In this document: in pieces, positions 1 through 60,257 of the stretch
Layout: every line of letters starts with the position of its first letter
Position numbering within the stretch: the first letter of the stretch is position 1
Source of the DNA: Myxococcaceae bacterium
GTDB lineage: Bacteria > Myxococcota > Myxococcia > Myxococcales > Myxococcaceae
NCBI GenBank assembly: GCA_016926755.1
Contig: JAFGNZ010000079.1
Location: forward strand, 1 to 60,257
Direction: 5' to 3'
DNA length: 60,257 nucleotides
Program-made: the position numbers and the translations under genes
Notes under the pieces: model-generated
Told to the model about the DNA's origin: nothing
The model's input: only the letters and a program-made list of their open reading frames with translations
The model's database searches: none

Positions 1-114
1 AGCACTCTTGAGCCGTCCGCCTGGAGCCTATGGGGTGCCTCCTATGCGCCCTCTTCGCTCTGCCTCATTCGCCGACAAGCTCCTAGGAACTCATAGGCGC
101 CGCCCGTTCAAGGC

Positions 115-708
115 TCAGAACTTGAAGCCCGCACCGAGCTTGAGGCCGGTGTAGCCCAGCTCACCCCGCAGCCAGAACGAGTCGCCGAGCTTGTAGAGCA
201 CGCCCGTCGCCGAGTTCCAGTAGAGGCCTCCTCCGGAGAAGGAGGAGCCCGTCACGCTGTCCCCCCAGAAGATGAAGTGCCAGCCCAACCCCAGCTTGCC
301 GTAGGCCGCGAGCTTGGGAGTGAAGTGAAAGGTCCAGCGCCCCTCCACGGGAATAGCCAATCCCGTGTAGCTGTAGCCCGTTCCCAGGTACCCCCAGTCG
401 GCGTACCAGACGTCTCCTCCGAGCTCCAACTCGAAGGAGTCATTGAGCGTTGGGATGAAGCCCTCGGGGACGATGGGCATCTCGTACCGAGCGCCCGCGC
501 CAATCCCAAAGCCATACCACCAGGGGACGATGCCAAAGAAGGACAGCATCGGGCTGCGCTCTTGCGGCCCCGTATCGTAGAGCCCCCCCGCTGCGCCTTG
601 AGGCGCTGTCGCGGCGCTCTCCTCGGACTCCTCACTCGCCAGCGCCTCCCCCGGAGCAAATGCCAACAGGCCCACCACCAGACTGAGTGTCCCCACCAAG
701 CCTCTCAT
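115..708 (-). CDS. Small outer-membrane beta-barrel protein
   Basis: The 197-residue product has a clean Sec signal (residues 1-24, cut after GEALA). An acidic/Ala-Gly linker follows, then alternating aromatic/hydrophobic strands typical of an 8-strand barrel (GAGARYEMP, YGKLGLGWHF, FWLRGELGYTGLKLG). It ends in Phe (GAGFKF), the usual Bam-recognition C-terminus. GGGGAG lies 9 nt before the ATG and fixes the start. It probably sits in the outer membrane; no ligand or function can be read from the sequence. The gene begins 2 nt after a receiver-like fragment on the same strand. Family inferred, function unknown. Confidence 0.8.
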   Translation of the reverse strand: MRGLVGTLSLVVGLLAFAPGEALASEESEESAATAPQGAAGGLYDTGPQERSPMLSFFGIVPWWYGFGIGAGARYEMPIVPEGFIPTLNDSFELELGGDVWYADWGYLGTGYSYTGLAIPVEGRWTFHFTPKLAAYGKLGLGWHFIFWGDSVTGSSFSGGGLYWNSATGVLYKLGDSFWLRGELGYTGLKLGAGFKF

Positions 709-710
709 CG

Positions 711-908
711 TCAGACTCCCCTTCTCGAAGGTTTCAGCGGGGACGCTATATCACCGTTCGAGCCTCGAAGCGCAGGGCAACCCGCCCGAGCGGTGAGGGC
801 CGCGACGGACTCCGCCTCGAGCACCCGCCAGCCCTGGCTCTCCAGCGAAAGCGTCCGGAGGGCCCGGAGAGGACCGGAGCCAGAGATGAGCAGGATGAGA
901 GGGTTCAT
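711..908 (-). pseudogene. Receiver-domain-like N-terminal fragment (65 codons)
   Basis: The short frame reads PLILLISGSGPLRALRTLSL then ESQGWRVLEAES, which follows the beta1-alpha1-beta2 pattern of a response-regulator receiver. The acidic pair after beta1 is replaced by Ser-Gly-Ser, and the frame stops before the phospho-Asp strand would appear. Its stop codon overlaps the Shine-Dalgarno region of the downstream barrel gene. Either a decayed regulator or a chance resemblance; it could also be a real short peptide co-transcribed with the barrel gene. Confidence 0.35.
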
Positions 909-1220
909 CACGGCGGACAGGCGGGGGGAGCGAGCGGCAGATGAAGCCTTCCCCCAGCGGCTGGAGGAGGCTCGCAGTCTCGGCATCGCACCTGCCGAGT
1001 CAAGGTTGACCTTCAGCCAGATGTTGAAAGTTGCAGCACATAACATCTGGGGGCCGGCTGCTGGAGCGGCGCCTCGCCCGCTCGTGGCTCGAGACACCCT
1101 TCGGTGGCCATGCTGCGCCACGCACTCTGGGTGCTGGTAACGTGGCCCGGTCAGCTTCCGGCAGCGGAGTCGTGGCCGGGCGGCCGCGCCGGAGAAGCCA
1201 CAGTCCCAAGGAGATCCGCC
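909..1220. other. Intergenic region, no convincing gene
   Basis: Open frames exist on both strands here, but their composition is that of GC-rich chance frames (Arg/Ala/Pro/Ser-rich, no domain, no ribosome-binding site). Only the AAGGAG at 1207-1212 serves a gene, the following lipoprotein. It presumably contains promoters for the genes on either side, but no recognisable core promoter was seen. Confidence 0.5.
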
Positions 1221-4070
1221 ATGCAGGAGTGCTCATTCCCTTCACGCGTACCAGGTGCGCGCGGCTGGTTGCTGGCCGCGCTGGTGGGAGCCTTGCTGAG
1301 CGGCTGCGACGGGCCCGAGCCTCCCCCGGAGCCCGAGCCCCAGCCGTGGGCCGCCGTCGCGCAGTCCCGCCGTGAGGCGCTGCTGTCCATCACCGGCACC
1401 TCGAGCTCGGACGTCTGGGCCGTGGGCGCGGACCGCGGGCGAGGCCCCCTGGTGCTGCACTACGACGGCACGGCCTGGCAGGAGCTGGCCACCGGCCACC
1501 GCGGCGATCTGTGGTGGGCGCACGCCTTCGAGCAGGGCCCGGTGCTGCTGGCGGGCGCCAGCGCCACCATCCTGCGCTACGAGGACGGCCAGTTCACGCG
1601 GATGAGCACGCCCGGGCTGGCGCGGCACACGGTGTATGGCCTGTGGGGCTCCCGGCCGGATGACGTGTACGCGGTGGGCGGCGTGTCCGGCCGCGGCGGC
1701 TTCATCTGGCACTACGACGGGAGGGCCTGGCAGGAGGTGGCGCTGCCCTACGCGGAGATGCCGCGCACTTCGGACGGAGACGTGCCCGGCCTCTTCAAGG
1801 TGTGGGGCACGGGCCAGGGGGACGTGTACGTGGTGGGCGCCCTGGGCGTAGCGCTGCGCTCGCGCGCGGGTGGGGCCTTCGAGCGGCTCCCCACGGGCAC
1901 CACGAGCCGCCTCTTCACCGTGCATGGCGCGGGGGACAGCGTGGTGATCGTCGGCGGCGAGGGCCAGGGAGAGATCCTCGAGCTGAACGCCTCCGGGCAG
2001 TTCGAGGCCCGGACGCCCGAGGGGTGCCCGCTGCTGCAAGGCGTGGCGCTCTCCGCGGACGGCAGCGGCTGGGCCACCGGCGCCCGCGGCGAGGTGTACC
2101 AGCGCAAGGCAGGGACGTGGGAGCGCGTGAGCCACGGGCTGCAGCTGGACGTGCAGTCGCTGCACGCCAGCTGGGTGGATCCGCAGGGCGGCGTGTGGGC
2201 GGTGGGCGGCAACGTGCTGTCGAGCGGCCTCAATAATGGAGCGCTCCTGCACCAGGGCCCCGAGGTGCCCCAGGTGCCCGCACCGTTCATCCCCGAGCCC
2301 CCCGCCGCGAGCTGCCCGGCGCACGAGGTGGATCCGCAGCCCACCGCCTCCATCGCGCGCCGCTGGAACGAGCAGCTCCTGGGCGCCATCCGCCGGGACA
2401 TTCCCCGGCCGACGGTGCACGCGCGCAACCTCTACCACGTGTCCGCCGGCATGTGGGACGCGTGGGCCGCGTATGACGCGACGGCGGACGGCACCTTCCT
2501 GCGCGAGAAGCACACCGCCGCGGATGTGGCGGCCGCGCGCGCGGAGGCGATCAGCTACGCCGCGTTCCGCGTGCTCACCCACCGCTACTCCTCGGCCATC
2601 GGCGGAGCCACCTCCAAGTCGTGCTTCCGCGCCTTCATGCTGAAGCTGGGGTACGAGCCGGACGCGACGGGCACGGACGGCGACAGCCCGCGCGCGCTGG
2701 GCAACCGCATCGGCCAGCTCATCATCGGCTTCGGCGCGGACGACGGGGCCAACGAGCAGAACGACTTCAAGGACACCACGGGCTACACGGTGGTGAACCC
2801 GCCCCTGATCGTGGAGGACCCGGGCGCGACGGTGACGGACCCCTCGGCCTGGCAGCCGCTCAACCTCGCGGTGGCCGTCACGCAGAATGGCATCGACACC
2901 ACGGCCGGCGTACAGGGCTACATCGGCGCGCACTGGGGGCAGGTGGCGCCGTTCGCGCTCGTCCGCCCCGGCGGTGGCGGGCTGTACCTGGATCCGGGCC
3001 CGGTGCCCGTGTTCGGCGCCGCGCTGCGCGCGCACGCGGTGGAGGTGCTGCAGAAGTCGAGCTGGCTGGGCGGCGACGAGCCGATCGATCTCTCCCCCGG
3101 CGCGATGGGCAACAACAGCCTGGGCGCGAACGATGGAACGGGCCACCCGGTCAACCCCGCCACCGGTCAGCCCTATATCCCCAACGTGGTGAAGCGCGGG
3201 GACTTCGGGCGGGTGCTGGCGGAGTTCTGGGCGGATGGCCCGAAGTCCGAGACGCCGCCCGGGCACTGGAACGTCCTCGCCAACCAAGTGGCGGACTCCG
3301 CGGGCTTCTCCCGGCGCCTGTTCGGCGCGGGCGAGCCGGTGGACGCGCTCGAGTGGGACGTGAAGGTGTACCTGGCGCTCAACGGCGCCGTGCATGACGC
3401 GGCCATCACCGCCTGGGAGGTGAAGCGCGCCTTCGCCACCGCCCGCCCCATCACGCTGATCCGCTACATGGGCGGGCTCGGGCAGTCCTCGGATCCGAGC
3501 GGCCCCGCGTACCACGCCTCGGGGCTACCGCTGGTGCCGGGGCTCATCGAGCTCATCACCGCCGAGAGCGCCGCGCCGGGCGGCCGGCACGCGCACCTGG
3601 CCCGCTTCCAGGGGCAGGTGGCGGTGCACGGGTGGCGGGGAGAGCCGGGCGATCGCCTGCGCGAGGTGGGCGGCTCCGGGTGGGTGCGCGCCGTGGACTG
3701 GATGCCGTACCAGCTGCGCACCTTCGTGACGCCGGCCTTCCCGGGCTTCATCTCCGGACACAGCACCTTCAGCCGGGCCTCGGCCGAGGTGCTCACGGCC
3801 ATCACCGGCAGCGCGTACTTCCCCGGCGGCCTGGGCGAGTTCGTCGCGGCCCGCGACAGCTACCTCACCTTCGAGGAGGGCCCGTCCACGGACGTGCGGC
3901 TGCAGTGGGCCACGTACTACGACGCGGCGGACCAGGCCGGTCAGTCACGGCTGTGGGGTGGCATCCACGTGGAGCCGGACGACTTCGTGGGCCGCCGGCT
4001 TGGGCAGCGCGCGGGGCTGGCCGCTGTCGAGCGGGCCCGGAGCTTCTTCGAGGGCACCGCCGTCCCCTGA
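1221..4070 (+). CDS. Lipoprotein: beta-propeller fused to vanadium-haloperoxidase/PAP2-like domain
   Basis: The start is ATG at 1221, seven to eight bases after AAGGAG. It gives a 949-residue product with a lipoprotein signal (LLAALVGALLSGC). Residues of about 50-380 are short repeats of the type DVWAVGADRG / DVYAVGGVSG, a propeller. The C-terminal 570 residues carry the three motifs of the vanadium haloperoxidase/acid phosphatase superfamily: KRAFATARPITLIRYM, the central FISGHSTFSRA, and SRLWGGIHVEPDD. In that superfamily these bind vanadate or phosphate and supply the catalytic His. This suggests an envelope-anchored haloperoxidase or phosphatase; the substrate is unknown. The joining of the two modules is read directly from one uninterrupted frame. 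Confidence 0.85.
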   Translation: MQECSFPSRVPGARGWLLAALVGALLSGCDGPEPPPEPEPQPWAAVAQSRREALLSITGTSSSDVWAVGADRGRGPLVLHYDGTAWQELATGHRGDLWWAHAFEQGPVLLAGASATILRYEDGQFTRMSTPGLARHTVYGLWGSRPDDVYAVGGVSGRGGFIWHYDGRAWQEVALPYAEMPRTSDGDVPGLFKVWGTGQGDVYVVGALGVALRSRAGGAFERLPTGTTSRLFTVHGAGDSVVIVGGEGQGEILELNASGQFEARTPEGCPLLQGVALSADGSGWATGARGEVYQRKAGTWERVSHGLQLDVQSLHASWVDPQGGVWAVGGNVLSSGLNNGALLHQGPEVPQVPAPFIPEPPAASCPAHEVDPQPTASIARRWNEQLLGAIRRDIPRPTVHARNLYHVSAGMWDAWAAYDATADGTFLREKHTAADVAAARAEAISYAAFRVLTHRYSSAIGGATSKSCFRAFMLKLGYEPDATGTDGDSPRALGNRIGQLIIGFGADDGANEQNDFKDTTGYTVVNPPLIVEDPGATVTDPSAWQPLNLAVAVTQNGIDTTAGVQGYIGAHWGQVAPFALVRPGGGGLYLDPGPVPVFGAALRAHAVEVLQKSSWLGGDEPIDLSPGAMGNNSLGANDGTGHPVNPATGQPYIPNVVKRGDFGRVLAEFWADGPKSETPPGHWNVLANQVADSAGFSRRLFGAGEPVDALEWDVKVYLALNGAVHDAAITAWEVKRAFATARPITLIRYMGGLGQSSDPSGPAYHASGLPLVPGLIELITAESAAPGGRHAHLARFQGQVAVHGWRGEPGDRLREVGGSGWVRAVDWMPYQLRTFVTPAFPGFISGHSTFSRASAEVLTAITGSAYFPGGLGEFVAARDSYLTFEEGPSTDVRLQWATYYDAADQAGQSRLWGGIHVEPDDFVGRRLGQRAGLAAVERARSFFEGTAVP

Positions 4071-4116
4071 GTGGGGGTGAACCGAGGCACGCAAGCAGGC
4101 CGGCGGCGCATGGCAG

Positions 4117-4153
4117 AAAGCTGTCGGACAACCGGACAGCTTCCGGGAGGCGG
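4117..4153. repeat. Dispersed imperfect palindrome, copy 1
   Basis: The core CTGTCGGACAACCGGACAG can fold on itself. Copy 2 at 8110-8146 shares about 29 of 37 positions, including the tail after the palindrome. The two copies bracket the 4254-7994 lipoprotein gene. Related cores occur at 29350-29372 and 29412-29432. Family and role unknown. Confidence 0.6.
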
Positions 4154-4253
4154 GCCTCGGCACGCACTCCGGCGCGAGGCCCTGCGCCACCCACACGGCG
4201 CATCGCGGCAGCCCCCGCTCTGAGACGCAGGGGCTGCCGGAGAGGCCGCGGGG

Positions 4254-7200
4254 CTACCAGGGACAGTCGATGACTTCCACGGTGCGGGTGAGCGGCACGG
4301 AGCTGTTGCCACCACTGTCCGTCACCGCGTAGCGCAGGGTGTAGAGGCCCTCGACCCAGCCGTTCACCTCGCCGGTGCGCGAGACGGTGGGGCTCACGTC
4401 CCCGTAGCAGGCGTCCATCGCCTCCACTCCCGGCTCCACCCAGGCGCTGCCGCAGGTGTGCACCATGTGCGAGGCGCCTCGGAGGGTGAGCAAGGCAGGA
4501 GTGCGGTCCTCCACGTGCACGGTGCGGATGGCTCCCACGGTGAGTCCCCGTGCATCCCACGCGAGGTACTGGACGGAGTAGGTGCCCTCGGCGCTGGTGT
4601 CCGGCCCGGGCCCGTAGGGGTCCTGGCCTGAGTTGTAGCGGTGCACCTCCAGCGGGGCTCCGCAGCCGTCGGTGGCCACCGCGCCGAGGTCGATGTACAC
4701 GTCCAGCCCGCACTCGAGCGTCATCTGGCTGTCACCGTTGAGCACCAGCGAGGGTGCGCCGGCGTCCTCCAACACCGTCACCGTGCGCGGGGCTCCCTGC
4801 GTCACATTGCCCGCGGCGTCGCTCACGCGGTAGCTGACGGAGTAGGTGCCAGGAGTGCTCGGGTCCAGGCCCACCACCTCCACGCTGGCGCTGAGCTCTC
4901 CCTGGCACACGTCCGTGGCCACCACGCCCACGGTGGCCGAGTGGCCACAGCCCACCACCAGCGGATCCTCTCCCACCAGCGTGAGGGTTGGGGCCTGGGT
5001 GTCCACCACCGACACCTGGGTGGTGCAGGCGGTGGTGTTGCCGCCCACGTCGTTGGCCGAGTACGTCACCGCCGTCGTACCCAGCGGATAGCTGGCCTCT
5101 CCGCCACCGGAGACGCTGGCCAGCTGGCAGCTATCCGTGGCCGCCGCTTGGGGCAGGGAGACAATCGCGGCGCCCTGGCCCGAGCACTCGGCCGTCACCG
5201 CGGCCGGACAGGTGAGGCTCGGCGCCTGGGTGTCCACCACGGACACGGGGAAGGAGCAGTTGGACTGGTTGCCCGCCGAGTCCTTCGCCGTGCACGTCAC
5301 CGCCGTCGTCCCGTGAGAGAAGTGACTGCCGGAGGCGGGGGCGCAGGTGATGCTGGGAGCCGCGCCGCAGTTGTCCGTGGCGCTCGGGGAATAACTGGCC
5401 GTGGCCCCGCCCGCGCTGCACTCCAGCGTCGGCACCTGCCCGCACGTGAGCGCCGGAGGCGTCTCGTCGAGCACTGTCACCGTGGCGTCGCACGAGTCGC
5501 TCTCTCCCAGGGAGTCCGTGCACGTCAGCGTCACCCGGTTGATGCCCAGGCCATAGGAGCAGTCCGGAGTCTGCACGCAGGTGATTTCGTCTCCGTCCGG
5601 ATCATTCGAGCCGTCATCCACCGAGGCACACGCCGCGCACGCGGCGTCCGCCGTCAGCACCCGGTTGCTGCACTTGGCATCGGGCGGGCGGTTGACGCAG
5701 GCCGCCTCATCGCAGTCGGGGCCGTCCACCGGGTCATCCCAGACAAGGTTCTGGAAGCCGCTGGCGGGCTCGGGCAGCCCCGCGGTGAAGGCGAACACCT
5801 GGATGGTGTTGCCGCAGGCCTGCAGCGCCACGGGGATGGAGAAGGCCGGGTCGATGCCGCAGGACTCACACAGCGTCACCTCCGGTCCACCGTTGAGCTG
5901 GTACCAGATGCGGTCCACCTCGGCGGGGTGGCTCTTCACCACGCCCGTCACGGTTTGAGAGGGGCCCGAGGCGCACGTCGGCTGGGGAGCGATGGCCACC
6001 GCCAGGGGAGGCACCAGCTTCAAGCGCTGGCCGCAGCCGAGGGTGAACTGCATCGGCTGGAAGGTGGCCTGGTTGGTGCTGCCGTTGCTGTTGACGAGCG
6101 TGGCGCCGGGCGTGAGCGTGTAGCTGCCCTGGGGCAGGGTGAAGCTCACAGAGCCGCGATTCTGCGCGTAGGTGATGGCCTCGGGTGTCGGAATGCCCAC
6201 GGCCGCGGGGATGCCCGAGGCCAGGCCCGTGACAATGTAGTCAGCAGCGAGCTGGCGCCAGTCGGTGCCCTTGAAGCTGCCCGAGATGGAGGCCGTCGGG
6301 TTGAAGAAGGGCGTGTCCTCCGTGGAGAACTCGATCTGCACCTCGTTGAAGCAGTACTCGTGGTCCACGCGGAAGCGCTGTCCCGGCTGGAGTGGCGCGG
6401 GCGGAGTGCTCTGCTTCTGCTTCAGGTCGAGGTACCCGTAGCGGAAGCGCGCCGGATCGTACTCCCCGGGGCGGGTGACGAAGTTGTAGCCCTGCGTCCA
6501 GAAGCCGAGCCTCAGCAGATCCTGCCTCCAAAGATGAGGCTCATCGTAAAGGTAGGGCAGGAGTTGCTCGTAGCCGGAGGACAGCTCGCCCGTCGTTGGC
6601 GCGAAGGCCCCTGGGAATGCTGTCGCGGAGCGGGCGCCCAAAGAGCCAACGGTCTGGAGCTGCGTGCTGTACCGAGTAAAGGCGTAGAAGTCGGTGTTGT
6701 TGGGAATCCCATCCCCGTTGGAGTCATGGTCCGCCTCGAAGAAGAGAGCCTGGAGCGAGCTGTAGGCGCCGGGATGCGCGGTGACGTAGGGGTCTGCCAG
6801 CCGAAGGGAGCCGTGGAAGTAGGCCGGGCGCATGACGAACGGGTAGCGGGCCTCGCCGTTGATCTCCCGGGTCAGCGGCACGGCCGGCCCTGCCATCACA
6901 GGGGTGGGCCCCACGTTGCGTGTCCGGAAGAACGTGAACTCACGTCCGCGGCGCACAAAGCCATCTCCGTGCAGCCTGTCGTAGTTGCCTGGCACCATGT
7001 TCGGCAGCGTCCACCAGCGGCTCGGCTCCGAGATAGGGGCTCGCGCGTCCTGAGGGGGGCGCAAGTGGTGAGCGCGCAGGTTGTCGTCAGGCCCGTCCAA
7101 GAGCTCAATAACCCGGTACGTCAGCGAGGATTCACCCAGGATGTCCCAGGGGCCGGTGAAGGCGCCTATCTGAGAGGGCCCCGGATCCGGCACGCACACC

Positions 7201-7994
7201 CGGACGAGTTCATCGCAGCCGAGGCTCCAACTCCTTGTCTGGCGATAGGAGCGCCAATCCGAGTAGATGCTCGTTCCCAGCCGATAGACGAGAGGGGAGT
7301 CCGTCCCACTCGAACCTCCTCGCGCGTAAAAGACGTAGGAGCCGTTCGGGTGCCGGCGCACTTGCGGCCCCACGAAGTTGACCTGCCCCACGGGCACGGG
7401 AGTGGTGCAGGTCTCGTCCGTGCCGAACCGGAACTCGATGGCGCCGATGCACTCCGGGAAGTCCAGCTCGGTGGGCAGCGGCTGCTCGCTCCGAGGCCGC
7501 ACCAGGACGCCCTGCGCCGTCGTGAAGGAATAGACGCGGTAGTCATAATGCGTGTTCCACACCCACCGAGGGAGGACCTCGTAGGTGACGCCTCCAGGGC
7601 CACCGGCCCCCGCCTCCACTGACATCTCGAAGCTGAAGCCGCGCAGGTTGGGTTGGGCAGGAATCTCCGCGCGAGCCGTGAACCCGGTGGGGCCGGGCAG
7701 GGTGCTGGTGGCCGTCACCAGCCCGTGCCGGTTCTTGTCGGTGTCCAGCAGCTGGAGGATCTCCGGGTTCTGGTTGGTGAAGCGCACCTGGCCGCGGATG
7801 GTGTTGGGCTCGAGCACCACTCCCCCCGTGCCCCCATCCAGCGCCGCGATTTGCTCCGCCAGCGCCGGCTCTGTCGGCGCCTCGGGTGCCGGACCACAGG
7901 CCGCGGCGGCTCCACACAGCCACATCGCCATGGCCCACGCGCGCGCTCCGCGCTTCGGGTCGCTCGGGGCATTCTGCCTGTACCAGTTCCGCAC
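4254..7994 (-). CDS. Large surface lipoprotein with HYR and Ig-like (DUF5011-type) repeats
   Basis: GTG start at 7994 with GGGAGG just upstream; 1246 residues. The lipobox GAAAACG follows a hydrophobic stretch, so the protein is predicted to be lipid-anchored. The first 700 residues are unassigned, Tyr/Trp-rich and secreted-looking. From about residue 760 there is a Cys-rich linker, then HYR-type repeats (DETPPALTCG, DTQAPSLTC, DTQAPTLTL) with the pattern GTT-VTYSA-D--GN. Then come three Ig-like repeats of the DUF5011 kind (SYRVSDAAGNVTQGAPRTVTV and similar). Such repeats are adhesive stalks in myxobacterial surface proteins. Palindromic repeats flank the gene at both ends. Ligand unknown. 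Confidence 0.85.
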   Translation of the reverse strand: MRNWYRQNAPSDPKRGARAWAMAMWLCGAAAACGPAPEAPTEPALAEQIAALDGGTGGVVLEPNTIRGQVRFTNQNPEILQLLDTDKNRHGLVTATSTLPGPTGFTARAEIPAQPNLRGFSFEMSVEAGAGGPGGVTYEVLPRWVWNTHYDYRVYSFTTAQGVLVRPRSEQPLPTELDFPECIGAIEFRFGTDETCTTPVPVGQVNFVGPQVRRHPNGSYVFYARGGSSGTDSPLVYRLGTSIYSDWRSYRQTRSWSLGCDELVRVCVPDPGPSQIGAFTGPWDILGESSLTYRVIELLDGPDDNLRAHHLRPPQDARAPISEPSRWWTLPNMVPGNYDRLHGDGFVRRGREFTFFRTRNVGPTPVMAGPAVPLTREINGEARYPFVMRPAYFHGSLRLADPYVTAHPGAYSSLQALFFEADHDSNGDGIPNNTDFYAFTRYSTQLQTVGSLGARSATAFPGAFAPTTGELSSGYEQLLPYLYDEPHLWRQDLLRLGFWTQGYNFVTRPGEYDPARFRYGYLDLKQKQSTPPAPLQPGQRFRVDHEYCFNEVQIEFSTEDTPFFNPTASISGSFKGTDWRQLAADYIVTGLASGIPAAVGIPTPEAITYAQNRGSVSFTLPQGSYTLTPGATLVNSNGSTNQATFQPMQFTLGCGQRLKLVPPLAVAIAPQPTCASGPSQTVTGVVKSHPAEVDRIWYQLNGGPEVTLCESCGIDPAFSIPVALQACGNTIQVFAFTAGLPEPASGFQNLVWDDPVDGPDCDEAACVNRPPDAKCSNRVLTADAACAACASVDDGSNDPDGDEITCVQTPDCSYGLGINRVTLTCTDSLGESDSCDATVTVLDETPPALTCGQVPTLECSAGGATASYSPSATDNCGAAPSITCAPASGSHFSHGTTAVTCTAKDSAGNQSNCSFPVSVVDTQAPSLTCPAAVTAECSGQGAAIVSLPQAAATDSCQLASVSGGGEASYPLGTTAVTYSANDVGGNTTACTTQVSVVDTQAPTLTLVGEDPLVVGCGHSATVGVVATDVCQGELSASVEVVGLDPSTPGTYSVSYRVSDAAGNVTQGAPRTVTVLEDAGAPSLVLNGDSQMTLECGLDVYIDLGAVATDGCGAPLEVHRYNSGQDPYGPGPDTSAEGTYSVQYLAWDARGLTVGAIRTVHVEDRTPALLTLRGASHMVHTCGSAWVEPGVEAMDACYGDVSPTVSRTGEVNGWVEGLYTLRYAVTDSGGNSSVPLTRTVEVIDCPW

Positions 7995-8109
7995 TACGCC
8001 TCCCGGTTGGTTTCACCTGGAGTATGCGCCGGCTGCCGGTTTTATCTTCTTTTTGACAGTCTCTAGCGGGGTTGAGCTGGAGCCACCCATGCAAGGCTGC
8101 GCACGGCTC

Positions 8110-8146
8110 AAGGCTGTCTGACAGCCGGACAACTTCTCGGAGGACG
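8110..8146. repeat. Dispersed imperfect palindrome, copy 2
   Basis: CTGTCTGACAGCCGGACAA with a tail similar to that of copy 1 at 4117-4153. It lies in the 212-nt gap upstream of the HYR lipoprotein start and downstream of the TPR gene, so it could be promoter-proximal for one or terminator-proximal for the other. Confidence 0.55.
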
Positions 8147-8206
8147 TGTCAGGTGCCGGGTTGATCCCGCGCGAGGGCGCCGTACTGCGTGCCGCTCGCA
8201 ACGCCC

Positions 8207-9655
8207 TCAGTGAGGGGCGGCGTTCATGAGTTGGCTCGTCGCCTTGAGGTTCTTCTTCGCCAGGGGGTGCTCTGGATCCAGGCTCAGTGCCTGCCGGAAG
8301 AGTTTCTCTGCCTCCATGTACTGATCCTGCCGGTAAAGCAACCAACCATAGGTGTTGTAGACGGACGCATCCCGCGGCTTCTGCTGAGGCTCGAGGGCGA
8401 TGGCCTTCTGGTAGGCTTCGGCAGCCTCCTTCGGTTTCTTCAGCGCCTCGTAGGCGAGCCCCAGATTGTACCAGGCCATGAAGAAGTCTGGAGCCTTGGC
8501 GACGACCTCCTCAAGGATGCGCACAGCAGGCTCGGCCTTTCCGGCCCGCCGCTCCTGGCGCCCCTCTTCAAAGAGGCGATACACATCCGCCGACACCGCC
8601 GCGCGGGAGCTGCTGAGCAGGTCGACGTAGCGGTCCTCCCGGCGCTGGAAGTAGGTGGCGGCCTCCTGGGGGCGGAGCGAGGTCGCGGCCTGTGTCACCT
8701 CTTGGGGGAGAGTCACGTTCTCCCGCACCGCGAAGAGGATCGCGTCCCGCTCGAAGGAGCGCTTGTTGAGGACCCCGAGCACTGAGTACGTGTAGAGGCC
8801 GGTCCCCTTGTCGCTCTCGACGAAGCTCTCGACCTTCTCCGCGCTCTCGGCGAGGTAGCGGGCGAGCGCGGGGGTGTCGAAGCGGCTGCTTGGAAGTTGG
8901 AGGGCGAGCGCTTGAGACGCCCGCTCAATGGCATTCCCCCAGGCGTCGGCCTTGGCCGTCTCCAGCGAGTCGCTGGTGCTGACGCCGACGAAGTAGAAGT
9001 GGCGCTCGTCCGAGGAGGGGGGAGTGGTGAGCCACGCGGGCCTGGGGGGCGCGGCGGCGTGGGCCTCGCTCACCAGGAGGGAGAGGAGCCCGGCCTGGTT
9101 GGCATCCCCGGTAGGGGGCGGGTCTGCCAGGAACTTGTTCTCGAGCTGGTCCAACTCGATGAGAGCCTTCTTGATATGGTCGACCATCTGCTCGCGCTCG
9201 GCTGGGGTCGCCACCTCCGCTGAGGCAAAGAAGTCAATGTCCCGCAGAGGCTGGCGGGCGCGATTGACCAGTCGCTTGTAGGCGCGGTGGTCACCTTGGA
9301 ACGCCGCGGTCTGCACAACAGTCAGGATGCCGACCGCCGCGCCGCATAGGATCAAGATGGCCTTGACCCACTTGTGCTTGAGCGCCTGGATGACGCTGGT
9401 CAGGACGCCGAGGCTGCCGATCACGATCACCAGGTAGAGCGTGAGCTGCGCCGCACGGTCCCATTCCGCGAAGCGCGCATGCGCCTCTTCAACGAGCTTC
9501 TTGACCCCGGGGTGGCTCCCGACAGTCTCCCCCCATGCCTTCGTGGCGACGAGGCAGAGCCCCACGCATGCGAGCCCCCAGCGCCTGGTAAGGAGGGGGA
9601 GCCGCTCTCGAAAGAGCCGTCTCCCGGAGTGGAGCACCTCATGGCCGCGTTGCAT
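8207..9655 (-). CDS. Membrane protein with LPP20-like segment and C-terminal TPRs
   Basis: The ATG at 9655 is chosen because GGGGGAG precedes it by 3 nt; an upstream ATG at 9706 has no such site. 482 residues. The N-terminus has a signal-like segment (GLACVGLCLVATKAWG) and two transmembrane stretches (LTLYLVIVIGSLGVLTSVI and AILILCGAAVGILTVV). The middle reads HFYFVGVSTSDSLETAKADA, the pattern seen in LPP20-like periplasmic domains. The last 110 residues form at least two TPRs (DFFMAWYNLGLAYEALKKP, SVYNTYGWLLYRQDQYMEAE), a protein-interaction scaffold. It sits alone between divergent intergenic regions. Role unknown. Confidence 0.75.
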   Translation of the reverse strand: MQRGHEVLHSGRRLFRERLPLLTRRWGLACVGLCLVATKAWGETVGSHPGVKKLVEEAHARFAEWDRAAQLTLYLVIVIGSLGVLTSVIQALKHKWVKAILILCGAAVGILTVVQTAAFQGDHRAYKRLVNRARQPLRDIDFFASAEVATPAEREQMVDHIKKALIELDQLENKFLADPPPTGDANQAGLLSLLVSEAHAAAPPRPAWLTTPPSSDERHFYFVGVSTSDSLETAKADAWGNAIERASQALALQLPSSRFDTPALARYLAESAEKVESFVESDKGTGLYTYSVLGVLNKRSFERDAILFAVRENVTLPQEVTQAATSLRPQEAATYFQRREDRYVDLLSSSRAAVSADVYRLFEEGRQERRAGKAEPAVRILEEVVAKAPDFFMAWYNLGLAYEALKKPKEAAEAYQKAIALEPQQKPRDASVYNTYGWLLYRQDQYMEAEKLFRQALSLDPEHPLAKKNLKATSQLMNAAPH

Positions 9656-9762
9656 GGACTCCCCCTGCTTCAGGTGATGAGCGCGCCATTCTAGGCGACC
9701 GATCACGACTTTCGCACGTACTCAGGCAGCCCGGCGGAGCTCTGCTCGGCGCGGCCATGGGC

Positions 9763-10722
9763 TCAGGTCTCGCCTCGGGTGGCGGTGAGCAGCAGATCAT
9801 ACTTGCCCTGAAGGTAGGTGCGGAAGCCGTGCTGGTGCAGGTAGCGGCGGTAGAAGGACAGGTCCTTCACCAACAGGGAGAGGTCCGGCTCGCTCAGGTT
9901 GCGCACCCGGGCGCCATGGACGACCTCCCCATCGCGAAAGCGTGAGTTGGGGAAGCCGAGCACGAGCGACGCCCGCGGCTCCAGGTGCTCCTGCACGAGC
10001 CGGCGCAGGAGGGCGTGGTCGTCCACGCCGCGGCTCTGCAGCGTGCCCACCGAGAGGATGAGGCTGAAGCGTCCCAGCTCCGGCGGCAGGGCGTTGAGGT
10101 CCGCGGTCAGGAAGGTGTGGCGCGCATCGGGGAAGCGCGCGCGAGCCTCGGCCAGGGCGCTGGCGCTGTGGTCCACCCCGACGAAGGTGGCGTCCGGCGC
10201 CGTGTCGAGCCACGCGAAGGCGGCCAGCTCGTCGCCGCGGTTGACGCCCAGGTCGAGCACGCGCGCGCCCGGCGGCAGGCGCACCCGTCCGAGCGCCTCC
10301 AGCCACGGCAGGAGAAAGCCTGCATCCTCCAGCTTGTGCACGCGCGCGAACGCGGACTCCGTCCCATAGCGCTCCCGCGCGGGCGTGTCGGCTTCGTCTC
10401 CCCCCGCGTGCCAGGGGGCCTCGGGGCCGAGTCGCTCGAAGGTGAGCGCCACGTGCGTGCCGTCCACCGCGCGCGGCGTCAGCAGGCGGCAGGAGAGCCC
10501 CTCGGCCAGGTCGCACCAGCTCCGCAGCGGCCGGTGCACCAGGCGGCCTTCTGGTCCCACGCGCTCGCCCGGGTAGTGGCCCCGTCCGAGATCCGGGTCC
10601 GGAACCTCGATGGTGCACGCGGTGCCCACCTCGAGCGCCTCACGCAGGTGGCGGAGCACGGCGATCAGCGGCTCGCCGAGGAAGCGACGCGGGGAAGGCA
10701 GAGTGGCGGTGGGGCTCGGCAT
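9763..10722 (-). CDS. Class I SAM-dependent methyltransferase
   Basis: 319 residues. The C-terminal two thirds carry the Rossmann methyltransferase signature: motif I GARVLDLGVNRGDEL, motif II acidic end ATFVGVDHSASAL, then FLTADLNALP and LILSVGTLQ. The N-terminal 110 residues are an unassigned cap. No substrate can be inferred; the gene is not in an operon with a recognisable pathway. The start lacks a strong ribosome-binding site, so a slightly different start is possible. Confidence 0.8.
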   Translation of the reverse strand: MPSPTATLPSPRRFLGEPLIAVLRHLREALEVGTACTIEVPDPDLGRGHYPGERVGPEGRLVHRPLRSWCDLAEGLSCRLLTPRAVDGTHVALTFERLGPEAPWHAGGDEADTPARERYGTESAFARVHKLEDAGFLLPWLEALGRVRLPPGARVLDLGVNRGDELAAFAWLDTAPDATFVGVDHSASALAEARARFPDARHTFLTADLNALPPELGRFSLILSVGTLQSRGVDDHALLRRLVQEHLEPRASLVLGFPNSRFRDGEVVHGARVRNLSEPDLSLLVKDLSFYRRYLHQHGFRTYLQGKYDLLLTATRGET

Positions 10723-11042
10723 CGTCGGGGCAGCCTATCCTCGCCGCGGCGCGCTCCCCACACCGCGTCGAGCACGCGGAGGAAGAGAAAAGCCAGACCA
10801 TCCCCAGCACGATGGCCATGAGAATCCTGGCTGGAGACGGGCGCCGGACGGAAAGCGCTGGACTCCGCCCATCAATGCTCCTTCAGTCTGGCATTACCGA
10901 TTTATGTCAGACAGAGGCTTATACGGGTTCTCCATGATTTACACCTGCACTCTGTCAAGGTTTGCAGCAAACGGCCAGCCGCACAGCAATTGCGCTTGAG
11001 CAACCGCGGCGGCTGGCACCGCCTTGCAGGGGGATTCCCATA
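10723..11042. other. Divergent intergenic region, AT-richer, with a palindrome half-site
   Basis: 320 nt between the methyltransferase start and the FG-GAP lipoprotein start. The stretch 10885-10990 is noticeably AT-richer than its surroundings and is the likely promoter zone. ATGTCAGACAGAGG at 10904-10917 resembles half of the dispersed palindromes near 8110 and 29350. No gene is supported here. Confidence 0.45.
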
Positions 11043-13637
11043 ATGAAAAACAAACATGCACCCATCTTCAAAACAGGGCACCGGCTGAGGGCTCTCTCCC
11101 TCGTCGTGCTGGCGTCGTGCGGGACCGCGGTGGAGGACGCGGCACCGGCTCAGCGGCGCTCGGCCCTCGCGGCCTGTGAGGTGACGCCTCCCTTTACCCC
11201 CAACTTCGAGCCAGAGCTGCAGTGGCAGTGGACGGGCAGCCAGATCCTGACCAACCACAAGCAGGTGATGATGACGCCGGTCGTGGTGGAGCTGAACGGC
11301 GACGGCATCCCGGACGTGGTGTTCAACTCCTTCTCGGGCAACAACTACATCGATAATGGCGTGATGCGGGCCATCAGCGGCGACGATGGGCACGAGCTGT
11401 GGACGGTGACGAGCACGTCGTACGAGGTGCGTGGCGCCGCGAGCATCGCGGCCGGAGACATCGACGGAGACGGCGAGGTGGAGCTGTGCACCGTGCCTGA
11501 GACGGGCATCGGCGTCATCTGCTTCAACCACGATGGGAGTCTCAAGTTACGCTCGACGTCCTCCTCGGCCAGCAACTGGGGTGGCCCCTCGCTCGCGGAT
11601 CTGGACGGCGACGGCACGGTGGAGATCATCGACGGCAACACCGTCTACTCCAACATCGGCGAGCTGAAGTGGAGGGGAGAAGACGGGGCCGGCGGCCCCC
11701 AGGGGTCCGGTCCGCTCGCCTTCGCGGTGGACATCGATCAGGACTCGCAGAGCGTGCAGCTGGAGCTGGTCAACGATCGGGCGATCTACAAGGCCGACGG
11801 CACCCTCCTGTGTGTCAACACCACCATCGGCCATGGCCTGGCGGGCGTGGGGAACTTCGACGGCGACGCGAGAGGCGAGGTCGTCGTGGTGTGGGCAGGA
11901 AATGTGACGCTGATGGACGACAACTGCCAGACCTTGTGGACGACGGCGCTCCCAGGGGGCGGGGATGGGGGGCCTCCCACCATCGCCGACTTCGACAACG
12001 ATGGGCAGCCCGAGATCGGCGTGGCGGGCTCCTCCGCGTACTCGGTGCTGGACACGAACGGCGCGGTGCTCTGGTCCAGCCCCACGCAGGATTCGTCCAG
12101 CCGCACCGGCTCCTCCACCTTCGACTTCGAGGGGGACGGCACCACCGAGGTGGCCTATGCCGACGAGACCCGGCTGCGCATCTATGCCGGGGCCAGCGGG
12201 CAGATCCGCTTCGAGGTGGCGCACAGCTCGGGCACCTCCTACGAGAACCCCGTCATCGCGGACGTGGACGGCGACAACAGCGCGGAGATCATCATCGCCT
12301 CCAACAACTTCGCCTTCCCGGGCGAGGCGGGCATCCGCGTCTTCCGGGACAAGATGGATGGCTGGGTGAACACCCGCCGGCTCTGGAACCAGCACGCGTA
12401 CTTCGTCACCCACGTGAACGATGACGGAACGATCCCGGCGCACCCGGCGACACACTGGCTGACGCCGGGCCTGAACTCCTTCCGCTCCAACAGCCAGGGC
12501 GGCAGCCCCACCACCCGGGCGGCAGCGGATCTGGTGGCCTCGAATGTAGGGGCCTGGTGCGACAGCGCTTCCTCGGACGCGTTCGTCTCGGCCCGGGTGG
12601 ACAACCTGGGCGACGTGGACGTCCCCGCGGGGCTGCCTGTCGCCTTCTATCTCGGCAACCCGGCCTCGGGCGGCTCGCTGCTGGGCGTCGCCTATGCGTA
12701 TGACGAGGTCCCCGCGCATTCCTTTACCTGGGTCACCTTGCAGCACGCCTCGGTTCCAGGCGCGCCGCACGAGGTGTGGGCCGTAGCGGATGACGACGGC
12801 ACCGGCCAGGGCCTCGAGCTGGAGTGCCTCGAGGACAACAACGGCTCCTCGGCCTCGGTGAGCCTGACATGCTCCAGCTGCATCGAGGTTCGCCTGAACG
12901 ACTACAACCTGTTCCTCCTCGAGAACTACAGCGGGGGCCGCAATGTGGCAGGCAAGGTGGCCGCGGGCGGCAACATCACCATGACCGACTTCTCGGTGGG
13001 CTCGGGGCTGCTGGAGACGGAGCTCTCCAATTCCCTGGTGGCTGGCGGCGCCCTGAGCCTCCTTCGCGGCGTCGTCGGGGGTGACGCCGTCTACGGAGGC
13101 AGCTACAGCGGCGACACGAGCGTGTCCTATCCCCGAGGCACCGTGACGCAGGGCACGCCGATCGGCTTCGCCAGCCGGTTCGAGGGGCTGCGCGACCTAT
13201 CCACCCAGCTGGACAACCTGCTGGTCAACGGCACCACCACCCGCGAGTCCTGGGGGGGTGTCATCCTGACCGGCACGAGTGCGACCGTGAACGTCTTCGA
13301 CATGGATTCCAGCATCTTCACGGGCGCCAACCTGCTGGTCGTCGAGGCGCCGGCCGGCTCCCTGGTGGTGGTCAACATCCATGGAACCTCGGCCTCGTTC
13401 AGCGCCTTCGGCCATCTCTTCTCCGGCGGCATCGACGAGCACGGCATCCTCTACAACTTCGTGGAGGCCACGAGCCTCCACGCCGAGGCCTACACCTTCT
13501 CGGGCACGGTGCTGGCCCCATACGCCGATGTCACCTTCTCCCAGGGAAGCTGGGATGGTGGCCTCTACGCGAAGTCGTTGACGGGCAATGCCGAGGGGTA
13601 CATCAAGCCGCTGAGCAACTACGACATCTGCCAGTAG
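11043..13637 (+). CDS. FG-GAP/VCBS-repeat lipoprotein with choice-of-anchor-A domain
   Basis: The ATG at 11043 is chosen because an AGGGGGA precedes it and the product then begins with a lipoprotein-like signal (MKNKHAPIFK...LVVLASCG); 864 residues. Residues of about 60-470 contain repeated calcium-loop FG-GAP/VCBS motifs (ELNGDGIPDVVF, DIDGDGEVELC, DLDGDGTVEIID, DVDGDNSAEIII), predicting a seven-bladed propeller. A CARDB-like segment follows. The last 250 residues read YNLFLLENYSGGRNVAGKVA then GGNITMTDFSVG, the signature of the choice-of-anchor-A family. Exported, probably outer-surface; binding partner unknown. Confidence 0.85.
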   Translation: MKNKHAPIFKTGHRLRALSLVVLASCGTAVEDAAPAQRRSALAACEVTPPFTPNFEPELQWQWTGSQILTNHKQVMMTPVVVELNGDGIPDVVFNSFSGNNYIDNGVMRAISGDDGHELWTVTSTSYEVRGAASIAAGDIDGDGEVELCTVPETGIGVICFNHDGSLKLRSTSSSASNWGGPSLADLDGDGTVEIIDGNTVYSNIGELKWRGEDGAGGPQGSGPLAFAVDIDQDSQSVQLELVNDRAIYKADGTLLCVNTTIGHGLAGVGNFDGDARGEVVVVWAGNVTLMDDNCQTLWTTALPGGGDGGPPTIADFDNDGQPEIGVAGSSAYSVLDTNGAVLWSSPTQDSSSRTGSSTFDFEGDGTTEVAYADETRLRIYAGASGQIRFEVAHSSGTSYENPVIADVDGDNSAEIIIASNNFAFPGEAGIRVFRDKMDGWVNTRRLWNQHAYFVTHVNDDGTIPAHPATHWLTPGLNSFRSNSQGGSPTTRAAADLVASNVGAWCDSASSDAFVSARVDNLGDVDVPAGLPVAFYLGNPASGGSLLGVAYAYDEVPAHSFTWVTLQHASVPGAPHEVWAVADDDGTGQGLELECLEDNNGSSASVSLTCSSCIEVRLNDYNLFLLENYSGGRNVAGKVAAGGNITMTDFSVGSGLLETELSNSLVAGGALSLLRGVVGGDAVYGGSYSGDTSVSYPRGTVTQGTPIGFASRFEGLRDLSTQLDNLLVNGTTTRESWGGVILTGTSATVNVFDMDSSIFTGANLLVVEAPAGSLVVVNIHGTSASFSAFGHLFSGGIDEHGILYNFVEATSLHAEAYTFSGTVLAPYADVTFSQGSWDGGLYAKSLTGNAEGYIKPLSNYDICQ

Positions 13638-13644
13638 CGGGAGC

Positions 13645-13676
13645 GCGGGAGGGGCTCGTCATCGGGCTCCTCCCGC
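13645..13676 (+). terminator. GC-rich hairpin after the FG-GAP gene
   Basis: GCGGGAGG and CCTCCCGC form a perfect 8-bp stem just after the stop codon. There is no T-tract, so it is either a weak or factor-assisted terminator, or an mRNA 3'-end stabiliser. Confidence 0.4.
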
Positions 13677-13771
13677 CTCGCTCAGCTTCACAGGTGCGGG
13701 GTTGCAGGGGCGTAGCCCAGGCGAGCGACCTGGGTAGCATATTCACCCACAAGACCAACCGACCAGGGATT

Positions 13772-13777
13772 TATAAT
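13772..13777 (+). promoter_or_regulatory. Possible -10 box upstream of glutamine synthetase
   Basis: TATAAT lies in an unusually AT-rich stretch (13750-13810) about 115 nt before the glnA start. No good TTGACA-like element lies 16-18 nt upstream, so the assignment is weak. No sigma-54 GG/GC element was found. Confidence 0.3.
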
Positions 13778-13891
13778 AACCTGACGGAAGTTTAGGCTTG
13801 ATTACCGGGATGGAAGTGCAAATACATGCGCCCGGAGATTTTCGCCCCCTCGACTGAAACCACAGCGGGGGGGTCGCCTGGAGGCACACAT

Positions 13892-15331
13892 ATGGAGACG
13901 AAGGGGCTCAGGGACTTCCTGGAGATTCCGTACGACGAGCTGGAGACGATGAACCTCCGCGTGAAGGAGCAGCGCCTGCGGCGGGAGTCTCCGGACAAGC
14001 TGCGCGAGGAGCGCATCAAGTACCTGACCGACGAGAAGCGCATCAAGGCGGTCACCGTGTGCTTCACCGATCTCGAGGGTCGGCTGCACATGCTGGACTA
14101 CGACAAGAAGTTCCTCCTCAAGAGCGCCGACAACCTCACCTTCGACGGCTCCTCCATCCGCGGCTTCTCCGCGCAGGCCGAGAGCGATCTGCGGCTGAAC
14201 ATCGACTGGAGCTCCTTCTACTGGCTGCCCTCCGACATCTTCGGCCCCGGCAAGGTGCTGGTGTTCAGCGAGGTGCTCGAGCGCGACGGCTCGCCGTACC
14301 ACTCGGACATGCGCGGCCTGCTCAAGCGCATCACCGATCAGCTGTACGCCAAGGACGGCACCGTGCTCCACGCCGCCCCGGAGATCGAGGGCTTCCTCTT
14401 CAAGGGCCGCGACGCCGAGCGCCACTACCACGACACGGGCAAGTTCGAGTTCATCTCCACCGGCGGCTACTACCACTCGCTGCCGGGCGATGCGCTGCGC
14501 AACTTCATCGACAAGGCCGCCGAGGCCCAGCGCGCCATGGGCTTCCAGAACGAGAAGGATCACCCGGAGGTGGCGCCCAGCCAGTTCGAGATGAACTTCT
14601 CGTACAGCGAGGCGCTCATCGCCGCCGACCAGATCCAGCTCTACAAGCTGTTGTGCCGCCAGGTGGCCGCGCAGCTGGACCTGACGGCCAGCTTCCTGCC
14701 CAAGCCCGTCGCCGGCGTGAACGGCAACGGCATGCACATGAACATGTCGCTGTCCAAGGGCGGCAAGAACCTGTTCCACGACAAGAACGGCCAGGACGGC
14801 CTCAGCCAGATGGGCTGGGACTTCATCGACCGCATCCTCAACAACGCCAACGACATCTGCCTGGTGCTCAACTCGAGCGTGAACTCGTACCGCCGGCTGG
14901 ATCCGCACTTCGAGGCGCCCAACCAGATCAAGGCCAGCCCCAACAACCGCGGGGCCATGGTGCGCATCCCCTTCGGCAACGAGCGCAGCGCCCGCATCGA
15001 GGTCCGCTCGGTGGCGCCGGACGCCAACCCGTACATGGTGCTCTACTCGCTGGTGCGCACCGGCCTGGAGGGCCCGCAGCCCCAGGAGGACGCGGAGACC
15101 AAGCGCAGCCGCACCCGCTTCCTGCCGGACAACATCTTCGACGCGGTGCGCCTCTTCAAGGGCAGCCAGTTCATCGCCCAGGCGCTGGGTGAGAACGTCC
15201 AGGGCAAGTACGCCGAGCTGAAGCTGGCCTCGGCCGAGCGCTGCCCCAAGCAGCTGGGCACCCGCGTGAAGTCCTCGGAGATCCAGTTCCACCATGAGGT
15301 CACCAACCAGTACCTCTGGAGCCTCTTCTAG
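13892..15331 (+). CDS. glnA: Glutamine synthetase (class I type)
   Basis: Catalyses glutamate + NH3 + ATP to glutamine in the cytoplasm. The ATG at 13892 has GGAGG 7 nt upstream; 479 residues, close to the family's usual size. Visible signatures: the beta-grasp segment LTFDGSSIRGF, the metal-binding APEIEGFLF, the ATP/metal motif GNGMHMNMSLSKGG, the substrate loop SPNNRGAMVRIPFGNERSAR, and EVRSVAPDANPYMVLY. The C-terminus lacks an obvious NLYxLPP adenylylation site, so control by GlnE-type modification looks unlikely. Monocistronic: a possible -10 box upstream and a strong intrinsic terminator at 15380-15424. Confidence 0.95.
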   Translation: METKGLRDFLEIPYDELETMNLRVKEQRLRRESPDKLREERIKYLTDEKRIKAVTVCFTDLEGRLHMLDYDKKFLLKSADNLTFDGSSIRGFSAQAESDLRLNIDWSSFYWLPSDIFGPGKVLVFSEVLERDGSPYHSDMRGLLKRITDQLYAKDGTVLHAAPEIEGFLFKGRDAERHYHDTGKFEFISTGGYYHSLPGDALRNFIDKAAEAQRAMGFQNEKDHPEVAPSQFEMNFSYSEALIAADQIQLYKLLCRQVAAQLDLTASFLPKPVAGVNGNGMHMNMSLSKGGKNLFHDKNGQDGLSQMGWDFIDRILNNANDICLVLNSSVNSYRRLDPHFEAPNQIKASPNNRGAMVRIPFGNERSARIEVRSVAPDANPYMVLYSLVRTGLEGPQPQEDAETKRSRTRFLPDNIFDAVRLFKGSQFIAQALGENVQGKYAELKLASAERCPKQLGTRVKSSEIQFHHEVTNQYLWSLF

Positions 15332-15379
15332 GCCGCTCGCCGCACCCCGCAAAAGCGTGGTGCGGAGGTGAGGTGATGA

Positions 15380-15424
15380 GGGCCGCTGCTCTCCCAGCTC
15401 ATGGGGAGGGGGCGGCCCTTTTTC
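15380..15424 (+). terminator. Rho-independent terminator of glnA
   Basis: The stem GGGCCGC/GCGGCCC, extended by CTCCC/GGGAG, is followed directly by TTTTTC. It lies 48 nt after the glnA stop. Confidence 0.85.
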
Positions 15425-15645
15425 TTGTTGGACCAGGGAGGGGACCGGACGAGGCGAGCGCCGTGATGAACAGGACACATCTTGAGGAGGGAGCCTGGAC
15501 ACGAACTCCCAGCCCGGCTAACGCACCCTGAGTTCAGATGAAACCAAGCTACAGAGTCCCAAAGCCCCCCTCCCGTCCGTCCGGAACCGCGAGGGTCCAG
15601 CGCGACTCCCCGGCAGGGCGCGTGAAAGCGCCGGGGAGATCGGCT

Positions 15646-16107
15646 ATGCGAGCGGCCATGGGCGCAAAGAAGAGCTCCTCCCAGCCGAAGCTCTCCGACT
15701 TCCAGGACAGGATCCGCGCAGCGGGCCTGCGCAGCACCGCGCCTCGGGTGGCCGTGCTGCGAGCGCTGGAGTCAGCCACCGCGCCCCTGAGCCACGCGGA
15801 CCTGGTGGATGCGCTGGGCGACGAAGGGTACGACCGCGTCACCATCTACCGGAACCTCACGGACCTGACGGAGGCCGGGCTGGTGATGCGCGCGGATCTC
15901 GGAGATCACGTGTGGCGCTTCGAGCTGAGGCGCGCGGGCCGGGAGCACCCGGGCAGCCACCCCCACTTCACCTGCACGGACTGCGGGACGGTCTCCTGCC
16001 TCCCCCAGGAGTCCGTCCGCATCACCTCCGCCAAGGGTGCGCCCAGGGCGATCGCCGCCCGCGAGGTGGAGGTACACCTGCGCGGCCTCTGTGATCGCTG
16101 CGCCTGA
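15646..16107 (+). CDS. Fur-family metal-responsive repressor
   Basis: The ATG at 15646 follows GGGGAG by 7 nt; earlier in-frame ATGs lack a site and would add an atypical Pro/Ser tail. 153 residues. The winged helix reads RIRAAGLRSTAPRVAVLRAL then SHADLVDAL and YDRVTIYRNLTDLTEAGLV. The dimerisation half carries HFTCTDCGTVSC and LCDRCA, the paired Cys4 structural zinc site. The regulatory His site is only partly readable, so iron, zinc and peroxide (Fur, Zur, PerR) are all possible. The next gene, 87 nt downstream, is TonB-like, consistent with metal-uptake control. Confidence 0.88.
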   Translation: MRAAMGAKKSSSQPKLSDFQDRIRAAGLRSTAPRVAVLRALESATAPLSHADLVDALGDEGYDRVTIYRNLTDLTEAGLVMRADLGDHVWRFELRRAGREHPGSHPHFTCTDCGTVSCLPQESVRITSAKGAPRAIAAREVEVHLRGLCDRCA

Positions 16108-16194
16108 GTCTCCCGGCTGACGGCGCGGGCGCGGGTGTCCACCCGGTGACGGGGTGGAGTTGAGCAAAGGCCCCCTTTCTGGGAGCGTTCAGCC

Positions 16195-17424
16195 ATGCGG
16201 CGCTCACGCCTCGGATGGGCCGGGCTCGTCTCGGTCCTCCTCCATGCGGCGCTCCTGGCCCTCCTCTGGGAGCAGGAGCCCGTGCGCCCTGTGAGCGTGC
16301 CGCCGCCGGAGCCTCCACCCCTCATGGTGGAGATCCTCCCCTCGCCTCCCGAGCCCCCCGCGCCTCCGACGCCCGCGCCGCCCCCTCCCCCGCGCCCACG
16401 GGCCCGGCCCGCGCCGCCCCCGCCCTCGCGCCTCCCTGCCCCGCCTCCTCCGCCCTCCACCCCAGAGGGCAGCGAGACACCCTCCGCCGAGCCGCCCGCC
16501 GGGCCCGCGGAGCCCGCGGACGCGCCGCTCGCGGCGGAGCCACCGAAGGCGCCCTCGCTCCTGCCCCCTACTCCCTCGGAGGGCTGGAGCGTGCCGGACA
16601 CCGCGGGGGCGCCTCGAGGCCGCACTCTCCGCCCGGGAGATCCCAGCCTCTCGCCCGAGGTGCTCCGCGCCGAGGAGCAGGCCCGCGTGACGGCCCGGGT
16701 GCAGAGCTTCGCCGAGGACCAGCTCGCGAGGTTGCGCGTCGAGAACGGCCTGGTGCACCCGTACTTCAGCGAGGTGCGCGCCTCGCTGGAGGAGCAGCTG
16801 GAGAACGCCCCGCTCTTCGACGTGAAGGGCAACGGCAAGCGGCTCGCCCAGGCCTGGCTGGAGCGCGCCGAGCGCTATGGCGCCACGGGCACCTTCGAGG
16901 CGAAGCGCCGCGGAGATCGCTCGCCGCCCACGGCCTCCGAGAGGCTCGAATCCCTCCCCAAGGGCAACCCGACCCACGACAGGATGCGGGCCTTCCTCCA
17001 GGCAGGCGAGGCCATGCAGCAGCTGGCCGAGCCCGCGCCGGAGCTCCTCATCGTCCTGGAGCTGCAGCAGGCCCCGGACGGCCAGCTCCAGTCGGTGAAG
17101 GTGGTGGAGCCCAGCGGCAACAAGGCCTTCGACACGTACGTGCTTGAGGCGGTGCCTCCCGCGCTGGCCCGGCTCACGCCTCCCCCGGACAAGGCCCTGG
17201 GCGTGCGCCCCGAGGGCATCCGCACCCTGTGGGCCGTGGAGGGCCGCGTCGTCTATCTCCGGAAGCTCTCGGAGCTGGAGGGCCAGGACGCCTGGTACGT
17301 CGCGAGCGCGCTCGGCCTGGGCGTGCTCTCCGGCCGCTTCGAGGAGACGACCGGCGAGGTGTACGTGATTGATCTGCGCAACCCGAAGTTCGTCTGCCGT
17401 CCCCGCCTGCTGCGCGTCTGGTGA
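16195..17424 (+). CDS. TonB-family energy-transducer-like protein
   Basis: 409 residues. A single N-terminal membrane anchor (SVLLHAALLALLW) is followed by about 90 residues rich in Pro (PPPEPPPLMVEILPSPPEPP), the periplasm-spanning rod of TonB proteins. The C-terminal domain reads LIVLELQQAPDGQLQSVKVV then EPSGNKAFDTYVLEAV, the TonB C-terminal fold. The region between (residues 150-270) is helical and unassigned, making it longer than classical TonB. No exbB/exbD neighbours. It could energise the TonB-dependent receptor at 22.2-25.1 kb, but that is inference. Confidence 0.82.
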   Translation: MRRSRLGWAGLVSVLLHAALLALLWEQEPVRPVSVPPPEPPPLMVEILPSPPEPPAPPTPAPPPPPRPRARPAPPPPSRLPAPPPPPSTPEGSETPSAEPPAGPAEPADAPLAAEPPKAPSLLPPTPSEGWSVPDTAGAPRGRTLRPGDPSLSPEVLRAEEQARVTARVQSFAEDQLARLRVENGLVHPYFSEVRASLEEQLENAPLFDVKGNGKRLAQAWLERAERYGATGTFEAKRRGDRSPPTASERLESLPKGNPTHDRMRAFLQAGEAMQQLAEPAPELLIVLELQQAPDGQLQSVKVVEPSGNKAFDTYVLEAVPPALARLTPPPDKALGVRPEGIRTLWAVEGRVVYLRKLSELEGQDAWYVASALGLGVLSGRFEETTGEVYVIDLRNPKFVCRPRLLRVW

Positions 17425-17573
17425 GCCAGGCAGCGCCTGACTGGCCGCCTGCGCCGCCTGGCTGCTCTCCGGACAAGGGTTGGCGGGTGAGTGGAGCCTT
17501 GGTTGGCGCGGGGAGTCACGCTGCCCAACCTTCCTGCCGAAGCTCAATTCATCCAGTTCAAGGGGATTTCGGA

Positions 17574-18056
17574 ATGAAGAAGCTGATTGCGGCGCTGGCC
17601 ATCTGCCTGGGGACCGCGGCTCTCGCGCAGGAGGCGCCCCAGGAGGAGCAGGACGCCAGCAAGAGGTTCACGCAGCAGCCCGGCGACTCCATCAAGGAGT
17701 CCCAGCGTGAAGCGGAGGAGGGCATCGACGCCACCGAGGTGGGCCCGAAGCTCGGCAAGGCGGCCAGGGACGTCACCGGCGCCCAGGCCGAGAGCGAGGG
17801 CACCTTCAAGACCGCCCAGGCCTTCTCCCTGAGGGGCACGCTCAAGGACAAGAGCGGCGAGGGTGTGACGCTGGAGCGCCGGGGCCTGCCGGCCGCGGAG
17901 CTCGACGTGCGCGACAAGACGGCGGTGTGGCTGGACGGGAGGAAGGTGAAGGTGGACGCCCTGCCCGAGGGGGCCCAGGTGCGCGCGAAGTTCCAGCTCG
18001 AGGGCGATGACATCGTCGCGGTGGAGCTGCGCGCGACGAGCCCCAAGAGCAAGTAG
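17574..18056 (+). CDS. Secreted protein of unknown function
   Basis: The ATG at 17574 has AAGGGGA upstream. It encodes 160 residues beginning with a clear signal peptide (MKKLIAALAICLGTAALAQ). The mature N-terminal half is acidic and Glu/Gln/Lys-rich (predicted helical or disordered). The C-terminal 75 residues form a small beta-rich module (SLRGTLKDKSGEGVTL, AVWLDGRKVKVDALPEGAQV), reminiscent of DUF5666-like OB folds. Periplasmic or secreted. A hairpin follows at 18075-18117. Confidence 0.8.
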   Translation: MKKLIAALAICLGTAALAQEAPQEEQDASKRFTQQPGDSIKESQREAEEGIDATEVGPKLGKAARDVTGAQAESEGTFKTAQAFSLRGTLKDKSGEGVTLERRGLPAAELDVRDKTAVWLDGRKVKVDALPEGAQVRAKFQLEGDDIVAVELRATSPKSK

Positions 18057-18074
18057 GGGCGCCTCTCGCCACGC

Positions 18075-18117
18075 AGCCGGGCCTGCTTCCCTCCCGGGGA
18101 GCGGGCCCGGCTGTTTC
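18075..18117 (+). terminator. Probable terminator after the 17.6-kb gene
   Basis: AGCCGGGCC and GGCCCGGCT form a perfect 9-bp stem 18 nt after the stop, followed by GTTTC. The T-tract is short, so efficiency is uncertain. Confidence 0.55.
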
Positions 18118-18231
18118 TGGGAAAAGCCCTTCCCTCCCTGGCGCCGCGAGCACCCCTCCAGGGCCAGCGCCCCAGCCCCCAGTCCGGTACGCCGTTTGCT
18201 GTGGATCCACCGGTCGAGGAGGCAACACACG

Positions 18232-19686
18232 GTGAGACGCAGACTGCTGGGGGCATGCGCGGTAGTGGCGATGGGGGTGGCATGGGCCTGCGAGACTTCG
18301 GAGGAGCCCAGGCCCCCAGGGGCGATGATCGAGGACTCCGGGCAGCCGGAGGATCCGCCGGATGCAGGCACGGAGCCGGACTCGGGCACGGAGCCGGACT
18401 CGGACTCGGGCACTCCGCCGGATGCGGGCACTCCGCCGGATGCGGGCACCCCGCCGCCGCCTCAAGGCGGGCCGGGCCCGTGGCCGAACGTGGAGGTGCT
18501 CAACTACACGCAGCGCTTCAAGCTGGGGCGCGTGCGCTCGGTGAGCGTGGATGACGCGTACAACATCTGGCTGCTGGACGGCGATCGCATCGGCGTGCTG
18601 CGGCCGGGGGACAGCGAGCCGCGGTGGGAGCGCGGGATCGGCCAGGCGCGGACAGGCTTCGGGCCGGACAAGCTGGCGCTGGACTCCACCGTCATCTGCG
18701 GCGGCAGCGCGGGCCGCGCCTACGTGGGCTACTACGCCGCCGAGCTCGACTCGGCGTTCATCTACAGCCCGGATGGCAGCACGTTCCCCCGCTATGATGA
18801 TCCGGAGCCGAGCCGGTTCGATCCGGTGCGCTACCAGGAGTACCAGAAGGGCGACCTGGACGTGGTGCGGCTCACCGCGGACGGCCGCATCGAGCTGGAG
18901 GAGCACCTGCAGCGGTCGGCGCGCTCCAACGGCCCGCAGACCATCGGCATCCGCAACACCAATGATCATCACTTCGACGAGGATCGCGCGGTGCTCAGCT
19001 GCGCCAAGGTGATGCGCGGCCCGCACAAGGGGGAGGTGTACATCGGCACCAACCACGGGGTGACGCGCATCAAGGGGCTGCACTACAACAGCCACCGGCA
19101 CCCGGTGTGGTTCCAGGAGACGCGGAACGAGGACGGCAGCGTGAGCAAGACGCAGATGGCCGGCTACACGTACGCGCTGGGCATCGGTCAGGACGGCGCG
19201 GTGCTCATCGGCAACGAATGGAACGTGGGCGTGGTGGTGCCCTCCACGGACCTGGTGGACTGGGACCGGACGGAGCAGCACTACAACCCGGAGAAGCTCA
19301 ACAGCCACGTGCGCGCGGTGAACAGCCTGCCGGAGATGGACTTCTGGCGCGGCTTCCAGCAGACGAAGGATGGCAGCTACTACCTGGCCAGCGAGAGTCT
19401 CGGGCTGTGGCACCTGCGGATCCTCCGCCGCTCGGAGGAGCAGTCCACCCAGGTCGCCGGGCTGCCCACGGACTCGCTGACGGCGCTGGCGGCCACGGAT
19501 GATGGCTCGCTCTTCATCGGCACGGCGGGCGCGGGCCTGTGGCGCCTGAATGCGCAGAAGCAGCTGTCCCGGGTGGACCGCGTGGCGGGCAGCACCGTGC
19601 GAGAGCTGTTCTATGATCCGACGGTGACGCCGGGAATGCTCTACGTCCTCACGGACTCGGGGCTCACGGTGCTGCGCGGCTACTGA
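18232..19686 (+). CDS. Lipoprotein with beta-propeller, Asp/Pro-rich stalk
   Basis: No suitable ATG exists. GTG at 18232 preceded by GAGGAGG gives 484 residues starting VRRRLLGACAVVAMG with lipobox VAWAC. Residues 30-80 are a repetitive stalk (PDAGTEPDSG, TPPDAG), encoded by near-identical tandem DNA units, a likely hot spot for length change. The remainder is propeller-like (YNIWLLDGDRIGVLRPGDSE, GEVYIGTNHGVTRIKG, GSLFIGTAGAGLWRLNAQ), similar to Reg_prop/sensor blades. Cell-surface protein of unknown partner. Confidence 0.8.
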   Translation: MRRRLLGACAVVAMGVAWACETSEEPRPPGAMIEDSGQPEDPPDAGTEPDSGTEPDSDSGTPPDAGTPPDAGTPPPPQGGPGPWPNVEVLNYTQRFKLGRVRSVSVDDAYNIWLLDGDRIGVLRPGDSEPRWERGIGQARTGFGPDKLALDSTVICGGSAGRAYVGYYAAELDSAFIYSPDGSTFPRYDDPEPSRFDPVRYQEYQKGDLDVVRLTADGRIELEEHLQRSARSNGPQTIGIRNTNDHHFDEDRAVLSCAKVMRGPHKGEVYIGTNHGVTRIKGLHYNSHRHPVWFQETRNEDGSVSKTQMAGYTYALGIGQDGAVLIGNEWNVGVVVPSTDLVDWDRTEQHYNPEKLNSHVRAVNSLPEMDFWRGFQQTKDGSYYLASESLGLWHLRILRRSEEQSTQVAGLPTDSLTALAATDDGSLFIGTAGAGLWRLNAQKQLSRVDRVAGSTVRELFYDPTVTPGMLYVLTDSGLTVLRGY

Positions 19687-19712
19687 GCCTGGCGCTGCTC
19701 CGAAGCTCGAGG

Positions 19713-19742
19713 CGGGGTGAGGGTGGAAAGCACCCCACCCCG
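19713..19742 (+). terminator. GC-rich hairpin after the propeller lipoprotein
   Basis: CGGGGTG-a-GGGTG pairs with CACCCCACCCCG across a GAAAG loop. No T-tract follows. Position after the stop suggests a 3'-end structure. Confidence 0.4.
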
Positions 19743-19919
19743 TCTCCCTGGCGAGCGCTCAGCCCCGGGGCAGGGAATTTCCCGTGGTGCTTCATGCTTA
19801 TTCCCTGGCCACTTTCACGGATGCTCGTGGGGCAAGCAGGCCTATTCCCCCACCTTCATTCTCGTGGGAGCTCTTCTCTAGAATCCCCAGCTCACCTCGC
19901 CGCCCATGGAAGGAACTGA

Positions 19920-20828
19920 ATGCGCCTGAGACTCTCCCGCCGCTTTGCCCTCCGCGCCGCGAGCACGGCCTCCTCCATGAGGCCCCATCGCATGGCCGTG
20001 GCCAGGAACGAGGTGGTGGCGAGGAGCAGTGAGGATCCGCTGCGCTCCGAGCTGCGCCTGCGCTGGCGCGATCACTTCGCCCTCAACGAGTACGAGCTGC
20101 GCGTCCCCGGGCTGCACCCGTCCCATGATGGGCTGCGCGTGGCGCAGCTCTCGGACATCCACGTGGGGCAGGCCACCTCGGACGTGCGCATCCGCCGCGC
20201 GGTGATGGCGGTGAACGCCTCGGCGCCGGACCTGATCTTCCTCACGGGAGACTATGTGACGCACAGCCCCAAGCCCCTGCCGCGCGTGCGCGAGCTGCTC
20301 GCGGGGCTCTGCGGCCCCGTCTTCGCGGTGCTGGGCAACCATGATCACTGGGTGAACGCGCCCTACCTGCGCGAGGGCTTCGAGCGGCTGGGCTACACCG
20401 TGCTGCAGAACGAGCACCGGGTGGTGCACGTGCGCGGCGCCCCGGCGGCGGTGCTGGGCATCGACGACGGGCGCACCGGGAGGGATGACGTGAAGGCCAC
20501 CTTCCACGGCGCCCCCACCTCCGGCACGCGCCTGGTGCTGGCGCACACCCCGCCCACGGTGGAGAAGCTGCCGGCGTACGCGGGGCTGGTCCAGTTCTCC
20601 GGGCACACGCACGGCGGCCAGTTCGTGGTGCGCGGGCTGACCGAGGCCCTCTTCCGCCGCGCCGGCCAGCCCTACATCCGCGGGCACTACCACGTGCGCG
20701 GCAACCAGCTCTACGTGAACCAGGGGTTGGGCTTCGGCTTCGGCGGGCCGTACCTGCGGCGCGGCACCGAGCCGGAGGTGGCCTTCTTCACCCTGCGCGC
20801 CGCCCCCGCCGTCCAGGCCGTGGAGTAG
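19920..20828 (+). CDS. Calcineurin-like metallophosphoesterase
   Basis: 302 residues from an ATG with GGAAGG upstream. All canonical blocks are present in order: LSDIHVG (D-x-H), LTGDYVTHS (GD), VLGNHDHW (GNHD) and FSGHTHGGQ (GHTH). The GHTHGGQ form and the size resemble the YkuE/UDP-2,3-diacylglucosamine-hydrolase-like branch of membrane-associated phosphoesterases. The N-terminus is Arg-rich rather than a clean signal, so location is unclear. Ends 6 nt from the convergent histidine kinase gene. Confidence 0.88.
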   Translation: MRLRLSRRFALRAASTASSMRPHRMAVARNEVVARSSEDPLRSELRLRWRDHFALNEYELRVPGLHPSHDGLRVAQLSDIHVGQATSDVRIRRAVMAVNASAPDLIFLTGDYVTHSPKPLPRVRELLAGLCGPVFAVLGNHDHWVNAPYLREGFERLGYTVLQNEHRVVHVRGAPAAVLGIDDGRTGRDDVKATFHGAPTSGTRLVLAHTPPTVEKLPAYAGLVQFSGHTHGGQFVVRGLTEALFRRAGQPYIRGHYHVRGNQLYVNQGLGFGFGGPYLRRGTEPEVAFFTLRAAPAVQAVE

Positions 20829-20834
20829 GCGCGC

Positions 20835-22010
20835 TCAGGGCTCGGGAGGCCGTGGCGCCTCCGGGCCCGACGGCCCGGCGCCCGTCGGGTGCGCGTCCCG
20901 CGGCAGCATCACGGTGAAGGTGGTGCCCTCGCCCTCGACGGAGCGCACCGTCACCCTCCCCCCATGCGCGTGGACGATCTCCCTCACGATGTAGAGCCCC
21001 AGCCCCAGGCCGTTGCGCCGCCTGGGCCCGCGGGGGGAGCTCGCTCCCTGGAAGGGCTCGAAGAGCGTGGCCAGCCGGTGGGCCGGGATGGGGGGGCCCG
21101 GGTTGTGGACCTCGAGGATCCGCAGCTCCCCGCGCGACTGGCTGCGCAGGAAGACCGGCGCCTCCGCCCCGCCGTGCTCCAGCGCGTTGGACACCAGGTT
21201 GTCCACCACCTGCGCCAGCCGCTCGGCGTCCCACACCCCGTCCGTATAGCCCTCCTCCTCGTGGACGAGGATCCGGTTCGGGTACGCCGTCTTGAGCTCC
21301 TCCACCACCTGGTGGCACACGGCGGACAGGCTCGTGCGTGAGGGGCTGAGGGGGATGCCGCCAGAGCGCCGCACCCGCGTGAGATCCAGCAGGTCGACGA
21401 TCATCCTCCGCATGCGCTCCGCGCTCGTCTCGATGCGCTGGCCCAGCCCCCGCTGCATGGCGGTGAGCGGACCGTAGCGGCTCAGCGTCTGCGCCGAGAG
21501 CGTGATGGCGTTCAGCGGGTTGCGCAGATCATGGGCCAGCATGCCGATGAAGCGCTCGCGGAACTCCGCCTCCTCCTCCATGCGCTCCTCGCGGGCCCGG
21601 GCGCGCTCCAGCGCCTCGCGGGCCTGGCACTCCTCGCCGCGCGTGCTCGTCACGTCCCTCAGCCAGAGCGCGAAGCCATCACCCTGCCGCACCGCCGTGG
21701 CCTGCCACCACACCTCCCGCTCATGCGTGCGCAGGTGAAGCTCGGCGGTGAACGGCTCGCCGGTGTTCACCACCCGCGCGCAGTCCGCCATCCCCAGCAG
21801 CCCCTCCAGCGCCTCCACCCACTGCGAGAGGCCCCCGTCCGGCTCCTCCAGCCGGGCCCGGGCCTCCGCGGCCGCGTTCCAGGCCACGCAGTGGAACGTG
21901 AGGAGATTTCCTTCGGGATCTCGCGCCGCCTCGAAGACGAGACAGGGCGTCAAGCTCTCGGTGTAGAGCCTGCCCACCAGGGTGGACCCCTGGACAGAAG
22001 ACGTGTGCAT
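20835..22010 (-). CDS. Soluble PAS-type sensor histidine kinase
   Basis: 391 residues, no membrane segment. An N-terminal PAS-like region (residues 15-125) and a short coiled coil precede the H-box FIGMLAHDLRNPLNAI. The HATPase domain shows the N-box VVDNLVSNALEHGG, then VHNPGPPI and the G-box NGLGLGLYIVREIVHAHGG. No response regulator is adjacent, so it is an orphan. The dimerisation helix continuation (RMRRMIVDLLDLTR then GGIPLSPS) is nearly the same as in the kinases at 32.5 and 51.4 kb, marking them as paralogues. Confidence 0.9.
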   Translation of the reverse strand: MHTSSVQGSTLVGRLYTESLTPCLVFEAARDPEGNLLTFHCVAWNAAAEARARLEEPDGGLSQWVEALEGLLGMADCARVVNTGEPFTAELHLRTHEREVWWQATAVRQGDGFALWLRDVTSTRGEECQAREALERARAREERMEEEAEFRERFIGMLAHDLRNPLNAITLSAQTLSRYGPLTAMQRGLGQRIETSAERMRRMIVDLLDLTRVRRSGGIPLSPSRTSLSAVCHQVVEELKTAYPNRILVHEEEGYTDGVWDAERLAQVVDNLVSNALEHGGAEAPVFLRSQSRGELRILEVHNPGPPIPAHRLATLFEPFQGASSPRGPRRRNGLGLGLYIVREIVHAHGGRVTVRSVEGEGTTFTVMLPRDAHPTGAGPSGPEAPRPPEP

Positions 22011-22178
22011 GAAAAACGACCCCCCGGCGCACCGCGATCAAGCCAGGAGATCGTACACAGGAGGAGGGGCGGCGCGATGGAGACAGCCTGCCATATTTCG
22101 GCCGCGCTGGGATCACCCTCAGGTCTGGGTTTTCGCTCCAGCTGATCAGCGGTGGACACTGCCACCGTGGCCCGCTGA

Positions 22179-25079
22179 TCAGTAGCGCCCCTTCACGCCC
22201 AGGATGGGCAGCACGACGGGGATGCCGATCGACTGCTTCACCAGCGGACTCCCCAAAGGCCCTGAGCCGCCGCCGTTGTAGTCGAAGCCCACCACCTCCT
22301 TGCTGATGCTGACGTTCAGCATGTCCAGGTACGCCTCGAGCGTGAACGTCTCGTAGGCCCACGCCTTCGCCAGCCGCACGTCGAACCGGAAGAAGGCCGG
22401 CAGCCGATCCACCTGATCCCGGTCCACGGGGACCCACGCGGGCACCCTCCGCGTGCTCCCATCCGGGAACTCCTGCAGCTGCTCGCCCACGCGCCTCGTC
22501 CCCGTCCCCAGCGCCCCGGCCTCCGGGCGCCCCGTGTTGAAGTGCAGCACTCCGCCCAGCGTCACGTTGTTGGCGAACTTGTAGCTGACCACCAGGTTGA
22601 GGATGTGCGTCTGGTCGAACACGAAGGGCAGGTCCTTCCTCTCTACCCCCACCGCGTTGCGATCCGCGTCGTGGCGGATGAAGCGCGTGTTGCGCGTGCT
22701 GCGCTGCAGCGTGTACGAGAGCCAGCCGAACCAGTTGCCCCCCAGCGGGCGGCGCACCAGCACCTCCATCCCGTACGCCAGTCCGTGGCTGGCCAGGTTC
22801 GGCAGCTGCGGCGTGTTCACGTCCTGCCTGGCCCGCTGCTTGGGGCTGTCCCCCGGTGGCATGGGCTCGATGACGTCCCCGCCACCGCCGTCATCCAGGA
22901 GCGTCTCGTCCGCGAAGGGCGTCAGCTCCACCGTGCGCAGCATGGGGTTGACGTAGAAGTCCACGCCCACGTCGACGAACTTCAGCCCCTTCCACTCGGC
23001 GCCCACCGTGAACTGAAGCGCCTGCTGCAAGCCCTGGTCGAGCCCGGCGATGTCCACCACCGGGACGCTGATCAGCGTGGTGGGTGCCTGGTGGAAGAGC
23101 CCCGCGCCACCCTTGAGCGTCAGGTCCTCGCGCAGCTTGTAGCGCGCGGTGAGCCGAGGCTCGATCGCGAAGTGGTTGTGGCCGCCCGACAGGTGGTAGT
23201 TGTCCAGGCGCAGCCCGGGCACCACCGTCCACTTCTCATCCGGCTCCCACAGCAGCTCGCCCCACGCCCCGGTGAAGAACCCCACCGCCACCGGCATGTC
23301 CAGGTTCACCTCGTCGACATCGTCGAACGGGTTCTCGGAGATGATGGACACCTCCGCGAGCTTGCGATCCACGTCCGCGCCGCCGCGCACCGCCAGCCGC
23401 TCGGCGAGCCTGGCCGAATAGCCCGCGCGCAACGACAGCGTCCCCTGATCGATGCGGAACTCGGCCTGATCGTTCGGGCCCCGACTGACCACCGCCAGCC
23501 GATCCAGGCCCCACGTCACGCCCGTCTCCAGCTCGCCGGGCCCCAGCGGGCGGCGATCCCGGAGATCCAGCCGGTGGAAGAGGATGGTCTGCAGCGCCGT
23601 GGTGCCCAGCGCGTCCCCCGCCCGGGTGCCGAACGTGTCCGAGGAGCCGAAGGCGAACAGGCGCAGCTTCCCGTCCCCCAGCTCCTGCTCCACGCGGGCC
23701 TGGTAGTCCCAGAAGTCCAGGACGACCTTGTCGTTCTTCCGGCCCGGCGGCGGCGGCTCCTGGAACGCGTTGGCCGCCAGGGCGATGATCCACGGCGTGT
23801 ACGAGTAGCGCCCGGCGATGGAGATGTTGGTGCCCGTCTCCTTGAACGGGTACTCGACGAAGACGCCCGCGTTGATCAGGTCCGCGTACGCGCTGCCGTG
23901 GACGCGATCATCTCTCGGGCGGCTCAGCCGGCCGTCGATGGCGCCGCCCATCAGCCGCCCGTACTGCGGCGGCGGCGTGCCCGGGTAGAAGTCGATGGCG
24001 TCGATGAAGTCCGGGTGGACCACCGCCGGCCCCAGGAAGAGGTGGAAGAGGATGGGGACGCGGATGCCGTCCAGGTAGTAGCCCGTGGAGGAGGGCTGGC
24101 TGCCGCGCACCACCGGGTAGGCCACGCCGGACACCATGCTGCCCACGCCCGGCAGCAGCATCACCACGCGGAATGGATCCCCCATGGTGCCGGGCACCTC
24201 GCGCAGCTCCGCGTCGTGCAGGGTGACGCGGGACACCTCCGTGCGCTCCCGGTCCCCGCGCACCACCGTCTCGTAGGGGTTGAGCACCAGCGGCTCCAGG
24301 CCGTACACCACCTCCAGCGCCTCGCCCTGCCGCACGTTCTCGAGGAAGGCGCCGGGCTTGTGCCCCGGCATCGTCACCCGCACCCGCATGCCCCCCGAGG
24401 GCCAGCGCGCCTCGAAGCGCCCCTCGGCGTCCGTCTCCACGGGCGCGTCCGGCGCGGCGTCCGACACCAGCACCGCTCCGGGCAGCGGCCGGCGGTTGCC
24501 CTTGGCGCGCACCAGGCCCCTGAGCGTGACGGGCGCGAGCGGCGGCGCCGTGCCCCCATCCATGCCCTCGGCCACGGCGGTGGGCGCCTCGAAGCGGTAC
24601 TCGAAGCCGATGCGCACCGGCACCGGCTGGCCGTTCAGCGTGGCCGGGGCGAAGCGCAGCCCGGGCGCGGCGTGCAGAGCGGCCTCGTTCAGCAGCGGGT
24701 GTGCCCCCTCCACCAGGGTGACGGTCTCCACCTCGCCCGCCTCGTCCACCAGCAGCTCCAGCCGCACCACGCCCGTCACCCGCTCCGCGACGAGCGCCTG
24801 CGGGTACGGGGCCGGAGCGTCCGCCAGCAGCGTGGGTGCCTGGAAGGCGGGCTCCGTCCCCGCGTCCGTGGGGGTGCTCGCCTCCAGCGCGAAGCCCGCA
24901 TCCGTGCGGCGCACCCCCACCTCGGTGAGCGTGCCCGCATCCGGCGTGCCCGCGTCCATGGCCCCGGGCCCGGCACCCCACGCCTGGAGCGCGAACAGCG
25001 CAAGGCCGAGCGCCAGTCCCCACCGGAGGCCATGGCCCCTCGGGGGGCTCCGCGCCGGCCCGGTTCGCTGAGTCGCCAT
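22179..25079 (-). CDS. TonB-dependent receptor with N-terminal TonB C-terminal-like domain
   Basis: Start chosen at the ATG of MATQRTGPARS; 966 residues. A signal sequence (LALGLALFALQAWG) is followed by a Thr/Asp/Ala linker with repeated DAGT. A TonB-C-like domain then spans residues of about 90-165 (ERVTGVVRLELLVDEAGEVE, LRFAPATLNGQPVPVRIGF). Next come a carboxypeptidase-regulatory-like Ig fold, a plug (VVRGSQPSSTGYYLDGIRVP) and a 22-strand-type barrel ending ILGVKGRY. The cargo is unknown. The domain order (TonB-C, CarbopepD_reg, plug, barrel) recurs in Myxococcota. Divergent from the SitA-like toxin operon. Confidence 0.88.
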   Translation of the reverse strand: MATQRTGPARSPPRGHGLRWGLALGLALFALQAWGAGPGAMDAGTPDAGTLTEVGVRRTDAGFALEASTPTDAGTEPAFQAPTLLADAPAPYPQALVAERVTGVVRLELLVDEAGEVETVTLVEGAHPLLNEAALHAAPGLRFAPATLNGQPVPVRIGFEYRFEAPTAVAEGMDGGTAPPLAPVTLRGLVRAKGNRRPLPGAVLVSDAAPDAPVETDAEGRFEARWPSGGMRVRVTMPGHKPGAFLENVRQGEALEVVYGLEPLVLNPYETVVRGDRERTEVSRVTLHDAELREVPGTMGDPFRVVMLLPGVGSMVSGVAYPVVRGSQPSSTGYYLDGIRVPILFHLFLGPAVVHPDFIDAIDFYPGTPPPQYGRLMGGAIDGRLSRPRDDRVHGSAYADLINAGVFVEYPFKETGTNISIAGRYSYTPWIIALAANAFQEPPPPGRKNDKVVLDFWDYQARVEQELGDGKLRLFAFGSSDTFGTRAGDALGTTALQTILFHRLDLRDRRPLGPGELETGVTWGLDRLAVVSRGPNDQAEFRIDQGTLSLRAGYSARLAERLAVRGGADVDRKLAEVSIISENPFDDVDEVNLDMPVAVGFFTGAWGELLWEPDEKWTVVPGLRLDNYHLSGGHNHFAIEPRLTARYKLREDLTLKGGAGLFHQAPTTLISVPVVDIAGLDQGLQQALQFTVGAEWKGLKFVDVGVDFYVNPMLRTVELTPFADETLLDDGGGGDVIEPMPPGDSPKQRARQDVNTPQLPNLASHGLAYGMEVLVRRPLGGNWFGWLSYTLQRSTRNTRFIRHDADRNAVGVERKDLPFVFDQTHILNLVVSYKFANNVTLGGVLHFNTGRPEAGALGTGTRRVGEQLQEFPDGSTRRVPAWVPVDRDQVDRLPAFFRFDVRLAKAWAYETFTLEAYLDMLNVSISKEVVGFDYNGGGSGPLGSPLVKQSIGIPVVLPILGVKGRY

Positions 25080-25325
25080 GTCCCATCCACGGCTGTGCAT
25101 GGGGGCCATGAGGCCAGGGTTTCCGAGGGGATGACAAGTCCCAGGCGTGGGCGCGTGGCTGGCTTCGTGCGCTCCCTTGCATGCCCAGGGGGCAGCGAGG
25201 CGTTACGACCGGCGGCGCGCAGTCGTTCACTCTCAAGATGGGGGACGCGGATGGGACCCGAAGCCTCATCGTCTCCGGAGTAACGTTCCTGTAGGGTGGA
25301 CCCCTCCGCGATCTGGAGGTGCCTC

Positions 25326-26615
25326 ATGGCAACCCGTCTGACCGTTGCGGTGCTGCTCTTGGCCCTGCTCAATGCGTGCGCCACCCCGCGTGTGCGCCTC
25401 GACACGGGTCAAGGGGAGCCCCTGGAGTATCGCCCGCCCGCTTCGAACAAGTTGGTGAAGGTGGACACGGAAGCGTTCGAGGAAGCGCTGACGCGGTGGG
25501 TGCTGAACTTGCCCCTGACGCTCCGATCTCCCCAGCAAGGCTGGCTGGTGCGCGTCTCCTATCCCGGCGACGACACTGACACTCGATGGAAACGCCTGAT
25601 GAGCAAGAGCTTCGGCGGCCTCTGCGAACCAGGCCAGCGCAGGGAAAACTGCCTCTCCCTGCTCGACGACATGATGGGCCTGAGTGAGTGGGACAAGCTT
25701 GGGGTAGCTCTGGGCCTATCGATCGATCCCCTCAAGGAGAGCATCGCCAAGGCAGTGGAGAAGACCCTGGCCCCCCAGCTCTTCTACACCCTGATAGCCA
25801 CGGGCCTCGTCACCTGGGCCGTCTTGGCGGCCAACCCCGAGCCCGTGTTCACCAAGGCGGCGGCCATCATCACAGCACTGCTATTGATCTACCTGGGAGT
25901 GAAGACGTTCCTGGAGGTGGTGGACGCGAGCCGGGAGTTGAAGTGGGGCACCGACCGGGCCACGACTTGGAAGGAGTTGGAGCACGCCAGCCAGCGCTTC
26001 GCGAACCGGGTGGGGCCGGAGGTGGCGCGCGTCTTCGTCCTCGCGGTCACGGTGGTGGTGAGCCATGGAATGACTGGGGGCGCTGCGTTGATGTCCTCGC
26101 GGCTGTCGATGCTGCCCAGCTTCTCGGAGGCAGCAGCGGCGGGGGCCTCGGGGATAGGCATCAACCTGGCGAACGTGGGGCAGGTGAGCGCGGTGGCTGT
26201 CATGGGAAGCACCATCGTCATCTCCCTGCCTGCCACGGCGGTCGCTGTGGTGGCCCAGGGCATGGGAGGAGCCGCGGCCGGAGTCAGTCCGGTCGGCTTC
26301 AGATCCTGGGGCTCGTTCAGCGGCCTCAAGAGTGCCTTGGGCTCTGCGGGAAAGGGCAAGCAGTGGCACCACGTCGTGGAGCAAACGCCGGGCAACCACG
26401 AGAGGTTCGGTCCCCATGCGCTTCACAACACCGAGAACGTCATACCGCTCGAAGAAGGGCTGCACACTCGAGTGAGCGCGTTCTATTCGTCGATCCGACG
26501 CGATATTACGGGCTCGTCGTTGACCATACGACAGTGGCTCGGCACTCAATCCTATGAGGCCCAGCGCGAGTTCGGATTACTGGCCATCCAGAACATCCGT
26601 CAGGGGAGCTGGTGA
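25326..26615 (+). CDS. SitA-like polymorphic toxin lipoprotein, C-terminal HNH-type nuclease
   Basis: The ATG at 25326 has GGAGG 6 nt upstream; 429 residues. The lipoprotein signal LLLALLNACATPRVRLDTGQ resembles the SitA toxins that myxobacteria pass between kin by TraA/TraB outer-membrane exchange. The middle has several hydrophobic segments (LIATGLVTWAVLAA, IITALLLIYLGVKTFL, VFVLAVTVVVS) that could serve delivery. The last 85 residues read GKQWHHVVEQTPGNHERFG then LHNTENVIPL, a WHH/HNH-like nuclease pattern with conserved His and Asn. The adjacent overlapping gene is the likely immunity partner. Toxin role inferred from architecture and context. Confidence 0.78.
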   Translation: MATRLTVAVLLLALLNACATPRVRLDTGQGEPLEYRPPASNKLVKVDTEAFEEALTRWVLNLPLTLRSPQQGWLVRVSYPGDDTDTRWKRLMSKSFGGLCEPGQRRENCLSLLDDMMGLSEWDKLGVALGLSIDPLKESIAKAVEKTLAPQLFYTLIATGLVTWAVLAANPEPVFTKAAAIITALLLIYLGVKTFLEVVDASRELKWGTDRATTWKELEHASQRFANRVGPEVARVFVLAVTVVVSHGMTGGAALMSSRLSMLPSFSEAAAAGASGIGINLANVGQVSAVAVMGSTIVISLPATAVAVVAQGMGGAAAGVSPVGFRSWGSFSGLKSALGSAGKGKQWHHVVEQTPGNHERFGPHALHNTENVIPLEEGLHTRVSAFYSSIRRDITGSSLTIRQWLGTQSYEAQREFGLLAIQNIRQGSW

Positions 26616-26965
26616 TGAAGTTGGCGGATCTTGTCGAGCAGTTCGCTGAGAGCGTTGCCGCCCAGACAGACGCCATCTGGCGAGGAGACGCCAAGACCGG
26701 GAACAGGCACGCCAGGCGCTACGGCGCCGCGTTCGACAAGCTCCGGGCCCATGGCGATGCAGGGCGCGATGCCCTCGCCGTGCTCCTCAAGCACCCACGC
26801 ATGGACGTGCGCGTGATGGCCGCCGCGCATCTCCTCCGCCATCGGACGGTGGAGGCCAAGGCAGTCTTGGAGGAGGCTGCAAAGGGAGAAGGAATGATCC
26901 CCTTCGGAGCGCAGCAGGCCTTGAAGCGCTGGGAGGAGGGCACCTGGGCCTTGGACCCGCCATGA
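26615..26965 (+). CDS. DUF2019-type immunity protein for the SitA-like toxin
   Basis: 116 residues. The ATG at 26615 shares its A with the toxin stop codon (TGATG), so translation is coupled; a GTG at 26612 is an alternative, both behind GGGGAG. The sequence is alpha-helical (KLADLVEQFAESVAAQTDAI, DKLRAHGDAGRDALAVLLKH, MDVRVMAAAHLLRH), matching DUF2019, a HEAT-like fold common next to secreted toxins. Lack of a signal peptide agrees with a cytoplasmic antidote. Confidence 0.75.
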   Translation: MKLADLVEQFAESVAAQTDAIWRGDAKTGNRHARRYGAAFDKLRAHGDAGRDALAVLLKHPRMDVRVMAAAHLLRHRTVEAKAVLEEAAKGEGMIPFGAQQALKRWEEGTWALDPP

Positions 26966-27125
26966 CCATGCGCGACGAGCCGTGCTCCCCCAGTACCCAG
27001 CAGGTACCAAACTGGTGTGCGGCATGAAGGAGCGTGGCGCATGCCGTCCTGAACGGGCAAGTGGAAGGGCGGGCGAACATACCAGACCCACAATGGGCGC
27101 ACGGTGTAGGGCCTCCGCAAGATGA

Positions 27126-27365
27126 TCCAGGGGAAACACAACGTTTCTCTGCCGACCTGGGTGCCTCCCAGCCTGCTCCCAGATCGAGAGGACCCGCCAG
27201 GACGCAGCGGAGTGCATTGCCCCTGCGACCATAGGCCGGTCTCTGGAATATCTCCGGAGCAAGGGGTGCACGGAGAAGTACCGCTGCAACGTGCGGGCGT
27301 ACCTCTACCGTCGCTGCCAAAGACGGTGGGCTTGCCTCTTCGACCCCGACTTCGCCCCCAATTGA
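27126..27365 (+). pseudogene. Start-less open frame, possible gene remnant
   Basis: This sits in the 467-nt gap after the immunity gene. The frame has no ATG, GTG or TTG after its preceding stop at 27123. Its last 45 codons look genuinely coding: RSLEYLRSKGCTEKYRCNV then YLYRRCQRRWACLFDP, with GC-rich third positions, Cys-rich. The first half is not coding-like. It may be the 3' end of a decayed toxin or immunity gene. No family recognised; the rest of 26966-27432 shows nothing. Confidence 0.3.
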
Positions 27366-27432
27366 CGAGGCGGGCTCGCCTCTTCCGGCCACGCCCCTGA
27401 TTGTGGGAGCGCTCGTCCCAAGTCAAATCGCT

Positions 27433-29316
27433 CTATGCCGGCTGCGAGGCCGGGCGGGGCCAGATCTTCAGCGCCTTCTCGAGCAGAGCCTTGCCGCGAT
27501 TTTCGATCGCCACCTCATCCCACGTTCCGTACTGGTGGAGTTGCTGATTGATCGGCAGGAGGGACTCCTTGAGCAACTCGGGCTTTTTCACGGCCCAGGC
27601 TGAGTTGGAGACGAACGAGTTCAGCTCTTGCGTGACGATCGTGAGGTTCCCCAACGTCTGGAGGAGCGCATTCCGGCGACGCGACGCGACCACCCGCGCA
27701 TCATCCGAATCGGCGTCCAACAGTTCGTCGGGCGAGAGCCCCTTCTCGCCGCTGAGCAGAGGCCAGTGCTCGACCCAGCTCTGCGGCAGGAGGTGCTCGA
27801 TTGTGAGCGGGCTGTCGATCGTGATGCGCTCGCTGAGCTTCGTGAGGTGCTCGTTGCTAATCCGCCGAAGGACGTGCCCCAGTTTGGCATTGTTGAGCTG
27901 CTCGTAGGCATTCGCCGTGAGCCAGGTCTCGGAGAACTCCGCGTCGGCCGGCCACCCAGACGACTCCCCCGAGAGCGCTGCAAGCGCGGCTTCGAGGGTC
28001 TTGGCCGACGGGCCGGCCTCCTTCAGCGACTTCGTGAGGTTCAGAAAGATTCGGTTGTACGCCTTCGTCGTCCAGCCGAGAACCGCCCGGCGCAGGAGGT
28101 ACGACTCGAGGACCACCGAGATGGCCTTCCACTCCTCCTCCGGCAGATTCGAATCGAGAAGGAAGAGCATTAGCGGGTAGGCCGTCCGGATGTCGAATCG
28201 GTCGAGGAAGGTCGCGAGTTCGAAGACGACGTCGCCCGACTCGGGCGCGACGATTCGCCGGAAGTGGTCCCGCTGCCTCGCCAGGGTCGCCAACTCCTGC
28301 GTCACGTTCTCGAAGGGCCGCGCCTTCTCGATCCAGAACTTATACTCGACGAACAGGTGCTTGATGGGGATGTCGGCGAACTGCCGGCTCGACAAGAAAT
28401 GCTGCATGAACAGGTCGCTGCGGGGACGGACCAAGCGGCCCTGGCGGACCTCCTCGCGCCAGAAGCCGTCGTCGAAGCCCCGCCAATGCGTCTCGTAGAG
28501 TTCCTCCTGTGGCTCGCCCTGTCTCGCGGCTCGCAGGAAGATGTGGTTTCGCAGCAGATCGGCGGGAAGCAGGGGCTCCCCCCGCGCATTCAGCGTCTCG
28601 AAGATCACCTGCGCATCGTCCTCCTTCTCGAGGTCGATCGCGACGACCTGCAGGGCGTTCTTGAGGGCCTGGAACGCCTCGTCGATCCTCGCCGCCAATG
28701 GCTGGTCGGCGGCGAGTGGCTCTTCCTGGCCGGTCCCGAGGAAAAATTCCTGAATCGAATCGCTGAAGAACAGGTACGCTTCCACCATTCTGGGGCGCGG
28801 ATCGTCTTTGCGTGCGTACTTCCGCCGCTTCGGGGGATGTTTCGCCTCCACAGCTGCACGAGAGAGCGAGCCGACGACGTCGCAGAACTGAGCTCGGTCG
28901 AGCTGCGTCGGCCAGACCTTGAACTTGTCAACCTCCGGGTTGGCCAGGATTCCCTTGTTGAGGGTGAAGCTCTCAAGCTCCCTCGCGAGCTCTTCGCACT
29001 TCTGCTCGCGGCAGAAGTCTCGCAAGGCCGCGAGAAAGATCTGGAGCGTCGTCAGCCGCTGCTGGCCATCGATCACCTGCCGCTTCTCGACATGCGTGGA
29101 CGGGGTCTGCTTCTGGTCGAGCACCATGGCCCCGAGGAAGTGGACCGGTGCGTCCTTGCGGCCGTTCAAGTATTCGATGAACTTCCGCTCGATGTCTTCC
29201 CAGAGGGGCTCCCACTGTTCCGCGCGGTTCCAGACGTACTGGCGCTGGAAAAGCGGCACTTCCAGCCGCATCTTCTTCTCGAACAACGTCAGCAGCGGAA
29301 CAGCATTTGCTTTCAT
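27433..29316 (-). CDS. DUF262/DUF1524 (GmrSD-type) nuclease, putative anti-phage defence
   Basis: 627 residues. The N-terminal DUF262 domain shows EVPLFQRQYVWNR and VIDGQQRLTTLQIFL, the ParB-like nucleotide-binding motif of GmrS-type subunits. The C-terminal DUF1524 domain carries the HNH nuclease pattern IEHLLPQSW ... RNALLQTLGNLTIV ... NSFVSNSAWAVKK. In characterised relatives (GmrSD, BrxU) the pair cuts modified phage DNA using NTP. Size fits a single-chain GmrSD. It is solitary, with no methylase or other restriction gene, in a patch of IS and toxin debris. Two palindromes lie 34 and 96 nt upstream of its start. Confidence 0.85.
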   Translation of the reverse strand: MKANAVPLLTLFEKKMRLEVPLFQRQYVWNRAEQWEPLWEDIERKFIEYLNGRKDAPVHFLGAMVLDQKQTPSTHVEKRQVIDGQQRLTTLQIFLAALRDFCREQKCEELARELESFTLNKGILANPEVDKFKVWPTQLDRAQFCDVVGSLSRAAVEAKHPPKRRKYARKDDPRPRMVEAYLFFSDSIQEFFLGTGQEEPLAADQPLAARIDEAFQALKNALQVVAIDLEKEDDAQVIFETLNARGEPLLPADLLRNHIFLRAARQGEPQEELYETHWRGFDDGFWREEVRQGRLVRPRSDLFMQHFLSSRQFADIPIKHLFVEYKFWIEKARPFENVTQELATLARQRDHFRRIVAPESGDVVFELATFLDRFDIRTAYPLMLFLLDSNLPEEEWKAISVVLESYLLRRAVLGWTTKAYNRIFLNLTKSLKEAGPSAKTLEAALAALSGESSGWPADAEFSETWLTANAYEQLNNAKLGHVLRRISNEHLTKLSERITIDSPLTIEHLLPQSWVEHWPLLSGEKGLSPDELLDADSDDARVVASRRRNALLQTLGNLTIVTQELNSFVSNSAWAVKKPELLKESLLPINQQLHQYGTWDEVAIENRGKALLEKALKIWPRPASQPA

Positions 29317-29349
29317 GAGGGAGCCTCATGCAGTGGGGGCCGGAGTGAA

Positions 29350-29432
29350 CCTGTCTGACAAAAGCAGAGAGGTGGGTGGTGGAGCCAGCGGGCGAAGGCA
29401 CTTGGAATGAACCTGTCTGACAAGCAGACAGG
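29350..29432. repeat. Pair of palindromic repeats upstream of the DUF262 gene
   Basis: Two copies of TGAACCTGTCTGACAA 61-62 nt apart. The copy at 29412-29432 is a perfect palindrome (CCTGTCTG, 5-nt loop, CAGACAGG). The copy at 29350-29372 has one stem mismatch. They belong to the same family as the elements at 4117 and 8110. Could be operator sites, hairpin terminators or mobile palindromes. Confidence 0.6.
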
Positions 29433-29664
29433 CTGACGCAGGATGCTCCCGGCAGCTGGTCCCGGCAAGCTCGGCTTCCTGGTCTTGCCAAGCCGCAGCG
29501 CCGCCGGCACGCAAGGGACCTGGGGTGGTGAACTCTCCACCAGTTCCGCCTTCCTCGCTGCGCCTCCTCGCCGTGAGGAACTTGGGTCTGGCACTGGGGT
29601 TGAGGAAACACGACTTCCTGTGCCTGCCTCCCTTGGCTCAACACCCTTGAGCCCTACTCCACAG

Positions 29665-29724
29665 GTACCTGCCCGAAAGCGCCACCCTTCGGATTTGAAC
29701 GATGCTCAGTGGGAGTTGATCTAG
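29665..29724 (+). mobile_element. IS5-family transposase N-terminal fragment
   Basis: In frame the DNA reads VPARKRHPSDLNDAQWELI followed by a stop. R-K-R-Y/H-P-S-D-L-x-D-x-Q-W is the characteristic beginning of IS5-group (IS427/ISL2-like) transposases. Nothing further of the transposase follows, so this is a relic of an insertion. Confidence 0.6.
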
Positions 29725-29844
29725 CCGGTCGTTCGCGGCAACCCCTTGGGTCCGCAGCTGGTGGCGCACGACCTTGTTGCGATGACGGAGAGCGAACGGC
29801 CGGTGAGGGGAAAGAGTCCGAACTGGTGGCTCCAGACTTCATCT

Positions 29845-29981
29845 CCTGACGAAGCAGATGGAGCACATGGCCTCAAGCACTCGCCCAGGGCCTTCGGGCG
29901 CTTCATGACGCTCCGCTCCCCCAGCAAGGCTGGCTGGTGCGCACCTCCTACCCCGCAACAGGTGTAGCCTCTGAGCGGTAG
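29845..29981 (+). pseudogene. Frameshifted fragment of a second sitA-like toxin gene
   Basis: Positions 29919-29942 repeat exactly 24 nt of the intact toxin gene (25530-25553), and the match continues imperfectly on both sides (from TGACGCTCCG to CTCCTACCCC). Translation gives FGRFMTLRSP, then, after a one-base deletion, PQQGWLVRTSYPA; the intact toxin has LPLTLRSPQQGWLVRVSYP. It therefore represents the N-terminal part of a related but distinct sitA, now broken. The rest of 29433-29998 contains only the IS fragment. Confidence 0.6.
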
Positions 29982-29998
29982 GGTAGCCGGCGCGGCGC

Positions 29999-30376
29999 TC
30001 AGTGGCGCAGGATGATCGCGGTGGCCACCAGGTGCATCAGCTTGAGCTGGGGCCGCCTCAGCCGGCGCAGGCTGCGCAACAGCCGGCGCATCTCCGGCGT
30101 GTCATCCAACCCGGCAGGCACCTCCTCGGCCCAGGGAGACTCCCTCGCCGAGCCGTTGCGCGGCGCCATCCCCATCAGCTCGTCCGGGCCGCTGCGCAGC
30201 GCCACGCACAGCCGCAGCAGCGTGGGGACGCTGGGCAGCATCTTCCCCCGCTCCATCCGCCCATACACCTCCGTGGCCACGCCGATGCGCTCGGCCACAT
30301 CCGCCTGCGTCAGCCCCGCCCGCATTCGCGCCAGCCGCGCGGACTCGCCGACCGTCGTGGCCAGCTTCTTCTCCAT
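29999..30376 (-). CDS. XRE-family transcriptional regulator
   Basis: 125 residues from the ATG at 30376; in-frame GTGs 12 and 18 nt upstream are possible starts. The helix-turn-helix reads RLARMRAGLTQADVAERIGV then ATEVYGRMERGKMLPSVPTL, a standard lambda-repressor-like domain. The C-terminal 45 residues are helical and basic (MRRLLRSLRRLRRPQLKLMH) without a recognised sensor. Similar small XRE genes accompany toxin/immunity or phage-derived patches, which suits this location. It may control the adjacent accessory genes; direct repeats lie upstream. Confidence 0.82.
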   Translation of the reverse strand: MEKKLATTVGESARLARMRAGLTQADVAERIGVATEVYGRMERGKMLPSVPTLLRLCVALRSGPDELMGMAPRNGSARESPWAEEVPAGLDDTPEMRRLLRSLRRLRRPQLKLMHLVATAIILRH

Positions 30377-30812
30377 CCGCTTCACGGACACCGGCAGCGC
30401 GGGACTCCTGCGCCGCGGCGCCCGGCGTTGGGAGGAGAACGAGATCGCAGAACCTTTCAGGTTGGCTCTCACCACACGAACCTTGCGTACGTTGCCCGCT
30501 GGAAGCGCGGCCCCACTCGGACACCCGCCTCCAGACACGCCCTATATAACCTGCCACGTCGGGAGCACCTACCCCTATTTGCCAGGTCGTGCCCTATTTG
30601 ATGGGTTGGGTTCCAGGCCCCTCCCGCCCCCTAAGCCCTGGATTTTCCGTTTAGGCCGGGCCATCTTGACGAGCCGCGTCAGTCACGCCCTATCAGGTAG
30701 GAAGCTCCCCAGGCAGCCTGAGGCACTCCCAGGTCGTCCCACGCCACCCAACAGGTGACGGCGGCCTCGGAGAGGACCATACTCTCCAGGTCCTCTCCGC
30801 CGCAGGAGCGCC
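30377..30812. other. Divergent intergenic region with short direct repeats
   Basis: Contains CCCTATTTG twice (about 30572 and 30593) and ACGCCCTAT at 30537 and 30685, in an AT-richer stretch between the XRE gene and the kinase gene. The spacing of about two helical turns between the CCCTATTTG copies would suit a repressor dimer. AGGAG at 30804-30808 is the ribosome-binding site of the kinase. No gene is supported. Confidence 0.4.
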
Positions 30813-31970
30813 GTGATGCCATCCCTGCCCTCAGAGCCTCCCGTCGCCGAGGTGCTGCTGCGGTGCGGGCTCACCACCTACGAGTTCGTCCGCTGGCTGG
30901 GGCCGGCCCGCAACGGCGAGCTGGTGCTGGCCCGCCGCCGCTTCCAGGAGAGCTTCGGCGGCTGGAGCATCATCAAGCGCCCGTCGCCCCGCGGCTCCGA
31001 GGAGGCACGGCGCCGGCTCATCGAGGAGGCGCGCGTCACCTCGCAGCTGCACCACCCCAACCTCCCCGTCGCCGTGCAGCTGGCGGGGCCGGCGGAGCTG
31101 CCCCACCTGGTGCTGGAGCACGTGCCGGGGTACCGGCTGGAGGCGCTGCTGGAGGCGGCGGAGAAGGCGCGCCAGCCGCTGTCCGAGGCGCTCGCCTGCT
31201 ACGTGGTGGCCGAGGTGGCGGAGGCCCTGCACCACGCCCACACGCTGGTGGATGAGCATGGCCGGGAGCTGGGCATCGTCCACCGGGATGTGACGCCGCA
31301 CAACATCCTCCTGGGCCTGCAGGGGGAGGTGAAGCTGCTGGAGTTCGGGGCGGCCTGGTCTCGGCTCTCGGGGCGCGTGATGACGGAAGGCGGGGCCGTG
31401 CAGGGCAGCCTCGCCTACGCGGCGCCCGAGCTCGTCCACCGCCAGGGGCTGGATGGGCGCGCGGACCTGTTCTCCCTGGGCATCGTCCTGCTCCAGCTGC
31501 TCACCGGCCGGCACCTCTTCGCGGGAGCCGAGCGCTTCGACGCGAGCCAGCGCCGCGGCCACGCCCCGGACAGGCAGGCCACGCAAGAGACTGCCCGGGA
31601 GCTGGCCGAGCGCATCCGCCGCTATTCGGTGGCGGAGCTGGAGCCGGCCACGCGCGCGGTGCCGGCGGCGCTGCGCCCACTCGTGCACCAGGCGCTCGCG
31701 CCCGAGCGGCAGGAGCGCCTCCCCTCCTGCGCCGCCTTCGCCGCGGCGCTGCGCCAGCACCTGAGCGACACCGAGCAGCCCTGCGGGCGGCAGGAGGCGC
31801 TGCTGGAGCTGCTCACGCTGCGCTACGTCGCCGGGCGCGTGGAGCTGGGCGAGGCCCCCGACACCGCGGTGCTCGAGCGGCCCCTGTCCACCCCCGGGCC
31901 CCGCTCCGCGCCCCGCGCCATGGCCGGCCACCGCGCCGCGCGCTTCCGTGGCGCACCGCGTCGCCGCTGA
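30813..31970 (+). CDS. Eukaryote-like Ser/Thr kinase domain protein, DFG changed to EFG
   Basis: 385 residues, ATG 4 nt after AGGAG. Kinase subdomains visible: a poor Gly loop (WLGPARNGELVLARR), the lysine in WSIIKRP, the helix-C Glu in LIEEARVTSQLHHPN, catalytic loop IVHRDVTPHNILL, and APE region GSLAYAAPELVH. The metal-binding DFG is EFG (KLLEFGAA), and the Gly loop lacks GxGxxG. There is no transmembrane segment or sensor after the kinase; the last 70 residues are low-complexity. Soluble. It may be a weak kinase or a pseudokinase. Myxobacteria carry dozens of such Pkn proteins. Confidence 0.88.
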   Translation: MMPSLPSEPPVAEVLLRCGLTTYEFVRWLGPARNGELVLARRRFQESFGGWSIIKRPSPRGSEEARRRLIEEARVTSQLHHPNLPVAVQLAGPAELPHLVLEHVPGYRLEALLEAAEKARQPLSEALACYVVAEVAEALHHAHTLVDEHGRELGIVHRDVTPHNILLGLQGEVKLLEFGAAWSRLSGRVMTEGGAVQGSLAYAAPELVHRQGLDGRADLFSLGIVLLQLLTGRHLFAGAERFDASQRRGHAPDRQATQETARELAERIRRYSVAELEPATRAVPAALRPLVHQALAPERQERLPSCAAFAAALRQHLSDTEQPCGRQEALLELLTLRYVAGRVELGEAPDTAVLERPLSTPGPRSAPRAMAGHRAARFRGAPRRR

Positions 31971-32076
31971 TCATTGGATAGGCAACATCCGGTGAATCCA
32001 GAGCCTTCCCTCGTGTTCGGTCTCGTATGAGGCTGCGGGGTGGACCGGCGCGCCGCACGGCAAGGGGGCAGAAGGC

Positions 32077-32472
32077 ATGCTGGAGCACATGCGCATCCTC
32101 ATCGTTGAGGACCATGCCGACAGCAGGGAGATGCTGGAGGAGTTCCTCACGGAGGAGGGCTTCACGGTGGAGAGCGCCGTGAACGGCCTCCAGGCCCTGG
32201 AGCGGCTGCTGCGCACGCCCCGACCGGACGTGGTGCTGCTGGATCTGATGATGCCGGTGATGACGGGGTGGGACTTGATGGCCCGGTTGGAGCAGGAGCC
32301 CGCGCTGTGGGGGCTGCCGGTGATCGTCGTCTCCGGCGCGGGCTCGACGCGGCCCGCCCCGCGCGGAGTGATGGCCTCCATCCCCAAGCCGTTGGATCTC
32401 GGCGTGCTGATGGACACGCTCGCGCGCCTGAGCGTGGGCCAGGGCGGCAGCGCCGCGGTCGCCAGCAGCTGA
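32077..32472 (+). CDS. Single-domain response regulator (receiver)
   Basis: 131 residues: MRILIVEDHADSREMLEEFL gives the acidic triad, VVLLDLMMPVMTG the phospho-Asp, VIVVSGAG the Thr/Ser switch, and IPKPLD the conserved Lys. No output domain, so it acts by protein contact or phosphorelay. It converges with the large histidine kinase whose stop is 11 nt away; a functional pairing is plausible but unproven. Confidence 0.9.
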   Translation: MLEHMRILIVEDHADSREMLEEFLTEEGFTVESAVNGLQALERLLRTPRPDVVLLDLMMPVMTGWDLMARLEQEPALWGLPVIVVSGAGSTRPAPRGVMASIPKPLDLGVLMDTLARLSVGQGGSAAVASS

Positions 32473-32482
32473 TCCGGGCAGC

Positions 32483-34972
32483 TCACCGTGAGGAGGTGGG
32501 CGCGGCGGCCAGCAGGCGCGGCAGCGTCACCCGGAAGGTGGTGCCCGCCTCCACGGTGGAGCTCACCTCGATGGAGCCGCCGTGCCCCGTCACCACCTGC
32601 TCGACGATGTAGAGGCCCAGCCCCAACCCCCCTCCACCCGAAGAGGCGCGGTGGAACGGATCAAACAGGTATGGCAGGGCCTTGGGCTGGATGGGCTCGC
32701 CCTCGTTGTGCACCTCCAGCACCACCTGCTCTCCCCTGTCGGCGAGCCGGAAGGTGACGGGGGTGTCGGGCGGGCTGTACTGGAGCGCGTTGCCCCCCAG
32801 GTTGGTCACCACCTGCACCAGGCGGTCCGCGTCCCAGGAGCCCTCGTAGCGCCCGGGCTCCAGGCGCAGGCGCACGGAGCGCTCGGGCCACGCCGCCTCC
32901 AGCTCCTCCACGCCCTGCCGCACCACGGGGCGAAGATCCCCCTGCACGCGCTGGATGGGGATGCCGCCGCCCAGGCGCCCGCGGGTGAAGTCCAGCAGGT
33001 CGGCGATCATCCGCTTCATCCGGTCCGCCGCCTTGGCCACGCGGGCCGCGGCGCGCTGATCCCGTGGCGTCAGCGTCTCGCTGTGCAGCAGCGGGTTGAT
33101 GGACAGGAAGATGGCGTTCAACGGGTTGCGCAGATCATGGCTGACGATGGCGATGAGCTTCTCGCCGAACTCGGCGGCCAGGCGCGCGGCGGCCTCGGCG
33201 CGGCGCAGCTCCGTCACGTCGACGAGCGTCACCACGGCCGCGACGATCTGCCCCGCACGGTCCCGGATGGGGGCGCTGGAGAGCAGGACGCTGCTGCACT
33301 GGCCATCTCCCCGCCGCAGCTCGACCTCCTCGCCCTGCACCACCTCACCGGAGCGCAGCGAGCGCGCGAGCGGCCACTCCTCGGGAGCGTAGGGCCGGCC
33401 ATCCGGGTGGTAGCCCGGGTAGACGGAGTACTCGCCGACGTGCTCCACCTGAATGAAGGGCATCCCCATGATGGCCTCCACCCGCCGGTTGCCCAGCACC
33501 ACCCGGCCGCTGGGCGCCTCGGCGAGGATGACGCCGGCGGGCAGCTGATCCAGCACCGCGGCCAGCCGGGCGCGCTCGGCCTCGATGTCCACCAGCAGCC
33601 GCTGGCGCTCGGTCTCCGCGGCGCGCCGCTGGGTGATGTCCAGGAAGGTGCCCGCCAGCTGGGCCGCCTTGCCGGACGCGTCCCGGAGGGCCGTCATGTG
33701 CGTGAAGACGGGCAGGCGGCTGCCGTCCTTGCGCAGGTGCATGGCCTCGTACTCGTGGTGGAGCTTGGAGTGCGCGACGGCCACGTGCCGCGCCAGCACC
33801 CCGCGAGACTCCGGAGCGAAGAGCGTCGCCAGCGGCTGGCCGATGAGCTCCTCGCGCTCGTAGCCGTGCATCCTCGCGAAGGCCGGGTTCACGTCCTGCA
33901 GCACGTTGTCCTCGGTGCGCGTGAGCGCCACCCCCACGCCCAGGTGGGCGAAGATCTCCTCCCAGCGCTCGCGCTGCGCCTCGCTGGCGCGCAACAGGGC
34001 GAGGGACTGCTCGGCCTGGGCCCGGGCTCTCTGCTCGCGGGCGTGGGCCTGGGCCCGGGCGACCAAGGAGGTGGTGCGCGCCGCCATGGTGCGGAACAGC
34101 AGCAGATCCTCGTCGGAGAACTCGTGGCTGCTGCGGCTGCCCATCACCACCACGCCGAGCACCTCCTCCATCAGCTGCAGCGGCACCGCGTAGAGGGCGC
34201 GCAGGCCGCTCTCCCGGAGCGCCTGGCTGATCACCCGCGGATCCGTCGCCGCGTCGCGCAGGGTGGCGGGCTGGAGGGTGGTGGCCACCCCGCCGGTGAA
34301 GCCCTCTCCCAGGCGCACGCGGAAGCCCTCCTCGAGCGTGAGGCCCACCGCGCTCTCCAGCCGGAGGAAGTCCCCCTCGCGCAGCAGGACGATCACCGCG
34401 TCCACCACCGGGACCGTCTCCTGGAGCACCTGGAGCAGCCGAGGCAGGAAGGTGGAGAGGTCCGGGCTGCCGATGGCCGCGGCGGAGATGCGGTCCAGCG
34501 CCTGGAAGGTGCGCTCCCGGGCGAGCATGTAGCGGGTGACCGAGGCCGCCACCGCCTCGTCCACGGCCTCGTGGAACACGGCCTCCCCCTCCAGCGAGTC
34601 CGTGGCGCCCTGCGCCGCCCACAGCCGCAGCACGCACCGGCGCAGCAGCTGGTACTCCATCACCACCTGCCGCAGATCAAAGCCCTCGCCCAGCCGCTCC
34701 AGGGCGTGCGAGTCCGGGGCGGAGCCCGGCCTGGTGGAGGCGCCCTCCTCCCGAGGCCGTGAGCTCATCTCCGCGATGCGGTCCAGCAGCAGGGGCAGGT
34801 GGTCCCTCAGCACCGCCTGCGAGAGGCCGCGGGCCGCGGGGAGCTGGCGAACCTCCTCCTCCCACGCTTCGAGGATGGCGTTGCGGTGGCTGCGGAGGAA
34901 CTCTGCCAGTCGGAGGGGCACGGGAGGAATTCGAGAGGTGAGGACGGGAGCAGACCTGCGAAGTCCCTCCAC
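32483..34972 (-). CDS. Multi-sensor histidine kinase (RsbRD-like, GAF, two PAS)
   Basis: 829 residues, no membrane spans. Residues 20-165 resemble an RsbRD-type helical sensor (SHRNAILEAWEEEVRQLPAA). A GAF domain follows (about 175-330), then PAS-1 (ALTRTEDNVLQDVNPAFARM) and PAS-2 (GVILAEAPSGRVVLGNRRVE), each with a PAC tail. The kinase core has H-box AIVSHDLRNPLNAIFLS, N-box VVTNLGGNALQYSP and G-box GGGLGLGLYIVEQVVTGHGG. All catalytic blocks are intact. Convergent with the receiver gene. The RMKRMIADLLDFTR stretch shows kinship with the 20.8- and 51.4-kb kinases. Confidence 0.92.
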   Translation of the reverse strand: MEGLRRSAPVLTSRIPPVPLRLAEFLRSHRNAILEAWEEEVRQLPAARGLSQAVLRDHLPLLLDRIAEMSSRPREEGASTRPGSAPDSHALERLGEGFDLRQVVMEYQLLRRCVLRLWAAQGATDSLEGEAVFHEAVDEAVAASVTRYMLARERTFQALDRISAAAIGSPDLSTFLPRLLQVLQETVPVVDAVIVLLREGDFLRLESAVGLTLEEGFRVRLGEGFTGGVATTLQPATLRDAATDPRVISQALRESGLRALYAVPLQLMEEVLGVVVMGSRSSHEFSDEDLLLFRTMAARTTSLVARAQAHAREQRARAQAEQSLALLRASEAQRERWEEIFAHLGVGVALTRTEDNVLQDVNPAFARMHGYEREELIGQPLATLFAPESRGVLARHVAVAHSKLHHEYEAMHLRKDGSRLPVFTHMTALRDASGKAAQLAGTFLDITQRRAAETERQRLLVDIEAERARLAAVLDQLPAGVILAEAPSGRVVLGNRRVEAIMGMPFIQVEHVGEYSVYPGYHPDGRPYAPEEWPLARSLRSGEVVQGEEVELRRGDGQCSSVLLSSAPIRDRAGQIVAAVVTLVDVTELRRAEAAARLAAEFGEKLIAIVSHDLRNPLNAIFLSINPLLHSETLTPRDQRAAARVAKAADRMKRMIADLLDFTRGRLGGGIPIQRVQGDLRPVVRQGVEELEAAWPERSVRLRLEPGRYEGSWDADRLVQVVTNLGGNALQYSPPDTPVTFRLADRGEQVVLEVHNEGEPIQPKALPYLFDPFHRASSGGGGLGLGLYIVEQVVTGHGGSIEVSSTVEAGTTFRVTLPRLLAAAPTSSR

Positions 34973-35052
34973 ATCGAGGCGACACAGTGGGGTGCGGCAA
35001 GGTTCGCGGAGCCGGGTGCCCGACGGTCAGCAGCGCGCCGGGGTTCGAGCGC

Positions 35053-35319
35053 TCAGAGCGCCCCAGCCGGCAGCTCCTCCTCCGGGCCTCGGAGCTCCAG
35101 CAGGTGCGCCAGCCCGTGCTCATGATCCACGGCGTAGCGCACGTGGAAGCCAGAGGGGAGCCGACATGCAGCGAAGCTCTCGGCTCCGCCATGGCTCTCC
35201 GCCCCGAGCATGGGGCCCGAGAAGATCGCGCCGAGCTCGTGCAGGACGCGCTCGCGCACCGCCGCCTGGCAGCAGGAGAGCATTTTCACCGTCTGAGGCA
35301 TGAGCTGGAGTCGGAAAGC
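35053..35319 (-). CDS. Small protein with RelE/ParE-like pattern
   Basis: Start at MAFRLQLMPQT with GAGGGG 5 nt upstream; 88 residues. The order of elements (strand FRLQLMP, helix RERVLHELGAIF, strands FAACRLPSGFHVRYAVDHEH and LAHLLELRG) follows the RelE/ParE fold, in which the last strands carry catalytic residues. No antitoxin gene is adjacent, so either the similarity is superficial or the toxin is solitary. Two Cys (SCCQ) near the N-terminus are unusual for the family. Confidence 0.5.
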   Translation of the reverse strand, partial: AFRLQLMPQTVKMLSCCQAAVRERVLHELGAIFSGPMLGAESHGGAESFAACRLPSGFHVRYAVDHEHGLAHLLELRGPEEELPAGAL

Positions 35320-35525
35320 CATCGCACCCCTCAAGCTGGCCATCCCGCCGAGTGAGAGCAAGCGGCCGTGGCCTCACGCTCGGGAGGGCCGACGACGACC
35401 GTCGAGGACTGTGCGGAGCGGTCGGCCCGGAGGGCACGGGCCGCGGGAGGCCACCTCGGCTGTCCGGAAGCCGACGGTTGCTCGCACCCCAGCGTGGCGA
35501 CTCGGGCCCTGTGAGCCTGCGCTCC

Positions 35526-38408
35526 CTATTGGACGGGGACGCGCCGGGCCGTGCCCGCCGAGAGCTCCACCCGCAGCAGCCTGCCCGCGCTGTCGAAGAG
35601 GAGCAGCTCGCCGCCCGAGAAGCGGGCCCGCACCCGCGCCTCGCCCTCGAAGAGGAAGTGCGCCCGGAGCGCATCCCCCTTCCCGGAGAGCTTCAGCTCG
35701 TGGCCCGAGTTCGTCTCCAGGCGGGTCAGGATCCACGGCGAGGAGAACAGCAGGTGATCCACCTGCACCAGCCTGCCCGTCTCCTCGTCCACCACCACCA
35801 GCGGCATGCCGTCCCCTGCCCGGCGCGCGGTGCGCGAGCGCAGCGTGGGGCCTGCGTTGAGCGCGTACGTCCACAGCTGCGGATCGCCGCACCAGGTGGT
35901 GAACCGCAGGCGCTCCGCGTCCGCCTCGAGCGCCATCACCACGCCGCCCACCTGGGACACCCGCCAGAGCGCGCGCAGGCCGTCCTTCGCCAGCGCGTCC
36001 ACCGCCATCACCGTGTCCGCCTCGGCGATGAACCACAGGTTGCCGTCGTAGCTCGGCGCGAAGGCGTCCACCTTCGCGTCGCACCAGTGCGCGGCGCGCC
36101 GCGCGCCGGGCTCGATGCGGGAGATGCGCTGGAGCTCCCCGCGCGGCGCCAGCGCCAGCACCCGATCCTCGTGCACCGAGGGCACCAGCGAGAAGGCGGG
36201 CACGTCGAAGTGCGCCACGCAGGTGCCGTCCGCGCGCACCAGCCGCGCGCCTGCCTCTCCCAGCGCCAGCAGCACGCGCTGGCTCGACAGCGCCACCGCG
36301 TCATGGATGGGATAGGGGCCCGCCTCGGTCGCCGCGAGCGCCTCCTTCAGCAGCGCCGCCCCCGTCTCCTCGGCCCAGTGACGGCGGCGGAGCTCCGGCA
36401 CCGGGGGGAGATCCGCGCGCAGGGGGCCGTCCTCCCCGTCTCGCAGCAGCCGCGTGAGGAAGCCCGAGTCCACCCGCGTGTGGCCCGCGGCCCTGTCTCT
36501 CAGCAGCGCGCGCACCGCGGGGCCCACCAGCGGCGTCCGCGCCTCTGAGCGCTGCTCGGCGGCGAGGACCTCGGCGAAGGCGAGCCGCTCGGCCGCGCGG
36601 GCCTGGCCCTCATCCTCCAGCAGCCCGAGCACCGGAGCGCGGACTTCGTCGAAGGCCTCCGGGAAGGCCACCGCCAGCCGCGCGAGCGCCCGCGCGCCGC
36701 CTACCCCCCCCACCGCGGCGCCGTGCTCCAGCCACGCGCGTGCCAGGGGGCGGGCATCCTCCAGGCGCCAGACGACGTCCACCGCGCGCGTGTAGTCCCC
36801 CGCCTCCGCCAGCGCCTCCGCCCAGAGCAGGCGCAGGGTGCGCGCCTCGGCCGGGTGGGTGCGCTCCAGCCGCAGCACGGCGTCCGAGAAGGCTCCGCTG
36901 CGCCGGGCGATCTCCACCGCTCGCCGGAGCTCCTTCGCCAGCAGCCACTGGCGCACCACCAGCCCCGGCGCCATGCCGCGCCCCTCGGCCAGCTCGGCCG
37001 CGAGCCGCAGGCGCCCGTGCTTCTCCAGGAAGGACACGGCCTCCTCGTGCGCGCCGAGCAGCTCGGTGAGGACGAAGGCCGCCTCGTCGATGCGGCCCTC
37101 GCGCTCCAGCCGCCGGAAGGCCGCGCGGTAGCGCTCCCTGAGCGCCGTGTAGATCTCCTCGCCTCCGCCGAAGATGGACGTTGCTCCCCTGCGCCGGTTC
37201 GTCTGGATGGCGAGGCTCTCGCGCGGGCCGGGCAGCCCCAGGGAGAGGCGCGCCTGCTCCGTCAGCTCGTTGCCCAGGGGGATGGCGTAGCGCAGCGCCT
37301 CGTTGAGATCGCCCTGCTCGAACATGTCGAACAGGCGCCGCACGTACTCCGCCTTGCGCTGCCCCAGCAGCGCGCCGAGCGGCGTGCTCCGCAACAGCCA
37401 CTCGGAGAGCCGCGAGAACACCCCGGGCCCTTGGGGTGGGGGCGGTGTGGAGGGCGGCTCGGGCGCCGGTCGGCTGGAGGAGGGCTCGGGCTGGAAGAGC
37501 GCCTGACGCAGCCGCGCGAGCATTCGCGCCAGCAGGGAGGGCGGGGCCGTCCGCGCCTCTTCGCCAGCCCGAGCCTTCGCGGCCGTGCCCGAGGCAAGCG
37601 CGGGCCGGGCCGGAGCGGCCGACCCACGCGGGCCCAGCGCGCGCTGGAGCCAGGACACGAAGCGCCTCAGGGCCGAGGGAGCGGTGTCCGTCGTGGTGGC
37701 GGCGGAGGTGGACTGCTCCGCGGAGGTGAGCTTCCTGGCCCCCTGCTGGAGCCGCGCTCGTGCGGTGCGCTCTCCTCGCAGCCAGCCGCGCAGCCGGGCC
37801 CACCAGGAGGGTGAGGCGTCCTCCGTCTCGGCGCGCGCGGCCTCGAGCGCCTCGGCATCAGCCAGGCGCCCCTCCATGCGCGCCCGCATGGCCTCGGCCT
37901 CGGGCGCGGGCGCGGGAACTCCGCCGAAGAGGCTGCGCCTCGGCGCCGCGACAGGCTCCAGGACGGAGACGGGGGGCGGAGGGGCCCCGAGCCCCTGCAC
38001 GGTGACGGTGCTCCACTCGGACACGTCGAGCCACGCCGCCACGTCCACCCTTCGAGAAGGCTCTCCCGGAAACACCTCCGCGTGCCCCGCGCGCACCAGC
38101 ACCGTGGAGCCCGGGGGAGGCGCGAGGTGCACGCGCTCGGCGGCGGAGAGCGGCGCGGAGAGGAGCACGCCGTCCTCGAGCGTGAGGGGCAGCCCCGGCG
38201 TGGTGGCGCAGTCCACCGGAGTGGCCCGCGGCGGCCTGAGGAGGAAGCCACCGGCGAGCGCGAAGACGCTGGTGCCCGGCGTCCACGCGGCGAGCACGCG
38301 CCTGCGGGCCTCGCGCTCGCCCAGCAGCGTGGGATTGAACCAGAGGGCCGCCGCCACCACGGTGCCACGGTGAAGGTGCAGCCAGGGCCTCACGGGGCGC
38401 GGGCTCAT
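35526..38408 (-). CDS. bpX6-like protein: N-terminal module, helical repeats, C-terminal beta-propeller
   Basis: ATG at 38408 overlaps the upstream stop (ATGA); 960 residues. The first 150 residues (RGTVVAAALWFNPTLLGERE, PVDCATTPGLPLTLEDGVLL) match the bpX6 pattern of MoxR-vWA-beta-propeller ternary systems as I recall it. A Pro/Arg/Ala linker follows (170-300). Then there is a helical-repeat region (300-590; LFDMFEQGDLNEALRYAIPL, FVLTELLGAHEEAVSFLEKH). Finally WD40-like blades occupy about 600-960 (DAVALSSQRVLLALGEAGAR, DGNLWFIAEADTVMAVDA). Last gene of the four-gene operon. Predicted cytoplasmic. Confidence 0.75.
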   Translation of the reverse strand: MSPRPVRPWLHLHRGTVVAAALWFNPTLLGEREARRRVLAAWTPGTSVFALAGGFLLRPPRATPVDCATTPGLPLTLEDGVLLSAPLSAAERVHLAPPPGSTVLVRAGHAEVFPGEPSRRVDVAAWLDVSEWSTVTVQGLGAPPPPVSVLEPVAAPRRSLFGGVPAPAPEAEAMRARMEGRLADAEALEAARAETEDASPSWWARLRGWLRGERTARARLQQGARKLTSAEQSTSAATTTDTAPSALRRFVSWLQRALGPRGSAAPARPALASGTAAKARAGEEARTAPPSLLARMLARLRQALFQPEPSSSRPAPEPPSTPPPPQGPGVFSRLSEWLLRSTPLGALLGQRKAEYVRRLFDMFEQGDLNEALRYAIPLGNELTEQARLSLGLPGPRESLAIQTNRRRGATSIFGGGEEIYTALRERYRAAFRRLEREGRIDEAAFVLTELLGAHEEAVSFLEKHGRLRLAAELAEGRGMAPGLVVRQWLLAKELRRAVEIARRSGAFSDAVLRLERTHPAEARTLRLLWAEALAEAGDYTRAVDVVWRLEDARPLARAWLEHGAAVGGVGGARALARLAVAFPEAFDEVRAPVLGLLEDEGQARAAERLAFAEVLAAEQRSEARTPLVGPAVRALLRDRAAGHTRVDSGFLTRLLRDGEDGPLRADLPPVPELRRRHWAEETGAALLKEALAATEAGPYPIHDAVALSSQRVLLALGEAGARLVRADGTCVAHFDVPAFSLVPSVHEDRVLALAPRGELQRISRIEPGARRAAHWCDAKVDAFAPSYDGNLWFIAEADTVMAVDALAKDGLRALWRVSQVGGVVMALEADAERLRFTTWCGDPQLWTYALNAGPTLRSRTARRAGDGMPLVVVDEETGRLVQVDHLLFSSPWILTRLETNSGHELKLSGKGDALRAHFLFEGEARVRARFSGGELLLFDSAGRLLRVELSAGTARRVPVQ

Positions 38409-40198
38409 GCTCCCTCCTCCGGCGCGGCGCGGTAGAGGACGGCCTGCCGCTCCAGGCTCCACACCACGAGCTCCCCCTTCACCGTCAGCCACGCGAGCAC
38501 GGACAGGCCGTGGCTCACCGCCACGTGCGCCACCTCGTCCTCCGCCCGCGCCACCCGTTGCCTTCCAGAGGCGCACAGGAGCTGGAAGTCCCGCCGATCG
38601 CGCCCGAGCAGCATGAGCCCTGCCTCCTGCGCGTCGGGGAAGCTGACGGCCACCCCCACCACCCGCGAGCCCTCGGGGACATGGAGCTGCACCTCCCCTT
38701 CGGCGAGCAGCACCTTCCAGATGCCAGGGCTTTGACGCTGCGCGAGCAGCCCCGCCTCCGGGTGGCCGAGGACATAGGCATGGCCGAAGAACGCCTTGCC
38801 ATCCCCTGGCCCGAGCGGCAGGTGGCGCTGGTGGTGGCCCTCCAGGAGCCCCAGCCACATCCCCTGCGTGGGGGAGCCCTCGGCGGAGGCCATCACGAAG
38901 GTGGGCCTGCGCTTCACCTCGGTGAGGGCGCTCACCTGGCTGGCCAGCAGCGCGGGCCCCTGCTGGCGGACGAGGAAGAGGCGCCCCTCGCTGTCTCGCA
39001 CCAGCACGCGCTCCTGCCCCTCCTCGCTGAAGGCCGTGGCGAGCCCCGGTGGCAGGCCCGGCGGCGGCGCGTCTGGCAGCAGCCCCTCATAGCCCAGGTA
39101 GGGGATGCCCCGAGGCCTCGAGCCTCCGAAGGCGCCCTTCAGGCCGCCATGGAGCCAGAGGACCTTCTCGTCTCGGGTGAGCGCGAGCAGCCCGCCATTG
39201 CGGCGCCAGCCGACGGCCACCAGCTGCTGGCCCGGCGGGGGCTGGAAGCGGCGCGGCTTGGGGACGGTGGCGCGCGGGGAGTGAGGGACGGGCTGCACGG
39301 CCACGCTCCCATCCGCCCGGACGAAGATGAGCCGCGTGCCATCCGCGGAGAAGAAGAACGCCTGGACGCGGGAGGCGTTGGACAGGCGCACCGGCCCCGG
39401 CGTGCGGGAGGTGAAGGGATCCCTCAGGAGGCGGATGCACGTGTCCGGGGCCGGCAGCTCCAGCGCCACGGAGGCGGGCGCGCGCGCCACGCGCCGCACG
39501 GCGACCGAGAGCCGGCGGAGGCCCGGCGCCAGCACCTCCTCCACCTCCACGTGAGACAGGCCCGCGGCCTCCGGGAGCCGGGCGAGCCGGGCGCCGCCGA
39601 TGAGCCAGCCATCCTCCGGGGCACTACCGAGCGAGAGCGCCGCGCGCCACGCGGCCACGTGCCCTCCCGAGGCGGGCACCACGCTCCGGGCGGAGAGCCA
39701 TGACTGGACGGCGGAGGGGGTGACGGCGGAGAAGGGGCCACGGTCAGGCGAGCTCTGGAGCACGCCCCAGGCGAACTGGGCGCCGGCCGCCTCCGCGCGC
39801 CGCTGCAGCACGACGAGGAGCGCGAGGTGGGCGATGCGCGGAGCGCCGAGCTGATCCGGGCCCGCGTCCAGCAGCGCCACGGTGCGCCGCGAGCCCTGCG
39901 GCTGCTTGAAGGCGGGCTTGAGGAAGGCGTGCTCGCCGAAGGCCGCGCGGCGGATGAACTCGTCGGGGGACTCCAGGGCGTAGAGCCACTCGGTGAGCAG
40001 CAGCCGCTCGTAGGTGCCGCGGCGAGCCAGGCCATCATAGCCCTGGGGCTCGCCGCCCTCCGTCTCGCCGCGGGGCCGGAGCGAGCCGACGGCGGACGCG
40101 AGCCGAGCCACGTGCGGCCCCAGGCTGAGCGCGAGCTCCTCCGGGAAGATCGCCAGCTGCGGCGCCCAGGGGCGCAGGGCGGGGGGCAGGTTGCTCAC
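38405..40198 (-). CDS. vWA-like domain fused to beta-propeller (ternary-system component)
   Basis: GTG at 40198 overlaps the preceding stop as GTGA; 597 residues starting VSNLPPALRPWAPQLAIFPE. Residues 60-250 look vWA-like: the segment RRTVALLDAGPDQLG sits where the metal-site DxSxS strand is expected but lacks the serines. VVLQRRAEAAGAQFAWGVLQ then gives the next helix/strand. Residues 290-597 carry propeller blades (RVQAFFFSADGTRLIFVRAD, QQLVAVGWRRNGGLLALTRD, GLSVLAWLTVKGELVVWSLE). The fusion of both modules and the coupled neighbours define this as the vWA/propeller arm of a MoxR system. Confidence 0.72.
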   Translation of the reverse strand: MSNLPPALRPWAPQLAIFPEELALSLGPHVARLASAVGSLRPRGETEGGEPQGYDGLARRGTYERLLLTEWLYALESPDEFIRRAAFGEHAFLKPAFKQPQGSRRTVALLDAGPDQLGAPRIAHLALLVVLQRRAEAAGAQFAWGVLQSSPDRGPFSAVTPSAVQSWLSARSVVPASGGHVAAWRAALSLGSAPEDGWLIGGARLARLPEAAGLSHVEVEEVLAPGLRRLSVAVRRVARAPASVALELPAPDTCIRLLRDPFTSRTPGPVRLSNASRVQAFFFSADGTRLIFVRADGSVAVQPVPHSPRATVPKPRRFQPPPGQQLVAVGWRRNGGLLALTRDEKVLWLHGGLKGAFGGSRPRGIPYLGYEGLLPDAPPPGLPPGLATAFSEEGQERVLVRDSEGRLFLVRQQGPALLASQVSALTEVKRRPTFVMASAEGSPTQGMWLGLLEGHHQRHLPLGPGDGKAFFGHAYVLGHPEAGLLAQRQSPGIWKVLLAEGEVQLHVPEGSRVVGVAVSFPDAQEAGLMLLGRDRRDFQLLCASGRQRVARAEDEVAHVAVSHGLSVLAWLTVKGELVVWSLERQAVLYRAAPEEGA

Positions 40199-40686
40199 GG
40201 TGCGCCCTCCGCCGCCTTCAACCACGACGCGAGCGTCTCCCGCGCCACGGGCCGGGCGGCGCCCACGGGGACGAGCAGCCCGGAGCGCGGGAGCACCGCG
40301 AGCGGCGTCCCGACGCCGGCCCGGGCCACGAGGGCGCGCTCGAGCAGGGCGGGCGCCACCTCGGGGGCGAGCGCGCACGGCAGCAGCAGCGAGGGAGCGC
40401 CAGAGTCCCTCCCGAGGTACACGGCGCCATCCACCCACGGGAGCGACTCGGTCTCTCCCAGGAGGACGAGCACGCCCGGGCCCGCCACCCCGCTCCAGGC
40501 GCCGAGCTGCGTGTCCTCGGCGGCCAGCGCCCTGCGCGCGAGCGCGAGCGCCACGGGGCCGACGCCCGCGACGGCCAGGGCCGCCAGCGGCTCCCGCCGG
40601 GGGCCCCACGTCACCGGCAGCCGCGAGGGGGCGTGCGAAGGAGAGGGGACGCTCAAGGTGCTCGGAGCCTGGACCAAGGGTGGCAC
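40195..40686 (-). CDS. Small unassigned component of the MoxR operon
   Basis: 163 residues from a GTG at 40686, 7 nt after the MoxR stop; AGAAGGA is adjacent, so a nearby TTG start is also possible. Hydrophobic/Ala-rich alpha-beta character (LAALAVAGVGPVALALARRA, GPGVLVLLGETESLPWVDGA, PLAVLPRSGLLVPVG). No domain recognised. The four-base overlap with the next gene means it is translated with the vWA/propeller protein, so it is presumably a dedicated subunit or adaptor; it may correspond to one of the small bpX domains. Confidence 0.6.
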   Translation of the reverse strand: MPPLVQAPSTLSVPSPSHAPSRLPVTWGPRREPLAALAVAGVGPVALALARRALAAEDTQLGAWSGVAGPGVLVLLGETESLPWVDGAVYLGRDSGAPSLLLPCALAPEVAPALLERALVARAGVGTPLAVLPRSGLLVPVGAARPVARETLASWLKAAEGAP

Positions 40687-40693
40687 TTCCTTC

Positions 40694-41857
40694 TCACGCC
40701 TGGGCCACGGGCCCGGCCGAGCCCTCCAGCGCCCCGCGGATCTCCTCGCGCAGCGCCTGGAGCTCGCCAGGGAGTGTCTCCGGGGCAAACCCCGCGTCCA
40801 TCTCGCGCACCACGCCCTCCAGCTTGAGCCGCCACGCGGAGAGCTCCTCGGAGGCGGCCTCCGCGGGCCGCCCGGCCATCACCTCGCGCCCCGCCCGGGC
40901 GATGCGCTGCGCCCGCGCCAGGGGCCCCGCGCTGGCCTCCAGCGCCGCCGCGGCCAGCGCCGGGTTCTCCGTGGAGGCCAGCAGCTCTCGGAGCACCTCG
41001 CGCGCCAGCGCCTGTCCCTCCTTGGTGGGCACCGCGTAGATCAGCGGCCACAGATCCGCCACGCCCGGCGTCCGCCTCCCGGCCAGCGCCGCCGCCGCCG
41101 CGATGAGCCGCTGCACCTTCACCGCGCGCCTGTCCGACAGCCCGATGCCCGCGGCCCGCAGCGTGCGCAGCGCGTGGGCCAGGTGGGGGCGCACCGGCCC
41201 CAGGTCCGCCTCCTGGGCCGCCCTCGCCAGCACGTCCAGCGCCTCCAGCGAGGCCACCCGCGCCTCCGCCTCGCGCCACAGCGAGGCGCCGCCCGCCAGC
41301 AGCTCCTCCAGCCGGGGATCCGGCACGGGCTCGACGAAGATGCGCGCCAGGAAGCGATCCGCGAAGGCCGCCAGCAGCTCCTCCTCGGGCAGCGCGTTGG
41401 AGGCGCCCACACATACCCGCAGGGGCACCTTCATCCGAGTGTGGCCGCGGCGGAAGGTGCGCTCGTTGAGCACACCGAGCAGCGTGTTGAGGATGGCCGT
41501 GGAGCCGAGGAACACCTCGTCCAGGAAGGCCACCTCCGCCTCGGGCAGCATGCCCGTCGTCTCCGTCTCCACCAGCCCCTCGCGCAGCTTGCGCAGATCC
41601 ACCGGCCCGAAGATCTCCGAGGGCTCGGTGAAGCGCCCGAGCAGATACTCGAAGTAGCTCCCGCCCAGGGCGCGCGCGGTGCGGCGCACGGCCTCGCTCT
41701 TGGCGGTGCCCGGCGGGCCAATCACGAGCAGGTGCTCACCGGCCACCGCGGACAGCGCCACCAGCTCCACCATGGCCTCCCGCTCCACCAGGCCCCGGCC
41801 CGCATCGGCGAGCGCATCCCGGAGCGTGGCGGCGGCGGCTTCGAAGTTCAGGGACAT
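40694..41857 (-). CDS. MoxR-family AAA+ ATPase
   Basis: 387 residues. Walker A VIGPPGTAKSEAVRRTA, Walker B EAEVAFLDEVFLGSTAILN, sensor 1 VCVGASNALPE, and Arg finger region FADRFLARIFVEP are all intact; this is the RavA-like branch of MoxR. MoxR ATPases remodel protein complexes together with vWA proteins. First gene of the operon with the small protein, vWA/propeller and bpX6-like proteins, all coupled within 7 nt. The sequence before its ATG has no clear ribosome-binding site. The 100-nt gap to the divergent barrel gene must hold its promoter. Confidence 0.92.
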   Translation of the reverse strand: MSLNFEAAAATLRDALADAGRGLVEREAMVELVALSAVAGEHLLVIGPPGTAKSEAVRRTARALGGSYFEYLLGRFTEPSEIFGPVDLRKLREGLVETETTGMLPEAEVAFLDEVFLGSTAILNTLLGVLNERTFRRGHTRMKVPLRVCVGASNALPEEELLAAFADRFLARIFVEPVPDPRLEELLAGGASLWREAEARVASLEALDVLARAAQEADLGPVRPHLAHALRTLRAAGIGLSDRRAVKVQRLIAAAAALAGRRTPGVADLWPLIYAVPTKEGQALAREVLRELLASTENPALAAAALEASAGPLARAQRIARAGREVMAGRPAEAASEELSAWRLKLEGVVREMDAGFAPETLPGELQALREEIRGALEGSAGPVAQA

Positions 41858-41959
41858 GGGGGCGCAGTGTACGAGGCGAGACGCTCGATACGGAACGCCC
41901 AGGAGCGCCCGAGGGGCAATAGACCTGCCCCCTGCCCCCTAGGCTAGTCTCCAGGCGTG

Positions 41960-42550
41960 ATGAGACGCGCAATCAAACTCGGGGCGATGGTGGGGCTGAT
42001 CCTGTGGGCCGGGACGGCCCAGGCCGGCGAGTGGCGCGCCTACCTCTCCCTGGGCGCGGGGATGGCGCTGGACCGCCTCAGCGAGTGGAACGCGAAGGGC
42101 GCCGCCATCAACGCCTACCTGGGCGTGGAGGTGCCGATGGGCCTGTCCCTGGGTGTCTACGGCGAGGCCGTGGAGACGTGGGGCCAGAAGTTCGAGGACG
42201 TGCAGCAGGGCGGGTTGAGCCGGGTGCAGCTCGACTACCAGCAGTACGGCCTGGAGGTGCGGTTCCGGGTGCTCCGGGAGCGGATGATCTCGCCCTGGCT
42301 CGCGGTCCGGCTGGCCCAGAGCCGCTCCCGGCCGCAGACGCCGAACGAGCTCGGCCAGCTCGTCCGCCAGGAGTTCAAGGACTTGAGCGCCGCGGTGCGC
42401 TTCGGCTTCGACGTGTGGATGGGCATGAACTGGGGCCTCTCGGCGGCCACCTCCTGGCAGTGGTGCGACGTGCGGTACGAGAAGGAGGCCGTGCAGGAGT
42501 GCGCCAAGCCCATCAACACCATCCTCGTAGGGCCCACGCTGCGCTTCTGA
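41960..42550 (+). CDS. Outer-membrane beta-barrel protein
   Basis: 196 residues from ATG at 41960 (a GTG directly before it is possible). Signal peptide to about residue 21 (GAMVGLILWAGTAQA). Mature part with alternating strands (WRAYLSLGAGMALDRLSEWN, LGVEVPMGLSLGVYGEAVE, FRVLRERMISPWLAVRLAQS) and terminal Phe in LVGPTLRF, indicating a Bam-assembled barrel. Function unknown. Divergent from the MoxR operon and followed 39 nt later by an esterase gene on the same strand. Confidence 0.8.
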   Translation: MRRAIKLGAMVGLILWAGTAQAGEWRAYLSLGAGMALDRLSEWNAKGAAINAYLGVEVPMGLSLGVYGEAVETWGQKFEDVQQGGLSRVQLDYQQYGLEVRFRVLRERMISPWLAVRLAQSRSRPQTPNELGQLVRQEFKDLSAAVRFGFDVWMGMNWGLSAATSWQWCDVRYEKEAVQECAKPINTILVGPTLRF

Positions 42551-42589
42551 CTTCATCGCACGCGCGCGCGGGGGCTAAGGTGGCCCTCT

Positions 42590-43303
42590 ATGAACCGCGA
42601 ATATCACCGCTGGTACAGCGAGCGCCTGGGCCGGGACATGGAGCTGCTGCTCTTCGGGCACTCGGGCGAGCCCGTCCTGCTGCTGCCCACGAGCCGGGGC
42701 CGCTTCTACCAGAACGAGGACTTCGGGCTGGTGGGGGCCATCGCGGATCGCATCCAGGCGGGCCGCTACCTGGTGATGTGCGTGGACGCGGTGGATGAGG
42801 AGAGCTGGCTCAACCGGCACATCCACCCGCATGATCGCGTGGCGCGGCACGCGGCGTGGGAGTCCTACCTGCTCAACGAGGCGGTGCCGCTGCTGAGGAG
42901 CCGCAGCACGGGCGGGCGGCTGACGCTGGCGGGGTGCAGCTTCGGTGGCTTCCACACCTACAACGTGGGCCTGCGCCACCCGCACATCTTCCGGCGGCTC
43001 ATCTCCATGGGCGGCAAGTTCCAGACGGAGCCCTTCCTCGACGGCTACCACGACGACACCGTGTACTTTCACTCGTGCCTGCAATGGTTGCCGAATGTGT
43101 CGGATCCCGCGCAAATTTCGGCGCTGCAGCGGGTGGAGATGGTGCTGGCCGTGGGCGAGCACGACTTCTGCCGGGGCTCCAACGAGCACCTCTCCAAGGT
43201 GCTCTGGCAGAAGGACATCGGCAACCACCTGTCCATCTGGCAGGGCGGCATCCACGACTGGCCCACGTGGCGGGCGATGATCCAGCAGTACCTGCCCTGG
43301 TAG
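42590..43303 (+). CDS. Putative esterase (alpha/beta-hydrolase, esterase-D-like)
   Basis: 237 residues, no signal peptide. Nucleophile elbow LAGCSFGGFHTYNVGLRHP (Ser in GCSFGG), acid in VLAVGEHDFC, and His in GGIHDWPTWR complete a Ser-Asp-His triad. The pattern resembles the esterase D/antigen-85-type putative esterases. Substrate unknown, probably a short acyl or thioester. AAGGTGG precedes the ATG. Confidence 0.82.
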   Translation: MNREYHRWYSERLGRDMELLLFGHSGEPVLLLPTSRGRFYQNEDFGLVGAIADRIQAGRYLVMCVDAVDEESWLNRHIHPHDRVARHAAWESYLLNEAVPLLRSRSTGGRLTLAGCSFGGFHTYNVGLRHPHIFRRLISMGGKFQTEPFLDGYHDDTVYFHSCLQWLPNVSDPAQISALQRVEMVLAVGEHDFCRGSNEHLSKVLWQKDIGNHLSIWQGGIHDWPTWRAMIQQYLPW

Positions 43304-43348
43304 TTGCCCCAGGCGATGCCGCGCCGCGTTGACTGCGTCCCGCTCCCC

Positions 43349-43426
43349 TCAGCGCGCCTCGCGCACGACCAGGGCCAGCAGGAGCACCGCGGTGAAGCAG
43401 AACAGTGGAATTCCCAGGAGGCTCAT
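43349..43426 (-). CDS. Putative 25-residue membrane microprotein
   Basis: Too short for routine gene calling. The frame starts MSLLGIPLFCFTAVLLLALV and ends VREAR, i.e. one strong transmembrane helix with a basic/acidic tail. It reads convergently with the esterase gene and lies 157 nt downstream of the MATE gene on the same strand. Immediately before its ATG are two overlapping hairpins (43433-43471). No purine-rich ribosome-binding site is seen. Coding status is inferred from composition and from the structured leader only. Confidence 0.4.
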   Translation of the reverse strand: MSLLGIPLFCFTAVLLLALVVREAR

Positions 43427-43432
43427 GCCGAT

Positions 43433-43471
43433 CCGGTTTTGCAAACCGGGTGCCACCTCTCAGGTGCCCGG
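43433..43471 (-). promoter_or_regulatory. Two mutually exclusive hairpins in front of the microprotein
   Basis: Read on the minus strand, hairpin 1 pairs CCGGG with CCCGG around CACCT/AGGTG. Hairpin 2 pairs CCGGTTT with AAACCGG around GCA, ending 6 nt before the microprotein ATG. The shared CCGG can join only one of them, the logic of an attenuator or translational switch. Neither is followed by a T-tract on the minus strand. Confidence 0.45.
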
Positions 43472-43582
43472 GAACACGCTGCGCCGGGGCCGTAGCGCCG
43501 CGGCTCCCCTTGAGAACCCGCGCCGGGGCCCCGACACGCCGGCCCTCCCCGCCGGATCTCCGTGACAGCGGTGCCCTACCTC

Positions 43583-44959
43583 TCAGGCCTCCAGCGGGCG
43601 CAGCGTGCCGGCGCTCATCCTGTGGAAGCGCCACACCAGGGCGATGGCCACGGCGATGAGCCCCGCGCACAGGCCCCACCAGATGCCGACGATGCCCAGC
43701 TTCACCCCATAGCCCAGCGCCAGCGACAGCGGCAGGCCGATGGCGTAGTGCCCCACCATGTTGGCCAGGAAGGTGAAGCGCGTCTCCCCCGCCCCGCGCA
43801 GCACGCCGGCGCCCACGCCCTGCAGCCCGTCGAACACCTGGAAGACGGCGCTCACCATGAACAGCGGCACCACCAGCGGAAACACCTCGGGCGGCGCCCC
43901 GGCCAGCCGAGCCATGGCCTCCGGGAACAAGGCGAACACCAGCGCGGACAGGCCCATGAAGCCCGCCGCGCTCGCCAGGGCCATGAAGCCGCTCATCCGC
44001 GCCTGGGGCGTGTTGCGCGCGCCCACCGCCCAGCCCACGCGGACGCTGCCCGCGTTGCCAATGCCCACTGAGATGGTGAAGGAGACGCTCGCGAAGGAGA
44101 TGGCGATCTGGTGCGCCCCCACGTTGGCCGAGCTCAGGCTGGCGGCCAGCACGCCCGCCAGCGCGAAGACGCCGATCTCCGCCGCGAAGTGCAGCCCGAT
44201 GGGCAATCCCACCCGCGTCGCCTGGGCCAGGTCCTCCCACACCGGCCGGCGCACGGGAGGCGGGCCGGAGGCTGGGCGGCCCCGCACGGCGGGCAGGATG
44301 ATGGCGAGCTGGAGCAGGGTGCACAGCAAGGTGGCCAGCGCCGCGCCCGCCACGCCCATTGCGGGGATGAGCCGCAGCGGCCCGAACGCCTCGGGCAGCA
44401 CGCCCCCGCCGAAGACGAGGAGGATGTCCGCGGCCAGGTTGAAGAGGTTGGCCACCACCGTGGCCACGACCATGGGTCGGGTGATGCCGCTGGACTGCAG
44501 GTAGCTGCGCACCGTGAGGAAGGCGAGCATCGTCACCAGGCTCGGCGCACGCCAGAGCAGGTAGGAGCGCGTCTGGCCCACCACCTCCGGCTCCACCCCG
44601 GCCAGCGGCAGCAGCGCGGGTGCCACCAGCAGCAGCGAGCCCAGCGTCACCCCCGCGAAGAGCGCCATCCACCCGCCCTGCCACAGCAGCGCCCGGGCCC
44701 GAGAGGCGTTGCGCGCCCCGAAGGCCTGGGACATCAGCGGGTCGAACCCCAACATCAGCCCCATGCCCAGGCCGCTGACGCCGAAGAAGAGGGCCGTGGA
44801 CAACCCCACCGCGGCCAGGGCCGAGGTGCCGGCACGGCCGACGACCAGGGTATCGACCAGGCTCATGAGCGCCTGCCCCCCCTGGGCAATGGAGAGGGGG
44901 ATGGCGAGCCGCATCAACTCGCGGAACTCCTCGCGGCGGGACTTCACGGGGGCAGTCAT
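43583..44959 (-). CDS. MATE-family efflux transporter
   Basis: 458 residues with twelve hydrophobic segments in two similar halves. The opening LRLAIPLSIAQGGQALMSLV-type segment and DTLVVGRAGTSALAAVGLST are the MATE hallmark, and the second half repeats it (IGLHFAAEIGVFALAGVLAA). Inner-membrane exporter of cationic drugs or metabolites driven by Na+ or H+; cargo unknown. Alone in its transcript except for a possible microprotein downstream. Confidence 0.9.
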   Translation of the reverse strand: MTAPVKSRREEFRELMRLAIPLSIAQGGQALMSLVDTLVVGRAGTSALAAVGLSTALFFGVSGLGMGLMLGFDPLMSQAFGARNASRARALLWQGGWMALFAGVTLGSLLLVAPALLPLAGVEPEVVGQTRSYLLWRAPSLVTMLAFLTVRSYLQSSGITRPMVVATVVANLFNLAADILLVFGGGVLPEAFGPLRLIPAMGVAGAALATLLCTLLQLAIILPAVRGRPASGPPPVRRPVWEDLAQATRVGLPIGLHFAAEIGVFALAGVLAASLSSANVGAHQIAISFASVSFTISVGIGNAGSVRVGWAVGARNTPQARMSGFMALASAAGFMGLSALVFALFPEAMARLAGAPPEVFPLVVPLFMVSAVFQVFDGLQGVGAGVLRGAGETRFTFLANMVGHYAIGLPLSLALGYGVKLGIVGIWWGLCAGLIAVAIALVWRFHRMSAGTLRPLEA

Positions 44960-45040
44960 GGGGCGAGCCGCCTATAGCCTCTTCTCACGCGGAATGCGCT
45001 GCTGAATGCGGACGGAGGCTGCCGGCGGGCGCTGACCCGC

Positions 45041-45084
45041 AAAAAAAGACGGCCGGCTCACATCCCCCGAGGGAGCCGACCGTC
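45041..45084 (-). terminator. Rho-independent terminator of the Beta_propel lipoprotein
   Basis: On the minus strand a 12-bp stem (one mismatch; GACGGTCGGCTC with GAGCCGGCCGTC) is followed by TTTTTTT. It lies 33 nt after the stop codon at 45118. Confidence 0.88.
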
Positions 45085-45117
45085 ATCCCTCTTTCGAGGG
45101 GCGTGCTACGGGTACGA

Positions 45118-47241
45118 CTACGGCATGAAGATCTGCGGCGCGAAGTACGAGGTGGCCACCGGCGTCTGAAGGCTGTTCACGTTCGCTGCGCGGACACCCG
45201 CGTCGGAGATGGCGTAGACGTAGTCATCCGCTATCACGCTGCGGCGCACGACGGGAGTCCAGTACCAGCTCCAGGAGCGGTTGTTGTAGACCTGATACAT
45301 GTCCGCCATGGAGATGGCACCCACCGGGGTGAAGCCCGTGGTGGCGTCCACGCGGAAGACGCGCAGCTCGCTGCGGAAGCCGCTCCAGTAGTCCGCGGCG
45401 AGCGGCTCATAGTCCGAGAAGGGAATGGCCAGCAGCCCCTTGGCCGCGAAGAAGTTGAAGGCCTTGTGCTCGTAGGCGGCCTCGCTCCAGCCGTACGCGG
45501 TGCCCACCAGGTGGGTGAACTTCTCCACGGGCTGCGCCGGGTCCGTCACGTCGAAGAGCGAGAGCTTCAGCGCGCGCTGGCGCCAGTCGGTCTGGTTCTC
45601 CGGGATGTGCGTGCCGATGGTGAGCAGGTGGTTCTCCCCCAGCGGGTGGATGTAGCTGGAGAAGCCCGGCACCTTCAGCTCGCCCACCTTGCGCGGGTGC
45701 TCCGGATCCGACAAGTCGAAGGTGAAGAGCGGATCCACCTGCCGGAAGGTGACGACGTAGCCCTTGTTGCCCAGGAAGCGCGCGCTGAAGATGCGCTCGC
45801 CCTGCGCCAGCTCCTCGCTCTGGCCGGCCTTCACCAGCCGCCCGTCCTTCTCGCGGAAGGTGGTGACGCGGTTGGTGGTCTCCTGGCGGCCCCAGGGGTT
45901 CTGCGCATCCTCCCGCCACGTGGCGATGGTGGTGGCCACGCGCAGCACGCCCTGGTGCTCGTCCATGCTGAACTGGTTGAGCAGGTGGCCCTCCACCACG
46001 CCGCTGCCCACGTACCGCGTCTCCCCCGGCTGGCTGGTGTCGAACTTGTGCAGGTACGTGTAGTCCTTCTGCCCGTCCTCCGGCCACCACCACCAGTGCT
46101 GGCTGGCCAGGTAGAGGCCCTTCTCGGAGGCGTACACCTCGCCCGGATCCGTCACCAGGCTGGTGCGGCGCACGGTGGACTCGGCCGCGGTGTTCTCCAG
46201 GTTCAGCGAGGCCACGGTGACGAAGCCCAGCTTCGCCGGCGTGTTGCTGCGGTAGAAGTCCCTGCAGTCGTAGCCCACCTGCACCTTCGCCCCATCCGGC
46301 AGCTTGCGCCAGCCGGTGGGCAGCCACTTCTCGAGCGGCTGCTCGCGGATGAGCTTCTCGTTCTGCACCATCAGCGCATCCAGCTCCTTGCGCAGCCGCT
46401 CCTCGTCCTCCCAGAGCCCCTCCGAGTACTCGGGCCACCAGCGGAGCCCCTGCGGGTACCGGAAGCTGTCGTTGAGCAGCAGCCGCACCGAGCTGGCCAC
46501 GCGCCGCGCGTTGGAGTAGCTGCCCGGGATGTAGAGTTCATCCAGCACTTGTGGCGAGGCCAGGTACGTCACGTCCACCGTCGTTACCTTGGTGGCGTTC
46601 ATTCCATAGTAGTAGCCGCAGTCGCCCATGGGCGAGCACGGGGCCACGTCGCCGCCCATGCCTGGCTGCTGTCCTGCCGAGCCCTCCTCCTGGAAGGCGA
46701 CCTCGGAGAAGATCACCAGGCGGTTGTCTGCCAGGAACATCTCCCGCGGCCAGCCCTCCAGCTGGAGGCTGCTCACCGCCTCCAGGGACTCCGCGGGCCA
46801 GGACCGGTGCAGGTACAGCTTGCGCCCGGTGATGACGAAGATGCGCGTCCCGTCGTTCTTCACGAAGTCCGCCTCGTCCACCCCCGCCACCTGCGTGTTG
46901 GTCTCCGTGTAGTCATCCGGCGCGTACGAGCCAGGAGTGGACACGTCGCCTTCTGGTGCGCCCGGGGAGGGAGCGCCCGCCATGGGGGGCACGCCATCTT
47001 CCGCGACGACAACCCCGCCGCCGCGGCCCCAGCGGCCGATCATCTCCTTCTGCCAGGTGAGCTGGGCGCGCATGTCGAGGACCGCGGTGTCCTCGATGTA
47101 GGACTCCAGCTCCTCGCACTTGTCGAAGCTCTTGAGCTGGGCCTGCATCTGCACCGGTTGGTTGCCCGGGATGCCCCGGTCCCCACCGCAGCCGACAGCC
47201 GCCAGCACCAGCCCGAGTCCGCCGTAGCACATCCACTTCAT
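45118..47241 (-). CDS. Secreted lipoprotein of the Beta_propel family (PF09826-like)
   Basis: 707 residues; ATG with GGAGAG 8 nt upstream. Lipoprotein signal LGLVLAAVGCGG. The diagnostic block TNTQVAGVDEADFVKNDGTR then IFVITGRKLYLHRSW opens the beta-propeller, followed by repeated blades (TYLHKFDTSQPGETRYVGSG, NKGYVVTFRQVDPLFTFDLS, LLTIGTHIPENQ). The family is widespread, secreted, and of unknown biochemical role. Monocistronic, ending at a strong intrinsic terminator. Confidence 0.88.
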   Translation of the reverse strand: MKWMCYGGLGLVLAAVGCGGDRGIPGNQPVQMQAQLKSFDKCEELESYIEDTAVLDMRAQLTWQKEMIGRWGRGGGVVVAEDGVPPMAGAPSPGAPEGDVSTPGSYAPDDYTETNTQVAGVDEADFVKNDGTRIFVITGRKLYLHRSWPAESLEAVSSLQLEGWPREMFLADNRLVIFSEVAFQEEGSAGQQPGMGGDVAPCSPMGDCGYYYGMNATKVTTVDVTYLASPQVLDELYIPGSYSNARRVASSVRLLLNDSFRYPQGLRWWPEYSEGLWEDEERLRKELDALMVQNEKLIREQPLEKWLPTGWRKLPDGAKVQVGYDCRDFYRSNTPAKLGFVTVASLNLENTAAESTVRRTSLVTDPGEVYASEKGLYLASQHWWWWPEDGQKDYTYLHKFDTSQPGETRYVGSGVVEGHLLNQFSMDEHQGVLRVATTIATWREDAQNPWGRQETTNRVTTFREKDGRLVKAGQSEELAQGERIFSARFLGNKGYVVTFRQVDPLFTFDLSDPEHPRKVGELKVPGFSSYIHPLGENHLLTIGTHIPENQTDWRQRALKLSLFDVTDPAQPVEKFTHLVGTAYGWSEAAYEHKAFNFFAAKGLLAIPFSDYEPLAADYWSGFRSELRVFRVDATTGFTPVGAISMADMYQVYNNRSWSWYWTPVVRRSVIADDYVYAISDAGVRAANVNSLQTPVATSYFAPQIFMP

Positions 47242-47381
47242 GAACCACTCTCCGCATTCTCCGGCCCGCCGAGGCGCCTGCTCAGGCTGCCCAGGCCACG
47301 TGTCGCGCCCGGCGGCGTTGCCACCCGCGTGCCAACGGTGGAGGGCTCGGGATTTCGGGAGGTTGGAGGCGCGGTACCCTC

Positions 47382-48548
47382 TCAGAAAGTTGAGAGCCGC
47401 GAGGGGAGGGCGAGGGAAAAACCGAGGGCGCGCGGGACGAAGCGCTGAAATTGCGCCGCCAGGGCCGTGTCCACCCGCTCCAGGCGCAGACCCATGCCGG
47501 CGGGCGCCTGGAAGGAGGAGCCCCTACGCAGGGGGTTGGACCAGGCCACCAGCGCCTCCACGGAGGAGGCCTGCCGCTGGCCCGCCAGCGTCACCCGCAG
47601 CGCCAGCCGCGCCCCCGCCCGCGCCGGGGTGAGGGTACGGACGAAGAGGGCCTCGGGGCTGGCGTCGGAGCTGAAGCCGGTGAGCGTGGGCCCACAGCGC
47701 GTGGCGAACTCCACCACGGAGAACAGGGGGACGCGCTCGGCGGCGCGCACCGTGGCGCTCCCGGGGGCCAGCCGCTCCAGCACGCGCGCCACCAGCGCGT
47801 CCTGCGCCAGCAGCCTGCGCTCCAGCAGGGGCTGGCCGATGAGCTCACGGGCCCGCGTGTGCACGTCCGTGGGCTCCTCCACGCCGGCCACCAGCACCAG
47901 CGGCTTGCGCGGCAGCAGCTGGCGCAACCGGCGCGCCAGCGCCAGCCCATCCTGGAAGGCGAAGGAGCGGGACACGTCCACGACGAGCCCGTCCAGCCGC
48001 GAGGCATGCGCCACGACCAGCGCCTCCGCCTCCACGCCGTGGCGGGCATAGAGGACGTGGAAGCCCTCGTGCTCCAGCGCGCCCCCCAGGAAGGAGCCCA
48101 TGGAGCGGCTGCCCTCCACCAGCAGCACGCCCAGCCCCGGCGGAGGCCCCTGCCGCGCGTGCTCCCGGGCGGCGCGCACCGCCAGCACCTTGGCCGTCAG
48201 CGCCTCCAGCTCCACCGGCTTGGGCAGGAAGTCATCCGCCCCCGCGCGCGAGCAGAGCATCACCTCGTGCGGCGCGCTGGCTCCCGTGAGCATCACGACG
48301 GGCAGCCCCTGGGCGGCCGGGTGCGCCTTCACGCGCCGGCACGCCTCATCCCCCTGCATGCCCTCCATGCGCAGGTCCATCAGCACCAGCGCGGGCACAC
48401 GCTGCTCCAGCCAGGCCAGGCACGCCTCGCCGCTCTCGAGCGGCACCGGCTCGCAGCCCAACCGGGACAGGTGCTGGCACACCCTGTCCCGGATCGCCTG
48501 GGAGTCGTCGACGACGAAGATTTCGTCACGGGTGAGAGCCGGCTCCAT
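47382..48548 (-). CDS. Two-receiver response regulator with degenerate PilZ-like C-terminus
   Basis: ATG at 48548 (AGGGG 6 nt upstream); 388 residues. Receiver 1 is intact: EIFVVDDSQAIRDRVCQHLS, phospho-Asp in ALVLMDLRM, VVMLTGA, LPKPVE. Receiver 2 (GVLLVEGSRSMGSFLGGALE) lacks the acidic pair, so it is structural. The C-terminal 110 residues resemble PilZ (SDASPEALFVRTLTPARAG ... APAGMGLRLERVD) but lack the RxxxR and full DxSxxG c-di-GMP residues. Such hybrids regulate motility in myxobacteria; the target is unknown. Confidence 0.82.
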   Translation of the reverse strand: MEPALTRDEIFVVDDSQAIRDRVCQHLSRLGCEPVPLESGEACLAWLEQRVPALVLMDLRMEGMQGDEACRRVKAHPAAQGLPVVMLTGASAPHEVMLCSRAGADDFLPKPVELEALTAKVLAVRAAREHARQGPPPGLGVLLVEGSRSMGSFLGGALEHEGFHVLYARHGVEAEALVVAHASRLDGLVVDVSRSFAFQDGLALARRLRQLLPRKPLVLVAGVEEPTDVHTRARELIGQPLLERRLLAQDALVARVLERLAPGSATVRAAERVPLFSVVEFATRCGPTLTGFSSDASPEALFVRTLTPARAGARLALRVTLAGQRQASSVEALVAWSNPLRRGSSFQAPAGMGLRLERVDTALAAQFQRFVPRALGFSLALPSRLSTF

Positions 48549-48706
48549 GTGCACCCCTGTCAGGACGCACCAGAAGTAGCGAGGCAGGAGGCCGAGGGCC
48601 ATGTAAGGGGCTCAGCGCTGTGCATGGGCGGACGCCCCAATCGTGCGAGGCGTGACAGGGCGCCGCCGCGGCCGATCGGTTCCGGACAGTGCGCGCGGGG
48701 AGCCGC

Positions 48707-50527
48707 TCAGGCCGCGCGGCCGGAGAGCAGCTGGATGAGCTGGCGCGAGACGAGCGCACACTGCTCGGCGTCGCCGGCCTGGAGCGCGGCGCGGCCCGTG
48801 TCCACCAGGCTGCGGACGGTGCCCACGGCGGCGACCGCCTCGGGGCTGGGGTTCTCCTGCGCGCTGCGCTGGAGCACGCGCGCCAGCTTCTCGCCGCGCT
48901 CCAGCAGCTTGCGGAACTTCTCCTCCGTCTGCCGAGCGTCCTCCTGGGCCTGCTCGCTGGCGTACCGGGCCTGCTCCTGCGAGAGCTTCGCCGCCTCGGG
49001 CCCCGGCAAGCTGGTGCGCGCATCCAGCCGCACCTGCTCGGCCAGCCCCGTGCGCTTGTCCACCGCCCGCACCGAGAGGATGCCCTCGCTGGAGAGCGCG
49101 AACGTCACCTCGATCTGGGCCTCCGCGCGCGCTCCTCCCTGCAGGTTGCGCAGCACCACCTCGCCCAGCTTGTGGTTGTCGTCCTGGAAGTCGCCCTCGC
49201 CCTGGTAGATGGGGATACGCACCTCGGCCTGTCCCGCCCGGCTGGGCAGGAAGACGTCCCGCGCCACCACCGGCACCGACGTGTTCTTGGCGATGAGGCG
49301 CTTGACGCGCCCGCCCAGCACGCCCACGCCCACCGACTGGCCGGCCACGTCCAGCAGCAGCGCCGCGCCGGACTGGCGCACCAGCTCATCCGCCTGGATG
49401 GCCGCCCCCAGCGCCACGGCCTCGTCCGGGTGCACGTCCGTGGAGGGCGCGCGGCCGAAGAAGTCCGCCACCAGCCGCCGCACCAGCGGCACCCGCGTCA
49501 TCCCTCCCACCAGCAGCACCACGTCCACCGCGCGCGGCTCCATCTTCGCCTCGCGCATCACCGTCTGGCACACCTCCAGGCAGCGGCGCGACAGCGGCTC
49601 GGACAGCGCCTCGAAGAAGGAGCGCGTGAGCGCCGTCTCCACGCCCGTCAGGCGCCGGCTGCCCTCCGCGGTGTAGTCCCCCAGGGCCGCCACGGAGATG
49701 AGGGCCTCCTCCTGCTCCGTCAGCTCGCGCTTGGCCGCCTCCGCCGCCACCTTCAGCCGGCGCAGCGACGACACGTCCCTGCCCACCGCCTCGCGCAGCG
49801 GCTCCTCCACCTGCGCCACCAGCCACTGGACAATGCGCTGATCAAAGTCCTCGCCGCCCAGCGACGAGTCTCCTCCGGTGGCCTTCACCTCGAACACGCC
49901 GTCCTTCACCTCGAGGATGGACACGTCGAAGGTGCCGCCGCCCAGGTCGAACACCAGCGCGTTGCCCTGGAAGCTGCGCGACAGCCCGTACGCCAGCGCC
50001 GCCGCGGTGGGCTCGTTCACCAGCCGCAGCACCTCCAGCCCGGCGATGGAGGCCGCCTCGCGCGTGGCCGAGCGCTGGTTGTCATCGAAGTTGGCCGGGA
50101 CGGTGATGACGCAGCGGTTGACCCTGCGGCCGAAGTGCGCCTCCGCGTCCAGCTTCAGCTCGCCCAGGATCATCGCCGCCACCTGGGTGATGGGCAGCAC
50201 CTTGCCCGCCATGCGCACGCGCACGTCCCCGGTGGGGCCTGGAATCAGCGGGAAGGGCACCAGCGCCCGGGCCTCCTCGATCAGCTCCGGCGTGCAGCGC
50301 CGCCCCAGGAAGCGCTTGGTGGCCCACACCACGCTGTCGGGCTGCTCCTCCGCCAGCCGCTGCGCCGCCAGCCCCACCACGCGCTCGCCATCTCCATCCA
50401 GGCCCACCACGGACGGCGTCAGCCGCCCGCCCGAGCGCGAGGGGATGATGCGCGCGCGGCCGCCCTCCACGGTGGCCACGGCGCTGTTGGTAGTCCCCAG
50501 ATCAATGCCAATGACGGGTTCTTGCAT
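48707..50527 (-). CDS. Hsp70/DnaK-family chaperone (divergent paralogue)
   Basis: 606 residues from MQEPVIGIDLGTTNSAVATV. ATPase signatures are intact (VPANFDDNQRSATREAASIA, LVFDLGGGTFDVSILEVKDG, VVLLVGGMTRVPLVRRLVAD). The substrate domain is readable (VRIPIYQGEGDFQDDNHKLG), then a coiled helical lid. It lacks the acidic EEVD-like tail of housekeeping DnaK, and there is no grpE/dnaJ neighbour, so it is an auxiliary Hsp70, several of which occur in myxobacteria. Confidence 0.9.
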   Translation of the reverse strand: MQEPVIGIDLGTTNSAVATVEGGRARIIPSRSGGRLTPSVVGLDGDGERVVGLAAQRLAEEQPDSVVWATKRFLGRRCTPELIEEARALVPFPLIPGPTGDVRVRMAGKVLPITQVAAMILGELKLDAEAHFGRRVNRCVITVPANFDDNQRSATREAASIAGLEVLRLVNEPTAAALAYGLSRSFQGNALVFDLGGGTFDVSILEVKDGVFEVKATGGDSSLGGEDFDQRIVQWLVAQVEEPLREAVGRDVSSLRRLKVAAEAAKRELTEQEEALISVAALGDYTAEGSRRLTGVETALTRSFFEALSEPLSRRCLEVCQTVMREAKMEPRAVDVVLLVGGMTRVPLVRRLVADFFGRAPSTDVHPDEAVALGAAIQADELVRQSGAALLLDVAGQSVGVGVLGGRVKRLIAKNTSVPVVARDVFLPSRAGQAEVRIPIYQGEGDFQDDNHKLGEVVLRNLQGGARAEAQIEVTFALSSEGILSVRAVDKRTGLAEQVRLDARTSLPGPEAAKLSQEQARYASEQAQEDARQTEEKFRKLLERGEKLARVLQRSAQENPSPEAVAAVGTVRSLVDTGRAALQAGDAEQCALVSRQLIQLLSGRAA

Positions 50528-50738
50528 GGGCGCCAGGATGCGATTCCACCGACGACGGAGCTCCCTTCCCTCCACACCAGACCTCAACCGTAGGGAGCGC
50601 CCGGCGGAGGCTACCTCCCTTCCCGGCAGGCCATCCAGCCGGACGCTGTGCCGCAGAACTCCTACCTGCGGCCCGCCCTGCCTTCATGCACCCCAGTCAT
50701 TGCTCAGGGCCCGGGGCCGTGCTAAGCGCGCCGCCGCC

Positions 50739-51284
50739 ATGGTGAACGTGTCCATCGCCCGCCGCTATGCCCGTGCGCTCCTCGACGTCGCCGCCGAGGC
50801 CAACCGCACCGACGCCGTCGCTGATCAGCTCGCCGCCTTCGTGAAGGCCCTCGACCAGAGCCGCGAGCTGGCGGACGTGCTCCTCAACCCCGCCTACACC
50901 CGCGGCGAGCGCAGCCAGGTGGTGGAGGCGCTCATGAAGATGATGGGCACCCTGGAGCCCGCGCTGGCCAACACCCTGCGCCTGCTGCTGGACCGCAACC
51001 GCCTCATCTTCCTGCCGGACATCGCCCGCGTCTTCCGAGACATGGCGGACGCCCGCGCCGGCCGCGTCCGCGGCCACGTCACCAGCGCCGCCCAGCTGGC
51101 CCCCGACGCCCTGGAGCAGCTGCGCAAGAACCTCCAGCAGATCACCCAGCGCGACGTCATCCTCGAGCCGCGCGTGGATCCGACCCTGCTGGGCGGTGTT
51201 TCGGCACAGGTGGGCAGCGTCCTCTTCGACGGCAGCGTCCGCACCCAGCTGGAGCAGCTGCGCCGCGAACTCAAGCAGCGCTAG
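50739..51284 (+). CDS. atpH: F1Fo ATP synthase delta subunit
   Basis: 181 residues. The N-terminal helical bundle SIARRYARALLDVAAEANRT and the C-terminal RKNLQQITQRDVILEPRVDP then LLGGVSAQVGSVLFDGSV are typical of the OSCP/delta family, the peripheral-stalk link between F1 and Fo. The next atp gene (atpA) comes only after an interposed histidine kinase gene, 1.9 kb downstream. Confidence 0.95.
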   Translation: MVNVSIARRYARALLDVAAEANRTDAVADQLAAFVKALDQSRELADVLLNPAYTRGERSQVVEALMKMMGTLEPALANTLRLLLDRNRLIFLPDIARVFRDMADARAGRVRGHVTSAAQLAPDALEQLRKNLQQITQRDVILEPRVDPTLLGGVSAQVGSVLFDGSVRTQLEQLRRELKQR

Positions 51285-51401
51285 CGGAACCTGGGAGGAA
51301 ATTTCCCGCCCCAGTGTCCCTACGCGCCAGGTCCTCCCAGCCCTGGCGCTTCCCGCAAGCCCGGTATTTCCAGCAGGTCCAGCAACAGGCTATGATGGGC
51401 C

Positions 51402-52928
51402 ATGTCCCGCGGACGAAGTCCGCGTTTCCTGGCCGACCTGCCCATGGCGCTGACTGCTCTTCCGCGCAATCCCGTTGGTACACAGCCGGCCGCGATGCCG
51501 GAGGAGGCCAGGCCCTTCCTCCAAGCGCTGCTCAACGCACCAGGTTGGGCGGTGGGTTTCCTGGACCGGGAGCTGCGCCTGCGCTGGGCGAACGAGGCCA
51601 TGGTCGCGCTCGCGGGGCAGCCGCTCTCGTCCCAGCTCGGCCGCCCGCTGACGGAGCTGTGGCCCGGGCTGGCCTCGGGGCTGGCGGCCCTGTGCGCGCG
51701 GGCCCTGGCCGGCGAGCCCATCATGGGGGCGGCGCTGTCCGGGGTGCTCGCGCTCTGCACGCAGGAGGGGGAGCGACACCTGCGGCTCAGCCTGCTGCCG
51801 GCGGTGTCCGGTGGGGTGCTGGCCGGGCTCACCGTGATGGCCCAGGATGAGACGGAGCGGGTGCGCGCGGAGGAGGAGGCCCGCGAGGCCGAGCACCGCA
51901 TGAGGACGCTGGTGGATCTCTCCTGCGACGGGTACCTCATCCACGACGGAGCCACCGTCCTGGAGGCCAGCCGCGGCTGCGCGTCGCTCCTAGGCTACCT
52001 GCAGGAAGAGGTGGTGGGCCAGCCGCTGGCCCGGCTCCTGACCCCGGATTCCCGCCTGAGCGCACAGCGGGCCTTCCAGAACCAGGTGGAGGGGCCGTAC
52101 GAGCTGATCGCCCTGCGCTCCACCCAGCAGCGGCTGCCCATCCAGGTGCTGGCGCGTGAAGTCCTCTTCCGCGGACGGCGGGCCTGTCTGGCCGCGCTGT
52201 GGGACCAGACGGGGAAGAGAGCGGCCGAGGAGGCCGCCGCCCGCGCCGAGTACCTACGAGAGCAGCTCCTGGGCGTCGTCGGGCATGATCTGCGCACGCC
52301 GCTGAACACCCTCCAGCTGGGCATCTCCGCGCTGCAGTTGGAGGGCCCTCCGGATACGCCGCTGGGGCGCAAGCTCACGCCCATGTCCAACGCCGCCCGG
52401 CGGATGGAGCGGATGATCCACGATCTGCTGGACTTCACGCGCGCGCGGCTGGCCGGCGGCATCCCGGTGACGCCCGCCCCCACCTCCCTGGAGCGGGTGC
52501 TGGAGCAGGTGGTGGAGGAGTACCGCCTGGCCTACCCCGAGCACCCCATCGTCCCCCTGCTGGAGGGAGAGCTGAAGGGCCACTGGGATGCGGCCCGGCT
52601 GGCTCAACTGCTGGACAACCTGCTGCAGAACGCCCTGCGCCACAGCCTCCACGGCACCTCGATAGGACTGAGCGTGAAGGGCGACTCGGACGGTGTCACC
52701 CTGGCCGTCATCAACAAGGGCCCGCCGCTGCCGCCCGAGGAGCGCGAGGCCCTCTTCGAGCCCTTCCGCCGCGGCAAGCGGCCGGCCGGAGAGGGGCTGG
52801 GGCTGGGGCTCTACATCGCCCGGCAGATCGCCCAGGCCCACGACGGGCGCATCAGCGTGGAGTCCTGCGCCGAGCGCGGCACCTCCTTCAAGGTCTGGCT
52901 GCCCCGGCGAGGGCCCGCCCCCCGCTGA
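51402..52928 (+). CDS. Soluble double-PAS histidine kinase lying between atpH and atpA
   Basis: 508 residues. PAS-1 is at about 45-160 (VGFLDRELRLRWANEAMVAL), PAS-2 at about 170-280 (DGYLIHDGATVLEASRGCAS). Then H-box LLGVVGHDLRTPLNTLQLG, N-box LLDNLLQNALRHSL and G-box EGLGLGLYIARQIAQAHDG are all intact. It is co-directional with and 117 nt after atpH, and 228 nt before atpA, so read-through into atpA is possible. No partner regulator nearby. Clearly paralogous to the kinases at 20.8 and 32.5 kb (RMERMIHDLLDFTRARLAGG). Confidence 0.92.
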   Translation: MSRGRSPRFLADLPMALTALPRNPVGTQPAAMPEEARPFLQALLNAPGWAVGFLDRELRLRWANEAMVALAGQPLSSQLGRPLTELWPGLASGLAALCARALAGEPIMGAALSGVLALCTQEGERHLRLSLLPAVSGGVLAGLTVMAQDETERVRAEEEAREAEHRMRTLVDLSCDGYLIHDGATVLEASRGCASLLGYLQEEVVGQPLARLLTPDSRLSAQRAFQNQVEGPYELIALRSTQQRLPIQVLAREVLFRGRRACLAALWDQTGKRAAEEAAARAEYLREQLLGVVGHDLRTPLNTLQLGISALQLEGPPDTPLGRKLTPMSNAARRMERMIHDLLDFTRARLAGGIPVTPAPTSLERVLEQVVEEYRLAYPEHPIVPLLEGELKGHWDAARLAQLLDNLLQNALRHSLHGTSIGLSVKGDSDGVTLAVINKGPPLPPEEREALFEPFRRGKRPAGEGLGLGLYIARQIAQAHDGRISVESCAERGTSFKVWLPRRGPAPR

Positions 52929-53016
52929 GCCGGGCCCCGCCTCCCTTCAAGGCCCCCGGGCGGGAATGCGACGCCTGCCTGGCGCGGTAGACAGAGGGCG
53001 GAGCCTCCCTCGGGGC

Positions 53017-53033
53017 GCCCGGCCTTACCGGGC
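53017..53033 (+). other. Short hairpin in the atpA leader
   Basis: GCCCGG and CCGGGC pair around CCTTA, 124 nt before the atpA ATG and 88 nt after the kinase stop. No T-tract. Could stabilise a processed 5' end or weakly terminate the kinase transcript. Confidence 0.3.
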
Positions 53034-53156
53034 CGATAACGCTCCAGGGCCCCCCCTGGTTGATCGCGTTGCGGTGCTGGGGATCGCGTGGTAAGGGGGG
53101 CCCCGCTTTGGTTCCTGGCGGCTCCGCGCCGCCCCACTCGAGGACTCAAGACGCCC

Positions 53157-54704
<1,548 letters not shown>

Positions 54705-54730
54705 GCCCCGCCCCAGGATGAAGTCCCCCG

Positions 54731-54764
54731 AGGCCCCGCGCTCCCTCACCGGGAGGCGGGGCTT
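54731..54764 (+). terminator. GC-rich hairpin after atpA, overlapping the sitI6 3' end
   Basis: AGGCCCCGC/GCGGGGCTT with the inner CTCCC/GGGAG forms a stem 26 nt after the atpA stop. The T-tract is poor (CTTCGTGCTT). As it overlaps the last codons of the convergent sitI6, it may act on both transcripts. Confidence 0.5.
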
Positions 54765-55498
54765 CGTGCTTCCCGCGCCGGGAGTTCGCGAAAGGCGATG
54801 TCCTGCTCGTAGCCCAGCCGCCTCACCGCTTCCACGAAGCGCTCCGTACCGATGACCGTCGTCAGGAAGTCCTCCAGCCGGAACAGGTCCAGGTCCTGCG
54901 GCAAGGTGACCGCATCCAGGATGAGCTCTGACTCTGGCGGGCGCTTCCACGCCTTGCGCTCACACTTCGTGCACGGTGCGGGGCGGTCGGGAGGCAGGCA
55001 GTCCGGATGAACGCGGCCACGCGGTAGCAGCTCCATCTCCAGCAACTCGGGCGGGTGCTTCTTGCGGAAGCGCAGCTCCGTGCGACACCCCTTCAAGCCT
55101 CGGAGCCCCTCGCCCTGCAGGCGCTCCAGTGGCTCGCGCTGCATCAGCAGCGTCCACGGCTGGACCAGGCTCAGGGGACCGAACTCTCCCTGAGCCGGGC
55201 CATTCATCGGACCGAAGCCCGTCCCCGGCCAGAGGTGGACGCCGGGGGGCACCCAGGGGCGCACCTGCTCACGTAGCCGCTCGAACTCGGCGTAGTCCTC
55301 TTCACACCGAGCCAGGTACTTCTCCTGTTCCTGAGCGGGAAGCTGGGACAAATCCACGGAAGGATAGGCATCCGCGGTCGTGGACCAGACGGCCCCGCAG
55401 ACAGGGCACTCCACGCCGGGCAGGCCCCATTTGCGCTCGGTCGTGTAATAGCCCGAGGAGCGTGGGTTCGGGACGTCCTCCAAGAGGTAGAACCGCAT
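54746..55498 (-). CDS. sitI6: SitI6-family double-CXXCG immunity protein
   Basis: 250 residues. The opening MRFYLLEDVPNPRSSGYYTT and the zinc-knuckle-like CPVCG (residues 31-35) with a second pair CTKC (176-179, followed by Glu rather than Gly) match the double-CXXCG family found paralogously in myxobacteria and paired with SitA6 toxins. Cytoplasmic, no signal. Starts 6 nt after the toxin stop. Role as immunity is inferred from family and gene pairing. Confidence 0.85.
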   Translation of the reverse strand: MRFYLLEDVPNPRSSGYYTTERKWGLPGVECPVCGAVWSTTADAYPSVDLSQLPAQEQEKYLARCEEDYAEFERLREQVRPWVPPGVHLWPGTGFGPMNGPAQGEFGPLSLVQPWTLLMQREPLERLQGEGLRGLKGCRTELRFRKKHPPELLEMELLPRGRVHPDCLPPDRPAPCTKCERKAWKRPPESELILDAVTLPQDLDLFRLEDFLTTVIGTERFVEAVRRLGYEQDIAFRELPAREARSPASR

Positions 55499-55504
55499 GG
55501 CGCT

Positions 55505-56218
55505 TCAATATCCCGGGGGTAGAGGTGGCGGCTGTTTCCAGTACGGCATCACGGGACCGAACAGCTCGAACTCGTAGATGAGTTGCCCCGCGTACCGAAA
55601 GATCTCTTCCTTCGTCGCATTGTCGTTCGCGAGGATCCACTTGCGCCACGCTGCATTCCAAGGACCCCCGCGTTCACCCCGGTGGATGCTCCGGTGCTTC
55701 AGCTGCTCCAGCAAGATCGTGAACTCATCGACGTTGATTTTCTTCCTCTCGAACCAAGGCCTGAACTCCTGCGAGAAGACGTGGTGCCTCTCACGTGGCT
55801 TGTTCCGTTCTTTCGCCGCTTCTTCCAGCATCTTCTGCTGGCTGGGCAGCAACGGTGGCTTGTGGTTCCACGGGATGATGAACACGGGCTGAGTGCCCTG
55901 CGGCAGTTTCTGCGCACTCCCCCAGAACCTCTGCGCTCCTTGAGCTCGGGGCAACGAGAGTCCCCCGCCCCTGGTGAGCACGACACTCCCCATCGGGAGG
56001 TACTCCATGACCTCCCGGCATCGGTACAGTTCGCACTGGCCCCCTTCGCACAGCGCGATCAGGCTGCTCTCGTCTGCGCACGCCTCCGCGAGCGAGACGG
56101 TTTCGGCAGCCTCTTCGCATCCTGGGCGCTCGCTCTCGACCGAAGCCTGAGTCGCTGCGCAGGCTAGCAGCGCACCGATCACCGGCAGCCATATCCAGCA
56201 CCAACAGAGTCTTCTCAT
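55505..56218 (-). CDS. sitA6: SitA6-family polymorphic toxin lipoprotein
   Basis: About 237 residues from the ATG at 56218; an ATG at 56233 with a closer G-run is an alternative. Lipobox after LPVIGALLAC. The N-terminal half is the Cys-containing delivery region (CEEAAETVSLAEACADESSL). The C-terminal half begins KERNKPRERHHVFSQEFRPW and continues INVDEFTILLEQLKHRSIHR, the SitA6/TIGR02269 toxin domain with an HH nuclease-like motif. These toxins are exchanged through TraA/TraB outer-membrane fusion and kill non-kin lacking SitI. A broken IS lies directly upstream, possibly affecting its promoter. Confidence 0.85.
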   Translation of the reverse strand: MRRLCWCWIWLPVIGALLACAATQASVESERPGCEEAAETVSLAEACADESSLIALCEGGQCELYRCREVMEYLPMGSVVLTRGGGLSLPRAQGAQRFWGSAQKLPQGTQPVFIIPWNHKPPLLPSQQKMLEEAAKERNKPRERHHVFSQEFRPWFERKKINVDEFTILLEQLKHRSIHRGERGGPWNAAWRKWILANDNATKEEIFRYAGQLIYEFELFGPVMPYWKQPPPLPPGY

Positions 56219-56262
56219 GGACGCCGCAAGCATAAGCCCCCAAGAGTCCATCTCGGTAGGGC

Positions 56263-56670
56263 TCATACTTGGCAGACTGCTTCTCGGGCGAGGAACGACC
56301 AGATTGCCCTACCGAAACGGCTCTTGGCCTGGACCACAAACGCCGGGGTGCTGTCCGAGCGTTTCTCGATCTCCACTTCGACTCCGGCCTGCTGAGCAAT
56401 ACTCTCAGCGCGTGGCCCCCGTAGGCCGCATCCACCCACACCTTCTGAAGCGTGGGGAACTGCTCGGTGGCCAACAGCACCACGGCAGCGGCCGCATCCC
56501 GGTCCTGCACATCGGCCGTGGTCATCCACGCCACCAGCACCAAGCCCAGCATGTCCACCAGCACATGGCGCTTGAGGCCTCGCTTGAGGGCCCTTGACCT
56601 TCTTGTGAACGGCATAGCCACGAACCTCGGCCTGCACGCTCGACTTCACGCTCTGATCAGAGTCCCGCAA
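56263..56670 (-). mobile_element. Broken IS5-family transposase fragment
   Basis: Three pieces in two frames align to one IS5-group (IS427/ISL2-like) transposase. These are DSDQSVKSSVQAEVRGYAVH then KKVKG; a shift; RGLKRHVLVDMLGLVLVAWM then TTADVQDRDAA and KVWVDAAYGGHALR; a second shift; and EVEIEKRSDSTPAFVVQAKS. The first shift sits at a near-tandem duplication of GGCCTCAAGCG. Both ends are missing and no terminal repeats were found. It abuts the 5' side of sitA6. Confidence 0.75.
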
Positions 56671-56864
56671 GCAGCGGGTAGATTGACGGAACGAACCGAC
56701 TCCCCACCAGGAACTGCAGTGATCCCACCAATGGTGGCGTTCTCATATGGGTGGTGGACCCCTCTCCTACAGGGGGATTGCACTGCCGACTGTAGCGAGC
56801 AGCGAGCAATGTCCGCGAGGAGGGTCGCCAAACCAGCGAATTTAGGGTAAAGTTTAGTTCCAGC

Positions 56865-58553
56865 ATGGCCACACCTCGCAAGCAAGGTCCTTCTATCGGC
56901 AACGCTGACCAGCGCCCAGACTTCTGCATCATCACCGCCCTTGAGGAGGAACGAGACGCAGTCCTGAGCAAGTTTGCGCGCTATCAGAAACTAGATCGCG
57001 ATGGCAGCGGTGCGCACACCTACTTTGAAGCCCAAGTTGAGACAAAGAGAGAAGACCAAGCCGCATATCGCATAATTGTCACTTGCCTGTCTGGCATGGG
57101 CCCAATCAAGGCAGCTCTCAAAGCAAGTGATGTCATCAAGCGCTGGGCACCACATCACGTGCTCCTTGTCGGAATTGCTGGGGGCATTAAAGGCGAGGTG
57201 GAACTCGGAGACGTGATGGTGGCATCAAGTATCGTAGACTACACGATGGGGAAAGAGCACGAGCAGGAACCGCGTGAGATACGCTGGAAAGAATATCATG
57301 CAGATGCAAACTTATTCGATGCCGCAAACAACTTTGCTGACGGCTGGGCTGATTTCGTAAAAGAGGCACGCCCGGAGGCAGGCCGTTCGCTGCGCCGAAC
57401 AGGCATTATTGCATCGGGTGGTAACGTCATTGCCTCAGAACAGATAATCAACAACTACAGAGCCACGCATCCTAAATTGATCGGCGTGGAGATGGAGGGT
57501 AGCGGCATTGCAGCGGCATTGCACGACAGTCCCATCTCGTCGCGCTTCCTGATGATCCGCGGCGTATCGGATCTTGCCAATGCAGAGAAGAACAAAGAAA
57601 TTAAGCAACTCTGGAGAAAGTACGCCTGTCACGTTGCCGCTGCGTACGCAATCGGACTACTGCATGATGGGCCAGTACCAGGAAGCGCCTCGTATGCTGG
57701 TCACGCCTCCTCTTTGCCTAACGAGTTTCCCCCGCCTGCTCAGAAGCCCAATCACGCTCAGCCATCTTACAACTCACATAGATCTTCCATTCCGACGGCT
57801 ACTCAATCCACCTCTGCCAAGAAAGCCCCCCGCCCAACTCGAAAAAGTGCCTCTTTAATCATTCCCTCAACTGCGCTCGTCCTCTTGCTCGCTGCATTGG
57901 GCATCATGGGCTTGAGCAGATTGCGCCACACGCTACTGCCTGAATCTCCTTCCGGCCCTCCCGACAACTCTTCCCCCAAGAAAAGCACATTGAGGAGGCT
58001 TACCACAAACCCTCCAACCGCCCTGCCAAGCACTCCTAACCCTCCTCAGTCCCTCTCATCTCCCGATGGCTTGACGCGCTCGCCCAACACCACTTCTTCC
58101 GTTCCACACAGGACACTTCAAGAACAAGAAAACAACACCCTCACGATTGAGCGACTTCGTGATCGACACGGAGTTCGGCCTCTAACATCATCCGAAGATG
58201 GCCAAGAGGCCAACCAATTACCACGTGGCGTGTTCGGCCATGTTGAGCTAGATTCAGTATCGCTTCTTGGACAAGCCAGCGTTCACCGGGAACTCTCGAT
58301 GCACTCCGTTGAAGTCCACAAAACAGAGTCTGAACTTCTCAAGCTTGTGGGCTATGTTTGGGACATCGAAGCGAAAGCCGTCGCATCAGGCAAGCCTGTC
58401 AACATTGTTCTTTCGCCAAGGCCTTCAGGACAAAGCCGGACGCTTGTTGGCATTCCTTTCGACAGGATCCAGAAAGCCCAAGTCAAAATCCATCGTGGAG
58501 AGCAACTCATCGAACTCAGCCTAGGCCGCGCCATTTCGCCGCAGCCTCCCTGA
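56865..58553 (+). CDS. Nucleoside phosphorylase-like domain fused to membrane anchor and unknown C-terminal domain
   Basis: 562 residues. Residues 18-268 form a PNP/MTAN-like domain: ITALEEERDAVL, LVGIAGGIKGEVELGDVMVA, the substrate motif GVEMEGSGIA, and MIRGVSD with the catalytic Asp. Residues 270-328 are Pro/Ser-rich. A single transmembrane helix lies at 330-350 (SLIIPSTALVLLLAALGIMG). Then a 90-residue Ser/Pro linker and a beta-rich C-terminal domain (440-562; LLKLVGYVWDIEAKAV, VNIVLSPRPSGQSRTLV) that I do not recognise. Base and codon use are clearly AT-richer than neighbours, suggesting transfer. PNP domains occur as effectors or sensors in conflict systems; metabolic nucleosidases are never anchored like this. 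Confidence 0.82.
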   Translation: MATPRKQGPSIGNADQRPDFCIITALEEERDAVLSKFARYQKLDRDGSGAHTYFEAQVETKREDQAAYRIIVTCLSGMGPIKAALKASDVIKRWAPHHVLLVGIAGGIKGEVELGDVMVASSIVDYTMGKEHEQEPREIRWKEYHADANLFDAANNFADGWADFVKEARPEAGRSLRRTGIIASGGNVIASEQIINNYRATHPKLIGVEMEGSGIAAALHDSPISSRFLMIRGVSDLANAEKNKEIKQLWRKYACHVAAAYAIGLLHDGPVPGSASYAGHASSLPNEFPPPAQKPNHAQPSYNSHRSSIPTATQSTSAKKAPRPTRKSASLIIPSTALVLLLAALGIMGLSRLRHTLLPESPSGPPDNSSPKKSTLRRLTTNPPTALPSTPNPPQSLSSPDGLTRSPNTTSSVPHRTLQEQENNTLTIERLRDRHGVRPLTSSEDGQEANQLPRGVFGHVELDSVSLLGQASVHRELSMHSVEVHKTESELLKLVGYVWDIEAKAVASGKPVNIVLSPRPSGQSRTLVGIPFDRIQKAQVKIHRGEQLIELSLGRAISPQPP

Positions 58554-58647
58554 GCAATCCCACTCCGCCTGAGGCTCTTCATCAGAATCTTTATTCTCCT
58601 CTCAACCAGCACAAGGCACAGCACAGCACTATCGAAGGAGCGGCACT

Positions 58648-59286
58648 TTGAAAAGGCACCTCTTCATCCCTATCTTGGGACTTCTCCTCCTTACTCAAGC
58701 TTGTGGTGGCACCGACGAGTCAGGCGGAGATGCTGACTTCCTCTGCGGTCCTCGGAATTGCAGCGCCGGTTGCTGCTTAGACAATGTCTGCTACGGTGGC
58801 GGATCTGCAGCAACCTGCGGCAAAGAAGGCACCAAATGCGATGCATGCCTAGGCATCAAGAGTTGTGAAACACAGCAAGGCGAGTGCACCCTCGATTTAC
58901 TAGCAATATGGAAGATTCAGCCCACCGATGCCTCTCTCGTACCTGAAGATCCTAACGATGGCCTCTCCTGGGACGCTGACGGTTCTCCTCCCGATGTACT
59001 CATTGAACTGACCTGTCCTACAAGTGAAGCCCCCGTCGTATCACGCACTCAGGAGGTCGAGAGTTTGACGCCAACCTGGACAGCAGGAGGCTGTGCAACT
59101 GTTGCTGATGCCCTGCTGAAATCGCCTATAGGCATCAAGATCATTGATGTTGATGTGGCTATCGACGATGAGATCTTCGCCGGCTCCTACATGTTCACTG
59201 AGGCAGATTTCGAAGCTGGCAAGATTGTATTGCAAGGAGCCAATACCGTTACCTCTCTCAGTTTCCAGCTGACTCGCGAGCAGTGA
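58648..59286 (+). CDS. Cys-rich lipoprotein, unknown function
   Basis: TTG start (GAAGGAG 8 nt upstream) gives 212 residues. Lipobox LLLLTQACGG, then a knot-like Cys cluster (DFLCGPRNCSAGCCLDNVCY, CGKEGTKCDACLGIKSC). The C-terminal 120 residues are beta-rich and acidic (LAIWKIQPTDASLVPEDPN, SFQLTREQ), perhaps C2-like. It is 94 nt after the phosphorylase fusion, on the same strand and with the same lower GC, so probably transcribed and acquired with it. Confidence 0.75.
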   Translation: MKRHLFIPILGLLLLTQACGGTDESGGDADFLCGPRNCSAGCCLDNVCYGGGSAATCGKEGTKCDACLGIKSCETQQGECTLDLLAIWKIQPTDASLVPEDPNDGLSWDADGSPPDVLIELTCPTSEAPVVSRTQEVESLTPTWTAGGCATVADALLKSPIGIKIIDVDVAIDDEIFAGSYMFTEADFEAGKIVLQGANTVTSLSFQLTREQ

Positions 59287-59432
59287 TGCCCCTCTACTTA
59301 AAGAGCCTGTTTCAGAAGGATGTCCCAACACCTTCTCGCCCGAAGAGCAAGATGCCAGAACTGGGGCCTACCGAGATGGGTTCTTATACAGGCGAGCCTT
59401 CCAGTTGCCCCCAACACCCGATCCTCATGAGG

Positions 59433-60128
59433 TCAGCCTGCCGACCAAGGTTGCAACGGCCGCAGCAGCCCGGCCCGGTTCAGCAGCTCGTGGACGCGAG
59501 CGGCCAATGCGACGTGCTCCGGATTTGAAGCGGTGAACCTCTCGGGAGTGAGGATGACGAGGGTGCCCCGGTGCTCCACGGGCTCGACGCGCACAGGGGC
59601 CGGCAGCGGGGGCACGCTGCCTCGCAGCCGCGAGAAATACGTCACCCACCCCAGGAACGTGCCCGGCTCAGCGCTCTCCGTCACGCTGTCGCGGTGCTGA
59701 TCAGATGTCGCAATGCCCCACTCCGGCTCCCAGGCCATGGCCATGGCCCGCAACACCTCTGTCATGACGGGAGCGCTCAACACGCGCTCCGCGATGGGGT
59801 CCTCATCGTAAGGTTGGAGCACGCAGTTGGAAGGACGCCAGGGAGTGGACGCACCGCAGGATGCTCGCAGGGAGGATGTCTCCGCGGGGTTGTCACCCGT
59901 CCACAGCCCGAACTTGAAGCCATCGCCGACCCGATGCTCCTCCGCTGCGAACATCTTCAGGAAGCTCGCGGCGTTCGTGGGAACCTGGAGCTTCCGCGCC
60001 TCCTCGAAAGAGTCTGCTGCCTCGTACCAGCGAGTCCACGCCGGGTCGCATCGACCGAGACCGAGGAAGAAGCGCTCCGCGCGTTGTGCGCAAGCCTCGG
60101 CAGTTTCGTGCCGAACGAGCCAGTACAC
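59433..60128 (-). CDS. Imm52-type immunity protein
   Basis: 231 residues from a GTG at 60128. AEACAQRAERFFLGLGRCDP then AWTRWYEAADSF, with GFKFGLWTGDNP and SCGASTPWRPSNCVL, match the Imm52 family of polymorphic-toxin immunity proteins as I recall it. The open frame continues upstream of the GTG as TETYYAG, which looks like the family's native N-terminus, but no start codon remains there; an inverted repeat begins at that point. No toxin gene is inside the window (it may lie beyond the edge). Function may be compromised. Confidence 0.7.
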   Translation of the reverse strand: MYWLVRHETAEACAQRAERFFLGLGRCDPAWTRWYEAADSFEEARKLQVPTNAASFLKMFAAEEHRVGDGFKFGLWTGDNPAETSSLRASCGASTPWRPSNCVLQPYDEDPIAERVLSAPVMTEVLRAMAMAWEPEWGIATSDQHRDSVTESAEPGTFLGWVTYFSRLRGSVPPLPAPVRVEPVEHRGTLVILTPERFTASNPEHVALAARVHELLNRAGLLRPLQPWSAG

Positions 60129-60145
60129 GCCAGCATAGTAGGTCT

Positions 60146-60200
60146 CTGTTCGGGAATGTCGGGACTTTTCGGGCCCAAAACCCCCGACATTCCCGAACAG
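60146..60200. repeat. Perfect 18-bp inverted repeat at the Imm52 start
   Basis: CTGTTCGGGAATGTCGGG (60146-60163) and its exact reverse complement (60183-60200) flank a 19-nt loop containing TTTT...AAAA. It is too long and perfect for chance. It could be a mobile palindrome, a recombination site or the terminator of an upstream gene. Confidence 0.75.
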
Positions 60201-60257
60201 TGGGCAAGCGAAACCGGTCCGGCCGACGAGGCTTCGGAGGTCCTCATTCGCGTCCCG

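Follow-up and report, generated by a model that had tools for sequence, protein, structure and literature searches.

Basic helix repeats in the linker of a bpX6 protein: a possible membrane contact of a MoxR-vWA-like-beta-propeller ternary system

Which part of a MoxR-vWA-beta-propeller ternary system acts on the rest of the cell, and where does it act? These systems are subsystem 4 of Kaur et al. (2020; PMC7159879), whose section on them calls them enigmatic, sees no conventional effector, and points to a variable N-terminal region. The same section predicts that the third component includes a membrane-spanning segment, not as a strict defining feature, and suggests the two propellers as the meeting point of the second and third proteins; capture of peptides is the role proposed for vWA partners of MoxR proteins. 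No experiments on beta-propeller ternary systems were found in the open-access literature, and PMC10907252 concerns VMAP-type rather than propeller-type systems. Here, we analyzed one such operon in a window (the whole stretch of DNA under study) of 60,257 nucleotides from a Myxococcaceae bacterium. The family of ternary systems is itself already known; what is new is the linker of the bpX6 protein, with its array of basic helices.

The operon consists of four minus-strand genes, read directly from the sequence between 41857 and 35526 and all intact:

40694..41857, minus strand: MoxR gene, ATG start, 387 aa
40693-40687, minus strand: 7-nt gap between the MoxR and bpX5 genes
40195..40686, minus strand: bpX5 gene, GTG start, 163 aa
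40198-40195, minus strand: GTGA overlap of the bpX5 TGA stop and the gene 3 GTG start
38405..40198, minus strand: gene 3, GTG start, 597 aa
38408-38405, minus strand: ATGA overlap of the gene 3 stop and the gene 4 start
35526..38408, minus strand: gene 4 (bpX6), 960 aa

Direct reading thus confirmed the layout, gap and overlaps given in an initial annotation. Between 34900 and 42100, no promoter-like site was detected and a single terminator-like site was found, inside gene 4, which is the number expected by chance.

As judged from profiles and gene order, the operon is a bpX5/bpX6-type MoxR-vWA-like-beta-propeller ternary system, and the family proposed initially is upheld by bpMoxR, bpX5 and bpX6 profiles that score well above their cut-offs. 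The first protein, a MoxR-clade AAA+ ATPase, matches bpMoxR (PF20030) in a Pfam scan with 277.5 bits (E 5.7e-83; cut-off 27), and its P-loop, GPPGTAKS, fits the GXXXTAKS variant of Kaur et al. Its nearest solved relative is RavA (E 3.8e-38), the sole solved MoxR at E no greater than 1e-5. On the RavA equivalog NF010054 (NCBIfam), it reaches 148.7 bits (E 2.8e-43), below the cut-off of 681; it is a relative and not RavA itself. The small second protein, left unassigned at first, is bpX5 (PF19921, E 2.9e-24); PF19921 matches all 31 aligned bpX5 sequences from the order and from other phyla, and the alignment reveals a conserved LPWxxGxxYxG motif. Sequence searches gave no convincing solved relative of bpX5 (best E 0.67), and homology between bpX5 and bpX6 was not supported (hhalign probability 0.3, E 0.22).

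Gene 3 had no match in the Pfam scan, and its assignment leans on an AlphaFold model (mfe03e31360aa, mean pLDDT 84.2) that shows a helical N-terminus, an alpha/beta domain and a C-terminal beta-propeller, in that order:

39425..39889, minus strand: vWA-like alpha/beta domain, residues 104-258, from AlphaFold secondary structure
38417..39382, minus strand: beta-propeller, residues 273-594, about seven blades counted from 28 strands

The propeller aligns with known structures in VIA-align (Z about 13 over about 270 residues, rmsd about 4.5). No solved structure was found for the alpha/beta domain by profile search, vWA Pfam models matched none of 30 gene 3 homologs, and the matches listed by Foldseek and VIA-align for the two models of the operon were all propellers, with no vWA chain among them, an outcome that still allows a vWA fold. 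The model is nevertheless consistent with the alpha/beta domain being placed where a divergent vWA domain is expected, and the retained D111 would fit one too. Its metal-site motif, DxGPxQxG, is non-canonical, and the loss of serines remarked on earlier is both real and conserved: D111, G113, G118 and R121 are invariant in 60 of 60 rows from the order, and a second alignment, which brings in other phyla, shows them unchanged in 30 of 30 rows.

The gene 4 protein is bpX6 (PF19922, E 5.7e-37), and the same profile matches all 35 aligned bpX6 sequences from the order and other phyla. Together with the AlphaFold model (m19354309ddf9, mean pLDDT 78.4), this match bears out the bpX6 module, helical repeats and second propeller described for this protein at the outset, and adds a linker:

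37881..38378, minus strand: bpX6 domain, residues 11-176, PF19922
37434..37868, minus strand: hypervariable linker, residues 181-325, low identity, gaps, mostly low pLDDT
36411..37163, minus strand: helical-repeat region, residues 416-666, TPR-like by the appearance of its AlphaFold helices
35541..36350, minus strand: second beta-propeller, residues 687-956, from AlphaFold (VIA-align Z about 16-18 over approximately residues 681-954)

Pfam found no TPR in the helical-repeat region, and no convincing solved relative of bpX6 was found by sequence (best E 1.2). In a gene 4 alignment of the window protein with those from 54 of 60 loci (rows truncated at contig ends or lacking bpX6 were dropped), the first part of the helical-repeat region is the best conserved stretch, and the linker has low identity, many gaps and strong variation in length.

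This architecture resembles subsystem 4 as its section in Kaur et al. presents it, with a GXXXTAKS-type P-loop in MoxR, a divergent vWA-like and propeller protein with a helical N-terminus, and a third component composed of a variable N-terminal part, helical repeats and a C-terminal propeller. It differs in three respects: linkers of the window's family hold a basic helix array instead of a hydrophobic membrane-spanning segment; about seven blades are counted here from strands, compared to 'about four' in that section; and members of the system also occur in records titled Streptomyces, Acidobacteria and Armatimonadota, which are not among the main hosts that the section names. FtsH-type ternary systems (subsystem 3 in PMC7159879) are described there with the P-loop variant and divergent vWA domains as well, but no FtsH Pfam model was found in the four operon genes or in the four neighbors scanned.

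The four genes co-occur, and one of the two large proteins, that of gene 4, has a bpX match; neither outcome named in the initial annotation as refuting the assignment was obtained. Within the window's order, bpX5 is present in 61 of 145 genomes and bpX6 in 60 of 145, and high-scoring bpMoxR occurs in exactly the 61 genomes with bpX5. The score level matters here, because PF20030 also matches in 12 of 14 control genomes; copies belonging to the system score at least 261 bits, and the next copies at most 208.6. All four genes occur in the same order at 57 of 60 loci fetched from the order, and this arrangement is therefore more than chance. The exceptions are a MoxR gene lying approximately 12 kb away (L035), one on another contig (L089), and a contig that ends inside bpX5 (L090). 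Exact 4-nt overlaps are found at the two downstream junctions in 49 and 47 of 59 loci, with start codons picked by homology to the window genes. The same gene order holds in 29 of 36 further loci (L114-L149), a set that includes other phyla.

The linker itself features a repeated motif for a basic, acid-poor helix, G-[LW]-[LF]-x-R-L-R-x-A-F, present in zero to nine copies in the window's family. These helix repeats are absent from the initial annotation. The window protein has three copies and a final, better conserved one that leads into the helical repeats:

37773..37817, minus strand: basic helix repeat 1, residues 198-212, PSSM score 26.3, AlphaFold helix 202-226 with low pLDDT
37641..37685, minus strand: basic helix repeat 2, residues 242-256, PSSM score 9.2, AlphaFold helix 246-258 with low pLDDT
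37503..37547, minus strand: basic helix repeat 3, residues 288-302, PSSM score 13.8, AlphaFold helix 292-304
37389..37433, minus strand: final helix copy, residues 326-340, PSSM score 13.1, AlphaFold helix 330-341

AlphaFold places a helix on every copy, inside a linker of low confidence. A position-specific scoring matrix (PSSM) trained on one genus group (g19), with seeds chosen by regular expression, gave 88 matches when applied to the 3731 aa of 36 linkers from other genera; shuffled replicates averaged 1.1 matches, and two or more matches occurred in none of 1338 flanking ORFs. An earlier tally (106 matches, 0.16 expected) relied on a regular expression derived from the data; it was circular and was replaced by the PSSM. 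This persistence makes it very improbable that the linker is a neutral spacer with drifting duplications, for which only length and solubility count: its poor conservation, its many gaps and the variation in copy number among close relatives would suit such a spacer, but a neutral spacer should lose the motif, which is kept across genera far above shuffles.

Repeat cores contain 1.5% D/E, compared to 7.6% in the spacers, with 19.6% K/R and 17.5% F/W/Y, and their bulky hydrophobic residues cluster on one helix face (0.709 versus 0.341 in shuffles, sd 0.013). Since both properties were measured on stretches picked by the PSSM, they describe the motif and are no independent test. The Eisenberg moment over all 165 PSSM matches is modestly above that of shuffles (0.437 versus 0.374, sd 0.012); that of the g19 seed repeats is not raised (0.360 versus 0.360).

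What occupies the linker position outside the window's family? Among 26 complete proteins, 11 had a KD19 hydropathy peak of at least 2.0 in the linker, compared to two with such a peak in other parts; at a looser threshold of 1.6, the linker reached it in 14, and regions outside the linker in nine. Linker bounds were residues 182-326 for family rows and 172-340 for other rows. Proteins that were incomplete or without linker (L114, L127, L133, L141, L146), L125 and the family's reference rows were left out of the 26; L115, L124, L126 and L128 are absent from the underlying alignment, and L143 is counted without a measurable linker. The hydrophobic segment is present in Streptomyces-type and some proteobacterial members, where, from its sequence, it probably spans the membrane. 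Some relatives have neither peak nor repeats: the copy number is zero in five basal members of the window's family and in L066, and KD19 peaks are low at three loci (L136, L145, L149). None of the 55 linkers of the window's family reaches 1.6; the membrane-spanning segment of the third component is not present in them. Because the membrane-spanning segment of relatives occupies the position of the basic helices, the machine is suggested to work at the membrane.

Lipids are not the only ligands of basic amphipathic helices, which bind proteins and nucleic acids as well. That the repeats, acid-poor and rich in lysine and arginine, bind nucleic acid and that the machine acts on DNA or RNA has little to recommend it, as their large aromatic and aliphatic face and the hydrophobic segments of relatives point to membranes, and the Pfam scan of the four proteins gave no nuclease domain. 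Somewhat more probable, though still unlikely, is that the repeats serve as multivalent docking motifs for a protein partner, be it the MoxR ring, the groove of the helical repeats or the divergent vWA-like domain, with copy number setting avidity or driving a condensate. The array resembles an element inside the bpX6 protein, since the conserved final helix scores on the same PSSM, and successive copies lie at fairly even distances (median 27 residues, IQR 25-31.5, 116 intervals); the peptide capture proposed for vWA partners (PMC7159879) would fit as well. Docking leaves unexplained, however, the hydrophobic segment at the same position in many relatives, and charge and aromatic content fit lipid contact at least equally. 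That the repeats are simple copies of the final helix gained no clear support: among 29 distant proteins, the best PSSM window fell on that helix in four and on another part of the linker in 11, and lay beyond the linker in 14.

The array changes rapidly. Of 55 pairs within a genus that share at least 85% identity in the helical-repeat region, 33 differ in copy number. At one locus (L063), the array contains a tandem DNA duplication (72-bp unit, 2.5 copies, 98% matches): the basic helix motif can expand by tandem duplication. Repeats are more similar within the protein than to those of other species of the genus at L078 (0.67 versus 0.53) and L037 (0.62 versus 0.43), and not at L067, at L069 or in the window's own protein (P0004; 0.38 versus 0.41). 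Recent amplification is thus lineage-specific, with none evident in the window, whose linker region shows only short, low-scoring tandem runs at the DNA level.

Hypervariability of this kind, the duplication at L063 and the pointer of Kaur et al. to a variable region where no conventional effector is seen could indicate a conflict effector: upon sensing of an invader, MoxR would free the basic helices, which would disrupt the cell's own inner membrane in the manner of a built-in antimicrobial peptide and stop the infection. Moreover, a genome plasticity region (RGP_32) of P. syringae clade 2b-a contains ravA, bpX5, '6ND4' and bpX6, by annotation the gene set and order of the window, in a listing that names no function for them (PMC9677677); '6ND4' presumably denotes the propeller gene, because 6nd4 chains match the gene 3 protein. 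In contrast to this plasticity region, the operon in the window's family looks vertically inherited and resident in one conserved chromosomal neighborhood, and does not look like a mobile defence cassette. P0004 matched none of 50,697 phage records and only partially two of 72,556 plasmid records, PADLOC gave weak, generic AAA matches for MoxR, and up to nine toxic helices per protein would demand tight control. We consider this explanation rather unlikely.

A precedent for membrane contact is the E. coli RavA-ViaA pair, which includes the nearest solved MoxR and which, as described in PMC9489729, is a MoxR/vWA pair at the inner membrane. Anionic phospholipids are bound by both proteins; in ViaA, the contact is made by a C-terminal amphipathic helix rich in arginine. 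The vWA protein ViaA ends in a single such helix, whereas several are found here in a separate scaffold protein, and the propellers of the present system have no counterpart in the description of RavA-ViaA given there.

Our preferred reading, to which we give a probability of roughly 45%, is that the ternary system is an ATP-driven remodeling machine, comparable to RavA-ViaA, which the linker attaches to the cytoplasmic membrane on its inner face. By analogy with RavA, MoxR subunits would assemble into a hexameric ring, with the divergent vWA-propeller protein as its adaptor; the bpX6 protein, with its helical repeats and propeller, would act as scaffold and provide substrate or effector activity, and may contact the gene 3 protein through both propellers, as the section in Kaur et al. 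suggests. Membrane contact would be made by the linker that joins the bpX6 domain to the helical repeats. In Streptomyces-type and some proteobacterial members, it would do so by a hydrophobic segment that probably spans the membrane, and in the window's family by zero to nine basic amphipathic helices; there, anchoring would be reversible, its strength set by copy number, and ATP hydrolysis would toggle the helices between engaged and released. It is conceivable, if somewhat doubtful, that the linker is the missing effector itself, an evolving array of basic amphipathic helices, tunable by copy number, that the ATP-driven MoxR would move on and off the inner membrane to remodel it, or to breach it upon sensing of an invader; transmembrane anchors and arrays would then be interchangeable at one fixed site of the protein.

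No literature linking MXAN and MoxR was found in open access. A Myxococcus xanthus record (L055) carries all four genes and two repeats, so the hypothesis can be tested in that standard laboratory species. One fixed site, filled by a hydrophobic segment in some phyla and by duplicating basic helices in the window's family, offers a concrete hypothesis on where and how this machine may act.

Direct reading of the sequence bore out exactly the positions at which the initial annotation had placed four minus-strand genes, joined in order by a 7-nt gap (40687-40693), GTGA and ATGA:

41857-40694, minus strand: MoxR ATPase (Pfam bpMoxR, 5.7e-83)
40686-40195, minus strand: bpX5 gene (Pfam bpX5, 2.9e-24)
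40198-38405, minus strand: gene 3, vWA-like domain and propeller, 597 aa (no match in the Pfam scan)
38408-35526, minus strand: gene 4, bpX6 protein, 960 aa (Pfam bpX6, 5.7e-37)

The nearest solved MoxR is RavA, to which the ATPase is related (E = 2.8e-43) at 148.7 bits, far under the NCBIfam RavA cut-off of 681. PADLOC matched MoxR twice, weakly and to generic AAA models (E = 9e-4 and 0.011), and had no match among the other three proteins. The operon adds a member to the already described family of beta-propeller ternary systems.

Our main finding concerns the gene 4 protein, for which an AlphaFold model built on 55 sequences (mean pLDDT 78.4) comprises the bpX6 domain, a linker, helical repeats and a propeller (VIA-align Z about 16-18). 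The linker is modelled at low confidence, with helices at 202-226, 246-258, 292-304 and 330-341, and the stretch that bears it (residues 172-361) ranges from 84 to 318 aa across the 55 rows. Reading of the linker sequences revealed a recurring motif, with consensus R-R-P-G-[LW]-[LF]-x-R-L-R-A-A-F. A PSSM built on 61 seeds from a single genus group (g19, whose records carry the titles Myxococcus and Pyxidicoccus) gave 165 matches over all linkers at a threshold score of 8. Outside this group, 36 linkers totalling 3731 aa contain 88 of these matches, where a shuffled replicate yields 1.1. As a control, 1338 flanking ORFs (341,442 aa) contained 23 matches, and none of these ORFs had two. The 55 proteins carry 0 (n = 6), 1 (8), 2 (10), 3 (10), 4 (11), 5 (3), 6 (5) or 9 (2) copies; the window's protein has three, plus a conserved final helix, and five basal members of the family, called Myxococcaceae here from the titles of the records, have none.

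The repeats follow each other at a median spacing of 27 residues. Their cores are basic and aromatic (K/R 19.6%, D/E 1.5%, F/W/Y 17.5%), and the corresponding values for the spacers are 12.8%, 7.6% and 1.3%. Measured on stretches that the PSSM itself had chosen, bulky hydrophobic residues cluster on one helix face (0.709 versus 0.341, sd 0.013, when shuffled), and the Eisenberg moment is 0.437 over all matches versus 0.374 (sd 0.012), with no excess in the g19 seeds (0.360 versus 0.360).

This array changes quickly between relatives. Among 55 same-genus pairs at least 85% identical over the helical-repeat region (residues 340-660), copy number was unequal in 33 and linker length in 47. Tandem DNA units were present in two loci, one of 72 bp (L063; 2.5 copies, 98% matches) and one of 81 bp (L078; 2.7 copies, 80% matches); the linker DNA of the window contains no such unit.

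The same position was compared in 26 complete proteins that are not from the Myxococcaceae. Of their linkers, 14 reach a 19-residue hydrophobic peak of 1.6 or more and 11 one of 2.0 or more, versus 9 and 2 for the rest of the same proteins, which is much longer than the linker. By record title, the 11 belong to Streptomyces, Kitasatospora, Embleya, Pseudomonas, Duganella and one deltaproteobacterial MAG. None of the 55 Myxococcaceae linkers attains 1.6, the maximum being 1.41. The repeat helix type is not unique to this family, since 8 of 29 distant proteins score at least 8 with the PSSM at one or two positions; arrays of at least three repeats are confined to it within the sets compared.

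For gene 3, the AlphaFold model (60 sequences, mean pLDDT 84.2, pTM 0.55) shows helices within 6-98, an alpha/beta domain at 104-258 and 28 strands at 278-591; the VIA-align matches listed for it are propellers aligned over about 273-594, with Z about 13. Sequence searches do not establish the alpha/beta domain as a vWA domain. The metal-site position reads DxGPxQxG, with D111, G113, P114, Q116, G118 and R121 invariant in 60/60 rows; across phyla, D111, G113, G118 and R121 are kept in 30/30, Q116 in 29/30 and P114 in 27/30. This reading is in line with Kaur et al. (PMC7159879), who report that one or both aspartates are missing in some vWA domains of these systems.

In the order, bpX6 is present as one copy in 60 of 145 genomes and bpX5 in 61, the additional genome (G050) being one whose contig stops within bpX5. 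The Pfam models were matched by all 31 bpX5 and 35 bpX6 sequences picked for alignment from the order and other phyla. The bpMoxR profile matches MoxR proteins in 145/145 genomes of the order and in 12/14 controls; matched up by hand, the genomes with a copy of at least 261 bits are precisely the 61 that have bpX5, and the next-best copy scores 208.6. The window's own genome has 13 bpMoxR matches, and among those listed the window copy alone scores in the system's range. A named-genome scan yielded 59 loci. In a set of 36 loci (L114-L149, including five of the Myxococcaceae), 29 retain the four genes in order; bpX6 alone was detected in L114, L115 and L133, MoxR is missing from L127 and L141 (contigs below 4 kb), and bpX5 was not detected in L135 and L143. 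One Myxococcus-type operon is deposited under the title Comamonas sp. KCTC 72670 (BNCN01000005.1), probably a mislabelled assembly.

The MoxR-bpX5 junction, 7 nt in the window, is an insertion hot spot: the spacing exceeds 300 bp in 21 of 58 loci (for example L031, L032, L037, L039, L052 and L053), and reaches 4.9 kb among fetched loci and about 12 kb in genome G083. Five of eight inserted ORFs scanned had Pfam matches; inserts include a TsiV type VI immunity gene (L032), Tox-PAAR-like, ketoacyl-synthase and DUF2169 genes (L052) and an AHSA1 gene (L053).

The gene 3 tree (60 rows) requires 10 genus-label changes, the minimum for 11 groups, and the window's genus is split by a lone row of group g8. 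Neighbour gene families recur across genera. The comparison covered 61 loci, the window and 60 fetched ones; of the latter, 51 extend 2 kb or more downstream and 44 as far upstream. Two genes flank the operon:

32483-34972, minus strand: GAF/PAS histidine kinase with RsbRD_N domain, downstream on the same strand
41957-42550, plus strand: small outer-membrane-type protein (weak barrel match PF13505, under cut-off), divergent from MoxR, 99 bp apart

Relatives of the kinase, which may regulate the operon or merely be syntenic, lie downstream in 40/61 loci, and those of the small protein upstream of MoxR in 24/61, each in several genera. A loosely clustered response-regulator family, without a member in the window, is downstream in 41/61. 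The window protein entry P0004 matched none of 50,697 phage records and gave partial matches in two of 72,556 plasmid records, each larger than 2.8 Mb; the viral-contig scan confirmed none. Vertical inheritance and a conserved neighbourhood mildly favour a resident cellular role. Hypervariability speaks for a role in conflict, as does the copy in P. syringae clade 2b-a, where PMC9677677 lists the same gene set within a region of genome plasticity; mobility may therefore differ between lineages.

In E. coli, both RavA and ViaA interact with anionic phospholipids, the latter via an arginine-rich amphipathic helix (PMC9489729). Kaur et al. (PMC7159879) predicted the third component to work near the membrane, possibly as effector; the word 'amphipathic' is absent from their main text. 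To the extent of these searches, the helix array has not been described before; it is a variant of the part of the family that is least understood. The simplest account is that of a MoxR machine tethered to the membrane, in which, in the Myxococcaceae, a string of putative membrane-binding helices would replace a membrane-spanning segment.
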